From Betaproteobacteria bacterium Ga0077540 (GTDB lineage: Bacteria > Pseudomonadota > Gammaproteobacteria > Burkholderiales > Methylophilaceae), in the NCBI GenBank assembly GCA_001464125.1, contig LNEP01000004.1:1-64000 (forward strand): a stretch of DNA of 64,000 nucleotides, read 5' to 3'. The notes under the pieces were generated by a model. That model was not told where the DNA came from, did no database searches, and saw only the letters and a list, made by a program, of their open reading frames with translations. Shown one piece after another: positions 1-64,000 of this stretch (the stretch's first letter is position 1; each line of letters begins with the position of its first letter). Position numbers and translations under genes: made by a program.

Positions 1-151
1 CAAATTCATTTCAAGGTATGTGTTACTACTAAAAGTAACCTGTACATACTTGTCTTAAATTTAAGTGTAAGCGTTTATTTTCTGAGTCTTTTAGAAACCT
101 TAGTCTCTTAACCCATCACCACAAACACCCACACTTATCAGTCATTCATAT

Positions 152-163
152 TGTTAAAGAACC
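152..163 (-). promoter_or_regulatory. boxA-like antitermination element of an rRNA operon leader
   Basis: Minus strand reads GGTTCTTTAACA followed by ATATGAATGACTGATAAGTGTGGGTGTTTGTGG, resembling betaproteobacterial rrn leader/spacer sequence. Confidence 0.5.
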
Positions 164-197
164 TTTGTTACTACCATTTAAATCGCTATGTTTAAAC

Positions 198-274
198 TGG
201 TTGCGGGAACAGGATTTGAACCTGTGACCTTCGGGTTATGAGCCCGACGAGCTGCCAGACTGCTCCATCCCGCG
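198..274 (-). tRNA. tRNA-Met (CAT), initiator-type
   Basis: Reverse complement CGCGGGATGGAGCAGTCTGGCAGCTCGTCGGGCTCATAACCCGAAGGTCACAGGTTCAAATCCTGTTCCCGCAACCA: 77 nt, cloverleaf, anticodon CAT, encoded CCA, GGG/CCC anticodon-stem pairs, unpaired first acceptor position. Confidence 0.95.
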
Positions 275-399
275 TCCGCATCGACGTTTCGTTTTTCATG
301 TTGCGTCGAGAGGTGAGACTATAGCAAAGATTTTGAGGATGTGTCAAACAGTCTTTGCGTTTTTGTTTAATATTTTTGCCACATATTTACCAGAAAATA

Positions 400-423
400 A
401 AAGCGCATTGAAATGCGCTTTTA
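400..423 (-). terminator. Intrinsic terminator downstream of the DUF4197-like gene
   Basis: aaaagcgcat-tgaa-atgcgctttt perfect hairpin just past the 447 stop. Confidence 0.6.
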
Positions 424-446
424 TTTTCAACAACTTATCAAAGTTT

Positions 447-1130
447 CTAGTTAGCTACGGCACCAAACACTTTTTTCAATAGACCGCTTGCTTGCCCAAC
501 TGGGTCTTGCCGAATTGCTGCCTCTTCTTTCGCAATCATTAAATAAAGCCCGTCGAGCGCCTTATTGGTCACATACTGTTCTATCTTGGCATCTTCTTTT
601 TTGACCACGCCAAACTTACTGCCCATCTCAGCGTACTTGTTATAGGTTTCTGCCAGCTGCACTTTCTCGGTTGCCTTTTGTACAATCGGCAAAAACTTGG
701 CCGCCATTTGAGTTGATGTGGTCTTTTTAAAGTATTGTGTAGCAGCGTCGTTTGGTCCAGTCAAAATAGACTTTGCATCTGCCACTGTCATTTTTTTAAT
801 CGAATCCACCAACAGCGCTTTGGCTTCTGGTACTGCGGCTTCTGCAGCACGATTCATTTTAAGCACTAGCTCATCCGACTGCTTACCCATGCCCATGAAC
901 TTCATGCCTTTTTCAATTTTCTTGAGCGAGTCAGGCAATGGGATTTTGACTTCCTTATTACCCAAAAATCCATCCGTACTACCTAACAGGCTTACTGCTT
1001 TACCAACACCTTGGGTAAGCGCCTCTTTCAAACCGCCACTCGCCTCAGCATTACTAAGATCAGCTACGCTGAGTGCATTTGCATGCGTCACAAACAACAT
1101 AAATAACGCAGCCATTAAACCTTTTTTCAT
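447..1130 (-). CDS. DUF4197 family exported protein
   Basis: Signal peptide MKKGLMAALFMLFVTHANA; LSVADLSNAEASGGLKEALTQGV N-terminal pattern. Confidence 0.8.
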   Translation of the reverse strand: MKKGLMAALFMLFVTHANALSVADLSNAEASGGLKEALTQGVGKAVSLLGSTDGFLGNKEVKIPLPDSLKKIEKGMKFMGMGKQSDELVLKMNRAAEAAVPEAKALLVDSIKKMTVADAKSILTGPNDAATQYFKKTTSTQMAAKFLPIVQKATEKVQLAETYNKYAEMGSKFGVVKKEDAKIEQYVTNKALDGLYLMIAKEEAAIRQDPVGQASGLLKKVFGAVAN

Positions 1131-1180
1131 CGCATTCTCCGCCTATGTATTAAAAAACATAGATTAGAGTTTACGCTTAA

Positions 1181-3709
1181 CTAGGCTTTATTTGTCTTTT
1201 TTGCACCGTTGTTTTTGAAAGAATTCACATTCCAAATTTGGCTTGCATATTCGCCGATAGTTCGATCGCTTGAGAACTTAGCCATACGCGCCACATTTAA
1301 TATGGCACGGCGCGACCACTCCTCTTGATTTTGATAGACACGCGAGACTTCTTCTTGTGTTTCAATATAGCTAGCATAGTCGGCAAGCAATAAATAATTG
1401 TCACCTTTGTGTAGTAATGTATCAAAAATGGCTTGATAACGTGTAGGCTCATCCACTGAAAAGAATCCTGACACAATCATATCTAACACCTCTTTGAGCT
1501 CCGGATTATTATGGTAAATATCCCAAGGGTTATAGTTGTTAGCCTTGACTTCCGTTACCTCCGGCGTGGTGAGACCAAAGATAAAGATGTTTTCACTGCC
1601 CACCTCCTCCATAATTTCAACGTTAGCACCATCAAGTGTACCAATCGTCAGCGCGCCATTTAGCGCCATCTTCATATTGCCAGTTCCGCTGGCTTCTGTA
1701 CCTGCAGTAGAAATTTGCTCCGACAAATCACTGCCGGGGAATAGAATTTCTGCTGCGGAAACCTCATAGTTTGGATAAAACACCACCTTTAGCTTGCCGC
1801 CAACCGCAGGGTCATCATTCACAATCGCCGCCACATCGTTAATGAGTCTAATAATCAGTTTAGCCAACCAATAACCAGGTGCCGCTTTCCCACCAAAAAT
1901 CACGACGCGAGGCGCTGCATCTTTGGCATGTCCATGACGGATACGGTTATACAAAGTGATGACATGCAGCACATTCAGCAACTGGCGTTTATATTCGTGA
2001 ATTCGTTTGATTTGCACATCGAATAAAGCATTGGGATCTAACTGCACGCCTGTCAGCTTCGCAATTTTAGTAGCAAGCCGCTGTTTATTTGCCAATTTAA
2101 CGGCTCTGAAGGCTTTTCTGAAATCAGCATCATCCGCTAAAGGAGTCAGCCTCTCTAGCTGCGTTAAATCCTTCTGGAAGCCATCGCCAATCGCTTGCTT
2201 GATTAATTGGGTCAAGCCGGGATTTGCTTGATTTAACCAACGCCGTGGTGTAATGCCGTTGGTCATATTGGTTAACTTGCCTGGGTAAATGCGATTAAAG
2301 TCTGCGAATAACGTAGTTTTTAATAACTCACTATGTAACGCTGCCACTCCGTTCACGGTATGGCTTCCGACCACAGCCAAGTGCGCCATACGTACACGAC
2401 GCCCATGTGTTTCGTCGATAATTGAAACCCGCTTTAACAGTTCTTTGTCGCCAGGAAAATGATGATTCACCATCTGTAAGAAATGGTGGTTAATTTCATA
2501 AATAATCTCTAAATGACGCGGCAACAAATTACCAAACAAGTCGACGGACCAAGTCTCCAGCGCTTCTGGCATCAATGTGTGATTGGTGTAAGCAAACACT
2601 TGCGTGACAAGATCCCAAGCAAACGACCATTCTAATTGATGCACGTCTACTAATTGGTACATCATTTCTGCAACACCGATGGCCGGGTGAGTATCGTTCA
2701 ACTGGATGGCCACCTTGTTAGGCAAATCTTTCCAATCCACTTTTGTTAAATTGGTTTTAGACGCCATGAACCGTCTTAAGATATCTTGGATTGAAGCGGA
2801 TACAAAAAAGTATTGTTGCTTGAGTCGCAATTCGCGCCCTGATGCAGAGGCGTCGTTCGGGTAAAGCACCTTAGATATAGTCTCACTATCATTGCGCTGC
2901 TCTACCGCTTGCTCGTAATTACCTTCGTTAAAATGCCTTAGGTCGAACTCTCTGTTCGCTTTTGCTGACCATAAACGCAAATTGTTGACAGTCTCTGTGT
3001 CATATCCGGGGACCGGCATATCGTAGGCCATTGCAACCACATGGTCTTCATCGACCCAATGGCTCTTGGTGCCATGCGCCGATGGCACTTGTACAACTCG
3101 ACCGTAAAATTTGATTTGGTACGTGACCTCTGGGCGTTGAAATTCCCAGACGTTGCCATAGCGCAACCAATTATCGGGGTTCTCGATTTGCTGCCCATTC
3201 TCTATGGACTGCCTGAACATACCGTACTCGTAACGAATGCCATAACCTGTAGCAGGAATATCCATTGTTGCCATGGAATCTAAAAAGCATGCAGCTAGTC
3301 GCCCAAGGCCACCATTGCCGAGTGCTGCATCATTCTCCATCTCCACAGCCTCCTCCAAACTGTGACCCAGTGCACCTAAACTATCACTCAACTCATCTTT
3401 AATGCCCAAGTTTAGTGCAGCGTTAGTCAACATTCGTCCGATTAAAAACTCCAGCGACAAATAATACACACGCTTAGGATCTTGCTCTGCGTAAGCAGAA
3501 GATGTTTTAACCCAATGTTCTACGACATGATCACGCACTGTAAATGCTGATGCGTCATACCAGTTACGTGGCGTCGCTGCTTGATCTGTCTTAAAACAGG
3601 AGTACACCAAGTGATTCTGTAAAGCCTGCTTGATTGTTGTTAATTTCGGCAGAACCACGTGTGTTGCTTTGTATGTTTTTGTTGCAGACATAGGAACCCT
3701 AGTAATCAA
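1181..3709 (-). CDS. glgP: Glycogen/starch/alpha-glucan phosphorylase
   Basis: 842 aa; ENDAALGNGGLGRLAACFLDS, EASGTGNMKMALNGALTIGTLDGANVE PLP-site motifs. Confidence 0.95.
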   Translation of the reverse strand: MITRVPMSATKTYKATHVVLPKLTTIKQALQNHLVYSCFKTDQAATPRNWYDASAFTVRDHVVEHWVKTSSAYAEQDPKRVYYLSLEFLIGRMLTNAALNLGIKDELSDSLGALGHSLEEAVEMENDAALGNGGLGRLAACFLDSMATMDIPATGYGIRYEYGMFRQSIENGQQIENPDNWLRYGNVWEFQRPEVTYQIKFYGRVVQVPSAHGTKSHWVDEDHVVAMAYDMPVPGYDTETVNNLRLWSAKANREFDLRHFNEGNYEQAVEQRNDSETISKVLYPNDASASGRELRLKQQYFFVSASIQDILRRFMASKTNLTKVDWKDLPNKVAIQLNDTHPAIGVAEMMYQLVDVHQLEWSFAWDLVTQVFAYTNHTLMPEALETWSVDLFGNLLPRHLEIIYEINHHFLQMVNHHFPGDKELLKRVSIIDETHGRRVRMAHLAVVGSHTVNGVAALHSELLKTTLFADFNRIYPGKLTNMTNGITPRRWLNQANPGLTQLIKQAIGDGFQKDLTQLERLTPLADDADFRKAFRAVKLANKQRLATKIAKLTGVQLDPNALFDVQIKRIHEYKRQLLNVLHVITLYNRIRHGHAKDAAPRVVIFGGKAAPGYWLAKLIIRLINDVAAIVNDDPAVGGKLKVVFYPNYEVSAAEILFPGSDLSEQISTAGTEASGTGNMKMALNGALTIGTLDGANVEIMEEVGSENIFIFGLTTPEVTEVKANNYNPWDIYHNNPELKEVLDMIVSGFFSVDEPTRYQAIFDTLLHKGDNYLLLADYASYIETQEEVSRVYQNQEEWSRRAILNVARMAKFSSDRTIGEYASQIWNVNSFKNNGAKKTNKA

Positions 3710-3776
3710 TTGGTTATAGTTAGTTAAATTTTAGCAAATACCAAGCCAACCTGATGGCTTAATCTCCAACTAAAAG

Positions 3777-3804
3777 AAAAAGCCCACTTATATTAAGTGA
3801 GCTT
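3777..3804 (-). terminator. Intrinsic terminator of htpG
   Basis: agcccactta-tat-taagtgagct hairpin with one wobble; T-rich tract follows on the minus strand. Confidence 0.6.
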
Positions 3805-3826
3805 AGGGTGGTGTTAGTTCATAAAA

Positions 3827-5698
3827 TTATACAATCAAGCTATTCATACGGCGCACAAAACTAGCGGGATCCTCCAGCTGACCACCTTCTGCTAGAAGTG
3901 CTTGGTCGAATACTACATGTGTGTAATCGGCAAACTTAGCCTCATCACTTTCGCTTTTCAAGCGTTCAATCAAACGATGTGTTGGATTGATTTCTAAAAT
4001 TGGCTTACTCTCTGGTGCTTTTTGCCCGGCCGCCTTTAAGATACGCGCTAAATTGCCAGAAACATCATGCTCACCAGCGACCAAGCAGGCAGGGGAATCT
4101 GTTAAACGGTGCGTCACGCGCACCTCTTTTACCGCTTCGCCTAATGTGGACTTGATGCGTTCCACCAGCGATTTGGCTTCTTCTTCCACTTTTTTCTGCG
4201 CTTCTTTTTCAGACTCGTCCTGCAGTTTGCCTAGATCCAAATCACCCTTGGCGATTGACTGCAGTTTTTTACCTTCAAACTCTGTGAGGCTACCTAACAA
4301 CCATTCATCCACTTTGTCAGACATCAACAGTACTTCAATGCCTTTTTTACGGAAGATTTCCAAATGTGGAGAATGCTGCGCAGCCGCAAATGTATCTGCC
4401 GTAATATAGTAAATTGCCTCTTGATCAGGCTTCATGCGGCTAATGTAATCTTTGAGTGAAACATTTTGCGTATCGTTGTCAGCATGTGTGGATGCAAAAC
4501 GTAACAAGCCAGCTATCTTGTCTTTATTCGACCAATCTTCACCTGGACCTTCTTTCATCACACGGCCAAACTCGCTCCAGAATTTGGCATACTCCTCCGG
4601 TTTATTCTCAGCCAAGTCTTCTAGCAAGCTCAATACTTTCTTCACAGAACCATTTTTAATGGCTTCCACATCGCGGCTATCTTGCAAGATTTCACGTGAG
4701 ACATTCAAAGGTAAATCGGCAGAATCAATCACACCACGCACAAAACGCAGGTATTGTGGCATGAGTTTTTCTGCATCCTCCATAATGAAGACACGTTTTA
4801 CATACAGTTTGATGCCTTGGCGACGTTCACGGTCATACAAATCAAACGGTGCCTTAGTTGGGATATATAGCAAAGAAATATATTCTTGTTTGCCCTCAAC
4901 CCGACTATGTGAGTACGCTAATGGGTTTTCAAAGTCATGTGACACATGCTTGTAAAACTCTTGGTACTCTTCCTCGGTAATGTCACTTTTGCTACGCGCC
5001 CACAATGCAGAAGCTTTATTAACAGTTTCATCTTCATCTGTAGGGATTTGCTCACCATCTTTCCATTCGGATTTTTTCATGATGATAGGCAAAGTAATAT
5101 GGTCAGAATATTTACGCACGATGGTTTTCAGCTTCCAATCATTCAGAAACTCATCTTCACCTTCGCGTAAGTGCAAAATCACATCGGTGCCACGACCTGC
5201 TTTTTCGACTGTTTCAATAGTGAAGTCACCCTCACCCGTGGATTGCCACTGCACTGCATCCTGTTCACCAGCGCGGCGTGTGATTAACGTCACTTTATCT
5301 GCAATGATAAATGCAGAATAAAAGCCCACACCAAATTGACCAATCAGATTGGCATCTTTGGCTTGGTCACCCGTTAAGTTTTGAAAGAACTCTTTGGTGC
5401 CGGACTTAGCAATGGTACCGATATTGCGGACGACTTCGTCACGACTCATCCCAATGCCGTTGTCTGAAATAGTGACGGTACGTGCTGCCTTATCAAAGCT
5501 GATGCGAATCTTCAGTTCGCTATCATCCTCGTACAGCGCGCCATTGGATAAGCCTTCAAAGCGCAATTTATCGGCGGCGTCTGAGGCATTAGAAATCAAT
5601 TCACGCAAGACGATTTCTTTGTTGCTATACAAAGAATGAATCATCAGTTGCAAAAGTTGTTTGACTTCGGCCTGGAAAGCTAATTTTTCTGTCGTCAT
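3827..5698 (-). CDS. htpG: Molecular chaperone HtpG (Hsp90)
   Basis: 623 aa; [57 protein letters not shown]. Confidence 0.97.
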
Positions 5699-5852
5699 GG
5701 AGTCCCTCTTTGAGTTAAACTTTAATCTGGCAATAACAATAATATTGTTTCGTTTTTGCTAATATCAACATGCTGTAAACGCATGGGTTAGCTAATAAAT
5801 TGGGTCGCCCTCTGCCATTTCAAGAGCGCATTTACATTTTGTAGGAGTCCAT

Positions 5853-6119
5853 ATGGCAGATGTACAAGTGATTGCGGTGAGTGATTTTCAGTATGAAGTC
5901 ACTGTCACAGATCGTAGCACCACCTCACACTTGGTCACTGTGCAGCCTGCTTATGCGCAACAATTGACGCTAGGCAAAATTCCTACAGCAGATTTGGTGA
6001 AACAATCGTTTATATTTTTATTGGCGCGTGAGCCCAACACTAGCATTCTGCGGCAATTCGATTTAAGTGTGATTGCGCACTACTTTCCAGAGTACGAGCA
6101 AAAGATTGCCCAACAATAA
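5853..6119 (+). CDS. Conserved hypothetical small protein
   Basis: 88 aa with SD-like TAGGAG before ATG; sits directly upstream of ppx. Confidence 0.65.
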   Translation: MADVQVIAVSDFQYEVTVTDRSTTSHLVTVQPAYAQQLTLGKIPTADLVKQSFIFLLAREPNTSILRQFDLSVIAHYFPEYEQKIAQQ

Positions 6120-6167
6120 TACTTATACCGTCATCAAGATTTCAAATAAATAGGTTATAACATTCTC

Positions 6168-7691
6168 ATGAACGCCAATCCCAACGCCTCCGAAACACTG
6201 CTTGCTGCTGTCGATTTAGGTTCTAACAGTTTCAGGCTCGAAATCGGCCGAGTGGAACATGGGCAGATTCAGCGTGTGGATTACCTAAAAGAAGCTGTGC
6301 GTCAGGGTGGTGATTTGGATGAAGATCGCAATCTGACGCAAGAAGCTATCGATCGCGGGCTCAAGTGTCTAGCGCGTTTTGGCGAAACGCTAAAAGGCTT
6401 TCCTCCACACTGCGTTCGAGCGGTGGCAACACAAACCTTGCGTGAAGCCAAGAACCGCGATGTGTTTATCCGGCAGGCAAAAAAAGCATTGGGTTACGAT
6501 GTAGAAGTCATTTCTGGCGTTGAGGAAGCACGTTTGATTTACCAAGGTGTTAGTCGTTTATTGCCACAGTCTAGCGAAAAACGTCTGGTGATTGATATTG
6601 GCGGACGCTCTACCGAATTCATTATTGGTCAACACTTTGATACTGAAACCACAGACTCTTTACGGGTAGGCTCAGTGGCTTGGTCACTTAAATATTTTGC
6701 CGATAGCCAGTTCTCAGAACGTAACTTTCAACGTGCAGAAATCGCCGCTGAATCTTTCTTGGATATGGTGGCAGAAACCTACCAGCACAAACATTGGGAC
6801 ATTGCATATGGCGCCTCCGGCACAGTCGGTGCAGTAGCAGATATTTTAAGTTACGCTGGCTTTGGTGAAGATGTGGTGACACAAGAAGGCTTAACTTGGT
6901 TACGCCACCAGCTAATTAAAGCTAAACATGTTAACAACTTAGAATTGGGCGGCTTAAAGGAAGAGCGTAAAGCTGTAATTGCTGGCGGCTTGAGTATTTT
7001 GATTGCCGTCTTTGATATTTTAAAACTTGATACTTTGGTGGTTGCTAAAGGCGCACTGCGTCATGGCCTCCTGTATGACATGATCGCTGAGGAAGATGTC
7101 ACCGAAGATTTGCGTGATGCTTCCATTCACCGCTTAACGACACGCTTTGGCGCTAACAAAGCACAAGCCAATAATGTTTCTAAAGTTGCGCTGCGCTTTT
7201 TTGACATGCTCTCGCCCACCCTCCAATTGGGAGAAGAGGATGCGCATGAGTTGATTAAGCATAGACAAATTTTGGGGTGGGCAGCGTACAGCCATGAAAT
7301 AGGCTGCGCAATCTCTCATAGCGAGTCTCAACGGCATGGTGCTTACATTTTGGACAACACCGAACTGATGGGGTTTGCGCAAAGTGAATTGCACCGGCTG
7401 AGCTTACTGGTATTGGGCCACTATGGAAAACTTAGGAAACTCGACGCTGACTTTGAAGACGAAGTGTTTATCTATCAATTGCTGTCACTCCGTTTAGCGG
7501 TGATATTCTGTCACTCACGCAATATGCCCGTGCTCAAAAACCTGCAACTTAGCCGTGGGCAATACAACTTCTTTTTAAGCTTACCTAGTGCATGGCAAAA
7601 GGCGTTTCCACAAACCTGCTACTTGCTGGAAGAAGAAGTATTGACATGGCAAAAAACCAACTGGACATTGGCAGTAAGCACGCCAGATTAA
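6168..7691 (+). CDS. ppx: Exopolyphosphatase / Ppx-GppA family
   Basis: LAAVDLGSNSFRLEIGRVE; VIDIGGRSTEFIIG; sugar-kinase/Hsp70-fold ATPase motifs. Confidence 0.93.
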   Translation: MNANPNASETLLAAVDLGSNSFRLEIGRVEHGQIQRVDYLKEAVRQGGDLDEDRNLTQEAIDRGLKCLARFGETLKGFPPHCVRAVATQTLREAKNRDVFIRQAKKALGYDVEVISGVEEARLIYQGVSRLLPQSSEKRLVIDIGGRSTEFIIGQHFDTETTDSLRVGSVAWSLKYFADSQFSERNFQRAEIAAESFLDMVAETYQHKHWDIAYGASGTVGAVADILSYAGFGEDVVTQEGLTWLRHQLIKAKHVNNLELGGLKEERKAVIAGGLSILIAVFDILKLDTLVVAKGALRHGLLYDMIAEEDVTEDLRDASIHRLTTRFGANKAQANNVSKVALRFFDMLSPTLQLGEEDAHELIKHRQILGWAAYSHEIGCAISHSESQRHGAYILDNTELMGFAQSELHRLSLLVLGHYGKLRKLDADFEDEVFIYQLLSLRLAVIFCHSRNMPVLKNLQLSRGQYNFFLSLPSAWQKAFPQTCYLLEEEVLTWQKTNWTLAVSTPD

Positions 7692-7840
7692 TCACGCACT
7701 ACACCTTTAGCACTCATAACCTAGCAATCAGAACTGGGCGCTACTCACTCTCCATCAAACTGTCATGTTTCGCGCCTATCATGCGTAAATAGTGCATGAG
7801 GCCAGCGATTTTGCACATGCATTGACAATCAAAATAAACG

Positions 7841-7857
7841 GTATAAACTGTTTATAC
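7841..7857. promoter_or_regulatory. Perfect palindrome upstream of the histone-like gene (candidate operator)
   Basis: GTATAAAC-t-GTTTATAC, 8-bp arms with a 1-nt spacer, 20 bp before the start codon. Confidence 0.45.
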
Positions 7858-7877
7858 TATTTTTTAGGAGACGCATC

Positions 7878-8402
7878 ATGGCAACCACCCCTGCTTCCAA
7901 ACCCAAGGCCGCTGCTAAGCCAGCTACCGCTAAACCAGCAACAAAGCCTGCAGCCAAACCTGTTGTGAGCAAACCGATTCCTAATCAGCCGCTTACTACT
8001 AAACCGACAGCAGCTAAACCTACATCCGCCAAACCTGTAGCAGCAAAGCCTGCAGCGCCAGCAAAGGCGGCCGTCAAACCTGTTGTAAAAGCAGTATCGA
8101 AAGCTAAGGTCCAGCCAGCTGCCAAAGCAAAAGCAGCTGATAGTAAAAAAGAGCACAAGAAGGACGACAAGAAGAGTAAGCCGGAAAAAGTTAAAATGGA
8201 GCGTGACAGCTTTACTATGCCTAAGGAAGAGTACGCAGCGATTGGTACACTCAAAAGCAGAATGACTGCACTAGGCCACCCAGTGAAAAAAAGTGAATTA
8301 TTGCGTGCTGGTATTAAATTACTAGCAGCAATGAGTGATAACACACTCAAAACAACCATGGAAAAAATACCAGTGATTAAAACTGGCCGTCCTAAAAAAT
8401 AA
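7878..8402 (+). CDS. Histone H1-like Ala/Lys/Pro-rich DNA-binding protein
   Basis: N-terminal AKPATAKPATKPAAKP low complexity; C-terminal folded tail TMPKEEYAAIGTLKSRMTALGHPVKKSELLRAGIKLLAAM and GRPKK. Confidence 0.75.
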   Translation: MATTPASKPKAAAKPATAKPATKPAAKPVVSKPIPNQPLTTKPTAAKPTSAKPVAAKPAAPAKAAVKPVVKAVSKAKVQPAAKAKAADSKKEHKKDDKKSKPEKVKMERDSFTMPKEEYAAIGTLKSRMTALGHPVKKSELLRAGIKLLAAMSDNTLKTTMEKIPVIKTGRPKK

Positions 8403-8405
8403 CGA

Positions 8406-8897
8406 TCAATCAGTATCCAATAGCTGGAGTGCTTGCACGGTCAATAATTGATAAGTAGCATCCTCCGGTTGTTTCAGGCGCAGCCACCACACTGCGCCTT
8501 TTTTTACACTGATTGCCCCATCCCCCGCATCCAATAGAACGGCTATCAGCTCACCCAGCCAAGGTTGATGACCAACCAACAAAATACTTTCCGCCGTATG
8601 TTGATGCAAATAGCGCAACACTTCTGCCACATCGGTTTCCGGTTGTAATACGTCTTCGATAATCACTTGATGATTAAGTGCTTCGGCCGTTTGCAATGCA
8701 CGTAACGCCGGGCTCACTACCAACACTGTATTTTTGGGTAGATGCTTTTTAAGCCAGACTGCCATAACGCGAGATTGTTTCAAGCCTTTTGCCGTCAATG
8801 CTCTCGACATATCGCTTTGTCCTATCGCGCACATCTCAGCATCGGCATGACGCCACAAAATCAAGTTTTTGGCCAAGTGTGTATCAGGCATAGGCAA
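8406..8897 (-). CDS. sixA: Phosphohistidine phosphatase SixA-like (histidine phosphatase family)
   Basis: LILWRHADAE catalytic RHG-like motif; LLVGHQPWLGEL. Confidence 0.85.
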   Translation of the reverse strand: MPMPDTHLAKNLILWRHADAEMCAIGQSDMSRALTAKGLKQSRVMAVWLKKHLPKNTVLVVSPALRALQTAEALNHQVIIEDVLQPETDVAEVLRYLHQHTAESILLVGHQPWLGELIAVLLDAGDGAISVKKGAVWWLRLKQPEDATYQLLTVQALQLLDTD

Positions 8898-8901
8898 TGA
8901 T

Positions 8902-11004
8902 TTAACTGTGCTTTTTAATCAAGATGGCCTGACAAGAGACCGCATGGGCAGGTACTGCTGTAGCACTTGGTTTGCGGACCGGTTGATATTCGCCTTGTGC
9001 ACCCAGTGTCCAAGCATCTACGTTGTCTTGTAAATATGGGGTGAGCAAATCTTCGATGATGCGCTTCTGCATCATCTCATCGTGAATTGGCCATGCCACC
9101 TCAACACGGCGCAGCATATTGCGGCTCATCCAATCCGCACTGGACAACCAAAGATGGCGCTCACCCGCCACATTAAAATAGAACACACGTGAATGCTCTA
9201 GCAAGCGCCCAACGATGGAGCGCACCCGCACACGACCCCCTAATGCCGGTAAATCGACAGGTAAAATACACGCTCCGCGAACAATCAAATCGATTTCCAC
9301 ACCTTTTTTCGCGGCTGCAATCAACGCAAGTACCAACGCCTCATCTGTGAGCGAGTTCATTTTGGCAATGATACTAGCAGGCTGGCCACGTCCTGCGGCT
9401 AACTGCGCTTTTCTGATTTGCGCCAACATCGCGGTATGCAATGTAAATGGTGCAACCAGCAATTGCTGCATGCGCGGTAGTGGTAGCTCGCTGGTTAAAT
9501 GCCTAAACACATGCTCCATCTCTCGCGTAATCGCAGCATCGGCAGTCAACATGCAGACATCGGTATATAGCTTAGCTGTTTTGGGATTGTAATTACCTGT
9601 TGAAAGATGCGCGTAGCGCTTAATGACTTTGCCTTCGCGTCGCATAATCAACAGCATTTTGGCATGTGTTTTCAAACCTACCACGCCATACACCACCTGT
9701 GCACCTATCGACTCCAGCGCTTCAGCCCAGTTAATATTGGCTTCTTCATCGAAGCGCGCCTTGAGTTCAACCACTACCAGCACCTCTTTGCCTCTGCGCA
9801 CCGCCAATTGGAGTAAGCGCAGTATTCTGGAATCGGCACCAGTACGGTAAATAGTTTGACGAATCGCCAATACATCTGGGTCATCAACGGCTTCTTCCAG
9901 CATTTGAATCACCGCGTCAAAGCTTTCAAAAGGCTGATGAATCAATACATCTTTTTCTTTGATTTGCGCCAGAATAGATTGATTCCGTTGCAAGCTTTTT
10001 GGCCATTGCGGTAAGAACGGCGTGAATTTAAGGTGCGCACCCTCTGCCATGTCCGGCAGTTGAATCAAGCGCCCCAGATTAACCGGACCATTCACGCGGT
10101 ACAATGCCTGCGGTGGTAACTTAAATTGCTCCAGCAAGAAATGAGCAAGCTCTTCGTGGCATTCATGCGAAACCTCTAAACGCACAGCCTCACCATATTG
10201 ACGGTGTGCGAGCTCTTCACGCAAGGCTGTACGTAAGTTATCTACGTCATCCTCATCCAGCGCTAAGTCAGAGTTGCGGGTTACGCGAAACTGCGAAAAG
10301 TGCAGAATACGTGCGCCGCTGAATAAGTCATCCAAATTGGCACGGATAATACTGGTGAGCGAAACAAAACACTGAGCCTTTTGACTGATATTGGCAGGCA
10401 AACGTACCAAGCGCGGCACCACACGCGGCACACGTACAATCGCAATATTGCGTTCCTGATTGTGGGCGTATTCTAACTCCACAATAAAATTGAGTGACTT
10501 ATTAGCCACTTGTGGAAATGGATGGGATGGATCCAACGCCACCGGCATCAGTAAGGGCTTGACCTCACGTTTGAAATATTGCGCCACCCATTGTTTCTGT
10601 TCCGGCGAACGCACACCGCCCGATACTAAATGCACATTTTCTTTAGCCAGCGTCGGCATCAGTACATCATTAAATAGCTGATATTGCTTGGCCACTAGGG
10701 CATGTGCTTTATTGGCAATTTGTGCAAAGCTTTCAGTACTCACAACGCCTTGTGTGACATTGTCATGCACGGCTTGTAATTGTTGAGGCATACGCACCTC
10801 AAAAAACTCATCTAAATTAGACGCCACGATGCATAAAAAACGCAGGCGCTCTAATAACGGATAGTCTTCACGCTCGGCTAGCGTCAGTACGCGTTGGTTA
10901 AAACTGAGGATACTTAAATCACGGTCTAATAATGGGGTCATCATGCGTTCAATTCTATGCTGAAACCTAAGCTCATTTATGACAAATTTGTGACATTGCT
11001 GCAA
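8902..11004 (-). CDS. ppk: Polyphosphate kinase 1
   Basis: LLDRDLSILSFNQRVLTLAE; YAHLSTGNYNPKTAKLYTD. Start may be internal at about 10944 (MMTPLLDRDLS). Confidence 0.95.
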   Translation of the reverse strand: MQQCHKFVINELRFQHRIERMMTPLLDRDLSILSFNQRVLTLAEREDYPLLERLRFLCIVASNLDEFFEVRMPQQLQAVHDNVTQGVVSTESFAQIANKAHALVAKQYQLFNDVLMPTLAKENVHLVSGGVRSPEQKQWVAQYFKREVKPLLMPVALDPSHPFPQVANKSLNFIVELEYAHNQERNIAIVRVPRVVPRLVRLPANISQKAQCFVSLTSIIRANLDDLFSGARILHFSQFRVTRNSDLALDEDDVDNLRTALREELAHRQYGEAVRLEVSHECHEELAHFLLEQFKLPPQALYRVNGPVNLGRLIQLPDMAEGAHLKFTPFLPQWPKSLQRNQSILAQIKEKDVLIHQPFESFDAVIQMLEEAVDDPDVLAIRQTIYRTGADSRILRLLQLAVRRGKEVLVVVELKARFDEEANINWAEALESIGAQVVYGVVGLKTHAKMLLIMRREGKVIKRYAHLSTGNYNPKTAKLYTDVCMLTADAAITREMEHVFRHLTSELPLPRMQQLLVAPFTLHTAMLAQIRKAQLAAGRGQPASIIAKMNSLTDEALVLALIAAAKKGVEIDLIVRGACILPVDLPALGGRVRVRSIVGRLLEHSRVFYFNVAGERHLWLSSADWMSRNMLRRVEVAWPIHDEMMQKRIIEDLLTPYLQDNVDAWTLGAQGEYQPVRKPSATAVPAHAVSCQAILIKKHS

Positions 11005-11016
11005 GTTTAATTGGAC

Positions 11017-12564
11017 TTACAGTGTGTCTAATCGCCCCAATAACCCTTGCGCGTAATCCGTAATCGCAGCGCGTTGTTCGTCTGTCATATTATTCACATG
11101 TTTTACCATTAGAGCAGTGCGAGGGTTTTGCGCTAGCGCAACTTGATGCTTAATCATAAAGTGCCAATACAAGCTAGTGATCGGGCAAGCTTGCGGACCA
11201 GTTTTTACATCAGGTCGATATCGACAGCCATCACAATAGTTACTCATACGCTGGATATAGGCACCGCTAGCAATATAGGGTTTAGAAGTAAAGCGTCCAC
11301 CATTTGCGTGGAGCGCCATCCCAACTACATTCGGCAACTCCACCCATTCCACCGCATCTACATACACAGCCAAATACCAAGCTTGCACTTGATCAGGCGC
11401 AATTTCTGCAAGTAACGCAAACATACCCGTTACCATTAAACGCTGAATGTGGTGGGCGTAACCATGCTTGAGCGTTTGCGCGATGGTTTGCTGCATACAG
11501 TGCATATCGGTATTGCCTGTCCAATACCACAAAGGCAACGTACGTTGATGTTGGTAATGATTGCTTTGTGCAATCGATGGCATATCCAACCAATAAACAC
11601 CACGGATAAACTCACGCCAGCCTAAAATCTGTCGAATAAAGCCTTCCACGCTGGCCAACGGCAACTGCTTTTCACGGTAAGCTCGCTCAGCAGCTTGAAT
11701 CACTTCTCGTGGGTTTAATAATTTTAAATTTAGCGATGATGCTAATAGGGAATGCCACAAAAATGCATGTGCAGGCTGCTCTACTTGCCACATCGCGTCT
11801 TGATGCGTCCCAAAGTCTACTAACTTGTGTTCAATAAAGGCCGCTAACAGCTCAAGCGCTTGCGCGCGTGTCACAGGCCAACAAAAATGTTGCAGGCTAC
11901 CAGGATGGTCTGAAAAGTAATGCTCAACATCAGCAAATACTTGGTGCGTAATGAGATCAATTGCAAAATGTGGCACCTCTGGTAGCGCCTGTGGCCCCTG
12001 CTTACCAAATGCCTTGCGATTGGCGTTATCGTAATTCCATTCACCGCCTTCTGGCTGACCATGCTGCATTAACACCTGATGCTGCTTACGCATATTGCGA
12101 TAAAAAAATTCCATGCGTAAGGTTTTACTTTGACCCGCCCAATGTCTGAAATTCGCTTGGCTGCACATAAAGTGGGTGTCGTCGCGCACAATCAGTGTCG
12201 TGTTGGTCTGCTGGGCACAGGCTTGAAGGGCTTGCAAAACACGATGCTCACCCGGCTCGCATACGATGATTTTTTGTGGTTGGTGTTGCTTGATTTGGTC
12301 TAGCCACAATTCATGCAATTGGGTGAATGTGTGTTCACCTATTTTGAAATAGTGAAAAGGAACACCTTTGGATTCAAGTATTTGCGCGAAATGACGCATT
12401 GCCGATAAGAACAGCGCAATGCGCGCTTTGTGACTCCAAACGTGGGCACCCTCTCCCGTCACCTCTGCCATCAACACATGGTCGCAACTTGGGTCTAAAT
12501 TTTCTAGGGCGGGATTGTCCAAGGTGAGTTGATCACCTAAGACAATTATTAAATGGCGTATCAT
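11017..12564 (-). CDS. Cryptochrome/photolyase family protein (deoxyribodipyrimidine photolyase-related, FeS-type)
   Basis: HLIIVLGDQLTLDNPAL; QILGWREFIRGVYWL; FeS-type Cys pattern YCDGCRY...CPITSLYWHF. Confidence 0.9.
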   Translation of the reverse strand: MIRHLIIVLGDQLTLDNPALENLDPSCDHVLMAEVTGEGAHVWSHKARIALFLSAMRHFAQILESKGVPFHYFKIGEHTFTQLHELWLDQIKQHQPQKIIVCEPGEHRVLQALQACAQQTNTTLIVRDDTHFMCSQANFRHWAGQSKTLRMEFFYRNMRKQHQVLMQHGQPEGGEWNYDNANRKAFGKQGPQALPEVPHFAIDLITHQVFADVEHYFSDHPGSLQHFCWPVTRAQALELLAAFIEHKLVDFGTHQDAMWQVEQPAHAFLWHSLLASSLNLKLLNPREVIQAAERAYREKQLPLASVEGFIRQILGWREFIRGVYWLDMPSIAQSNHYQHQRTLPLWYWTGNTDMHCMQQTIAQTLKHGYAHHIQRLMVTGMFALLAEIAPDQVQAWYLAVYVDAVEWVELPNVVGMALHANGGRFTSKPYIASGAYIQRMSNYCDGCRYRPDVKTGPQACPITSLYWHFMIKHQVALAQNPRTALMVKHVNNMTDEQRAAITDYAQGLLGRLDTL

Positions 12565-12734
12565 CTTTGAGCTTTTGCTGCGCTACTACAACGTTGGGAG
12601 CAGTATTTGACAGCCTCCCAATTCTTTGCCCACGCTTTGCGCCATACCATAGTACGACCACAGGTCATACAGAGCTTACTTGGAAGATTGGATTTGTTGC
12701 CTTTAAATTGGTTATTACGCGGTGCAGAGGTCAT
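12561..12734 (-). CDS. DUF2256 family small zinc-finger-like protein (absent from the ORF track)
   Basis: 57 aa read from the minus strand: MTSAPRNNQFKGNKSNLPSKLCMTCGRTMVWRKAWAKNWEAVKYCSQRCSSAAKAQR; CxxC...CxxxC; ATGA overlap with the photolyase start. Confidence 0.85.
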   Translation of the reverse strand: MTSAPRNNQFKGNKSNLPSKLCMTCGRTMVWRKAWAKNWEAVKYCSQRCSSAAKAQR

Positions 12735-12744
12735 GCCTCACTGA

Positions 12745-13533
12745 CTATGATTTTAAAATGTGGTTCAACGCCAATTGTGCTGCCGCAAAACCAAAAGGTG
12801 CCGTCACGCATACGCTGGAGCCGTAACCAGCACAATTTAAACCAGTAATCCCTGCATCCGCCGCACACGTCTCACCTTCAGCTTGTACTGGCTTAAGCGC
12901 AGGCTCATCAGAAAATACAGCAGCAATGCCAAACTTTGCAGACTTTTTAGTATTGCTCGCTTTAGGAAAATTAAAATCACGGCGCAATTGATTGCGCACC
13001 TTGGCCAATAAACGGTCCCCTGTCACATACGCTAAATCCGTAACTTGAATACGTGTAGGATCCAACCGTCCACCGGCACTACCCACCATCACCAGCGGCA
13101 ACTTCTGTTGCTCACAAAACGCTGCCAGCGCTACTTTAGCATTAGCGTCATCAATACAATCAACAATGACATCTGCATGTGGTAGTAATGTAGCGATATT
13201 CTCAGGCGAAATAAAATCTTCGATCGTGTGCACCACACAAGCTGGATTGATGGCATGGATGCGCTGTTGCATCGCAGTAATTTTAGGCAACCCAAATGCA
13301 CCGTCTAGCGCATGCAATTGTCGATTTACATTCGATTCAGCAATATTATCCAAATCGATTATGGTGAGCGATCCAACAGCATTGCGTGCTAGCGCTTCTA
13401 CCGCCCAAGAGCCTACGCCACCAATACCAATCACAGTTACATGCGCGGCTTGCAACTTCACCAAACCGACTTCACCATATAGCCGGTGTACACCGCTAAA
13501 ACGGCGCGCATAATCTGGAGTATCGTTCAACAT
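12745..13533 (-). CDS. tcdA: tRNA threonylcarbamoyladenosine dehydratase (TcdA/CsdL, E1-like)
   Basis: RFSGVHRLYG; VTVIGIGGVGSWAVEALARNAVGSLTIIDLDNIAESNVNRQ. Confidence 0.92.
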   Translation of the reverse strand: MLNDTPDYARRFSGVHRLYGEVGLVKLQAAHVTVIGIGGVGSWAVEALARNAVGSLTIIDLDNIAESNVNRQLHALDGAFGLPKITAMQQRIHAINPACVVHTIEDFISPENIATLLPHADVIVDCIDDANAKVALAAFCEQQKLPLVMVGSAGGRLDPTRIQVTDLAYVTGDRLLAKVRNQLRRDFNFPKASNTKKSAKFGIAAVFSDEPALKPVQAEGETCAADAGITGLNCAGYGSSVCVTAPFGFAAAQLALNHILKS

Positions 13534-13535
13534 CG

Positions 13536-13913
13536 CTACTGCTCTAGCACCACAAACGCAGCTGCTAAGTTTTTCTCATCGCTAATACTCACATGCATAT
13601 GCGTGATGTGTTTTTCTTGTACAAACAATGCAAGCTCTTGCGCCAAAACCAATACTGGCTTGCCCAAGTCATCGTGCGATACAGCAATATTTTGAAAGCT
13701 GACCACACCACGGATACCGGTGCCTAAGGCTTTCGAGAACGCCTCTTTGGCAGCAAATCGTTTGGCTAAGAAACGCGCTTTTAATTTAGTTAGCTGGTAG
13801 CTTTCCATCTCACTTTCCGCAAGCACGCGTAAGGCAAACTCGTCGCCAAAATTCTGAATGGAGTGTTCTAGTCGGGCAACTTCGACGATGTCTGTGCCAA
13901 TCCCGTAAATCAT
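13536..13913 (-). CDS. acpS: Holo-[acyl-carrier-protein] synthase
   Basis: [39 protein letters not shown]. Start trimmed to MIYG, ATGA overlap with the pdxJ stop. Confidence 0.93.
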
Positions 13914-14627
13914 CGTGTTAAAGTTGCAGCTTCTTTCATCAGGGCCTTCATCTCGCGCACGGCATTGTCCCAACCCACAAATAAAGCATGTGCAACGATG
14001 GCGTGACCAATGTTCAACTCTTCAAAACCATACATACGCGCCACATGATGCACGTTGTGGTAATGCAAGCCATGCCCAGCATTGACGACTAATTTAGCGT
14101 CACGCGCGTGATGCAAAGCACGCTCAATCCGGCTGAGTTCTTCCTCTTGTGCGCGCTCGGATTCAGCATCGGCAAAGGTACCAGTATGCAGTTCAATCAC
14201 GGGCGCACCTAATTTCACGGCGGCATCAATCTGTGCAATATCCGGCGCAATAAATAGTGAGACACGGATGCCAGCATCGCTCAATTTTTTTACTGCATGC
14301 TCAACTTTTGCGTAATGGCCAATCACATCCAAACCACCTTCGGTGGTACGTTCCTCGCGGCGCTCTGGCACCAAGCACACGTCTTGCGGGGCCGAGCATT
14401 TCATTCGTCACCGCACATTCCAAATTCATTTTGGTTTGCAACAACGGGCGCAAAGCAAAAATATCAGCGTCTTGCATATGGCGTCTATCTTCGCGCAAGT
14501 GCAAGGTAATGCTATCCGCGCCAGACTGTTCAGCGCGTAGCGCGGCCTGCACTACGCTAGGATATTTGGTGCCACGCGCCTGACGGATAGTGGCGACGTG
14601 GTCGATATTGACGCCTAATTTAATCAT
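13910..14627 (-). pseudogene. pdxJ: Pyridoxine 5'-phosphate synthase, frameshifted (real lesion or assembly error)
   Basis: N-terminal half [23 protein letters not shown]...[11 protein letters not shown] in one frame (to about 14392); C-terminal half [22 protein letters not shown]...[14 protein letters not shown] in another frame. Confidence 0.85.
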
Positions 14628-14655
14628 TTTGTAATTTTCTATTGTCAAAAAATGC

Positions 14656-15399
14656 TTACAACCCTTGCAGGTCAATGAGTAACTGCCGCGTATGCAGCGG
14701 TTTATCCCCTAAATAATGCGCTAGCAAATATCGCATTAACTGCTTACTTTGTGTTTGCGTGATAGCATCGCGATAATCCTCGCGCGCCATGGCAAGCAAT
14801 GTTTCACCGCGTAATTGTACGCCATTTTTAGTGGCACCCAATTCACATGCACCATATTCTGCTTCGTAGCGGTAAGTTGTTTCTGCCACAATTGGCTCAC
14901 CATTTTCATCTTGCAGCAACGGAATGGCATAGCCCAACTCTTGTAACAAGGTCAGCTCAAAACGCCTGAGGATGACTGCCAACTCAAGCGGATGATGCGC
15001 CGACGACAATCCAGATAGTGCATGTAAGGTATTCGCGTAATAGGCGAATAAATCTTCATGCGCGTCTTCTCTAGGTAGCAACCGTAACAACAACTCATTT
15101 AGGTAAAAGCCACACATCAGCGCTTCGCCTTTAAGCAAGGTCAACCCAGCTGACCAGTCCAGACTATGTAAGGTTTTGAGCTCATTTTTGCCTGACCAAG
15201 TACCGGTTAGCAACTGAAATGATTGCAACATACCCCGCATGGCAGAGCGTGGACGACGCGCACCTTTTGCCAACACGGCTACCCGACCAAATTGTTGTGT
15301 AAACAATTCAACCACCAAACTGGTTTCTTTGAAGGGGTAGGTATGCAGCACATACACAGGCTGATTATCTTGGCGATGCAGATGAAGTGGGGATGCCAT
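14656..15399 (-). CDS. recO: DNA repair protein RecO
   Basis: [40 protein letters not shown]. Confidence 0.93.
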
Positions 15400-15420
15400 G
15401 TGTATAGAAATCCGTACTGG

Positions 15421-15888
15421 TTATCGCGCTAAGGCTGCCAAACTTTGTAGCAGTTCATCTTCGGCTTTTTCAATTAACAAAGGCACTAACATCTCATCAC
15501 CGGAAAACAGAATCATGGCAAAACGCATTTGTGTAGCAGGTACACGTGGGGTAAATTTACCAAAGCCATAACGATGATTGCGCATCAACTGCCATGCGCC
15601 TTTGGGTTCGGCAAACTCTGGTTTATCAAAGAGTTCGCGCACCATACTGGTGCCCACACTCTTCAGTGCATAACCACCCTGATCCGCCAAAATCACCCAG
15701 CCCATATCGCCATCTTTACTGGTGTTTTTGAGCTGATACAAATACCAGTTATCGTCCTCATACACCAATTGGAACACATTATTAATGCCGCCTGTTTTAC
15801 GATTGAGCGTGTAATAAATACCCTGATCGTCTAGCGTAATAGGCTGGCCAAATTCTAGTGACGAAGGTTGCATCGCGTCCCTCAGCAC
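15421..15888 (-). CDS. Conserved hypothetical protein between era and recO
   Basis: 155-aa intact ORF in the same transcription direction as its neighbours; start may be MQPSSLEF. Confidence 0.65.
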   Translation of the reverse strand: MLRDAMQPSSLEFGQPITLDDQGIYYTLNRKTGGINNVFQLVYEDDNWYLYQLKNTSKDGDMGWVILADQGGYALKSVGTSMVRELFDKPEFAEPKGAWQLMRNHRYGFGKFTPRVPATQMRFAMILFSGDEMLVPLLIEKAEDELLQSLAALAR

Positions 15889-15903
15889 AGCTTGCTTAGC
15901 GCA

Positions 15904-16788
15904 CTAATAGCCCAAACTTTTAAGCGCCCTCTCATCATCGGCCCAACCGCCTTTCACTTTGACCCAGGTTTCCAAATATACTTTTGAGCCAAACAGCTTC
16001 TCCATGTCTTGACGCGCTTCTGTGGAGATTTGCTTAAGCTTCTCACCACCTTTGCCAATGATCATGGGTTTCTGACTATCTTTATCGACGATAATTGCAG
16101 CAAAAATACGACGTAAATTTTTGACTGTTTCAAACTTTTCAATTTCCACCGCCACCGAATAAGGCACTTCGTCGCCGAGTAAGCGGAATATTTTCTCGCG
16201 GATCAATTCTGCCGCCAAAAAGCGTTCGTTCTTATCGGTCAGTTCATCTTCACCATAGATAGCCTCTTGCTCAGGCAAATGTTCTCGGGTGGCCGCTAGC
16301 AACTCATCTAGATTTAAGTTCTTTTTGGCACTCACCGGGATAATGCCAGCAAACGGGTGCAACAAGTCAAAGTCTTGAATTAACGGCAATAAATTGCCTT
16401 TGTCGCCCATTAAATCAGCTTTGTTTACCACCAACAGTACCGGCTTGTTTTTTGGCAATAGGCTTAATACCTTTTTATCAGCATCACCCAGTTTCATCGG
16501 TTCAATCACAAACAGCACTACATCCACTTCCGTTAGTACTTGTGTGACGGTTTTATTGAGTGTTTTGTTAAGCGCGTTTAAATGCTTTTGCTGAAAGCCT
16601 GGAGTATCTACAAATAGAAATTGCGTATCTTCCGTGGTATGTATGCCTAACAGACGATGGCGCGTAGTTTGCGCTTTACGTGAGGTAATCGCCAGCTTCA
16701 TCCCCAAAATATGGTTAAGCAATGTCGATTTGCCCACATTGGGTCGGCCTACAATCGCGACAGTGCCGCATTTAAAGGGTTGAGTCAT
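15904..16788 (-). CDS. era: GTPase Era
   Basis: VAIVGRPNVGKSTLLNHILG; KH domain IIVDKDSQKPMIIGKGGEKLKQI. Confidence 0.96.
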   Translation of the reverse strand: MTQPFKCGTVAIVGRPNVGKSTLLNHILGMKLAITSRKAQTTRHRLLGIHTTEDTQFLFVDTPGFQQKHLNALNKTLNKTVTQVLTEVDVVLFVIEPMKLGDADKKVLSLLPKNKPVLLVVNKADLMGDKGNLLPLIQDFDLLHPFAGIIPVSAKKNLNLDELLAATREHLPEQEAIYGEDELTDKNERFLAAELIREKIFRLLGDEVPYSVAVEIEKFETVKNLRRIFAAIIVDKDSQKPMIIGKGGEKLKQISTEARQDMEKLFGSKVYLETWVKVKGGWADDERALKSLGY

Positions 16789-17453
16789 TGATTTATTTTT
16801 TCCATGGCTAATTGTGCAGCCTGTTGCTCTGCATTACGACGGCTAGTGCCCTCGCCTAAAGTTGTAATATTTAATTTGTTAATCACGCACTCCACCTTAA
16901 AGCTTTGCGCGTGCGCTTCGCCTTCAATCGAGACCACCATATAATCTGGCAGTTCTATTTTTTTGCTCTGCAAGTATTCTTGTAGCTGAGATTTTGCATC
17001 CTTATCAATCGCTTTGGGATCGATGGTACTCAGCTTTTGTGCAAACAGTTTTAGTACGACCACTTCTGCCGCTACAAAACCACCATCCAAATACACCGCG
17101 CCCACAATGGCCTCCAGCGCATCGGCTAAAATGGAGGGTCGACGCCAACCTGCGCTTTTAAGCTCGCCCTCACCCAGCTTAAGATAATCTTTAAGATTCA
17201 GTGTCAGTGCAATTTCGCATAAGCTAGACTCCTTGACTAACTGCGCACGCAGACGACTTAAATCACCCTCAGGCAACTTGGGAAAGCGCTGGTATAGCTG
17301 ATGCGCAACTATAAAGTTGAGCACGCTATCGCCCAGAAACTCTAGGCGTTCGTTATTATTGCCAGAAAAACTGCGGTGGGTAACGGCTAGCTGCAGAAGT
17401 GTTGTTGTATTAAATGTATAGCCAATGGATGACTGAAGTGAGACGAGTGACAT
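16785..17453 (-). CDS. rnc: Ribonuclease III
   Basis: NERLEFLGDSVLNFIVA; C-terminal dsRBD; overlaps era by 4 nt. Confidence 0.96.
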   Translation of the reverse strand: MSLVSLQSSIGYTFNTTTLLQLAVTHRSFSGNNNERLEFLGDSVLNFIVAHQLYQRFPKLPEGDLSRLRAQLVKESSLCEIALTLNLKDYLKLGEGELKSAGWRRPSILADALEAIVGAVYLDGGFVAAEVVVLKLFAQKLSTIDPKAIDKDAKSQLQEYLQSKKIELPDYMVVSIEGEAHAQSFKVECVINKLNITTLGEGTSRRNAEQQAAQLAMEKINQ

Positions 17454-17459
17454 GCGAAG

Positions 17460-17828
17460 TTATTTGGGCGTGCTGCTGGCTTTAAAATCTAGCAAAATAC
17501 TCATATTCCCAAACAGCGGAATCACCTTCTGATATTCAACAACAATTGCACCGCCTTCAATACGTAAATCACGTCCAGAGACACTATCGATACTATCAAT
17601 AGCGGCCTGGCGATTAAACGCATCTGTAATTTCTTTTTTATTCAATTCACCTGAACTCGCAGTTGCAATTGACTTTACCGCGGTACGAACAGAGTTAAAT
17701 TCAACGTAGGCTGGGATAGATTTTAATAAAAAGGTACCAATGAATATCAGTGCTGCCAACACAACGATGGTGCCCCAAAAAGACATGCCGCGCTGAGATT
17801 TGCTTTGACGGTATTGTGATAGTTGCAT
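17460..17828 (-). CDS. DUF4845 family membrane protein
   Basis: QRGMSFWGTIVVLAALIFIGTFLLKSIPAYVEFNSV; position between lepB and rnc. Confidence 0.85.
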   Translation of the reverse strand: MQLSQYRQSKSQRGMSFWGTIVVLAALIFIGTFLLKSIPAYVEFNSVRTAVKSIATASSGELNKKEITDAFNRQAAIDSIDSVSGRDLRIEGGAIVVEYQKVIPLFGNMSILLDFKASSTPK

Positions 17829-17851
17829 AATCGTTCTCCTGTTACGCCATG

Positions 17852-18652
17852 TTATTGGATGCTGTTGCCAATTCTTGCGAACTTATCAAAATTAAACCAT
17901 ATATAAAATGCCTTGCCTACTAGGTTTTGCTCAGGGACAAAGCCCCAAACGCGACTATCGGAGCTATTATCACGATTATCGCCCATGGCAAAGTAATGAC
18001 CTTGAGGCACCGTAATCGCTTGCCCACTCATCAGCTTGGCCCCAAGTGAACCAGACTCATATTGATTCACCAAGTCATGAATCAATATATCGTGCTTGAC
18101 CTCGCCCAAGGTCTCTTGGTAACGCAAAGCTTGAATAGTGACATCGCGGTCTTGGTTATTCTCATCTTTAGTTTGCAATGTATAGATAAAATCATCCTCA
18201 TCATTCACATTGAGCACTTTGCCATTAATACTTAAGCGCTTGTTGTGATACTGAATCACATCGCCTGGCAAACCCACTACACGTTTAATATAGTCAATGG
18301 TTGGATCTGGCGGGTAATGGAATACAAATACGTCACCCCGCGCTGGTTCGTTGACTTCTATAAAGGTATTGTTTAAGACGGGCACACGCAAACCATAGGT
18401 AAATTTGTTCACTAAAATATAATCACCTGCCAACAACGTAGGCATCATAGAGCCTGAAGGGATTTTGAATGGTTCTACTAGAAATGAACGGATGACAAAC
18501 ACCAACAGAATCACTGGGAAAAAACTTTTGCTGTATTCCACATACCAAGGTTCTTCTGCGTTATTTCTTAATTTACGCAGCACCAGAATATCCAACAGCC
18601 AGATGACACCGGTAATGATCAGTATGACTAGCATAAACAAAGCAAAATACAT
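17852..18652 (-). CDS. lepB: Signal peptidase I
   Basis: FKIPSGSMMPTLLAGDYILVNKF; YFAMGDNRDNSSDSRVWGFVP. Confidence 0.96.
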   Translation of the reverse strand: MYFALFMLVILIITGVIWLLDILVLRKLRNNAEEPWYVEYSKSFFPVILLVFVIRSFLVEPFKIPSGSMMPTLLAGDYILVNKFTYGLRVPVLNNTFIEVNEPARGDVFVFHYPPDPTIDYIKRVVGLPGDVIQYHNKRLSINGKVLNVNDEDDFIYTLQTKDENNQDRDVTIQALRYQETLGEVKHDILIHDLVNQYESGSLGAKLMSGQAITVPQGHYFAMGDNRDNSSDSRVWGFVPEQNLVGKAFYIWFNFDKFARIGNSIQ

Positions 18653-18690
18653 GGTTATCCCTTAATAGATTTTATTATTTTAACGAACGC

Positions 18691-20484
18691 TTACTTATCT
18701 TCTACGCGTAAAATTGCTAGGAAGGCCTCTTGTGGTATCTCCACATTACCCACCTGCTTCATGCGTTTCTTACCTTCTTTTTGTTTCTCAAGCAGTTTAC
18801 GTTTACGCGTAATATCGCCGCCATAACATTTGGCCAACACATTTTTGCGCATAGCCTTTACGGTTTCACGCGCAATAATATTGGCACCGATGACAGCTTG
18901 AATCGCGACATCAAACATTTGACGCGGAATCAACTCACGCATCTTCGCCGCGACTTCACGTCCGCGGTAAACGCTGTTACTTCTATGCACAATTAAGCTC
19001 AACGCGTCCACGCGCTCACCGTTAACCATAATATCAAGCTTCACCAAATCCGCAGCACGGAACTCTAAAAACTCATAGTCCATCGATGCGTAGCCGCGGG
19101 ATACCGACTTCAGTTTATCAAAGAAATCCAGTACCACTTCATTCAGCGGCATTTCATAGCTCAACATCACTTGCCTACCCATGTATTGCATATTGCGCTG
19201 AATACCGCGCTTGTTGTTACATAGCGTCATCACCGGCCCCACATAATCTTGTGGCATCAACAAATTCACTACAATCATCGGTTCGCGAATCTCTTCAACA
19301 CGTGATGGCTCTGGCAAGCGCGATGGATTCTCAATCTGAACCACCTCGCCTGACTTGAGCAATAACTCGTAGATTACCGTTGGTGCTGTGGTAATCAAAT
19401 CCATATCGTACTCGCGCTCTAAGCGCTCTTGCACGATTTCCATGTGCAGCAAACCCAAGAAGCCGCAACGGAAACCAAACCCTAGCGCCGTAGAGTTTTC
19501 TGGCTCAAACATCAGACTGGAGTCATTCAAGCTTAGCTTTTCCAGTGCAGTTCGTAGCGCTTCAAACTGATTAGACTCCACTGGGTACAAGCCAGCAAAC
19601 ACCTGTGGTTTAACCTCTTTAAACCCTGCCAATGGCTCACTGGCAGGCCTCCCGGCCAAGGTTACAGTGTCACCAACTTTGGCTGCAGCTAGCTCTTTAA
19701 TGCCGGCAATCACAAACCCTACTTCACCAGCTGACAATTGCTGCTTTTGCACAGATTTTGGCGTAAACACGCCAACTTGCTCGCACAAGTACTCAGCACC
19801 AGTCGCCATCAAGCGAATTTTTTCTTTAGGTTTTAGAGCACCATCCACCACTCGTACCAGCATTACCACACCGACGTAATTATCAAACCACGCATCAATG
19901 ACCAGTGCCTTTAGCGGCGCATTCTCATCGCCTTTAGGTGCTGGCACTTTGGCTACCACTGCCTCTAACACATCACGCACACCCTCGCCCGTTTTGGCAG
20001 AACAACGTACCGCATCGGTTGCGTCCACCCCAATCACATCTTCAATTTCTTGAATCACACGGTCAGGGTCAGCCGATGGCAGATCAATCTTGTTCAATAC
20101 AGCCGTTACTTCAACACCCAAATCAATAGCGGTATAACAATTGGCGACACTTTGCGCCTCTACACCTTGGCTAGCATCTACCACCAGTAGCGCGCCCTCA
20201 CATGCGGATAGCGAGCGTGAAACTTCGTAGCTAAAATCCACATGGCCAGGGGTATCGATTAAATTCAAGTGGTACACTTGTCCGTCATTAGCTTTGTATT
20301 GCAAGGCCGCAGTTTGCGCTTTAATGGTAATGCCGCGCTCACGCTCAATATCCATGCTGTCTAGCACTTGCGCTTCCATTTCACGGTCAGCCAAGCCACC
20401 GCACAATTGGATAATACGATCAGCCAATGTGGATTTACCGTGGTCGATGTGAGCAATAATGGAGAAGTTGCGGATATTTTTCAT
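18691..20484 (-). CDS. lepA: Elongation factor 4
   Basis: [23 protein letters not shown]; 597 aa translational GTPase. Confidence 0.97.
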
Positions 20485-20890
20485 TGTCTACTTTAGTGTT
20501 TAAAAACAGGTAAGGCGCATAGCGCGCCTTTTTTAAGTTGCGTGATTTTACTACAAACGCTTGATTAGGTTGTAATTAATTGCATCTTGACCATACATAA
20601 TCTAGTTAAAAACGACAGTAAAAATGGCAGATTAATGTCTGCCAAAACACACTCAACAGTGACACGCCCACTTCTATCTATGTAAAAAGAGACGAATACA
20701 CAACAGAACCAGCTGCTATCAACAATATTCGGTAGGTTTTAGGTGATTCACTACCCCAAGCAAATCATCTGTAGTAAACTGAAAAAGCGTTATAGATGAT
20801 TTAGTAAACGCTGAATCTTCGCGCAAAATATCAAGTGCATTGCACCTGTTTGCAGCCAGCAGGCACAATTTAAAGTGATATCAATTGGTA

Positions 20891-20910
20891 CGTTAAATGA
20901 CGATTTAACG
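20891..20910 (+). promoter_or_regulatory. Inverted repeat abutting the SD of the 959-aa gene
   Basis: CGTTAAAT-gacg-ATTTAACG, directly followed by GAGCAAGG and ATG at 20925. Confidence 0.45.
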
Positions 20911-20924
20911 GAGCAAGGACTCGC

Positions 20925-23804
20925 ATGAATTTATTAACGGTTTACTGCAGAACCAGCAAGGGCGCCAGGGCTTTGTCATTAAAAAACAAAGTGTTGCCGC
21001 CTAGCCACATGCAAGTACTTACCAAAACAGATAGCAAGCAAGATGCTAAATCTGTCATGCTAGCGATTGGTAAACTCACAGAATACCAATACACACAAAT
21101 CCTGATTCAACTGATTAATGATGGCTTCATCATCGCCAAAAGTGATTTTGACGAAACTGCATTTTTTGCATCCAACACCATCCACCCTATGGTGGTGGAA
21201 GAACTCCAGACCAAACAGTTTTTCGACACCAGTTTTGGTAGCGCAATTACCAGATCAGCTAGCTCTAACCCTGTTCCCACACTACCTAAGTCAGACTCAA
21301 AACAAGATGGTAAAGCACGTGCACAGGCGGAGTTAGATGAAGAAGCTGACAATATCGCCCAAGTGCAAGCAGCTATTCAACGCAAGCTAAAACTGGAAGC
21401 AGAAGCAGAGGCGAAAGCCAAGGCAGAAGCACAGGCCAGAGCTGAGGCGGAAGCAAAAGCCAGAGCTGAGGCGGAAGCAAAAGCCAGAGCTGAGGCAGAA
21501 GCAAAAGCCAGAGCAGAAGCAGAAGCAAAAGCCAGAGCAGAAGCGGAGGCGAAAGCCAAGGCAGAAGCGGAAGCACAGGCCAGAGCAGAAGCGGAGGCGA
21601 AAGCCAAGGCAGAAGCGGAAGCACAGGCCAGAGCAGAAGCAGAGGCGAAAGCCAAGGCAGAAGCACAGGCCAGAGCTGAGGCAGAAGCGGAAGCAAAAGC
21701 CAAGGCAGAGGCGGAAGCAAAAGCTAGAGCAGAAGCGGAAGCACAGGCCAGAGCAGAAGCAGAGGCGAAAGCCAAGGCAGAAGCGGAAGCAAAAGCCAAG
21801 GCAGAGGCGGAGGCAAAAGCCAAGGCGGAAGCTGAGGCAAAAGCCAAGGCAGAGGCAAAAGCTAGAGCAGAAGCTGAGGCGAAAGCCAAAGCAGAAGCGG
21901 AGGCGGAAGCTGAGGCGAAAGCCAAGGCGGAAGCGGAAGCAAAAGCCAAGGCAGAAGCAAAAGCTAGAGCAGAAGCTGAGGCGAAAGCCAAGGCAGAAGC
22001 GGAAGCGGAAGCCAAGGCAGAGGCAGAGGCGAAAGCCAAGGCAGAGGCGGAGGCGAAAGCCAAAGCAGAAGCGGAAGCACAGGCCAGAGCAGAAGCGGAA
22101 GCACAGGCCAGAGCAGAAGCGGAAGCGAAAGCCAAGGCAGAAGCACAAGCTAGAGCAGAAGCGGAAGCGAAAGCCAAGGCAGAAGCGGAAGCACAAGCTA
22201 GAGCAGAAGCGGAAGCGAAAGCCAAGGCAGAGGCAGAGGCGAAAGCCAAGGCAGAGGCAGAGGCGAAAGCCAAGGCAGAAGCGGAGGCGAAAGCCAAGGC
22301 AGAGGCTGAGTCAGAAATCGCTGCCATTTTAGCCAAACATCAACACAAACCTGCAACACAAACCAAACCCTATATCGATATTGATGAAGGGGCATTTGGC
22401 GATACTTTTTCGGCAATTGATGAAGATGATGACCGTTGGCATCCATCTGATCATCAGACAGAAGAAGATGAATCCACGACCAATATTTTTAAAAACATCG
22501 CTGCAAGTATTCAAGAAAAAAGCAAGGCATCAAGCACTAGAAGTCGCTTTTCGATACTAAAAGCAGTTGGTTTAATCTTGCATTATTTGGTCACATTCGT
22601 TACACGCTTACTAGGCCCACTTGTGCTCGCACTTGTAGGTTTAATCATTGTGATGGCGCTGCTTAGCCACCTGACAATTGTGATGAGTCCATTCGTTGAA
22701 CGTGCTGAGACATTTGCTAGCAACAACATTGGTGAACGCATCAAAATCCACAAAATGCATACATCGCTGCTACCTGTGCCACGACTGGTGTTAGATCATG
22801 TGGATGTAGGCAATACATCTGATATACAAATTAAATCCGTGAGTGTTGCGCTCACATGGAGCACCTTATTCACCGAACCTACACCAATTAATCAAATAGA
22901 ATTAGCCAGCATGTCTGTCACCCCATCGCAAATCAAAAGGATGGCAGGTTGGTTCAGTCATATGCAGACGCAATCAGAGGTGCAAGTATCAAATCTTGTA
23001 TTGCGTGATATTACAATCCAACTGAGTAAAACCAAACTGCCTCCATTTCAGGCGGCAATCTCGCTTAACCCAGCTGGAAAGGTTGCGTCTGCAACTATCT
23101 CGCTGGCAGATCAAGATGTGAGTGCCTCGCTTACACCATATGGTGATCATTATAAATGCTCGCTACAAGCGAAAAAGTTTACACTCCCTATTGGTGCGCC
23201 CGTTATGCTACAAGCGCTCAAAGCTGAAGGAGAGATAGATGCAGATACACTCCATATTCAGCATATAGAAGCCAATCTATATGGTGGAAATATGGAAGGC
23301 AATGCTTCATTCGCTTGGACTAATGATTGGCAATTTGCTGGCAAATTGAATATTAAAGATACTAGCTTAGAGGGTTTGGTGCCTAGCTTCAGTACGATAC
23401 AAGCCAAAGGAGACTTAACCACCGAGATTGATTTTTCATCGAATGCGCAGGAGATTGAGTCCATTTTTGACAAACCTACACTTAAAGCGAGATTTAACAT
23501 TGATAAAGGTGAGGTTGGCTGGATTGATATTATTCGCGCGATTCAAGTAGCTAAAAAGAATATGGCCATCAATGGCAGTACCAATTTTGATCAGTTGATC
23601 GGTCAATTATCTGTCAACAATGGTCGATACACTTATGAACAACTGACGCTTAAGTCAGGCAATATGCGAGCTTCCGGCGCATTTTCTATTCTAGAGAACC
23701 AACAACTCAAAGGTAGCATACGTGTTAACCTCAACACCCCCTCACGCAAGGTCAAATCGACATTACAGCTTTCGGGTTCCACCACACATCCACAGACCAA
23801 GTAA
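20925..23804 (+). CDS. Repeat-rich membrane protein: N-terminal domain, long A/E/K/R/Q repeat, TM, AsmA-like C-terminal domain
   Basis: 959-aa single ORF; TM segment [26 protein letters not shown]-terminal [30 protein letters not shown]...[28 protein letters not shown] resembles AsmA family. Confidence 0.8.
21399..22310 (+). repeat. In-frame tandem repeat (mostly 24-nt, interspersed 18-nt and longer units)
   Basis: About 38 units of AEAEAKAK / AEAEAKAR / AEAEAQAR and shorter AEAQAR / AEAKAR; 912 nt = 304 codons with near-identical DNA units. Confidence 0.95.
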
Positions 23805-23821
23805 TGAATAGCCGTTTACAT

Positions 23822-23856
23822 AAAAAAAGCCGCTTGTACGATACAAGCGGCTTTTG
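23822..23856. terminator. Bidirectional terminator between converging genes
   Basis: aaaaaaagccgcttgta-cga-tacaagcggctttt. Confidence 0.8.
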
Positions 23857-23923
23857 TTTGTGGCCAAATAATAGATATGCTATTTGACTTTAGTTGTTGT
23901 GTAGCAAATTAATTATGCATGGG

Positions 23924-25345
23924 CTATTTATTAACTTTAATTGGCACATACAAAGTATTTTCTCCACGCAATACTAGTATTGCTACCGTTTTTCCAGCAG
24001 GCACCGCATTAATTTGCTTATTAAACAGATCAACACTTTGACTCTCGCTGTTATTTAAACCTAGCACCACATCTCCACGACGAATACCCGCTTGCGCCGC
24101 TACACCTGTGCTCTCAATGACAAGCAGCCCATTTTTACCATTCAGCTTTTTCTTTTGTTGCGGGGTCAGCTCCTTTAAGGTGAGACCTATTTTATTTGCT
24201 TCAGCTTTGGGTGCCGTTTTGCTTGGTGCTGCTACTTCAGAAGGGTCAGTTGGCATTTCACCCACGCCAACATTCACTGTTTTAACTGCACCCTTACGCA
24301 TAATTTCGACTGGCACTAATTTACCTGGCTTGGCACTTCCAACCACACGTGGCAAATCACTAGACACCACAATCTGCTTACCATCGAATTTGGTAATCAC
24401 ATCACCAGCCTCTAAACCACCTTTGTCCGCTGGCCCATTTTTCTCCACACCTGCGACAAGCGCCCCGTTGGTATTTTTCATACCAAACGACTCAGCTAGC
24501 TCTTTGGTAAGCTCTTGAATAGCAATGCCTAACCAGCCGCGAGTTATTTTTCCAGTGGATTTTAATTGATTGGAAATATCTATCGCCACATCAATTGGAA
24601 TGCTAAACGACAAGCCCATTGAACCACCGCTACGACTGTAGATTTGCGAGTTAATCCCCACCACTTCACCACGTAAATTAAACAAAGGACCACCTGAGTT
24701 ACCTGGGTTGATGGCCACGTCAGTTTGAATAAATGGTACAAAGTTCTCTTGTGGTAAAGCACGGCCCTTAGCACTCACTATGCCTGCTGTCATTGTGTTT
24801 TCCAAACCAAACGGAGAACCAATCGCCGCCACCCACTCCCCTACTTTTAAAGTGTTCGGATCACCGACAGTCACTTTTGGCAGATTAGTTGCTTCGATTT
24901 TAATCAAAGCCACATCGGTACGCTTGTCTGCACCAATAATTTTAGCTTTGAACTCACGCTTATCAGATAGCTTGACCAACACTTCATCAGCTTCGTTTAT
25001 CACATGCGCATTGGTTAAAATATAACCGTCCTGACTAATGATAAAACCAGAACCCAAAGATTGCGTTTTGTACTCTTGCCCACCTTGCCCAGGCACTTGT
25101 CCTGGAGGCATGCCCGGGATGCCAAAGCGCTTGAAAAATTCTTGTAAATTTTCGTCATCTGGCATACCCGGAAAAGGTGACATGCCATTGTTCTGCGCAA
25201 CAGAAGTAATACTAATATTAACGACTGCAGGCCCTTGTTTTTCAGCCAACTCTGTAAAATCTGGTAAATCTTTTGCATAGGCATGCATAGTATTGATTGA
25301 CATTGCAATCAACAAAAACGTACTAGAAATCCATTTTTTCAACAT
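23924..25345 (-). CDS. DegQ/MucD-type periplasmic serine protease (trypsin + 2 PDZ)
   Basis: ILTNAHVINEADEV; TDVAINPGNSGGPLFNLRGEVVGINSQI; PDZ segments. Confidence 0.95.
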   Translation of the reverse strand: MLKKWISSTFLLIAMSINTMHAYAKDLPDFTELAEKQGPAVVNISITSVAQNNGMSPFPGMPDDENLQEFFKRFGIPGMPPGQVPGQGGQEYKTQSLGSGFIISQDGYILTNAHVINEADEVLVKLSDKREFKAKIIGADKRTDVALIKIEATNLPKVTVGDPNTLKVGEWVAAIGSPFGLENTMTAGIVSAKGRALPQENFVPFIQTDVAINPGNSGGPLFNLRGEVVGINSQIYSRSGGSMGLSFSIPIDVAIDISNQLKSTGKITRGWLGIAIQELTKELAESFGMKNTNGALVAGVEKNGPADKGGLEAGDVITKFDGKQIVVSSDLPRVVGSAKPGKLVPVEIMRKGAVKTVNVGVGEMPTDPSEVAAPSKTAPKAEANKIGLTLKELTPQQKKKLNGKNGLLVIESTGVAAQAGIRRGDVVLGLNNSESQSVDLFNKQINAVPAGKTVAILVLRGENTLYVPIKVNK

Positions 25346-25380
25346 CTAAATTTCCTTCTACTTATCCTCAAAGGTTAACG

Positions 25381-25863
25381 TTAATTGGCAAATGTTATTG
25401 TCCTATCATCACTTGCCAATCTTAAAATGATAGGTTGTTGCATTACAAAGTATTGATTAGAGGCAGTAAAGCCCTTGACCCACAGCAGCCCAACAATCAA
25501 ACCGGCCAGTGCTGCCAGCATCACCACTCCGTTTGAATCATTGACTTGCATAGTTAATATGGAGGCAATAAGCATGGTTACAAGCGGCAATATGTATAAC
25601 AGCAACGCACTCCATAACAGCGCTTGCTCATTGATACCGACGATGACGCTTTGCCCAACAGAGGCGTTGATATTGTTATTTGCTTTAAAAGCAGTAGAAC
25701 GATGGGCAAATAATTTGCCCCAAATAGAATTGCCGCAGCCACGTGTTTGTCCACACAAACCACAAGCTGTTTTACGCTCAATTTCTAATACAGCAATATT
25801 AGATGCATCTGGGTTACTCTCGTTAGCTTCCAGAGATAGGATTACTGCGCGCTCTTCAATCAT
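25381..25863 (-). CDS. rseC: Sigma-E regulatory protein RseC/MucC
   Basis: CGLCGQTRGCG Cys motif, two TM segments; position in the rpoE cluster. Confidence 0.85.
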   Translation of the reverse strand: MIEERAVILSLEANESNPDASNIAVLEIERKTACGLCGQTRGCGNSIWGKLFAHRSTAFKANNNINASVGQSVIVGINEQALLWSALLLYILPLVTMLIASILTMQVNDSNGVVMLAALAGLIVGLLWVKGFTASNQYFVMQQPIILRLASDDRTITFAN

Positions 25864-25880
25864 GATGTGCTAGGAGGGAA

Positions 25881-26852
25881 TTATTTGTTTGCTGTGGTTT
25901 GCGTTTGCTTACTAAAGCTGACTGCTTTGGCGATTTGTTGGACAGTTTGTGCAGGCACTTCACCCACTACGATGACTTGATAGCCCTCAACTACGTTTGC
26001 ACAAATATTGGTAGAACCCAGTACTTTGTGCCCCATTTTTGGACGGTCACCTTTTTTTATAGGCTCAATAAACATAGAGACTGAAGCAATGCCATCCGAA
26101 AAAATCACTTGATTTACCACTGTGGACTTACCGGGCACAATGTGTTCAATGTGATCAATTTTACGGTAGCCAGGTGGTAGGTTAGCAACCACCCAATTAG
26201 TAGTTACATGATTGACCGTTGTTTCTTCTTCCATCACATATTGCTTAGTCAAATCAATTTTTGGTTGAAACCAATTGAGATCATGTGTATTCAACATACT
26301 TAGCTGCGTGAACCCAATTTGTTCTAGCACTTGCCCCTGACGGTCCATCAAAGACATCTTCACTAGCAGACCAAACTCCACATCTGACCAAACTTTAATA
26401 AAATAACGATAACCATCGTTTGGTACCAAATCTATGATTTGCGCATCTCTGCCCGCGATTCGCTCCACCATGCCTAATTTCGCTGTGTAACTATTTTTAA
26501 GTACGTCTAAATTAGTTGGCAACATGGCAGGAAACAAGTTTTGACCGCGACGCTTTTCAATCACCACTTTGTTATTTTTGGCATTAAAGATAACAATGTC
26601 ACTGCCTTCACTAAACACTTCACGTGGTTGACCATCCAACACCACATTACGTGTCAGTTCTCGGCCAGCATTATTCATGTGGGTAATTTGTACGGAGCGG
26701 GCTTGGTTGCCATTCTGGTAGACAAACACACCTTGGTAATTCAACTCTCTAGCCGCAAAAGCAGTTTTCTGCAAAGCGAGCCATGGGTCATCTAGCGCTT
26801 GAACATTAAGACTTGCACCAATAAAGGCACAAGCCAACATCCACCTAAACAT
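25881..26852 (-). CDS. rseB: Sigma-E regulatory protein RseB/MucB
   Basis: AARELNYQGVFVYQNGNQARSVQITHM; signal peptide; position. Confidence 0.92.
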   Translation of the reverse strand: MFRWMLACAFIGASLNVQALDDPWLALQKTAFAARELNYQGVFVYQNGNQARSVQITHMNNAGRELTRNVVLDGQPREVFSEGSDIVIFNAKNNKVVIEKRRGQNLFPAMLPTNLDVLKNSYTAKLGMVERIAGRDAQIIDLVPNDGYRYFIKVWSDVEFGLLVKMSLMDRQGQVLEQIGFTQLSMLNTHDLNWFQPKIDLTKQYVMEEETTVNHVTTNWVVANLPPGYRKIDHIEHIVPGKSTVVNQVIFSDGIASVSMFIEPIKKGDRPKMGHKVLGSTNICANVVEGYQVIVVGEVPAQTVQQIAKAVSFSKQTQTTANK

Positions 26853-26854
26853 TA

Positions 26855-27331
26855 TTAGCGTTGCTCCGTGTATGAAACGTTTTGAATATAGTACGCAGCA
26901 CCATTAGGAGCATAAGTCTGATGGGCTGTTAAATATTCGCTAGGTAGGTTTTCTGCAATCTCTACAGGGCTCAACAAATTTTGCTCAGATTTCTGCTGCT
27001 GTAAGAGCATTAAGCCTACAAACATAACCGCTGTAACCGATGCTGCAACCGACCAGAAAGCGGTTTTTTTGAATAATGACTGTTTCAACTTGGCTTCTGT
27101 GGCCTGAGCTGCAGCTGGCGCTAGCACTGTAGGCTCGTTATCAATTGCATCCATGATACGACTGGTCATATCACAATGAAATGCATGCTCGCCACGCATC
27201 ACATCACCAATCATATGATAAGCATTCCAAGCACGTCTTAGTTCACCGTCAGATTTAGCCACAATCAATAGATGGTCTGCGTTACTGGTGTTAAATTCAC
27301 CATCCATCAAGGCGGATAATTGTTCTTTCAT
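26855..27331 (-). CDS. rseA: Anti-sigma-E factor RseA
   Basis: MKEQLSALMDGEFNTSNADHLL...LRRAWNAYHMIGDVMRG; single TM. Confidence 0.92.
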   Translation of the reverse strand: MKEQLSALMDGEFNTSNADHLLIVAKSDGELRRAWNAYHMIGDVMRGEHAFHCDMTSRIMDAIDNEPTVLAPAAAQATEAKLKQSLFKKTAFWSVAASVTAVMFVGLMLLQQQKSEQNLLSPVEIAENLPSEYLTAHQTYAPNGAAYYIQNVSYTEQR

Positions 27332-27388
27332 ACTAACCCCGTAGTTCTATCTTTATGTTTTATGTTCAACAAAATGAATAACTGAGCA

Positions 27389-28129
27389 TTACCAGCGCTT
27401 ATGTTCCGGTGTGTCTAACAATGGACGCAGTTTAGCCGCAATGGTCTCACGCGCTCTAAAGATGCGTGAACGCACTGTGCCAATAGGACACTGCATAATC
27501 ACAGCAATATCTTCGTAGCTTAATCCTTCGAGTTCACGCAAAGTAATTGCTGTACGCAACTCGTCAGGTAGATTGGCAATGGTGTCATTCACTGTTTGCG
27601 CAATCTCTTTGGTCATCATCGCCGTTTCGGGCGTATCCATGGTGCGCATTTCAATGCCTTGGTCAAAATTCTCTACATCTTCAATTTCAACCTCTTGCAT
27701 TACCTGTGGCTTACGCCCCATCGACACCAAGTAATTTTTAGCAGTATTAATGCCAATACGATACAACCATGTGTAAAAGGCACTGTCACCCCTAAAGTTG
27801 TGCAGCGCTCTGTATGCTTTGATAAAAGACTCTTGCACAACGTCTTCCACCTCAGCTTGATCACGAATCATACGTGACAGCAAACGACCTAATTTACGAT
27901 GATACTTATCCACTAACAACCCAAAGGCTTTTTTGTCGCCTTGCTGTGCTCGTGTCACCAATACTTGGTCAAGTTCTCGATTTTCAGCGCTCAAATTTTG
28001 CACTGGCTTTTCCGCCATAGCGGCGTCGCTCCCGTTTGCAGTTTTTTTATAGCCAGTAGTATACGCCTTCGTAGTGCTTTCTACGAAGCCTGATCGGGTT
28101 AACTCTTCAATTTTACCTGTTTGTAACAT
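27389..28129 (-). CDS. rpoE: RNA polymerase sigma factor RpoE (ECF, with possible N-terminal extension)
   Basis: DVVQESFIKAYRALHNFRGDSAFYTWLYRIGINTAKNYLV; LRELEGLSYEDIAVIMQCPIGTVRSRIFRARE. Alternative start MAEKPVQ at 28018. Confidence 0.94.
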   Translation of the reverse strand: MLQTGKIEELTRSGFVESTTKAYTTGYKKTANGSDAAMAEKPVQNLSAENRELDQVLVTRAQQGDKKAFGLLVDKYHRKLGRLLSRMIRDQAEVEDVVQESFIKAYRALHNFRGDSAFYTWLYRIGINTAKNYLVSMGRKPQVMQEVEIEDVENFDQGIEMRTMDTPETAMMTKEIAQTVNDTIANLPDELRTAITLRELEGLSYEDIAVIMQCPIGTVRSRIFRARETIAAKLRPLLDTPEHKRW

Positions 28130-28230
28130 TTTCTCTTCCCCTATCTAATTTATGCATGATGTATCACGCATTGCTAGCTCTTCTATACAGACACAGTTAA
28201 ACTTCTAATAGTTCATAAAAGTTAGCAAGT

Positions 28231-29877
28231 ATGATTAATCAATTTGATGTGCTCATTATTGGGAGCGGCTTAGCAGGATTAACACTGGCTCTTAAAGTCG
28301 CCGACACCAAAAAAGTGTGCTTGGTCAGCAAACGAGAAATCACAGACAGTGCTAGCAGCTGGGCGCAAGGCGGGATTGCTGCTGTACTCAACAACGATGA
28401 TTCGATTGAAGCGCACATTGAAGACACCTTGATTGCTGGCGCTGGTTTGTGTGACAAGGAAGTTACTCGCATGGTGGCGGAAAAAGGCCGCGAAACCATT
28501 GAATGGTTGATACAGCAAGGCGTACACTTTACACGTGAATCGGATGACAGCGGCTACCACCTGACCCGTGAGGGTGGCCACAGTCACCGTCGCATCTTTC
28601 ACGTGGCCGATGCCACTGGTAACGCCGTACAAAAAACATTGACCGAGCGTATTCGTGAACATGCGAATATCACGCTGATGGAAAATCATATTGCAGTAGA
28701 TTTAATCACCACCAAAAAACTGGAGGGATCTGCAAACCTAGCTGATCATAACCGTTGTTTAGGGGCGTATGTGCTCGACAATACCACGGGAAAAGTAATC
28801 ACCATTGCCGCACAACACACGGCTTTAGCTACCGGTGGTGCAGGTAAAGTTTATTTATACACCACTAACCCAGATGTAAGCACTGGCGATGGCATTGCCA
28901 TGGCATGGCGTGCCGGTTGTCGTGTCGCCAACATGGAATTTATTCAATTTCACCCTACCTGCTTATATCATCCGCATGCCAAATCTTTTTTGATCTCCGA
29001 AGTGGTCCGTGGTGAAGGCGGCTTATTGAAACTGCCGGATGGCACGCGCTTTATGCCAGCTCACGATGCGCGTGGTGAGTTAGCGCCGCGCGATGTAGTG
29101 GCACGTGCGATTGACTTTGAAATGAAAAAGCGTGGCTTGGATTGCGTATATTTAGACATTTCACATCAGCCTGCCGAATTCATTCAAAGCCATTTTCCAA
29201 CCATCTACAAACGCTGTTTGGAATTGGGGATTGATATCACCAAGCAACCTATTCCAGTGGTGCCTGCAGCCCATTACAGCTGCGGTGGTGTGATGACAGA
29301 TGCATACGGAAGAACGGACATTGATTCCCTATATGCAATTGGCGAAACCGCGTGTACTGGACTGCATGGTGCTAACCGTCTTGCCAGCAATTCATTGCTT
29401 GAATGCTTGGTATTTAGTCAAGCGGCAGCCAGCCAGATATTAAAAGCCCCAAATCATGCATGGAAAACGCTCCCAGAATGGGATGAGAGTCGCGTGACCG
29501 ATGCAGATGAAGAGGTACTGATTACGCATACATGGAATGAGCTACGCCGTTTTATGTGGAATTATGTGGGTATTGTGCGTACCAATAAACGTTTAAGTCG
29601 GGCGCTACACCGCATCTACATGCTACGGGATGAAGTACACGAGTTTTATAGTAATTTTAGAATTAGCAACGACCTCATTGAGTTACGAAATTTGTTACAA
29701 GTGGCCGAGCTGATTGTCTTGAGCGCTATTGAGCGACATGAGAGCCGCGGTCTACATTACAGCAAGGACTACCCGCAACTGTTGGATGAAGCTGTCCCTA
29801 CTGTATTAGAACCGGTGACAGACTACAGCTTATTGGATGGCGCGCACGGACATCCCATCGCGATTAATCAGCACTAG
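28231..29877 (+). CDS. nadB: L-aspartate oxidase
   Basis: [47 protein letters not shown]. Confidence 0.96.
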
Positions 29878-29882
29878 CATTC

Positions 29883-30350
29883 ATGCCATACCCGCTGTTA
29901 TTGCTGCTTTGTTGCTTGTGCACATGCAACCTAAGCGCACTTGCCGAGCCAATTATCACCCACTTTTACGATGGTGACACAGTGAAAATTGAAGATGGTC
30001 TGCGCCAATACAAACTTAGAATCAATGATATCGACGCGCCTGAGCGTAACCAACGTTATGGTAAACAAGCACGTCGTGCACTGATGAAACTGTGTAAACA
30101 AGCGGATGTTCAAGTCACGCTCACTGGAATAGACAAATATCAGCGTGACCTTGGCTACTTAACATGTAACAACACTTCAGTGAGTGAAGCATTAGTTGCG
30201 CAGGGTTATGCATGGTTCAACGTACGCTACTCAGGCAATTGGGCGTTGCAAGCTCTTGAGAATGATGCGCGACTAGCCAAGCGTGGCCTGTGGAAGCAAA
30301 AAAAACCTATGCCTCCTTGGGTTTGGCGACAAAAACATGCACACAACTAA
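29883..30350 (+). CDS. Secreted thermonuclease-family (SNase) protein
   Basis: FYDGDTVKIEDGLRQYKLRINDIDAPERNQRYGKQAR; signal peptide. Confidence 0.85.
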   Translation: MPYPLLLLLCCLCTCNLSALAEPIITHFYDGDTVKIEDGLRQYKLRINDIDAPERNQRYGKQARRALMKLCKQADVQVTLTGIDKYQRDLGYLTCNNTSVSEALVAQGYAWFNVRYSGNWALQALENDARLAKRGLWKQKKPMPPWVWRQKHAHN

Positions 30351-30421
30351 ACCATAATCGCATCAAATAGATTAAAATCACCTTAAATTTCAATATCAAT
30401 TATTTCAGTTAGGAAACGTCC

Positions 30422-30901
30422 ATGCAAGTTGCCATGAACACAGTAGTTACAATGACTTACGAACTTAAAAATAGCGACGGCCAAGTGCTTGAATCCAGCA
30501 CAGAGCCAGTGGCTTATCTGCATGGTGGCTACGACAATATCTTCCCGAAAGTGGAAGAAGCAATGCACGGCAAAAATATTGGGGATACCGTAGAAGTAAG
30601 CTTAGACCCAGAAGATGCATTTGGTGAGTACGATGAAGCTTTGGTGCAAATTGAACCAGCCAGCGCTTTTCCTAGTAAAGACTTAAAAGTTGGCATGCAG
30701 TTTGAAGGTGAAGATGAAACTGGTGATGTAGTGCTTTACACGATTACTGAAATTGCAGATGGTAAAGTAGTGGTCGATGGCAACCATCCGTGGGCAGGCG
30801 AACGTTTATTGTTTACTGCAAAAATTACTGCCGTACGGGCAGCAAATCAAGAAGAAGTATCACATCAACACGTGCATGGTGCTGGTGGCCACCACCATTA
30901 A
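30422..30901 (+). CDS. slyD: SlyD-like FKBP-type peptidyl-prolyl isomerase
   Basis: VAMNTVVTMTYELKNSDGQVLESS; LHGGYDNIFPKVEEAMHG; His-rich C-terminus. Confidence 0.88.
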   Translation: MQVAMNTVVTMTYELKNSDGQVLESSTEPVAYLHGGYDNIFPKVEEAMHGKNIGDTVEVSLDPEDAFGEYDEALVQIEPASAFPSKDLKVGMQFEGEDETGDVVLYTITEIADGKVVVDGNHPWAGERLLFTAKITAVRAANQEEVSHQHVHGAGGHHH

Positions 30902-30967
30902 TATGGTGATGTAATCGCTAAAACAGCTTACATCAGGATGATTGGCATCTTTGTATGTAGAATATTC

Positions 30968-31031
30968 AAATAAAACGAGACACATAGGCATGTTCAGCTA
31001 TCCAGCTAAATGCCTGTGTCAGGTTTTATTT
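30968..31031 (+). promoter_or_regulatory. Terminator-like hairpin spanning a start codon
   Basis: AAATAAAAC..GACACA..GGCAT pairs with ATGCC-TGTGTC-ag-GTTTTATTT; T-rich tract follows; ATG at 30990 is in the upper left arm. Confidence 0.55.
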
Positions 31032-31496
31032 GTATTTATTTTCATCATAGCATTATTGCAGCATGCGCATGCCACTGCGATACAGCGCTTAAATAACGGA
31101 AACAAAACAGAAGCGATATCAGAAACCAAAAAAGTGCCCAAGCTTGATGGTCAAACCACTGGCGCGCAAGCTGTTGTTAATCCGAAACTCACACTTTCCA
31201 CAAAAATATCTAGCCTTAAACTAGCCAGCAAACTTCCAACGAATAGCCCAGAAAATCTAACGACTTCAGCGACAACCCACTTTACTCAGCAAACGCAAGA
31301 AAGTGCCAAACCGTCCAATACGATAGCTAGCTTGGCGAATCAGAAAAATCATACAAGCCTGCGTTATCAAGCCAAAAAAACAGAAGTTGAGCAGGCGTTT
31401 GAATTCGAGAACAGGCTACTGCTTGGGTTAATGCTCATTTTTGTGTCTGGTTTACTGATCGTCTATTTAATCAGTAAATATAGAATGCTACTCTGA
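30990..31496 (+). CDS. Hypothetical exported/membrane protein, low-complexity S/T/K/N middle, C-terminal TM
   Basis: Signal-like MFSYPAKCLCQVLFVFIFIIALLQHAHA; C-terminal LLLGLMLIFVSGLLIVYLISKYR. Listed ORF begins at 30942. Confidence 0.55.
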   Translation: MFSYPAKCLCQVLFVFIFIIALLQHAHATAIQRLNNGNKTEAISETKKVPKLDGQTTGAQAVVNPKLTLSTKISSLKLASKLPTNSPENLTTSATTHFTQQTQESAKPSNTIASLANQKNHTSLRYQAKKTEVEQAFEFENRLLLGLMLIFVSGLLIVYLISKYRMLL

Positions 31497-32039
31497 CAGT
31501 GGTATCTCAGTCTGCGCAAACTCTTCAAACGGGGGTAACTCAGCTAAAGAGCGCAAATTCAAATCATCTAAAAAGAACTTAGTGGTCGCATACAGTGATG
31601 GACGTCCAGGCACTTCGCGTTGTCCAACCACATCTATCCACTCACGTTCTTGTAGCTGACGAATGACATTTGGGTTGACCGCCACGCCTCGAATCTGTTC
31701 AATATCCCCACGTGTCACTGGCTGGCGGTAAGCGATAATCGCTAGCGTTTCCATCACTGCGCGTGAATATTTTGGCTGGCGATCCGGATTTAAGCGAGCA
31801 ATATATTCAGCATATTGTGCTTTGGCTTGAAACCGGTAGCCACTGGCTACCTGGACTAAATCCAAGGTTTTATCTGCCCAATCCTGCTTGAGCTCATCTA
31901 ACAACATGCGCAAAGTAGTGCGTTCCATCTTGCCTGCAAACAGTTTCAACAAATCATCCAAGCTTAATGGCGTGCCAGCTGTCAGCAAAGCAGCTTCCAG
32001 CACTTGTTTCATTTCCTGAATATTGTTCAAGTCTTTCAT
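31488..32039 (-). CDS. scpB: Segregation and condensation protein B
   Basis: [46 protein letters not shown]-type sequence. Confidence 0.93.
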   Translation of the reverse strand: [183 protein letters not shown]

Positions 32040-32049
32040 TTAAAGACCC

Positions 32050-32838
32050 CTATTCGACCGTATCTATGCGTAATTGCAAGTAAATAGGGCTAAAAGCAGC
32101 TTGTTGTGTAATGCGGATCAAGCCTTCTTTTGCCAATTCCAATACTGCTAAAAAATGCACTACCAACTTTGGCAAAGCGGCATCATCCATCTCAAATAAA
32201 GCGGAAAATGCCACCATCTTCTCTGTGTTAAGGCGTCGTAGAATTTGGCTCATGTGCTCACGTACTGAGAGCTCCGCACGCCCTAGTTTATGGTGTTGAT
32301 TTAACTTGGCACGCTTCAGTACATTCTTCCAAGCGTCCAGCAAATCATCCAAACTGACTTCCGGTGGTTTTACTTGGCTAATGTGTTGATAATAAGCTGA
32401 AGCCACCTGTATTTCTGCCCCAACCATTGGCATTGCGTCCAATCGTTGTGCCGCCAACTTAATCGCTTCATATTCCATTAGACGTCGCACCAACTCGGCA
32501 CGTGGGTCATCTTCTTCAGCCACGTCGACTGGCTTGGGTAACAACATGCGCGATTTGATTTCTATTAGCATTGCCGACATAAGCAAATAATCTGCCGCCA
32601 ACTCGAGCTTAATGGCTTTCATCTTATCCACGTAACCCATATATTGCTTGGTCAATTGCGCCATGGGGATATCTAGGATATCTAGGTTATGCTTACGGAT
32701 TAAGTAAAGTAGCAAGTCCAGCGGACCTTCAAATGTCTCTAAATAAACTTCCAGTGCATCGGGCGGGATATACAAATCCTGCGGCAACGCATTCAGCGTC
32801 TCTCCATTGATTTTGGCGTGAATCGGCGCTTCAATCAT
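32050..32838 (-). CDS. scpA: Segregation and condensation protein A
   Basis: LETFEGPLDLLLYLIRKHNLDILDIPMAQLTKQYM. Confidence 0.94.
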   Translation of the reverse strand: MIEAPIHAKINGETLNALPQDLYIPPDALEVYLETFEGPLDLLLYLIRKHNLDILDIPMAQLTKQYMGYVDKMKAIKLELAADYLLMSAMLIEIKSRMLLPKPVDVAEEDDPRAELVRRLMEYEAIKLAAQRLDAMPMVGAEIQVASAYYQHISQVKPPEVSLDDLLDAWKNVLKRAKLNQHHKLGRAELSVREHMSQILRRLNTEKMVAFSALFEMDDAALPKLVVHFLAVLELAKEGLIRITQQAAFSPIYLQLRIDTVE

Positions 32839-32844
32839 GTGAAC

Positions 32845-34047
32845 TTAACTGTAGTTCAAACCCATGACATCGCGCACATCACGCATGGTCTCGCGAGCCA
32901 ATTTGCGTGCTTTTTCACAGCCTTCGGCCACAATATTTTTCACCAAGGTAGGGTCTTCCGCATATTCGGCAGCACGTTCCTGAATCGGTTTCAACTCATT
33001 CACCACACCATCAATCACCGGCTGTTTACACTCAATACAGCCGATAGAAGCCGATTTACAGCCATTCTGTACCCATGCTTTCACAGTATCATCCGAATAG
33101 ACTTCATGCAGCTGCCACACTGGACATTTAGCTGGATCACCCGGATCTGTTCGGCGAATACGCGCTGGATCTGTTGGCATCGTTTTAATTTTCTTGGCCA
33201 CGACATCGATCGGCTCGCGCAAGGAAATAGTATTGTTATAAGACTTGGACATTTTCTGTCCATCTAAACCAAACATCTTGGAAGCTGGCGTCAGTTTGTA
33301 TTCCGGCTCTACCAAAATGATTTTGCCACCGCCCTCCAAATAACCGAGCAAGCGCTCTTTGTCGCCCATGCTCATGCCTTGCTGTTCTTCAATCATGGCG
33401 CGCGCCGCCTCTAACGCTTCTTCATCGCCGCCTTCTTGATAAGCTGCACGCATTTCTTCGTATAGTGCGGCGCGTTTGGAACCTAGCTTTTTAATGGCGG
33501 CTTCTGCTTTTTCTTCAAAGCCTTTTTCGCGACCGTAAATATGATTAAAGCGTCTAGCGATTTCACGTGTTAGTTCAATGTGTGGCACTTGGTCTTCGCC
33601 CACTGGCACTTGTGTGGCTTTATAAATCAAAATATCTGCACTTTGCAGTAAGGGGTAACCTAAAAAGCCAAAGGTCGATAAATCTTTATTGCTAAGCTTT
33701 TCTTGCTGATCTTTATACGTAGGTACACGCTCCAGCCAGCTTAGCGGTGTCATCATGCTAAGCAAGGTATACAACTCAGCATGCTCAGGCACGCGGGATT
33801 GAATAAAGATGGTGGCGTTGGCGGGATCAACACCAGCTGCTAACCAGTCAATCACCATATCCCATACGCTTTCTTCAATTACTTCCGGCGTATCGTAATG
33901 CGTGGTAAGTGCATGCCAATCTGCTACAAAGAATAGACACTCATGCTCATGTTGCAGACGTAACCAATTTTTGAGTACGCCATGATAATGCCCCAAGTGT
34001 AACTGCCCTGTGGGGCGCATGCCCGATAAAACGCGTTCAACCGCCAT
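32845..34047 (-). CDS. trpS: Tryptophan--tRNA ligase
   Basis: LSGMRPTGQLHLGHYHGVLKNW; KMSKSYNNTI. Confidence 0.95.
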   Translation of the reverse strand: MAVERVLSGMRPTGQLHLGHYHGVLKNWLRLQHEHECLFFVADWHALTTHYDTPEVIEESVWDMVIDWLAAGVDPANATIFIQSRVPEHAELYTLLSMMTPLSWLERVPTYKDQQEKLSNKDLSTFGFLGYPLLQSADILIYKATQVPVGEDQVPHIELTREIARRFNHIYGREKGFEEKAEAAIKKLGSKRAALYEEMRAAYQEGGDEEALEAARAMIEEQQGMSMGDKERLLGYLEGGGKIILVEPEYKLTPASKMFGLDGQKMSKSYNNTISLREPIDVVAKKIKTMPTDPARIRRTDPGDPAKCPVWQLHEVYSDDTVKAWVQNGCKSASIGCIECKQPVIDGVVNELKPIQERAAEYAEDPTLVKNIVAEGCEKARKLARETMRDVRDVMGLNYS

Positions 34048-34155
34048 AGTGATTCAAATCCAAAGAAAATTAAACTCTAAAACCTGCACCTAATTATAGA
34101 TGATGCCTGTCTAAATTATCCATGCTTTTATGCGGCATGGTATGCAGAACTGCAT

Positions 34156-34794
34156 TTACATGAAGACTACGTAAATGAGCCTTTCAAACAACTGGATAAT
34201 GGGCGAGATGATTTTGCCCAAGATACCGGTAAACATCAGCACAATCAGTATGATAAACCCGTATTGCTCCAACCGCGCCAATTGAATCGCCATTGGCGTA
34301 GGTAACAAACTCACGGCAATACGACCGCCATCCAAAGGCGGCATAGGCAGTAAATTCAGCACCATCAGCACCAAGTTAATGGAAATGCCAGCCAAGCTCA
34401 TTTCTGCTAAAAAATTAACCGCAGTATTAGGTGCGTAATTAGCGTAGCTTAATAGCAACGCCCAAAAAATGGCCATGATAAAATTAGAAGCTGGACCTGC
34501 GGCAGCCACCCAAAACATGTCTTTTTTAGGGTTACGTAAATTGGCAAAATTGACAGGTACCGGCTTGGCCCAGCCAAACAATATACCGCCGAGCATAACC
34601 GTTAATGCAGGCAGGAGAATTGTGCCAAACGGATCGATATGCTTCAGCGGATTTAAGGTAATCCTACCCATACGCTCAGCCGTTAAATCGCCAAAGTATT
34701 TAGCTGCATATCCATGCGCTGCTTCGTGCACAGTGATTGCAAACAAAATGGGTAGCGCGTAAACGGCTATTTTCTGAACAACGGTTAGTTCCAA
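34156..34794 (-). CDS. Site-2 protease family (M50) membrane metalloprotease
   Basis: ITVHEAAHGYAAKYFGD (HExxH variant HEAAH); NLLPMPPLDGGRI. Confidence 0.9.
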   Translation of the reverse strand: MELTVVQKIAVYALPILFAITVHEAAHGYAAKYFGDLTAERMGRITLNPLKHIDPFGTILLPALTVMLGGILFGWAKPVPVNFANLRNPKKDMFWVAAAGPASNFIMAIFWALLLSYANYAPNTAVNFLAEMSLAGISINLVLMVLNLLPMPPLDGGRIAVSLLPTPMAIQLARLEQYGFIILIVLMFTGILGKIISPIIQLFERLIYVVFM

Positions 34795-34815
34795 CTATGT
34801 TTACCCCTTATCAAT

Positions 34816-35439
34816 CTATAAGCCCAGCGCATCTAAAGTACCAATACCCTGCCGTATCACTTCCGGTGACGCACCTGTTAAATCGACTACAGTGGTCTCA
34901 CCCGCCTGAGCTAACGTTGAGTCGATCACCAAATCCAGCCGGTGTTCTAATTGCTCGCGAATTTCCCAAGCGATATTTAATGGTGCTTCATCATCAGGCA
35001 ATTGCAAAGTCATGCTAAGTAAAGGCGCGTCTAGCATTTCAAGCAATGCCTGTGTAACCGTATGCGCGGGCACCCGCAAACCCACAGTACTGCGCTTTGC
35101 ATGCAGCAAGCGACGCGGCACTTCACGGCTGGCTTCTAAGATAAAAGTGTAAGGGCCTGGCGTATTGGCTTTAAGCAACCGGAACTGCGCATTATCCACT
35201 TTGGCATAGGTGCTCAATTCGCTTAAATTACGGCACATCAACGTAAACAGGTGGCTATCATCAACCCCACGAATACTGCGGATTTTGGCTTGCGCATCTT
35301 TAAAACCTAGCGCACAGCCCAAGGCATAACTAGAATCGGTTGGATATGCGATCACGCCGCCATTTTGCAAAATATCCACCGCCTGCTTGATCAAGCGCGC
35401 TTGTGGATTGTCTGCATGAATTACAAAATACTGGGCCAT
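34816..35439 (-). CDS. L-threonylcarbamoyladenylate synthase family (YrdC/Sua5/YciO-like)
   Basis: AVDILQNGGVIAYPTDSSYALGC; PGPYTFILEASREVP. Confidence 0.88.
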   Translation of the reverse strand: MAQYFVIHADNPQARLIKQAVDILQNGGVIAYPTDSSYALGCALGFKDAQAKIRSIRGVDDSHLFTLMCRNLSELSTYAKVDNAQFRLLKANTPGPYTFILEASREVPRRLLHAKRSTVGLRVPAHTVTQALLEMLDAPLLSMTLQLPDDEAPLNIAWEIREQLEHRLDLVIDSTLAQAGETTVVDLTGASPEVIRQGIGTLDALGL

Positions 35440-35477
35440 AAGAAATACGTGTCAGGTTAGCAACTAAGCACTGGCTG

Positions 35478-36353
35478 CTAAGCGTGTAGCAGTTGCGCCT
35501 CTTCCCAATCTTGCCAAACCGGAACACAGCCTTTGGGCAAGTCTGGCAAATAACCCATTTCCATATAAGACAAGCCCGGACCATGATAATCCGAGCCTTG
35601 TGAAGCTTTTAGGCTAAAGCGGTGGGCGATTGTTGCAAACTGATCATATTGCGGCGGCGTGTGACTACCAGTGACGACCTCAATTGCCTCACCACCATAG
35701 CCTCTGAACTCATGCATGAGTAGGTGCATATTCACAAAACCTAAATCGTAACGTCCTGGATGTGCAATCACCGCAACACCACCACTGCCTTTAATCAGCG
35801 TCACAGCTTCTTCCAAACTCATCCACTGGTGATCAACAAACCCTGGCTTGCCTTTGACCAAGTATTTTTTAAACACCGTTTTTACATTTTTTGCGTGGCC
35901 CGCTTGCACCAAAAACTGCGCGAAATGACTGCGCGTCATGATGCTTTGCTTAGAAAAGCTTTGAGCACCTTCATAAGCGCCCATAATGCCTACTTTTTCC
36001 AAACCTGCCGCAATCTCTCTGGCACGCGCATCGCGTGCACTGCGTACGCCTGCCAATGCGCTTTTCAAAGCGGCGTTTTCAGCATCCACCTTTAAACCGA
36101 CAATGTGCAAAGTGCGGCGCTTCCAAGTGACAGAGATTTCCACACCGTTGACAAACGCAATACCATGGCGTTTGGCCGCTTCTTTGGCAATCACTAAACC
36201 ACCCAAATCATCGTGATCGGTCAAGCCTAGCACTTTAACCCCACGCGATGCGGCGTGCGCCACTAGCGCTTCGGGTGCTAACAAGCCATCCGAAATCGTA
36301 GAGTGACAATGCAAATCAATTAACGCAGCCATAATCTCATAAGTATTTTGCAA
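35478..36353 (-). CDS. PHP-domain phosphoesterase (YciV/RNase AM-like)
   Basis: ALIDLHCHSTISDGLLAPEALV; VLGLTDHDDLGG; VIAHPGRYDLG. Start possibly 36332. Confidence 0.9.
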   Translation of the reverse strand: MQNTYEIMAALIDLHCHSTISDGLLAPEALVAHAASRGVKVLGLTDHDDLGGLVIAKEAAKRHGIAFVNGVEISVTWKRRTLHIVGLKVDAENAALKSALAGVRSARDARAREIAAGLEKVGIMGAYEGAQSFSKQSIMTRSHFAQFLVQAGHAKNVKTVFKKYLVKGKPGFVDHQWMSLEEAVTLIKGSGGVAVIAHPGRYDLGFVNMHLLMHEFRGYGGEAIEVVTGSHTPPQYDQFATIAHRFSLKASQGSDYHGPGLSYMEMGYLPDLPKGCVPVWQDWEEAQLLHA

Positions 36354-36444
36354 TCAATCAGAAATCATAGCAAAATACAGGCATTACCGATAGCGCATCC
36401 AATGTTACGGCGCATTCCACCATCAACGTATTTGAAGTGTATTC

Positions 36445-37008
36445 ATGAAAATTTTTTTTGATTTGCTCCCCGTCATTCTGTTTTTTGTAGCTTATAAGCT
36501 GTTCGATATTTATGTAGCTACGGCTGTCGCCATCGGCACAACCATCGCGCTGATTATCTGGAGCAAACTAGTATTTAAAACTGTAGACAAAGCACTACTC
36601 ATCAACGGCGCCATTATTTCGGTGCTGGGCGGCATCACTTTATTACTGCATGACAAAACTTATATTATGTGGAAGCCCACCGCACTGTATTGGATAGGGG
36701 CATTAGTGTTGTTTATTTCCAATCAATTTTTCAACAAAAACCTGATTCAGCAAATGATGCATAAGGTATTGAACCCACCCGCAACCATCTGGCATAAACT
36801 CAATTGGTTGTGGATATTGTTTCTTGTAGCTTTAGGGGTTATTAACTTATATGTTGCATTTAACTTTACAGAAAATGCATGGGTAAACTTTAAATTATTT
36901 GGCGTCACCACACTGATGTTTGCCTTTATGATTGGTCAAACATTGGTGTTAAAACAATACTTGGTCAATCCTAGTGATGATCAAACCATACCTAAGGATG
37001 GAGAATAG
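36445..37008 (+). CDS. yciB: Septation protein A / intracellular septation family
   Basis: [30 protein letters not shown]; multiple TM segments. Confidence 0.93.
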
Positions 37009-37310
37009 TGATGTGGTACGCAATTGTTGCTGAAGACACCCCAAATAGCTTAGAAAAACGATTAAAAGCTAGACCTGCACATTTAGCCAGACTCACAGCG
37101 CTTCAAAATGAAGGTCGATTGTTATTAGCCGGCCCCTTTCCTGCCATTGATAGCGTTGATCCAGGCCCCGCAGGCTATACAGGCAGCTTAATCATTGCAG
37201 ACTTTCCTGATTTATCCGCCGCACAAGCTTGGGCGGAAGCTGATCCATTTGTTACAGAAGATGTATATGCCGGGGTAAAGGTATCACCGTTCAGGAAAAC
37301 TCTACCTTGA
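37008..37310 (+). CDS. YciI family protein
   Basis: [46 protein letters not shown]. Confidence 0.92.
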
Positions 37311-37591
37311 CCATGAGCCTGTCCGAAGAAATCAAACTGCGCCTAAGCAGCCTTGAACCAACTTTGTTTGAGCTATCCGACCAGTCCGCAATGCACGCCG
37401 GTCATGCTGGAAGCTCTGGGGGTGGACACTTCCAATTAAAAATCGTAAGCTCTCGTTTTTCAAATCAATCTCAAATCGCCAGACACAGAATGGTGTATCA
37501 AGCAATCCATGACTTAATACCGCATAAAATTCATGCTATTAGCATAGTTGCAATTTCACCGAACGACCCCATAACTATAACGTCTAACTAA
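37307..37591 (+). CDS. BolA family protein
   Basis: [13 protein letters not shown]...[24 protein letters not shown]. Confidence 0.9.
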
Positions 37592-37622
37592 TTGGACTTT
37601 TCATTTAACCTGAGGATTACTG

Positions 37623-38432
37623 ATGAATATAAAACACATTTTAGCCACTACAGCAGCATTTAGCACACTAGCACTGGCTCAACCACTTTTCGCTGCTGAG
37701 GCTTCAGTAGCTACCGTTAACGGCAAACCCATCAAGCAATCTTGGGTGGATTACATCACTAGAGACGCTGAAGCCCGTGGTCAAAAACCGAATGAAAACA
37801 TGAAAAGTGCCATCATTAATGAGTTAGTGGGTTCTGAACTCGCTTATCAAGAAGCGCAAAAAATGGGCATCGATAAGCAACCTGACTTTATTGCCAATGA
37901 AGAATTAGCCCGTCGTAAACTACTAGTGAATGCTTTCTTGGCAGACTTCATGAAGAAAAACCCAGTGTCTGAGGCTGAGAAAAAAGAAGCTTACGAACAA
38001 TACAAAAAAGAGCTGGGCGAAAAAGAATACAACGCACGCCACATCTTGGTTAAAACAGAAGCAGAAGCCAACGATATTTTAGCGCAATTGAAAAAAGGTA
38101 CAGACTTTGCAAAACTAGCAAAGGAAAAATCACTCGATCCAGGCTCTAAAGAAAAAGGTGGTGATTTAGGCTGGTTCTCACCAGCAGGCATGGTAAAACC
38201 ATTCAGTGATGCAGTGGTTGGCCTGAAAAAAGGCGAGCTGTCTACAGCACCTGTGCAGACTCAGTTTGGCTGGCATGTAATTAAAATGATTGACTCGCGC
38301 GCAACGCAAGTTCCGGCTTACGACAAAGTCAAAGAAGGCCTTGAGCGTACTTTACAGCAACGTAAATTGGAAAAAATGATGCTTGGCTTGAAGGATAAAG
38401 CGAAGATTGAAGTGGCCGGTGCAAAAAAATAA
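37623..38432 (+). CDS. Periplasmic parvulin-type peptidyl-prolyl isomerase
   Basis: Signal peptide; ARHILVKTEAEANDILAQLKKGTDFAKLAKEKSLDPGSKEKGGDLGWF. Confidence 0.92.
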   Translation: MNIKHILATTAAFSTLALAQPLFAAEASVATVNGKPIKQSWVDYITRDAEARGQKPNENMKSAIINELVGSELAYQEAQKMGIDKQPDFIANEELARRKLLVNAFLADFMKKNPVSEAEKKEAYEQYKKELGEKEYNARHILVKTEAEANDILAQLKKGTDFAKLAKEKSLDPGSKEKGGDLGWFSPAGMVKPFSDAVVGLKKGELSTAPVQTQFGWHVIKMIDSRATQVPAYDKVKEGLERTLQQRKLEKMMLGLKDKAKIEVAGAKK

Positions 38433-38453
38433 TCGGTAAAATTCTACGTACTT

Positions 38454-38485
38454 ATTAAAAAGCCTGCATATGCAGGCTTTTTAAT
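38454..38485. terminator. Bidirectional terminator
   Basis: 32-bp perfect palindrome attaaaaagcctgcat|atgcaggctttttaat. Confidence 0.85.
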
Positions 38486-38534
38486 TTTCACAGGTCACTT
38501 TTAGTTTTCATGTCCCTACTGAGTTATGGCATAA

Positions 38535-38553
38535 TTAAGAACTATTATCATTT
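38535..38553. promoter_or_regulatory. Degenerate Fur-box-like site upstream of feoA
   Basis: Reverse complement contains TGATAATAGTTCTTA, half matching the TGATAATnATTATCA pattern; adjacent to feoAB. Confidence 0.3.
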
Positions 38554-38571
38554 AGATTAATCTGAATACGC

Positions 38572-38799
38572 ATGACAACGCTCAGCAATTTAACACCAGG
38601 CCAACACGGCACGATACATGCCATTCATGCTGATCAAGGCTTATACCAAAGGCTCAACGCATTGGGTTTCCGTATTGGAAAGCAAATTGCGTTAATACGC
38701 CGCGCCAGCTTTAATGGACCTCTGCATGTAAGGATTGGCGCCACCGATATTATTTTGCGCGAGATTGAAGCACAGCGCATCCAACTTGATTTAGCTTAA
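38572..38799 (+). CDS. feoA: Ferrous iron transport protein A
   Basis: 75-aa SH3-like; LNALGFRIGKQIALIRRASFNGPLHVRIGATDIILRE. Confidence 0.88.
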   Translation: MTTLSNLTPGQHGTIHAIHADQGLYQRLNALGFRIGKQIALIRRASFNGPLHVRIGATDIILREIEAQRIQLDLA

Positions 38800-38813
38800 G
38801 CACACCTTACTCG

Positions 38814-40604
38814 ATGAAACGCATTGCATTACTCGGCATGCCCAATACTGGCAAATCCACCTTATTCAATCGTTTAAGCGGGGCTTCTGCCAGAGTAGGT
38901 AACTGGCCCGGCATTACCGTGGATTTGATGAGTGCGAAAATTTTGGCCGGTGGCCACATTGCCGAACTGATTGATTTGCCAGGCTTATATGATCTGCATG
39001 GATTTTCGGATGACGAGCAAGTTGTTAGACACTTTTTGAGCAACCATGCAGTAGATTTAGTGATTATTGTCTTGAATAGCTCACAAATTGATCGCCAATT
39101 ATCGTTGGCACTGCAGATTAAACAACTGGGTTTACCGACTACATTGCTACTCAACATGCAAGATGAAGCCAAGCGCTCTGGTATTAGCATAGACACGCAA
39201 GCCATGTCGGAACAACTCGGATTTCCGGTGCAGACCATCAGTGCAAAATATGGCGATGGTTGCCCACAGGCATTACAATTGATTGGTCAAATCTTAAACC
39301 AACCTGCCACCATTTCATCCCCTCAAGACGTTGCCAAACTGTTAGAAGTAGACAACCAGATTGAGCAAACCATGCATGATATCGTCAAGCATGCCGTACA
39401 GATGCCGGTGAAACTTAATGATGAAACCACAGACCAGATTGACCGCATATTACTGCACCCCTGGCTGGGTTTGCCCATCTTTTTTCTGGCCATGTTTTTG
39501 TTGTTTCAGTTTATTTTTACCGCGGGCAAACCCCTGCAAGACGGTATGGCTTGGGCACTGGATTTATTTAGAACCGAGGCGTTTGAACCGCTATTAAGCG
39601 GCCTGCCAGTTTGGCTAAATGGTCTATTGTTAGATGGCATCTACAACGGGATTGGAACTGTAGCCGCATTTGTACCGATTATTGTCCTGTTTTTCTTGGT
39701 CATGAGTATGGTGGAAGACAGTGGGTATTTATCACGCGCTGCCTTTTTAATGGATAGCTTGATGGCAAAAATGGGCTTAGATGGGCGCGGATTTGTCATG
39801 ATATTGATGGGTTTCGGCTGCAATGTTCCAGCACTGATGGGTACACGCGTGATGCGCAGCCGCCCAATGCGGCTGCTGACCATGCTCGTTATCCCACTAT
39901 CCCTTTGCTCAGCACGCTTGCAAGTATTCTTATTTATGATTGCCACTCTGTTTGTAGCTCATCAAGCGGCGTTTATCATGTTTGGCTTATACATGGTTAG
40001 TTTTCTTACTATTTTCCTGACAGCCATTCTGTTTAAAAACCAATACAAAAGCACAGAGCCATTTATCTTAGAACTCCCCCCTTATCGATTCCCAACACCT
40101 CGTCAAATCTGGCTGCGTGGCTGGCAAGAGGTAAAACACTTTTTAAATCGCGCTAGTAAATTTATCGTGATTGGGGTGGTGCTGGTGTGGGTGATGACTC
40201 ACTATCCAACCGACGTTGCGCCCGCCAGCGTGGGAACAATCGCCGGCCAAATTGGGCAATTTTTTGCACCTGTGCTCAACCCTATTGGTATTGACACTCA
40301 ACTGGCTATCGCACTGATTTTTGGTTTTGTGGCCAAAGAAATTGTGGTGGGTTCATTAGCAGTGATTTATGGCTTGCAAGGCGATGCGCTTAGCCATCAA
40401 ATTGCCATGAACATCGACTGGGTACAGGGCATGAGCTTCATGCTATTCACGCTAATTTACACACCCTGCCTATCTACTATTGCTACCATGAAGAGTGAAT
40501 CGAAAAGCAGCTTATTTATGTGGCTATCCATTGTATGGTCACTTGGTTTGGCCTGGATAATCAGCTTTATTTTCTATCAAGGCGCACGCGCACTAGGGTT
40601 GTAA
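38814..40604 (+). CDS. feoB: Ferrous iron transporter B
   Basis: ALLGMPNTGKSTLFNRLSGASARVGNWPGITVDL; MGFGCNVPALMGTRVM. Confidence 0.95.
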   Translation: MKRIALLGMPNTGKSTLFNRLSGASARVGNWPGITVDLMSAKILAGGHIAELIDLPGLYDLHGFSDDEQVVRHFLSNHAVDLVIIVLNSSQIDRQLSLALQIKQLGLPTTLLLNMQDEAKRSGISIDTQAMSEQLGFPVQTISAKYGDGCPQALQLIGQILNQPATISSPQDVAKLLEVDNQIEQTMHDIVKHAVQMPVKLNDETTDQIDRILLHPWLGLPIFFLAMFLLFQFIFTAGKPLQDGMAWALDLFRTEAFEPLLSGLPVWLNGLLLDGIYNGIGTVAAFVPIIVLFFLVMSMVEDSGYLSRAAFLMDSLMAKMGLDGRGFVMILMGFGCNVPALMGTRVMRSRPMRLLTMLVIPLSLCSARLQVFLFMIATLFVAHQAAFIMFGLYMVSFLTIFLTAILFKNQYKSTEPFILELPPYRFPTPRQIWLRGWQEVKHFLNRASKFIVIGVVLVWVMTHYPTDVAPASVGTIAGQIGQFFAPVLNPIGIDTQLAIALIFGFVAKEIVVGSLAVIYGLQGDALSHQIAMNIDWVQGMSFMLFTLIYTPCLSTIATMKSESKSSLFMWLSIVWSLGLAWIISFIFYQGARALGL

Positions 40605-40675
40605 TTATTCGTCTGGAATGACTGCTTTCTGTTAAAATAATGCTTGAAAATTTTTACCATAAAGCCCTCTCACTC

Positions 40676-43600
40676 ATGTCCAGTTCTAAATCTAGCGCCT
40701 ATTGTTTAAGCCTCCGAGGCAGTTCTGCTTTATCGCAATTTCGCCTTGATAAGCTATATGCATCACTCAAGCACACAGCCCCTAGCATTCAGCACGTTTA
40801 TGCAGAATTAATGCATTTTGCCTTTAGCGAAACAGCGTTGTCTGAACATGAGCAAAGCACACTCAAACAAATCTTGACCTACGGTCCCAAAACCAATACT
40901 GAAGCACCGAATGGTGAATTGTTTTTGGTGATTCCACGTATCGGCACAATCTCACCTTGGGCATCACGTGCAACAGATATTGCTAACAATTGCGGGCTTG
41001 ATACAGTATTGCGTCTTGAGCGCGGCATCGCTTATTACGTGACGACACGAGATGGCGGTCCGCTAAATGATGTGGAGAAAGCGGCATTTAAAGCTGCCAT
41101 TCATGACCGCATGACGGAGTCTGTGGTGGGTGAACTGCAAGCGGCTGAACATTTATATCACCATGCCGACCCTAAACCCTTGAGCACCATTGATTTGTTG
41201 CAAGGCGGCAAAGCTGCTTTAGAATCAGCTAACAACGAGATGGGACTGGCATTATCACCTGATGAGGTGGACTACCTGCTAGAAAATTACCGCAAAATGG
41301 GACGCAACCCAACCGATGTTGAACTGATGATGTTTGCGCAAGCTAACTCTGAGCATTGTCGCCACAAAATCTTCAATGCGGATTGGGTGATTGATGGCGT
41401 GCAACAAGACATCTCTCTGTTTGGCATGATACGTAACACCCACAAACTCAATCCCGGCAGCACGGTAGTCGCCTATTCAGACAACTCTTCAATTGTGGCT
41501 GGTCAAAAAACACAGCGTTTTTACCCAAGCCAATCTGGTGAATATCGTTTTGTAGAAGATGATATGCATTACTTGATGAAAGTAGAAACGCATAACCACC
41601 CCACTGCTATCTCTCCATTTGCTGGCGCTGCTACCGGTGCCGGTGGTGAAATCCGTGACGAAGGTGCAACAGGTATTGGTTCTAAACCCAAAGCTGGTTT
41701 AACTGGATTCTCCGTTTCCAATCTGAACATTCCAGGCTTCAACCAACCTTGGGAAACGTCTTATGGCAAACCCGGCCGCATTGCCAGCCCATTACAGATT
41801 ATGATTGATGGCCCCTTGGGCGGTGCAGCGTATAACAATGAGTTTGGACGCCCAAACATTGCTGGTTATTTCCGCACGTTTGAGCTAGAAAGCAAAGATG
41901 CAGAAGGCCAGCCAGAAGTTCGTGGTTACCACAAGCCGATTATGCTGGCGGGTGGTGTCGGCAATATTTCTGATAAGCACTCTCATAAAAATGCGATTCC
42001 CGCAGGTGCAGCGTTAATTCAATTGGGTGGCCCAGCCATGTTGATTGGTTTAGGCGGTGGCGCGGCGTCCAGTATGGATACTGGTGCTAATACCGAAAAT
42101 CTCGACTTTGACTCTGTGCAACGTGGCAACCCTGAGCTACAACGCCGCGCGCAAGAAGTGATTGACCGTTGCTGGCAACTGGGCGATAACAACCCCATTC
42201 TCAGCATCCACGATGTAGGTGCCGGTGGCATCTCTAATGCTTTCCCGGAATTAGTCAACGACGCTAAAATTGGCGCGATATTCCAGCTCCGTAACGTGAA
42301 CAACGAAGAGCCTGGCATGAGTCCACGCGAACTTTGGAGTAACGAGGCACAAGAGCGCTATGTGATGGCCGTAGCCAAAGAAAACTTAGCACTGTTTGAA
42401 GATATATGCGCCCGTGAGCGCTGCCCATTCGCGATTGTCGGCATTGCCACTGAAGAGCGCCATTTAACGGTGGAAGACAGCCACTTTGCCAATAAGCCCG
42501 TCGACATGGAGCTTTCTGTGTTACTGGGCAAGCCCCCTAAAATGACACGCGATGTGAAAAGCACGCCCAAACAACTGCAAGCGTTTGATACCAGCAAAAT
42601 TGATATCACCGAAGCAGCATCACGTGTATTGCGCTTACCCGGTGTGGCAGACAAAACTTTCCTGATTACCATTGGTGACCGTTCGGTGACCGGCTTGATT
42701 GCGCGCGATCAAATGGTGGGGCCATGGCAAGTACCAGTGGCTGATGTTGCCGTGACTTTGGCAGGCTATCAAACCAATGTGGGTGAAGCCTTTGCCATTG
42801 GTGAAAAAGCGCCGATTGCTCTGATTGACGCCCCAGCGTCTGGCCGCATGGCGATTGGTGAAGCCATCACCAATATTGCTGCTAGTTGGATTAGCGAGAT
42901 TGGTAATTTGAAGCTATCCGCCAACTGGATGGCGCCTGCCGGTCACACTGGAGAAGATGCAGCCCTGTTCAATACCGTCAAAGCCGTGGGGATGGAATTG
43001 TGCCCTGCTCTAGGTATTAGCATCCCAGTGGGTAAAGACTCCATGAGTATGAAAACCGTTTGGGATGACAATGGCACTAAAAAAGCGGTGACCTCGCCGA
43101 TTTCTTTGGTGATTTCTGCTTTTGCCAACACACAAGACGTTCGTAAAACACTCACTCCACAGCTGCGCACAAACTTAGGCGAAACCGCATTAATCCTGAT
43201 TGACTTAGGTAACGGCAAAAACCGTATGGGCGGCTCATCGCTGGCACAGGTATATAGCCAACTTGGCAATAGCGCGCCTGATGTAGACAATCCGGCGCAA
43301 CTCAAGCAATTCTTTGCACAGATTCAAGCATTGAATACCGATGGCAAATTGTTGGCTTACCATGACCGAAGTGATGGTGGCCTTTTCGCTAGTTTATGTG
43401 AAATGGCATTCGCCGGCCATTGCGGCATTGATGTAGATTTAAATAGTCTGCAAGGCGATGCGATTAGCGCACTGTTTAACGAAGAGTTGGGTGCGGTATT
43501 GCAAGTGCGTGTAGATGACGCCCAAGCTATTTTGTCACAACTGAATGAAGCGCTGGGCGCTTGTGCCTACCAGATTGGTACTGTCAACAATGGTCATCAA

Positions 43601-44596
43601 ATTCAAATCTGCAAAGATAAAACGCACTTTAAGGATAGCCGCGTAAACTTGCATCGCATGTGGTCTGAAACCACTTACAGCATGCAAAGTCTACGTGATA
43701 ACCCGCAATGCGCTCAACAAGAATATGACCGCATTCTGAATGAATCGGATGCTGGCATGCATGCACACTTAACCTTTAACCTAGAAGATGATGTTGCTGC
43801 GCCATATATCAACACAGGCGTCCGCCCTAATATGGCCGTTTTGCGTGAGCAAGGTGTGAATGGCCAAACAGAAATGGCGGCAGCGTTTGACCGTGCCGGA
43901 TTTAACAGCGTTGATGTGCATATGAGTGACGTGATTGCCGGCCGTGTTTCACTCAAAGATTTTGCCGGTCTGGTCGCCTGCGGCGGCTTCTCTTATGGCG
44001 ACGTCTTAGGGGCGGGTGAAGGTTGGGCAAAATCCATTTTATTTAACAGCCGCGCACGAGATGAATTTAGTGCGTTCTTTAACCGCCAAGATTCATTCGC
44101 GCTGGGCGTATGTAACGGTTGCCAAATGATGAGCAATTTACACAGCATCATTCCTGGAAGCACACACTGGCCACACTTTGTGCGCAACAAATCCGAACAA
44201 TTTGAAGCACGCTTTGCGATGGTTGAAGTACTAGACTCACCTTCCATCTTCTTTAACGGCATGGCCGGTAGCCGCATGCCAATTGCAGTGGCGCATGGTG
44301 AAGGCTTTACGGAATTTTCTGACAAAAGCGCTGTCACAACAGTGCTCAATCAACAATTAGCGACGATGCGGTTTATCGACCATGCGTCAACGCCAACTGA
44401 AGTGTATCCGTTTAACCCAAACGGTTCACCTCAGGGTTTAACTGGGTTTACCACCACGGATGGGCGTTTTAGTATTATGATGCCTCATCCTGAACGGGTG
44501 TTTAGAGCGGTACAACATTCATGGCGGCCAGATGATTGGCAAGAAGATGGCCCTTGGATGCGTATGTTCCGGAATGCTAGAAAATTTATTGCTTAA
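40676..44596 (+). CDS. purL: Phosphoribosylformylglycinamidine synthase (large single-chain)
   Basis: [18 protein letters not shown]; glutaminase [14 protein letters not shown]; listed ORF begins at 40640. Confidence 0.97.
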
Positions 44597-44640
44597 TTCA
44601 TTTGGATAAGCACCATTATAAAAAGTTGGAGATAATAAGT

Positions 44641-45129
44641 ATGAATATGATTAAAGGGTTATTAGCACTGGTTGCATTATGTTTTTCACTCAACAGCTTT
44701 GCACTTACAGATGAAGAGTATTTGGAGTTTACTGAAGCACTAGGCAACGGCAACACTAAAGTAGTGAAAAAATATGTAGATGCAGACCCAAAACTGGTGA
44801 ATGAGAAGTTCTTTGCTTGGCAGCCTCTACAAATGGCGGCTACTAAAGGCAGATTTGAGACAGTAAAATACTTAGTAGAAAAAGGTGCTGATCTTAATTA
44901 TGCACACCCTGCCAGCAAAATGACCGCATTTCACTTGGCGGCATTCGATGGTTACGAAGATATCGTTAAATATCTTGCTGCCAAAGGTGCTGATGTGAAT
45001 ATTAAAATGAAAGGTGATGTATCTCTCATTCGCGTCATGAAAGATGAAGGACCACGTGCTGAAAAAATGGTGCAATTGCTAACGTCACTTGGCGTAAGCG
45101 AAGAGGGTTGCGAAGGTAAGTGTAACTAA
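44641..45129 (+). CDS. Exported ankyrin-repeat protein
   Basis: Signal peptide MNMIKGLLALVALCFSLNSFA; LQMAATKGRFETVKYLVEKGADLNY repeats. Confidence 0.8.
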   Translation: MNMIKGLLALVALCFSLNSFALTDEEYLEFTEALGNGNTKVVKKYVDADPKLVNEKFFAWQPLQMAATKGRFETVKYLVEKGADLNYAHPASKMTAFHLAAFDGYEDIVKYLAAKGADVNIKMKGDVSLIRVMKDEGPRAEKMVQLLTSLGVSEEGCEGKCN

Positions 45130-45186
45130 ACTTCAGCGCTATAGATCACTTTGCATGCGTGACCTACGTCACCAATCAAAGATTAG

Positions 45187-45246
45187 AAAAGGCTTTAACA
45201 TGGTAACTTTTAGCATAGAATGCTTACCATGATTAAGGCCTTTTTT
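45187..45246 (+). promoter_or_regulatory. Long terminator/attenuator-like hairpin spanning the start codon of the cytochrome gene
   Basis: aaaaggctttaa-catggtaa pairs with ttaccatg-a-ttaaggcctttt (20 bp, one G.U, one bulged A), inner gcat-aga-atgc stem, TTTTTT at 45241-45246. Confidence 0.65.
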
Positions 45247-45606
45247 CTTGCTACAAGCTTACTCCTATCGGCATCTTTAGTGCCTGCAGAAGAGTCTTCG
45301 ACCATCAACATACAAAATCAACAATCTCATACACGAATACTGGCTGCATCATGTGCTGCCTGTCACGGCACCCAAGGCAATAGCGTTGGCATCACCCCTA
45401 CCCTTGCGGGACTAGACAAGGGTTATTTTGTTACTCAGATGCTAGCGTTTAAACGAGGTGAGCGCAGCCCCACTGTCATGCATCATCACGCGAAAGGTCT
45501 GACCGAAGATGAGATACAGTCGCTAGCAGTGTATTTCGCACAACAGCCCCGTGTTACTCACATTGCACCAAAAACAGAACAACTGAAGGAAAGTCATGGC
45601 CACTAA
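45229..45606 (+). CDS. Periplasmic monoheme cytochrome c (FccA/c553-like)
   Basis: Signal peptide MIKAFFLATSLLLSASLVPA; CAACHGTQGNS heme site. ATG at 45220 also possible. Confidence 0.85.
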   Translation: MIKAFFLATSLLLSASLVPAEESSTINIQNQQSHTRILAASCAACHGTQGNSVGITPTLAGLDKGYFVTQMLAFKRGERSPTVMHHHAKGLTEDEIQSLAVYFAQQPRVTHIAPKTEQLKESHGH

Positions 45607-46894
45607 CCTGCTTTCTGATAGCGAAATTGATATTCAACGTAGGCGCATTTTGCAAGCCACCGCCTTTGGTGCGGCTTTGCTCACAGCCAATGTTGGCATG
45701 GCTCGCGCCAGTAAACCACCCATGGGTCGCGTGGTGATTATCGGTGGCGGCTACGCTGGCACCACCGCTGCTAAATATATCCGCATGTGGAGCTTGGGCA
45801 ATATTGAAACGGTGGTGATTGAACCATCCAGTCAGTTTGTGTCCTGCCCACTCAGTAATTTGGTGCTGGGCGGAAGCAAAACTATCCATGACCTCACCTT
45901 TGGCTATAGCATGGTCAGCAAACATCACGGTATTCAATGGGTCAAAGACAGTGTAGTGAGTGTGGATACCAACGCTAAACGTGTGCGTATGTCTCGCGGC
46001 GAGATCTCATATGACAGGTTGATAGTCGCGCCGGGGATTGACGTCAATTATGACCGCACCCCTAACTTAGCTAACGCTGAAGCACAGACGCTTATTCCGC
46101 ATGCTTGGAAAGCGGGTTGGCAAACCGTTAATTTACGTAAGCAGCTTGAAGCTATGCCAGATGGTGGCGTGTTTGTACTCACCGTACCTAAAGCCCCCTA
46201 CCGCTGCCCTCCCGGTCCTTATGAACGTGTGTGTCAGGTAGCGAGTTACTTTAAACAACACAAACCACGCAGCAAGGTGGTAGTGCTGGATGCAAACCCG
46301 GAGATTACTTCTAAAAAAGGGTTATTCAATCTGGCGTTTACGCAAACCTATGCCGGTATTGTCGATTATCGCCCGAACAACGAACTGGTGTCCGTCGATA
46401 TTCCGACCAAAACCGTGACGACTGAGTTTGAGCAAATCAAAGCGGATGTACTAAACGTGATACCGCCGCAACTGGCAGGAAAAGTGGCTCAGCAGATGGG
46501 CCTCAACAACATTGACAAGCGCTGGTGTGAAGTGGATTTCTTAACCTATGCCTCTGCTATCGACCCGAATATTCACGTGATTGGTGACAGCGTTTCTGCC
46601 GGCTTACCAAAATCTGCACACATGGCAACATCGCAAGCCCGTGTTTGTGCCGCCGCGATGGTTGCATTGATGAGCGGTGAGCAGCCAGATCCGTTGCCGG
46701 TGTTTGCCAATACTTGCTACAGTTTCATCGACGATCAACAAGCAATTCATGTTGCCAATGTCTATCGCTACGACCCTGCCAAAAAAGTGATGATCTCAGC
46801 AGAAGGCGGTGGCGTGTCTACTGCTGCTTCTGCACAAGAAGGACAGTACGCATTCGCATGGGCGAACAATATCTGGTCTGACGTTTTAACCTAG
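45596..46894 (+). CDS. FAD-dependent sulfide dehydrogenase flavoprotein (FccB-like)
   Basis: Tat-like RRRILQATAFGAALLTANVGMARA; VVIIGGGYAGTTAAKYIRMW; SQFVSCPLSNLVLGG. Confidence 0.88.
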   Translation: MATNLLSDSEIDIQRRRILQATAFGAALLTANVGMARASKPPMGRVVIIGGGYAGTTAAKYIRMWSLGNIETVVIEPSSQFVSCPLSNLVLGGSKTIHDLTFGYSMVSKHHGIQWVKDSVVSVDTNAKRVRMSRGEISYDRLIVAPGIDVNYDRTPNLANAEAQTLIPHAWKAGWQTVNLRKQLEAMPDGGVFVLTVPKAPYRCPPGPYERVCQVASYFKQHKPRSKVVVLDANPEITSKKGLFNLAFTQTYAGIVDYRPNNELVSVDIPTKTVTTEFEQIKADVLNVIPPQLAGKVAQQMGLNNIDKRWCEVDFLTYASAIDPNIHVIGDSVSAGLPKSAHMATSQARVCAAAMVALMSGEQPDPLPVFANTCYSFIDDQQAIHVANVYRYDPAKKVMISAEGGGVSTAASAQEGQYAFAWANNIWSDVLT

Positions 46895-46930
46895 CCTTCT
46901 ATTATCTCTGTACGACAGTAAGGAAATCGA

Positions 46931-48133
46931 ATGAAAATTGTGAAATGGTCAAGTGCAGTGCTGTTTGGCCTGCTAATTGGTGCGTGTGTCGCTAGTTACG
47001 GCCGTATTTTTGACCCCAAACCAGATCTAAGCAAACTCAAATTACCTGCTGGCTTCTCCATTCAGATATTCAGCCAACTTCGTAGCCAATATGGTCAGCC
47101 AAGGATGATGACATTTGATGCAGAAGGCAACCTATACGTAGCACTTGCCACCACTGGGCAAGTTGTGATGTTGCAAGACAAAAACAGTGACGGTGTTGCA
47201 GAAACGCCTACTGTTGTTGCACGCAACCTCAATGCACCTCACAGCGTAACCTTTGTTGGCGATGCGATGTTGGTTTCAAATCAAGATGGTATCGTTAAGC
47301 TCACCAAAACCAGCACTGGCTGGTCAGAGCCCAAACCATTTATTTCAAACCTGGCTGAAGGTGGTCACACATTCAAAACAGTACGATTAGGCCCGGATGG
47401 TTTTTTATATATTAATGTCGGCTCATCTTGTAATGTTTGTGTAGAAAGCGAACCTACACGCGCCACTATTCTGCGTTACAGTACTGACGGCAAACCAACC
47501 GGCCATTTACCTACACTGGGCAGACACGCGCCCAACGCCATTTGGGCGACCGGCCTCCGTAACAGCCAAGGATTTGCATGGCACCCGGTTACTGGTGCTT
47601 TTTATGCGACTAACGAAGGTGCAGACAACCGTTCCGACAAAAAAGGTGCGCGCGTGAATGATGAATTGCCTCCAGAACATTTAAATGTGATTGAGGGTGG
47701 CCAATACTATGGCTGGCCACATTGCTGGGGTGATCCAAATAAACCAAACACCATGTTTGAAGACCCTAACTTTGTATCGACGAATCTCTCATGTGCGCAG
47801 GCCAAACCGCCTGCTATGATGTTTACCTCACACTCCACCCCTATTGGCATCACGTTTTTACACAAGAGCAAATTTCCTGTTGAGTATCAATCGGATGCGA
47901 TTGTAGCGTTGCATGGCTCTTGGAACCGTAAACAACCTAGCGGTTATTCTCTCGTACGGGTCAAGTTCAAGGGAAATCAGCCTGTGGCTGTAGAACCTTT
48001 TATCACCGGCTGGCTGGATGATAAAGATGCTTGGGGGCGACCAGTAGATGTTGCAGTTGGAACAGACGGCGCGCTATATGTGTCAGATGATAGAACAGGA
48101 TATATTTACCGAGTAAGTCATCAACAACAGTAA
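46931..48133 (+). CDS. PQQ-dependent sugar (sorbosone-type) dehydrogenase family protein
   Basis: LKLPAGFSIQIFSQLRSQYGQPRMMTFDAEGNLYVAL; WATGLRNSQGFAWHPVTG; beta-propeller. Confidence 0.85.
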   Translation: MKIVKWSSAVLFGLLIGACVASYGRIFDPKPDLSKLKLPAGFSIQIFSQLRSQYGQPRMMTFDAEGNLYVALATTGQVVMLQDKNSDGVAETPTVVARNLNAPHSVTFVGDAMLVSNQDGIVKLTKTSTGWSEPKPFISNLAEGGHTFKTVRLGPDGFLYINVGSSCNVCVESEPTRATILRYSTDGKPTGHLPTLGRHAPNAIWATGLRNSQGFAWHPVTGAFYATNEGADNRSDKKGARVNDELPPEHLNVIEGGQYYGWPHCWGDPNKPNTMFEDPNFVSTNLSCAQAKPPAMMFTSHSTPIGITFLHKSKFPVEYQSDAIVALHGSWNRKQPSGYSLVRVKFKGNQPVAVEPFITGWLDDKDAWGRPVDVAVGTDGALYVSDDRTGYIYRVSHQQQ

Positions 48134-48174
48134 CCCATTCATATTTTGACTTGATAAACAGAAAGTATTTCACC

Positions 48175-48771
48175 ATGAGATTGACCTGGAAATTGATTTT
48201 CGGCCTAGTGTTTTCATTGTTTGCGTCCACTTGGGCAATGGCAGAAAGCACCCTTATTCCGGGGAACATCGCTGTGCATATTGCACAAATGCACTACGAA
48301 CACCCAGTCCGCTTGCTACATCCTTATCTAGATGTGTGGCATATGAAAGGGCCATTAGCACAAAAAGCCGCCATATCAACATTGAATAAACACTTTGCCA
48401 ATGCGCAATGGTGTGATCAGGCTAAAAATGCAGCCGTCTTAATATTTCTGGAACCCCACATGTTTTACAACGCACAACTTAATGTGTATCACGCTGAGTT
48501 TATTGCCAAGGTATTTACTCAGACAGGTGGTATTGGCAACATTGAGCCTGCCGTGCTTCGCATCAAAAAACAAGCGCAACAGCTTGGCCCATTAACTGTT
48601 AAACCAGATTTCTACATGGAAAAAGCCTACATCAAAGCCATGGAAAAAGTGATTGCCGAGTTGAAAAAAAGCCCAGCATTTAGCAGTGCACTCAACGTAA
48701 AAATGGCTAAAAATGTGGAGACTATCTGCCCTGCACTCGATGAACTCCCTGTCAGCAAGCTATACTATTAG
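48175..48771 (+). CDS. Hypothetical exported protein
   Basis: Signal peptide MRLTWKLIFGLVFSLFASTWAMA; no family recognised. Listed ORF begins at 48151. Confidence 0.6.
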   Translation: MRLTWKLIFGLVFSLFASTWAMAESTLIPGNIAVHIAQMHYEHPVRLLHPYLDVWHMKGPLAQKAAISTLNKHFANAQWCDQAKNAAVLIFLEPHMFYNAQLNVYHAEFIAKVFTQTGGIGNIEPAVLRIKKQAQQLGPLTVKPDFYMEKAYIKAMEKVIAELKKSPAFSSALNVKMAKNVETICPALDELPVSKLYY

Positions 48772-48813
48772 TAATTCTCTCTTTCAACTATCTAACAGAT
48801 TGACTTAACTGCC

Positions 48814-49659
48814 ATGAAAATACTCCTCGCATTACTAGCTTTGGTCAGCACAATTTCTGCATTTGCTAAAGAACCTCTTCCCACAAAAATCACCGGGTTA
48901 AAAACACCGGAGTCCGTGGTGCAGGACAAAGACGGCACTATCTACATCACCGAAATTGGTGAGTTTGATAAGGATGGTGATGGGCAAATTACCAAAGTAG
49001 ATAAAAAAGGGAATATCACGGTATTTGCTAAAGGCATGGATGATCCCAAAGGCATCACCATGGTTGGCAAAAACTTATATGTCACTGACAAAACGCGTGT
49101 GCTTGAAGTTTACCCTGATGGCACATGGCAGGTTTATGGTGCACAAATGGCTTTCCCCAGCACGCCTGTATTCCTGAATGATATAGAAGCAGACAAAGTG
49201 GGCAATTTATATGTGAGCGACAGCGGCTCACTGAAAGACGGCGGACAAATCTACAAAATTACCAAAGGTGGCGTAATTTCGATTATTGCGGATAACAAAA
49301 ACCCAGACATTCTTGCCCCAAACGGACTCTTGTTCGAAGGCCGTAACCAAATGGTATCGGTAGACTTTGCCTCTGGCATTCTGTATCGAGTGAACCTTGC
49401 TAACGGTGCTACTACCAAAATAGCCGAGGGCTTTGGCGGTGGTGATGGCATCATCAAAACTAAGTCTGGCAAGGTGTTTATCAGCGACTGGAAAAACGGG
49501 GTCATTAATCAACTCAGTGGCGGCAAAGCAAGATTATTCAAATCCGGGCTCACTAGTTCAGCAGACATGGCATTAAGTGCGGATGGAGAATATCTATTGG
49601 TGCCCTTAATGAAACTGGGCGAACTTGTATTTATTCCTTTGGAGGAAGCAAAACCTTAA
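48814..49659 (+). CDS. Exported SMP-30/gluconolactonase-like beta-propeller protein
   Basis: Signal peptide; ITGLKTPESVVQDKDGTIYITEIGEFDKDGDGQITKVDKKGNITVFAKG. Confidence 0.8.
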   Translation: MKILLALLALVSTISAFAKEPLPTKITGLKTPESVVQDKDGTIYITEIGEFDKDGDGQITKVDKKGNITVFAKGMDDPKGITMVGKNLYVTDKTRVLEVYPDGTWQVYGAQMAFPSTPVFLNDIEADKVGNLYVSDSGSLKDGGQIYKITKGGVISIIADNKNPDILAPNGLLFEGRNQMVSVDFASGILYRVNLANGATTKIAEGFGGGDGIIKTKSGKVFISDWKNGVINQLSGGKARLFKSGLTSSADMALSADGEYLLVPLMKLGELVFIPLEEAKP

Positions 49660-49687
49660 TTCACTGTGGTTTTGTCAGATATTGATC

Positions 49688-49717
49688 AAAAAAGCCGTGC
49701 GTGTGCATGGCTTTTTT
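49688..49717. terminator. Intrinsic terminator
   Basis: aaaaaagccgtgc-gtgt-gcatggctttttt. Confidence 0.85.
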
Positions 49718-49785
49718 CATTCTCTTGGCATTGTGTGAAATATGAATGGTATGGATGTTTGCTCTAACGTAAGGTTTGACTAAGT

Positions 49786-50598
49786 ATGAAAAATCGTTGC
49801 ACTTTAGATAGCGTAGAACTGCGTCAAGCAGCATTGAATTGGCTGACTGTGGATAATCCTGAACGTAAAGCGTTTGGAGTTGGCCAATTACAAAAAGCAT
49901 ATTTGGTAAATGAAGTTCATTTAGACACACACGCCTTGCTGGGCACTCAAGCCAATATTCCTGGTCGGCCTACCAAGCCGGAGTTGGTCTCCCCACTTGA
50001 GGTCAAAAAGCGCTCTATGCGCACCGTTGAGGGCAGAGCCGCGCTTGTACACGCCCTAGCCCATATTGAATTTAATGCCATTAATCTTGCATTGGATGCC
50101 ATTTGGCGCTTTGCCAACATGCCTGCAGAGTATTATGCGGATTGGTTAAAAGTAGCGGCAGAAGAGGCTTACCATTTCAGCTTACTGAACAAACACTTAG
50201 CGAACTTAGGGTTTACCTATGGCGATTTCTCGGGCCACAACAGCCTATGGGAAATGGTGGAGCGCACACAAGACGAAGTCCTAGCACGCATGGCACTGGT
50301 GCCCAGAACCATGGAGGCACGTGGCTTAGACGCTAGTTTGCCACTGCGCAATAAACTGGCACAAGCAGGTGACGCCGCTGGAGCTGAAATATTGGATATT
50401 ATTTTGCGAGATGAAATCGGCCATGTGGCCATTGGCAATCACTGGTTTAACTGGTTATGCGCACAGCGTGGATTAGCACCAATAGAAACTTTTCAGGCGT
50501 TATGCCAACAATACAATGCACCCAAATTAAAACCACCGTTTAATATGGATGCCAGACGCCAAGCTGGCTTTACTGAAGACGAGTTGGCTTTGCTGTAA
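49786..50598 (+). CDS. DUF455 family ferritin-like protein
   Basis: ALVHALAHIEFNAINLALDAIWRF; WLKVAAEEAYHFSLL; ILRDEIGHVAIGNHWF: repeated ExxH di-iron-like motifs. Confidence 0.85.
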   Translation: MKNRCTLDSVELRQAALNWLTVDNPERKAFGVGQLQKAYLVNEVHLDTHALLGTQANIPGRPTKPELVSPLEVKKRSMRTVEGRAALVHALAHIEFNAINLALDAIWRFANMPAEYYADWLKVAAEEAYHFSLLNKHLANLGFTYGDFSGHNSLWEMVERTQDEVLARMALVPRTMEARGLDASLPLRNKLAQAGDAAGAEILDIILRDEIGHVAIGNHWFNWLCAQRGLAPIETFQALCQQYNAPKLKPPFNMDARRQAGFTEDELALL

Positions 50599-50600
50599 TA

Positions 50601-51461
50601 CTAAGCAGATAACAAATAAGCCACGCCATCTAAGCCATTGAAATTCAATGCATAAGTGGCTTTTTCTTGTACCACAGGTTTTGCGTGGTACGCTACCCCA
50701 ATCCCTGCGACCGACATCATGACCAAATCATTGGCGCCATCACCAATGGCAATGGTTTGATGTGCTTGCAAACCAAGAGCTTCACGCATTTTCACCAGCT
50801 CATCGGCTTTGCGCTGCGCATCCACAATGTCACCTACAATATTGCCAGTCAGCTGACCATCCACAATTTCCAAGGTATTGGACACCGCGTAATCCAAACC
50901 CAAACTGTCTTTAACGTATTGCGCAAAAAACGTAAACCCGCCGGACACCACCATGGTTTTAATGTTATTGGCCTTACAAGTATCAATCCAGCTCTGTGCA
51001 CCTGGGTTAAACTGCAAACGCTCATCGACCACACGCTGTAAAGCAGATTCCGGCAGGCCTTTTAGCAAGGCCACACGCTTACGTAGGCTAGCGGCAAAAT
51101 CTAACTCACCCCGCATTGCGGCTTCAGTAATGGCTGAAATTTGCGGTTTAATCCCCATCATGTCTGCAATTTCGTCTATACACTCAATGCTAATCAATGT
51201 GGAATCCATGTCCATGACACATAAACCAAACTGTTTTAAACGGTGGTGATCTGGCACCAACGCACAATCAATCTGTTGCTCACGGCAAAACTGTGTCACG
51301 GTCTCAATATCGTTAGTATTGGTGGGCAGATAATAGGCGAACTCACCAACTTGCATAAATTGGGTGTGTCCACCAATTAAACGATGAATGTGGGTAAGAT
51401 GGGCTACACTGAGTTGACGACCTTGTACGACGAGACGCATGAATCTGCTCACAAAACACAA
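50601..51461 (-). CDS. serB: Phosphoserine phosphatase
   Basis: VMDMDSTLISIECIDEIADMMG; TMVVSGGFTFFA; AIGDGANDLVMMSVAGIGVAYHAKP. Confidence 0.95.
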   Translation of the reverse strand: MCFVSRFMRLVVQGRQLSVAHLTHIHRLIGGHTQFMQVGEFAYYLPTNTNDIETVTQFCREQQIDCALVPDHHRLKQFGLCVMDMDSTLISIECIDEIADMMGIKPQISAITEAAMRGELDFAASLRKRVALLKGLPESALQRVVDERLQFNPGAQSWIDTCKANNIKTMVVSGGFTFFAQYVKDSLGLDYAVSNTLEIVDGQLTGNIVGDIVDAQRKADELVKMREALGLQAHQTIAIGDGANDLVMMSVAGIGVAYHAKPVVQEKATYALNFNGLDGVAYLLSA

Positions 51462-51592
51462 AAAACAAAATTATAACAGTTCACCCTTGCCATACGCTGC
51501 ATTCGTCAAACTCATGAAGGTTTGTGCTGCTGTTCTTGAATTTATTTTTTGAGCTTTGAGTGTTATGCTTGAATTGTTTCGCTGCTTAACCT

Positions 51593-52381
51593 TTGAATGG
51601 AAACCGTATGAAGTCAACACCCCCCGCCAATCTTGCATGGCTTAATCTACCCAATCTACCTTGGCCACTCAAAACGCTTTTTGCGGGCTATCTCTTGGTG
51701 ATTGGCATCGGCTTGTGTATGGCAGGTCTACAAATCATGCTGACGCACGGCATGGCGGATGGCAAAATCGGGTTATCCAAAAACGATATTGTTTATAGCT
51801 ACTATGGCGATAAAGACAACAGCAAACTCGCCAGCAAACTCAATGGATCGATGATTGACAAAGCCCCCCTGGCAGTGCGTCAGGACATTATTCAGTGGGC
51901 AGTTGAAGGCGCGCCTGAAGACAAATGGGAATCACATTACAAAGGCGTATTTGCGCAGCACTGTGTGATGTGCCACAGTCAAATACCGGGCATTCCCAAC
52001 TTCACCAAATATGAGGAAGTTAAAAAAGTCGCCGCCAGCAATCAGGGCGCAACCATCAGTGGCTTAACACGTGTTTCCCATATCCATTTGTTTGGTATTA
52101 GCTTTATTTTCTTCTTTATTGGGCTTATTTTTAGCTTTGCGGTAAATGTGCCCAAAAAACTTAAAATCATCGCGATTGCTTTCCCATTTGCGTTTTTGAT
52201 TATTGACGTATTATCTTGGTGGTTGACCAAACTTTCGCCTAACTTTGCATGGCTGACCATCATTGGTGGTATTGGTTACAGCTTAGCTTCAACCTACATG
52301 TGGTGCGTAAGCATGTATCAGATGTTTATCTTGTCTCGCGATGGCAAGATTTATGGCAATGCTTGGGAGCAAGATTTGTAG
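51593..52381 (+). CDS. Membrane protein with one c-type heme site
   Basis: N-terminal TM, HCVMCHSQIPGIPNF heme motif, then 3-4 TM segments; start may be 51608. Confidence 0.65.
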   Translation: MNGNRMKSTPPANLAWLNLPNLPWPLKTLFAGYLLVIGIGLCMAGLQIMLTHGMADGKIGLSKNDIVYSYYGDKDNSKLASKLNGSMIDKAPLAVRQDIIQWAVEGAPEDKWESHYKGVFAQHCVMCHSQIPGIPNFTKYEEVKKVAASNQGATISGLTRVSHIHLFGISFIFFFIGLIFSFAVNVPKKLKIIAIAFPFAFLIIDVLSWWLTKLSPNFAWLTIIGGIGYSLASTYMWCVSMYQMFILSRDGKIYGNAWEQDL

Positions 52382-52403
52382 CCAAACAAGTGCAAGCCAA
52401 AAC

Positions 52404-52434
52404 AAAAAAGCCATGCATCTGCATGGCTTTTTTT
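52404..52434. terminator. Intrinsic terminator
   Basis: aaaaaagccatgc-atct-gcatggcttttttt. Confidence 0.85.
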
Positions 52435-52452
52435 ATGGGACTATTATTTAGG

Positions 52453-53049
52453 CTAGAGTTGATTCACATCATCCACTACCACCGCAAATAAATCACGAAT
52501 CGCAGCCAGCGCACTGTCATGCATGTTTTGCGCATCAATCACTTTACTCTGTGGCCCTACTAGACTGCGCGTAGCACATGCACTAGCGACTACCGTGGGT
52601 TTAAAACCCAAATTAAACGCACCGCGTGCAGTCGAGTTAATGCACATATGGGTCATAAACCCTGCCAACACAATATGTTCGATATTCAAGGATTTTAGTT
52701 GCGCCTCCAGTGGAGTATGCCAAAACGCATTTGGATATTGCTTGACCACGACTGCCTCACCATTTTGGGGGGCTACTTCGTCCGCAATGGCACCGATATT
52801 CGTGCGTATATCGTAAGGGGTGCCAGGCCCTGCATCATGCTGAATATGAATAATCGGCATGCCTAAGGCCCTAGCTTTGTTGAGCAACTTTTGCGCTTCT
52901 AATAACGCTGGCTCTACATGCGTTAACTGCATGATGCCCTGCCGATAAGTATTCTGACAATCCACCATCACCAACGCGGATTCGCTCAGATTCGCATGCT
53001 TAAATCCCATTCCGGTCACTTCTCGGAGTGTTTGTGATGCCACAGTCAT
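52453..53049 (-). CDS. Isochorismatase-family cysteine hydrolase
   Basis: ALVMVDCQNTYRQG; IVLAGFMTHMCINSTARGAFNLGF. Confidence 0.9.
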   Translation of the reverse strand: MTVASQTLREVTGMGFKHANLSESALVMVDCQNTYRQGIMQLTHVEPALLEAQKLLNKARALGMPIIHIQHDAGPGTPYDIRTNIGAIADEVAPQNGEAVVVKQYPNAFWHTPLEAQLKSLNIEHIVLAGFMTHMCINSTARGAFNLGFKPTVVASACATRSLVGPQSKVIDAQNMHDSALAAIRDLFAVVVDDVNQL

Positions 53050-53167
53050 TACTTTTCCTTTCCATTAAAAAACAAGCCCACATTAGATACGGCTTTTTTA
53101 GTAGCTTCTATCGGCCATTTGCGCGAAAATAACGTTTGAAAATAAATTATTCTAAAACCACTCTAAA

Positions 53168-54343
53168 ATGAATTTACACGAATATCAAGCAAAACAACTC
53201 CTGCAACGTTATGGCCTCACTACCCCTGTCGGACTCGTCGTGCAATCGGAAGAAGCCGCTGCCGCAGCGACTAAAGAAATTTCTGGCAATGCATGGGTAG
53301 TGAAAGCCCAAGTGCATGCGGGCGGACGTGGTAAAGCGGGCGGTGTGAAAGTGGTGAAGTCTGCACAAGAAGCGCAATCCGTTGCCAACGCGTTGCTTGG
53401 TAAGCATTTAGTCACCTATCAAAACGCACCGGATGGCCAACCTGTACACCAAGTACTGGTTGAACAAACGCTACCCATTGCGCGTGAACTTTACTTATCC
53501 ATGTTAGTAGACCGAACCCTAGAGCGTGTGGTCATGGTAGCCTCCAGTGCAGGTGGCATGGATATTGAAGAAATTGCTGCCACCCAACCAGAAAAAATCT
53601 TGCAAGAAGTCTGTGACCCTTTGAATGGTTTGGTGGATTATCAAGCACGTAACTTAGCCTTTGCGCTAGATTTAGTCGGCGATCAAATTACTGCTTTTAC
53701 CAAACTGACCAAAGGTCTGTACAAACTATTTAAAGAAAACGATTTAGCCTTGCTTGAAATCAACCCGCTGATTGTCACGACCGATGGCAAACTGGTGGCG
53801 TTGGATTGCAAAATGACGGTGGATGACAACGCCTTGTACCGCCAAAAAGTGCTGGCAGAAATGCGTGACTGGTCTCAAGACGATGCCAAAGAGGCTGAAG
53901 CGCACCATGCTGGCCTCAATTATATTGCTTTAAATGGCAATATCGGTTGCATGGTCAACGGCGCAGGTTTAGCGATGGCCACCATGGATTTAATCAAACT
54001 GCATGGCGGCATGCCTGCTAACTTCTTAGATGTGGGCGGTGGTGCAACGGCTGAAACAGTCGCTAAAGCTTTTAAAATCATCTTGGCGGATAACAATGTC
54101 AAAGCCATATTGGTAAATATCTTTGGTGGCATCATGCGTTGCGACATCATTGCCACTGGCATTATCACTGCTGTCAAAGATGTGGGGATGACGATACCGG
54201 TTGTCGTCCGTTTGGAAGGTACAAACGTTGAATTAGGTAAACAAATGTTACGTGAAAGTGGTTTAAATATTATCTCTGCAGAAAACTTAACCGACGCAGC
54301 ACAGCAAGCTGTGAAATCAGTCAACAGTCAGGCGGTGCAATAA
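53168..54343 (+). CDS. sucC: Succinate--CoA ligase (ADP-forming) beta subunit
   Basis: [48 protein letters not shown]. Confidence 0.92.
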
Positions 54344-55233
54344 TGGCGATTTTAGTCAATAAAAACACCCGTGTACTGTGCCAAGGGTTTACCGGCAAGC
54401 AAGGCACCTTTCACTCTGAGCAAGCCCTAGCTTACGGCACAAAAATGGTAGGTGGTGTCACACCGGGTAAAGGCGGCCAGCAACACCTCAATTTGCCAGT
54501 ATTTAATACCATGCGCGAAGCCGTGCGTGAAACACAAGCCAACGCCAGTGTGATTTATGTGCCTCCACCTTATGCGGCTGATTCTATTTTAGAAGCGTCA
54601 GATGCGGGTATTGAATTGGTGGTCTGCATCACGGAAGGCATTCCAGTATTGGACATGCTCAATGTGAAAGCCGCACTCAAAGCCAATGGCACCAAACTGA
54701 TTGGGCCTAACTGCCCAGGGGTGATTACACCAGATGAATGCAAAATTGGCATTATGCCAGGTAGCATTCATTTACGCGGCAAAGTGGGCGTGGTCTCGCG
54801 CTCTGGCACCCTCACCTACGAGGCCGTGCATCAAACCACAGCATTAGGTTTGGGTCAAACCACCTGCGTGGGTATTGGCGGAGATCCCATTAAAGGGCTT
54901 AATTACATTGAGTGCCTAGCCATGTTTGAGGCAGACCCTGAAACAGAAGCCATTATCATGGTGGGTGAAATTGGTGGTAGTGATGAAGAAGCTGCGGCTG
55001 ATTTTATCAAGCACCATGTGACCAAGCCGGTTGCGGCTTATATTGCAGGCTTAACCGCGCCAAAAGGCAAGCGCATGGGCCATGCTGGTGCGATTATTTC
55101 TGGCGGTAGTGGTCGTGCAGAAGACAAAATTTTAGCGTTGGAATCTGCTGGTTGTGTGGTTGCAAACTCGCCTGCACAGTTGGGTGAAGCGGTGCTTAAA
55201 GCCATGCAACTTAAACAAGCAGTTCGTTCTTAA
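54343..55233 (+). CDS. sucD: Succinate--CoA ligase alpha subunit
   Basis: [68 protein letters not shown]. Confidence 0.93.
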
Positions 55234-55245
55234 GGTGAATAATTA

Positions 55246-56199
55246 ATGGTCTTGCAAACAGGCATGCGGTGGTTACTTTTTCTGAGCTTAAGTATCTTAG
55301 CGAGTGTGAGCATGGCAGCTGCGGATGTCACATACTTACTCACCGCCGCCTCCAAAGGGGATATCGAAACAGTGAACGCCATGCTCAACAGTGGCGTTAA
55401 CCCCAACACACAAGACCAAGACCATATCACCGCACTCATGTATGCCGCACGTAAAAATCGTGCAGATGTCGCCAGCGCCTTGATTGCAAAAGGTGCAGAC
55501 ATCAACGCTAAAGACAAAGGTGGTTGGACCGCACTGATGTTTGCAGCAAAAAAGAACAATATTGAAACCGTGCAAGTGCTACTGAATAAAGGGGCAGATG
55601 CGAAAGTACGCGACCCTGCTGGTTGGAGCGCACTTGGTTTAGCCGCGACCTCTGGCTATAGCCAAGTAGTCGATTTGATTATCAAAAGTGGGATTGATGC
55701 CAACACCAAAAGTGATGATGGAAAACCGGTGCTCATGTACGCTGCCAAAAGTGGCGATATTCCGACCATTACCAGCTTGATCAATAATGGCGCCAAGCTA
55801 GATACGCAAGACAAACTGGGCACCACAGCCTTAATGATTGCCACAAGAGAAGGCCATGCCCCCGCAGTGAGCTATTTATTGGAAAAAGGCGCGGATGTTG
55901 ATGAACAAGACAATTACAAATGGACTGCGCTTACTTGGGCGGTAAAAAAATCCCAAGTAGAAGCGGCAAAAGCCTTGATTGCCAAAGGGGCCAATGTGAA
56001 TCACCAAGATTCAGAGGGCACACCCTTATTGCAGCTAGCTGTGGATACCAATTCCCCAGAGATGGTGCGCCTGCTGCTAGATAATAAAGCGGATGTCAAA
56101 GCACGCGACCAGTATGGTTTAACTGCTTATGTGTATGCTCTTAAACGCAAAAACCCAACCATCGTGGACATGATTAAAAACGCCGGTGGCAAATATTAA
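55246..56199 (+). CDS. Exported ankyrin-repeat protein
   Basis: Signal peptide; multiple LIAKGADINAKDKGGWTALMFAAKKN-type repeats. Confidence 0.9.
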   Translation: MVLQTGMRWLLFLSLSILASVSMAAADVTYLLTAASKGDIETVNAMLNSGVNPNTQDQDHITALMYAARKNRADVASALIAKGADINAKDKGGWTALMFAAKKNNIETVQVLLNKGADAKVRDPAGWSALGLAATSGYSQVVDLIIKSGIDANTKSDDGKPVLMYAAKSGDIPTITSLINNGAKLDTQDKLGTTALMIATREGHAPAVSYLLEKGADVDEQDNYKWTALTWAVKKSQVEAAKALIAKGANVNHQDSEGTPLLQLAVDTNSPEMVRLLLDNKADVKARDQYGLTAYVYALKRKNPTIVDMIKNAGGKY

Positions 56200-56208
56200 G
56201 TTAGCCTT

Positions 56209-57813
56209 ATGAAAATCGCGATTGCGCAACTGAATGCCATGGTGGGTGATATGCATGGCAATGCAGCAAAAATTATCCAATATGCGCAAGAAGCCCACAG
56301 CAATGGCGCGCAGTTATTAGTGACGCCAGAGTTGGCCTTATGTGGTTATCCGCCTGAAGATTTATTGTACCGTGATGACTTCATGGCAGCCAATGATCGT
56401 GCGCTCCAGCATATTTGTGAAAATATTCCAAGTGACCTAAGCCTGCTAATTGGCCATCCGCATAAAAACAAAGGTCAGCTTTTCAATGCTGCTTCACTTA
56501 TACAACATGGCAAAGTGCAGGCCACCTACCACAAGCAAGTGCTGCCCAACTACAGTGTATTTGATGAAGAACGTTACTTTGAGCCGGGCAATAGCCCCTA
56601 CGTATTTGATTTGCATGGGCTTAAGATTGGTGTGCTGATTTGCGCGGATGGCTGGGAAAAAGCACCAGCTATGCTAGCTAAACAAGCCGGTGCAGAATTG
56701 CTCATCTCACTCAATGCCTCGCCCTACCACATGGAGAAGTTGAACACCCGCTACGAAATTTTAGCGCAGCGGGTTCAAGAAACAGGCTTAGCCTTGATTT
56801 ATACCAACATGGTCGGTGGGCAAGATGAATTAGTGTTTGATGGCGCCTCTTTTGTGCTCAATCAGCAAGGCCAAGTTACGCAACAGCTGCCTGCCTTTAC
56901 AGAGCAACTGAGTTATGTGGAGTTGGATCAACATCAACCTATCAACACCTCAATGCCTCCAGTTTTGAGCCTAGAGGCCACGGTTTATCATGCACTCAAA
57001 TTAGGTTTAGCAGATTACGTCAACAAAAATGGTTTCCCTAGCGTGGTGTTGGGCTTATCTGGTGGGATAGATTCCGCACTGACCTTAGCGATTGCTGTAG
57101 ATGCTTTAGGCCCAGAGCGCGTCAAAGTGGTCCTGATGTCATCCGAATTCACTTCCAATATCAGCGTGGATGACGCCATCGACATGGCGAAGCGTGTCAA
57201 TGTGCACTACAGCATGATTCCTATCAAAACCCTGTTTGAGACGTTCCGAACAGCGCTTGCGCCCGAGTTTGGCGACCGTCCTTTTGATACCACCGAAGAA
57301 AACTTGCAGGCACGTATTCGCGGCATGTTGCTGATGGCACTCTCGAATAAATTTGGCAGCATTGTGCTCACCACGGGCAACAAATCCGAAATGGCAGTGG
57401 GCTACAGTACCTTATATGGAGATATGGCGGGTGGATTCTCATTGCTAAAAGACGTCCCCAAAACCTTGGTATACAAATTAGCGGCGTACAGGAACTCCAT
57501 CGCGGAGATTATTCCGGAGCGTATCATCACGCGCGCGCCCAGTGCTGAACTAAGACCCAATCAAACTGACCAAGATAGTCTGCCCTCTTATGAAGTGCTT
57601 GATGCCATTATGCAAGCGTATGTAGAAGAAGACATGAGCCGGCAGGCGATTATGCAAATGGGCTATCACCCTAAAGATGTGATGCGCGTGACGCAATTGA
57701 TAGACCGTAACGAATACAAGCGCAGACAAGCACCCGTGGGTGTCAGAATTACACAAAAAGGGTTTGGTAAAGACAGACGCTACCCCATTACCTGTAAGTT
57801 AACGTTTGAATAG
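56209..57813 (+). CDS. nadE: Glutamine-dependent NAD+ synthetase
   Basis: Nitrilase domain ELALCGYPPEDLLYRDDF; VVLGLSGGIDSALTLAIAVDALG. Confidence 0.96.
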   Translation: MKIAIAQLNAMVGDMHGNAAKIIQYAQEAHSNGAQLLVTPELALCGYPPEDLLYRDDFMAANDRALQHICENIPSDLSLLIGHPHKNKGQLFNAASLIQHGKVQATYHKQVLPNYSVFDEERYFEPGNSPYVFDLHGLKIGVLICADGWEKAPAMLAKQAGAELLISLNASPYHMEKLNTRYEILAQRVQETGLALIYTNMVGGQDELVFDGASFVLNQQGQVTQQLPAFTEQLSYVELDQHQPINTSMPPVLSLEATVYHALKLGLADYVNKNGFPSVVLGLSGGIDSALTLAIAVDALGPERVKVVLMSSEFTSNISVDDAIDMAKRVNVHYSMIPIKTLFETFRTALAPEFGDRPFDTTEENLQARIRGMLLMALSNKFGSIVLTTGNKSEMAVGYSTLYGDMAGGFSLLKDVPKTLVYKLAAYRNSIAEIIPERIITRAPSAELRPNQTDQDSLPSYEVLDAIMQAYVEEDMSRQAIMQMGYHPKDVMRVTQLIDRNEYKRRQAPVGVRITQKGFGKDRRYPITCKLTFE

Positions 57814-57853
57814 TCAGCGCTAAATGAGTAGAATTAAAGTCAATTATTTGTAA

Positions 57854-58219
<366 letters not shown>

Positions 58220-58339
58220 TCGTCACTGTCAAACATGGTCGTTATGCATGTGCTTGTCGTAATTTAATGTATTGTCTTAGCACATGCGCCTAGTAGCTGT
58301 TTGACTTCTCTGACGCACCCTACCAACAAGCTATACTAA

Positions 58340-58684
58340 ATGAGCGCAACCTTAATTAAAACTATTGTTCTGCTCAGCATTTCAAACCTATTCATGCTGT
58401 TTGCATGGTACGGTCACTTAAAAAACCTCAATAGCAAACCTTGGATTATCGCTGCCCTGATCAGTTGGGGCATAGCGTTAGTGGAATACCTATTTCAAGT
58501 GCCCGCTAACCGAATTGGCTTTACACAGTTAAATTTGGCACAGCTGAAGATATTGCAGGAAGTAATCACGTTGACTGTATTTGTACCGTTTGCCGTTTAT
58601 TATATGCAGCAACCGATTAAACTGGATTTCTTGTGGGCGGCATTGTGTTTGATGGGTGCGGTGTATTTTATATTTAGAAGTTAA
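58340..58684 (+). CDS. DMT-type small membrane protein (DUF486)
   Basis: SNLFMLFAWYGHLKNL...PWIIAALISWGIALVEYLFQVPANRIG. Confidence 0.92.
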   Translation: MSATLIKTIVLLSISNLFMLFAWYGHLKNLNSKPWIIAALISWGIALVEYLFQVPANRIGFTQLNLAQLKILQEVITLTVFVPFAVYYMQQPIKLDFLWAALCLMGAVYFIFRS

Positions 58685-58686
58685 AA

Positions 58687-59421
58687 TCAGCCAATTACAC
58701 TACGCACATAATCCAAATCTTCTTGCGTGTCTACGCCACTGGCCGGTGCGTTGCTGGTCACGCTCACAGCGATTTTAAAGCCATGATGCAGCACCCTTAA
58801 CTGTTCCAGGCTTTCGATTTTTTCTAGTTCCGTCGCACTTAACTGGGCGTATTGTTTAAGAAACCCAACCCGGTAGGCATAAATACCGATATGCCGATGT
58901 GCCTGTATGGCCTGCTTGTACACTTCATCACGCGGATACGGGATAGGCGCGCGACTAAAATATAGCGCATTGCCATGCGTATCCATCACCACTTTCACTA
59001 CGTTTGGGTTTAAAAAAGCAGCTTCATCATGAATAGGGTGACAGGCCGTGGCCATCACTGCTTGTTGATTGTGCGCTAGCGTTAGCGCAACTTCATTGAT
59101 AAGCATAGGGTCTATTAGTGGTTCATCCCCCTGCACGTTCACCACAATCACATCGTCGTTCCAACCCATGATTTGTGCAGTTTCGGCAATTCTGTCTGTC
59201 CCAGAAACATGGTCAATACGTGTCATCACGGCCTGCTGTTGATGATGCTGTGCAACTTGGATGATTTTTTCAAAATCCGTGGCTATCACCACTTCATCTG
59301 CATGGCTTTGCGCCGCTTGTTCAGCTACACGAACGACCATGGGTTTGCCGGCAATGTCCAGTAAGGGCTTACCAGGCAGACGTGTACTGGCGTAACGGGC
59401 GGGAATCACAACTTTAAACAT
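58687..59421 (-). CDS. kdsB: 3-deoxy-manno-octulosonate cytidylyltransferase
   Basis: FKVVIPARYASTRLPGKPLLDIAGKPMVVRV. Confidence 0.97.
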   Translation of the reverse strand: MFKVVIPARYASTRLPGKPLLDIAGKPMVVRVAEQAAQSHADEVVIATDFEKIIQVAQHHQQQAVMTRIDHVSGTDRIAETAQIMGWNDDVIVVNVQGDEPLIDPMLINEVALTLAHNQQAVMATACHPIHDEAAFLNPNVVKVVMDTHGNALYFSRAPIPYPRDEVYKQAIQAHRHIGIYAYRVGFLKQYAQLSATELEKIESLEQLRVLHHGFKIAVSVTSNAPASGVDTQEDLDYVRSVIG

Positions 59422-59440
59422 AGCGCCTATCTTTAAAAAC

Positions 59441-59626
59441 TTAATCTTCTAGATATTCTTTTTCTTCTAGTTTGCGCGCCTCATCTTCCAACATGACAGG
59501 AATACCATCGCGCACCGGATAGGCCAGTCGCGCTGCCTTAGAAATCAGTTCGTTATTGGCTTTGTTGTAAATGAGTGGGCCTTTGGTCACTGGGCAAACC
59601 AAAATTTGCAGTAATTTCGAATCCAT
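59441..59626 (-). CDS. Trm112 family protein
   Basis: [51 protein letters not shown]. Confidence 0.93.
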
Positions 59627-60639
59627 TATGTTTCCTTTGCTACAGATTGTTTCAGCAATTGTATGACGGTGATGTGAAGTGGTGGTAACTTTTCTGCAAA
59701 CAGCTCAGCTTGCACTGGTAAATACCAAGCGTCGTGCAATGGTAACGATTGGCATTTCACCGCATCTTTTTCAGTCATTAATATTGTTTCGTGTTGGACA
59801 TCCATAAAATCTTCAAGTTTGAATGGATGATGATCTGGAAAGGTACGTGTGTTAAAACGTAAACCCAATGCAGTAAGCGAGGCAAAAAAACGCTGGGGAT
59901 GGCCAATAGCAGCAATGGCATAGACCATTTTATCTTTGAAAAACATGGCCGAATGTGATTGCTTGTGGTCCAGTGTATAAAAAATATCACCCTTAAGGCG
60001 CATTTGATAGTGACTATGCTCAGGCACTGAAGGTAATGGCTCATCGCCACTGTTTACAATGATATCGACAGTTTGTAAGCGCGCAAGAGGCTCCCGTAAT
60101 GGCCCTGCTGGTAATAAGTATTGATTACCTAGCGCATGCGTGTTTACCAAAGCGATTTCTACATCCCGGTGCAAACGGTAATGTTGCAAGCCATCATCGC
60201 TAACCACCACATCACAATTCGGATGTGCATTCAGAAGCGTTCGCCCGGCCGTCACTCTGTCAGGATTGACTGAGACTGGCACCCCTGCACGCTTGGCCAT
60301 CAGCACCGGTTCATCCCCCATTAAGGCCGGTGAACTATCTGCGGTGACCAACCCAGTTGCTTCACCGCCATAACCACGACTAATAATCCCTGGCGTATAG
60401 CCGGCCGATTTAAGTGCTTGTACTAAGTGAATAACGAGGGGTGTTTTACCAGTGCCCCCCACCGTGATATTGCCTACTACAATGACAGGCACAGCTAGCT
60501 TATGCGTGGTGAGAATATTGCAACGGTAGAGTAAACGTCTTAATGCCGTGAGTAATCCATACAGCCAAGAAATTGGCAGCAACAATAGATGTGCCCAACG
60601 TTTGGATTGCCAAAGTTGCTGAAACCAATCTGCCATCAC
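59626..60639 (-). CDS. lpxK: Tetraacyldisaccharide 4'-kinase
   Basis: [36 protein letters not shown]. Confidence 0.95.
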
Positions 60640-60645
60640 GTTCAG

Positions 60646-62400
60646 CTAAACATCGAATTCTTTGTGATACAACTTATTGTAGTAACCATTTTGCGCGAGT
60701 AGCGATTGATGCGATCCAGACTCTACAATTTTCCCATGATCCATCACCAAAATTCTATCGGCGTTTTCAATGGTGCTTAAGCGGTGTGCAATGACTAGCG
60801 TTGTTCGACCTTGCATCAAAGTATCTAATGCGGCTTGCACATGTTGCTCAGACTCACCATCCAACGCAGAAGTCGCTTCGTCTAACAGCAGAATAGGGGC
60901 ATTTTTAAGGATGGCACGCGCAATCGCAATACGTTGCTTTTGACCACCCGATAGACGCACGCCACGGTCACCCACTTCATTCTGCAATCCATCTGGGAGT
61001 TGCTGAATGAAATCCCACGCGTGGGCCGCTTTGGCTGCTGCTATCACATCTGACTCGCTCGCATCGCGCAGTACACCATACGCAATATTATTAAAGATGG
61101 TGTCGTTAAACAGCACAATATCTTGGCTCACTAGCGAATATTGCGCACGCAAATTACGTAATTCCAGTGCACGAATATCAATGCCATCTAGCAAAATCAG
61201 CCCTTGTTGCAACTCATAAAATCTAGGCAACAGATTTACCAACGTGGTTTTTCCACTTCCAGAACGCCCTACCAGCGCCACTTTCTCACCAGGTTGAATA
61301 GTAAAGCTCAGATTATCAATAGCGAGGCGCTTGGCGTTCTCATAGCGAATAGATACATTTTTAAATTCGATTTCACCACGTGCACGGGCAATCTGTTTAT
61401 CGCCTTCGTTCACCTCGTGTGGACTATCAATCAAATCAAACACGCTTTGTGCGGCAGCCAACCCTATCTGCAAATCCTCATTGGCAGCGGCAATATGTTT
61501 GATGGGTGCAATCATCATCAACAATGCGCCCACAAACGCCGCAAACTCACCTACTGTAAACTGGTCCATGGCGTAATACACCACCAGAGCGAGCGCCAGC
61601 GCAGATGATATCTCGATGACAAAACTGCTTAAACCAGCAATTCGGGTTGAGCGCAGTTCAAATTGCGCATTTTTATTGACCACGCTACTAAAACGGTCAA
61701 TCTCATACGGCTCTGCGCCAAATATTTTGACAATGCGCTGACCAGCAATCGCTTCTTCTGCACTTTTGGTAATTTCACCAACGCCCTGTTGGACTTTTTT
61801 AGCATTAGCACGGAGTTTAGGCGTCATTTTACGTAGGTAAAATGCCATGAAGGGCGTGACAGTTGCGAACACCAGAGTCAATCGCCAATCCAAATACAAC
61901 ATGTAGGCGACCAATCCAATCACGGTGAGTACGTCACGCACAACATTGAGTGCTGAACGTGTGGTGACCGAAGATAGACGCTCGACATCATAGGTGAGCT
62001 TTGAGACCAGCAAACCAGTTGAGCTCGCATCAAAGAAATTAACGGGTAACTGCATCAGCTTCTCAAACGCTTGTACTCTAAGCTGTGCCACCACTCTTCT
62101 CGCCACAATTTTAAGGCTATAAACAGAGGCAAACCCAGAAAATGCACGTACTGTCATCAGTACAAACAGCATGATGGGCAGCGCCCATAATTCACCCGGC
62201 GCTTGTTTCACAAAGCCTTCATCGGTCACTTTTTTGATGAGCGCTAGGAACGCGGTATTGCTACCCGATAAAACGATTGTGGTGAGAATGGTAATTAGAA
62301 AGTAAATCTTGTGTTGCCAAGCATAACGAAACAGTCGCAAATACAATGCTTTTGCATTTGCGACTGGTGGGATTGCTTGCTTATTTTTTTGACGTGCCAT
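60646..62400 (-). CDS. msbA: Lipid A export ABC transporter MsbA
   Basis: ABC half-transporter; VALVGRSGSGKTTLVNLLPRFYE; LSGGQKQRIAIARAILKNAPILLLDEATSALD. Confidence 0.95.
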   Translation of the reverse strand: MARQKNKQAIPPVANAKALYLRLFRYAWQHKIYFLITILTTIVLSGSNTAFLALIKKVTDEGFVKQAPGELWALPIMLFVLMTVRAFSGFASVYSLKIVARRVVAQLRVQAFEKLMQLPVNFFDASSTGLLVSKLTYDVERLSSVTTRSALNVVRDVLTVIGLVAYMLYLDWRLTLVFATVTPFMAFYLRKMTPKLRANAKKVQQGVGEITKSAEEAIAGQRIVKIFGAEPYEIDRFSSVVNKNAQFELRSTRIAGLSSFVIEISSALALALVVYYAMDQFTVGEFAAFVGALLMMIAPIKHIAAANEDLQIGLAAAQSVFDLIDSPHEVNEGDKQIARARGEIEFKNVSIRYENAKRLAIDNLSFTIQPGEKVALVGRSGSGKTTLVNLLPRFYELQQGLILLDGIDIRALELRNLRAQYSLVSQDIVLFNDTIFNNIAYGVLRDASESDVIAAAKAAHAWDFIQQLPDGLQNEVGDRGVRLSGGQKQRIAIARAILKNAPILLLDEATSALDGESEQHVQAALDTLMQGRTTLVIAHRLSTIENADRILVMDHGKIVESGSHQSLLAQNGYYNKLYHKEFDV

Positions 62401-62471
62401 GATGCCTAGTTTCGGTGCCTAGTGATGCTTCCACTGATTTTCGATGAAGCTAACCATCAAGAAACTGGAAA

Positions 62472-62894
62472 TTAAGAACCAGAATTCACCTGTGTAGCAA
62501 AGGTAATATGAGTAAAGTTGGCCATGCGTGATGCTTCCATTACATTGATTACAGATTGATGTGTCGCTTTTGCATCCGCATTAATGATAATAGTGGGCTC
62601 TTTACCATCACCCACTGCCTTTACCAATGCAGTAGAAATAGCATTGACGCCATCACCATTTACCGCACTACCATTCACCATATAACGCCCACTTGCATCG
62701 ACTTCTACGGTAATGGTCAGAGGCTTTTCTTGTGGCGCATTAGCTTCTGCTGTAGGCAGGTTAATTTGTAATTCACTAGTGCGCGCAAACGTGGCACTCA
62801 CCACCAAGAAAATAATAATGACCAATAACACATCAATGAGTGGCACCAGATTCATTTCTAAATCTTCGTGACGCTTACCTCGTTGAAAATTCAT
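62472..62894 (-). CDS. exbD: ExbD/TolR biopolymer transport protein
   Basis: MNLVPLIDVLLVIIIFLVVSATFARTSELQINLPTAEA. Confidence 0.93.
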   Translation of the reverse strand: MNFQRGKRHEDLEMNLVPLIDVLLVIIIFLVVSATFARTSELQINLPTAEANAPQEKPLTITVEVDASGRYMVNGSAVNGDGVNAISTALVKAVGDGKEPTIIINADAKATHQSVINVMEASRMANFTHITFATQVNSGS

Positions 62895-63039
62895 GTTCTA
62901 AACCTTTTCTCAACTACTTCAAAAAATTCCGTCGCAATTAATTCGCTAACAAATCATGTGAACACAAGACATTTTTCGCAGACAGCACACGGAGTACAGC
63001 AACAAAAAATGACGACGAAATCACATGATTTAAAACTAT

Positions 63040-63645
63040 TTACTTACGGTCACCGTGAATGATTTCAACTAGCTTAATCGCTTGCTGTTCCATATCAACT
63101 AGTAAACCGTCCACTTTGCCACGGAAATAACGGTAGGCAATCATCGCTGGCACTGCCACTACAATACCTGCAGCAGTGTTATAGAGCGCAACTGAAATAC
63201 CGCGTGCGAATTGGGCAACATCATGACCGCTATTAGTAAACGAGCCGAATAACTCTACCATACCAATGACCGTACCCAGCAAGCCTAACAATGGCGCAAC
63301 GGTTGCAATGGTTCCTAGAGTTGGTAAATAGCGCTCTAATTTGTGCGCAACTGCACGGCCTGTTTCTTCGATGGCCTCTTTGGTGATTTCACGAGAGTTT
63401 TTTGAGTTAGCTAGCGCACTGGCAAACACTTCACCCAAAAGAGAATGCCCCTCAAGTTTAGCTAGCGTCTCTCGAGTAATGCCACCTTGCCCCAACCATT
63501 TTTGCACTTCTGGCAGCAGATTACTTGGCGCAACTACCTCGCTGCGTAATGCCCAAGCGCGCTCACCAATAATGGCTAATGCAATCACCGAGGCGATAAT
63601 AAGCGGCCAAATTGGCCAACCGGCAGCAACAATAATTTCCCACAC
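63040..63645 (-). CDS. exbB: MotA/TolQ/ExbB proton channel family protein
   Basis: LPTLGTIATVAPLLGLLGTVIGMVELFGSF; ISVALYNTAAGIVVAVPAMIAYRYF. Confidence 0.93.
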   Translation of the reverse strand: MWEIIVAAGWPIWPLIIASVIALAIIGERAWALRSEVVAPSNLLPEVQKWLGQGGITRETLAKLEGHSLLGEVFASALANSKNSREITKEAIEETGRAVAHKLERYLPTLGTIATVAPLLGLLGTVIGMVELFGSFTNSGHDVAQFARGISVALYNTAAGIVVAVPAMIAYRYFRGKVDGLLVDMEQQAIKLVEIIHGDRK

Positions 63646-63734
63646 AGTAAAAACTCCTTCATATAAAAACTACCGCTACTTTAGCGTTAAGTGCCATTTT
63701 CAGCAAGTTTAAGTCACTATTTACACAGAATTAA

Positions 63735-64000
63735 TCATGGATAGCGATCATGCCAATATTTAGGATAGCGCTTGCGCCAAGCGGTAGGTGTAATCGGTTG
63801 ATTGGCTTGAAAGTGTATCTGCACAGCACCATCGTAATCGGAGCGATATACAATCGCACCCGTCTGCTGGTAGCGCTGCTGAATAATAGGCTTAGGATGG
63901 CCAAATCGGTTAAGATATCCATTGGTCATGACCACATATTGTGGGCTCACGGCCTCAATGAATCCATGGCTGGATGATGTTTTACTACCATGATGTGGTG
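63735..64000 (-). CDS. comEC: ComEC/Rec2-type competence protein, C-terminal fragment truncated by the window edge
   Basis: Minus-strand frame reads PHHGSKTSSSHGFIEAVSPQYVVMTNGYLNRFGHPKPIIQQRYQQTGAIVYRSDYDGAVQIHF, the C-terminal MBL-fold part of ComEC. Confidence 0.85.
   Translation of the reverse strand, partial: PHHGSKTSSSHGFIEAVSPQYVVMTNGYLNRFGHPKPIIQQRYQQTGAIVYRSDYDGAVQIHFQANQPITPTAWRKRYPKYWHDRYP

Follow-up and report, generated by a model that had tools for sequence, protein, structure and literature searches.

A hairpin at the start of the fccA-like cytochrome gene spans a conserved -10 box, the start codon and the first signal-peptide codons. We favour, as rather probable on the sequence, the view that it is a read-through silencer like the hairpins of T4 gene e and I-TevI, fused here with the terminator of the upstream gene. 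RNA from the neighbouring gene would probably be stopped or left untranslated, and RNA from the operon's own promoter would probably escape. To a fuller version of this proposal we give about even chances: one element of about 60 bp would be upstream terminator, -10 region, start codon and signal-peptide codons at once, only the operon's own regulated promoter would express it, and the element would derive, by outward growth, from an older start-codon hairpin that is found across the family and that compensatory changes preserve as its sequence turns over. The fold, the overlap with the promoter, the fixed promoter spacing and the conserved complementarity with sequence turnover are read from the DNA itself.

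The host is a methanol-eating member of the Methylophilaceae, with Methylophilus and Methylotenera as its nearest named relatives. The window (the whole 64,000-nucleotide stretch analysed) carries, in order, purL (40640-44596, named from its translation), a gene for a small, secreted ankyrin-repeat protein (44641-45129, plus strand; Pfam Ank matches), the fccA-like monohaem cytochrome c gene (45229-45606, plus strand; Pfam Cytochrom_C, start set by orthologue comparison), the gene for an fccB-like flavocytochrome c sulfide dehydrogenase flavoprotein (45596-46894, plus strand; Pfam FCSD_central at 1e-44 and FCSD-flav_bind) and that for a GSDH-like protein. The purL and ankyrin genes together are the proposed source of read-through RNA. 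Neither inspection nor the terminator scan showed another terminator-like site between purL and fccA, the interval from the ankyrin stop codon to the hairpin included.

The left arm of the hairpin (45187-45206, plus strand, aaaaggctttaacatggtaa) overlaps the promoter and pairs with the right arm (45224-45244, plus strand, ttaccatgattaaggcctttt), which holds the fccA start codon and codons 2-6. Direct reading gives 20 pairs with one G.U, one bulged A at 45232 and a 17-nt loop; an inner AGCAT-AGA-ATGCT helix is also present, in competition with the outer stem's innermost A-T pair. The stem is directly followed by TTTTTT (45241-45246, plus strand), which supplies codons 5-6 (Phe-Phe) of MIKAFFLA counted from the ATG at 45229. 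Both in-frame ATGs (45220 and 45229) lie inside the hairpin, and no Shine-Dalgarno (SD) sequence is visible outside it in the window. On all of these points (arms, pair count, G.U, bulge, inner helix, T6, reading frame, buried ATGs and the lack of a good external SD) our reading agrees with the original prediction. The closest orthologue has GTG at the equivalent of 45220 and starts at the equivalent of 45229, so that 45229 is the likely start codon.

The fold is far more stable than expected from composition. A 131-nt segment folded at -37.4 kcal/mol, where shuffles averaged -23.4 (z -4.7), and the 62-nt hairpin at -26.1 kcal/mol (z -6.1), with none of 200 shuffles as good. Genome sequence was examined in stretches totalling 1.12 Mb. 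A scan of 458 kb of the genome returned 556 terminator-like hairpins, of which the present one (-24.7 kcal/mol, then T6) was the second most stable; it asked loosely for a stem and then a T-tract, and 428 of its 556 hits lie inside crude ORF calls, so that it serves as a yardstick and not as a terminator census. It was the only one of these hairpins at -18 kcal/mol or below to span a same-strand gene start. A simple terminator scan misses it because the loop exceeds the length permitted. The stable stem, the flanking A- and U-tracts and the position directly after a gene with no other terminator are those of an intrinsic terminator. Unlike a usual one, it contains a promoter -10 box, a start codon and signal-peptide codons, and has a 20-pair stem with a 17-nt loop.

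We collected fccB loci from species-level genome collections and 187 family genomes and reduced them to 101 distinct fccA starts, in which four layouts were recognised by inspection. Methylophilus sensu stricto (layout a) has a separate terminator, an activator site, an AATAAT -10 box, a GGGGGA SD and an ATG. The window clade and most Methylotenera (layout b) have neither an SD nor a separate terminator; an arm directly after the -10 box is complementary to the bases at the ATG. One Methylotenera group (layout c) has an apparent TTG start with the SD in a small loop: in L007, L052, L054 and L060 the apparent TTG start comes right after a CAATATT-(AAGG)-AATATTG hairpin whose loop holds the SD. 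In layout (d), fccA follows the ankyrin stop by 9-41 nt, with no activator site and no such hairpin. A promoter-anchored hairpin was seen by inspection in neither layout (a) nor layout (d), and in none of five readable operon-type loci had the activator site been relocated ahead of the ankyrin gene.

Within the window clade the stem is longer. In L002, L032 and L033 it extends outward via AAAAGGCTTTA/TAAAGCCTTTTTT (TTAAGGCCTTTTTT in the window), covering the -10 box and codons 2-6. A stem with T-tract is present in L032 (z -5.9) and L033 (z -5.9), both with T6, and in weaker form in L096 (AAGAC/GTCTT; z -3.1), with T5. An older start-codon stem thus appears to have grown outward into a terminator. 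That the U-tract also encodes Phe-Phe would then be a consequence of position, hydrophobic signal-peptide codons being T-rich. The suggestion that the ankyrin terminator was co-opted into the coding start gains support: no other terminator lies between the two genes, the nearest orthologues keep stem and T-tract, and the more distant Methylophilus sensu stricto has a separate terminator and an SD-led start. The same strong stem with T6, and the restriction of the outer stem and T-tract to this clade, could mean that the hairpin is only the ankyrin gene's intrinsic terminator, its overlap with promoter and start being compaction with no role in translational silencing. We regard this as unlikely, since Methylotenera loci with no T-tract keep a shorter stem that ends at or near the ATG and shows compensatory changes, for which termination alone is insufficient.

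The promoter overlies the left arm. A candidate CRP-type activator site (GTGACCTACGTCAC, GTGA-N6-TCAC; 45159-45172, plus strand) is an exact palindrome, is conserved upstream of fccA and has three exact copies in the genome. The -10 box TAACAT (45196-45201, plus strand) lies inside the left arm and is conserved in the 42 loci of layout (b) that were anchored on it; its A at position 2 and T at position 6 are invariant there, both being positions weighted in the anchor, and the box is also evident by eye in orthologues. Where GTGA-N6-TCAC is matched at 7 or 8 of 8 positions, its centre falls 33-37 nt before the arm start. Class II CRP promoters have the activator site near -41.5; here its centre would lie at about -40 to -44 relative to a start 5-8 nt past the -10 box, as expected of a class II CRP/FNR site. 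Because the -10 box is in the arm and the activator spacing is fixed, the predicted transcription start falls within the left arm or beyond it. In the window this would be 45207-45210 (plus strand), 6-9 nt after the -10 box; the -41.5 geometry gives 45207. A recognisable activator site was found in 20 of the 42 anchored loci, about half having none.

A second possible -10 box, TAGAAT (45216-45221, plus strand), lies 20 bp downstream of TAACAT, with 7 nt between it and the ATG; from this class I spacing it could give a leaderless mRNA. Its counterparts are a near match, TAGAGT, in L032 and TAAAAT in L096, and it is not clearly kept in L033. As the sole model a leaderless promoter was rejected: it fits the window and L032, is unclear in L033, and the Methylotenera loops have no -10 box at that distance; we retain it as a second possibility. 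From either box, the promoter-born mRNA is predicted to contain little or none of the left arm.

The incomplete genome yielded a single PF13545 CRP/FNR-family gene (L172 1030-1704; G000:C1 about 33922-34596). It adjoins a gene for an ETHE1-like persulfide dioxygenase, lies about 2 kb from an SQR-like gene, and its product keeps in the recognition helix the R-E-x-x-x-R of E. coli CRP, the reader of GTGA. This protein is a candidate sulfide-responsive activator of fccAB. A link to sulfide control is plausible.

Besides terminator co-option, the original prediction had offered an attenuator or riboregulator gating fccAB, and this half of its either/or finds no support. The operon's own mRNA would have to fold the hairpin and a signal open it, in keeping with the sequestered start codon, the U-tract that follows and the lack of a visible external SD. 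The conserved -10 box in the left arm, with the CRP-like site at class II spacing, points the other way: with its predicted start within that arm or beyond it, the operon's transcript should be unable to fold the hairpin, which would then not lie in a leader downstream of the promoter. A start in this position is among the refuting observations named in the original prediction, and is predicted here from conserved promoter anatomy. For an attenuator, transcription would have to begin more than 10 nt ahead of the -10 box. No alternative antiterminator was seen in the window fold, and the Rfam search gave no family at its cut-off and sub-threshold chance matches only, with no known RNA family or sensing domain. 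We consider an attenuator improbable.

The covariation check proposed in the original prediction turned up compensatory changes among orthologues. The 42 loci were picked by -10-like motif, SD absence and gap length, pairing not being used, and the ATG was placed by hand in four (L002, L033, L051, L096). There is a tendency in these loci for the 8-9 bases on the 3' side of the -10 box to complement the bases at the fccA ATG. We paired the 12 nt that follow each -10 box with a start region taken either from that locus or from a different one; own arms averaged -8.37 kcal/mol and exchanged arms -5.68 (sd 0.33), and none of 20,000 permutations, in which kinship is ignored, was as low; own-arm pairing reached -6 kcal/mol or below in 32 of the 42. 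In fixed register 69.6% were paired, compared with 63.8% after shuffling (0/500) and 42-52% when slid, and 26 cells were changed on both sides compared with 14.5 when shuffled (2/500), kinship again being ignored in both. Three of five pair-count measures lay beyond the shuffles and two did not.

Because the permutation ignores relatedness, the argument for complementarity is carried by the tree and the varied arm sequences. On the fccB tree there were at least five changes at pair 2 and at least eight at pair 4. Arm pairs across loci include GGTGTTTT/AAAACACC, GATGTTCA/TGAACATC, GACGTTTT/AGGACGTC, GACAATG/CATTGTT, GGGGTTCAT/ATGAACCCC, GGTAA/TTACC and GGCGT/ACGCC, with GATGTTTTA/TAAAACATC as a further compensatory example; such changes occur in several lineages, with variable loop length. 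Pairing has decayed in L073, L084, L134, L091 and L008. L079 retains the stem, with a compensatory change (GGTGTTCTAA/TTAGAACACC); its ATG is now ATT and the start has moved about 30 nt downstream. An alternative, antiterminator-like upstream hairpin (CCATT-TAG-AATGG) was rejected, not being kept when the arm changes (L042, L061).

This turnover bears on whether the inverted repeat acts as DNA, as the operator of a repressor dimer covering the -10 box, start site and ATG. The repeat does lie exactly over promoter and start, and GGTGTTTT/AAAACACC recurs in many Methylotenera. A protein operator usually keeps sequence and spacing, but here arm sequences differ between species with complementarity kept, the left-arm-to-ATG distance is about 24-37 nt in paired loci and loop length varies; we think an operator very unlikely. 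Least probable is a neutral by-product of quasi-palindrome correction (template switching), which would keep the arms complementary without selection and can yield compensatory changes, and with which the loss of the stem in some loci and the lack of clear enrichment of start-codon hairpins in the genome (10 real and 6.0 shuffled at -18 kcal/mol) agree, but over much of a family the two arms begin at fixed landmarks, the left one at the -10 boundary and the right one at the ATG or close to it, and neutral palindromes would have no regard for these.

Hairpins at two further ATGs were noted. A lolC-like gene 2.8 kb past the window end (G000:C4:66853-68169, minus strand; L230) has TACATAAT-GGGTGGAA-loop-TTCCACCC-ATG at about -25 kcal/mol; this hairpin is kept, with some mismatches, in four close relatives counting L230, and not in other Methylophilus. 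Across the genus TAAGAT or TTAACAT stands 6-7 nt before the ATG, which suggests a leaderless mRNA. At G000:C1:297622-298125, a nearly perfect 17-pair hairpin (CATGTAGGCGTTTGT-AGG-ACAAACGCCTACATG) covers an in-frame ATG of a short ORF.

A read-through barrier would work as follows, with start site, termination, loss of read-through translation and regulator identity all predicted. Polymerase arriving from purL and the ankyrin gene would transcribe both arms, and the fccA start codon would be hidden in the stem formed by this RNA. The stem of the window clade ends in a U-tract that would terminate transcription, so that it would double as the ankyrin terminator. With the fccAB promoter (CRP-type site and -10 box) overlying the left arm, promoter-born mRNA would lack that arm, leaving the ATG open with no termination, and the operon would answer to its own regulated promoter only. 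Since the start is predicted inside or downstream of the left arm, only purL/ankyrin read-through should be able to form the hairpin. In the window, the predicted energy for opening the start region falls from 16.5 kcal/mol for read-through RNA to 4.4 for the promoter-born form; the medians are 7.1 and 3.7 in the 42 loci (Wilcoxon p 6e-7), and 6.2 and 5.5, with little gap, in the 59 others. Against a barrier stand a stem longer than a usual terminator's, the activator site in only 20 of 42 loci, the decayed pairing in some, the L079 stem with no start codon, the two pair-count measures that did not surpass the shuffles, a permutation and shuffles that ignore kinship, the ATG placed by hand in four loci and the lack of clear genome-wide enrichment of start-codon hairpins.

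The arrangement has known parallels. IS10/Tn10-type elements shield their transposase gene from external transcription through a read-through RNA whose folding conceals the start region, as proposed here; unlike IS10/Tn10, the fccA locus is not a mobile element and has a terminator fused to the hairpin. In phage T4 such logic is proven for gene e (lysozyme), soc, 49 and I-TevI: long transcripts begun upstream hold the SD and/or AUG in a stem, a late promoter at the stem's 5' strand gives shorter transcripts that lack this strand and are translated, and the leader structures are kept in related phages (PMC3014915, PMC2988022). The fccA hairpin shares the start codon in the stem and the conservation in relatives, and its -10 box and activator spacing predict a promoter over the 5' strand. 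It differs in that it lies on a bacterial chromosome, in an operon that has an activator-type promoter and lacks an SD. A further difference, in the window clade, is that the stem would double as an intrinsic terminator with a coding U-tract. No bacterial chromosomal case of this logic was found in the open-access literature, an incomplete sample.

In compact bacterial genomes genes must be shielded from their neighbours' transcription. If confirmed, the fccA hairpin would show the T4 lysozyme trick at work on a chromosome, in an energy-metabolism operon, with terminator, promoter and coding start as one sequence. Gene, terminator and promoter finders usually treat these three as exclusive and would therefore miss such an element. 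The finding bears on how bacteria silence inducible operons without a spacer.
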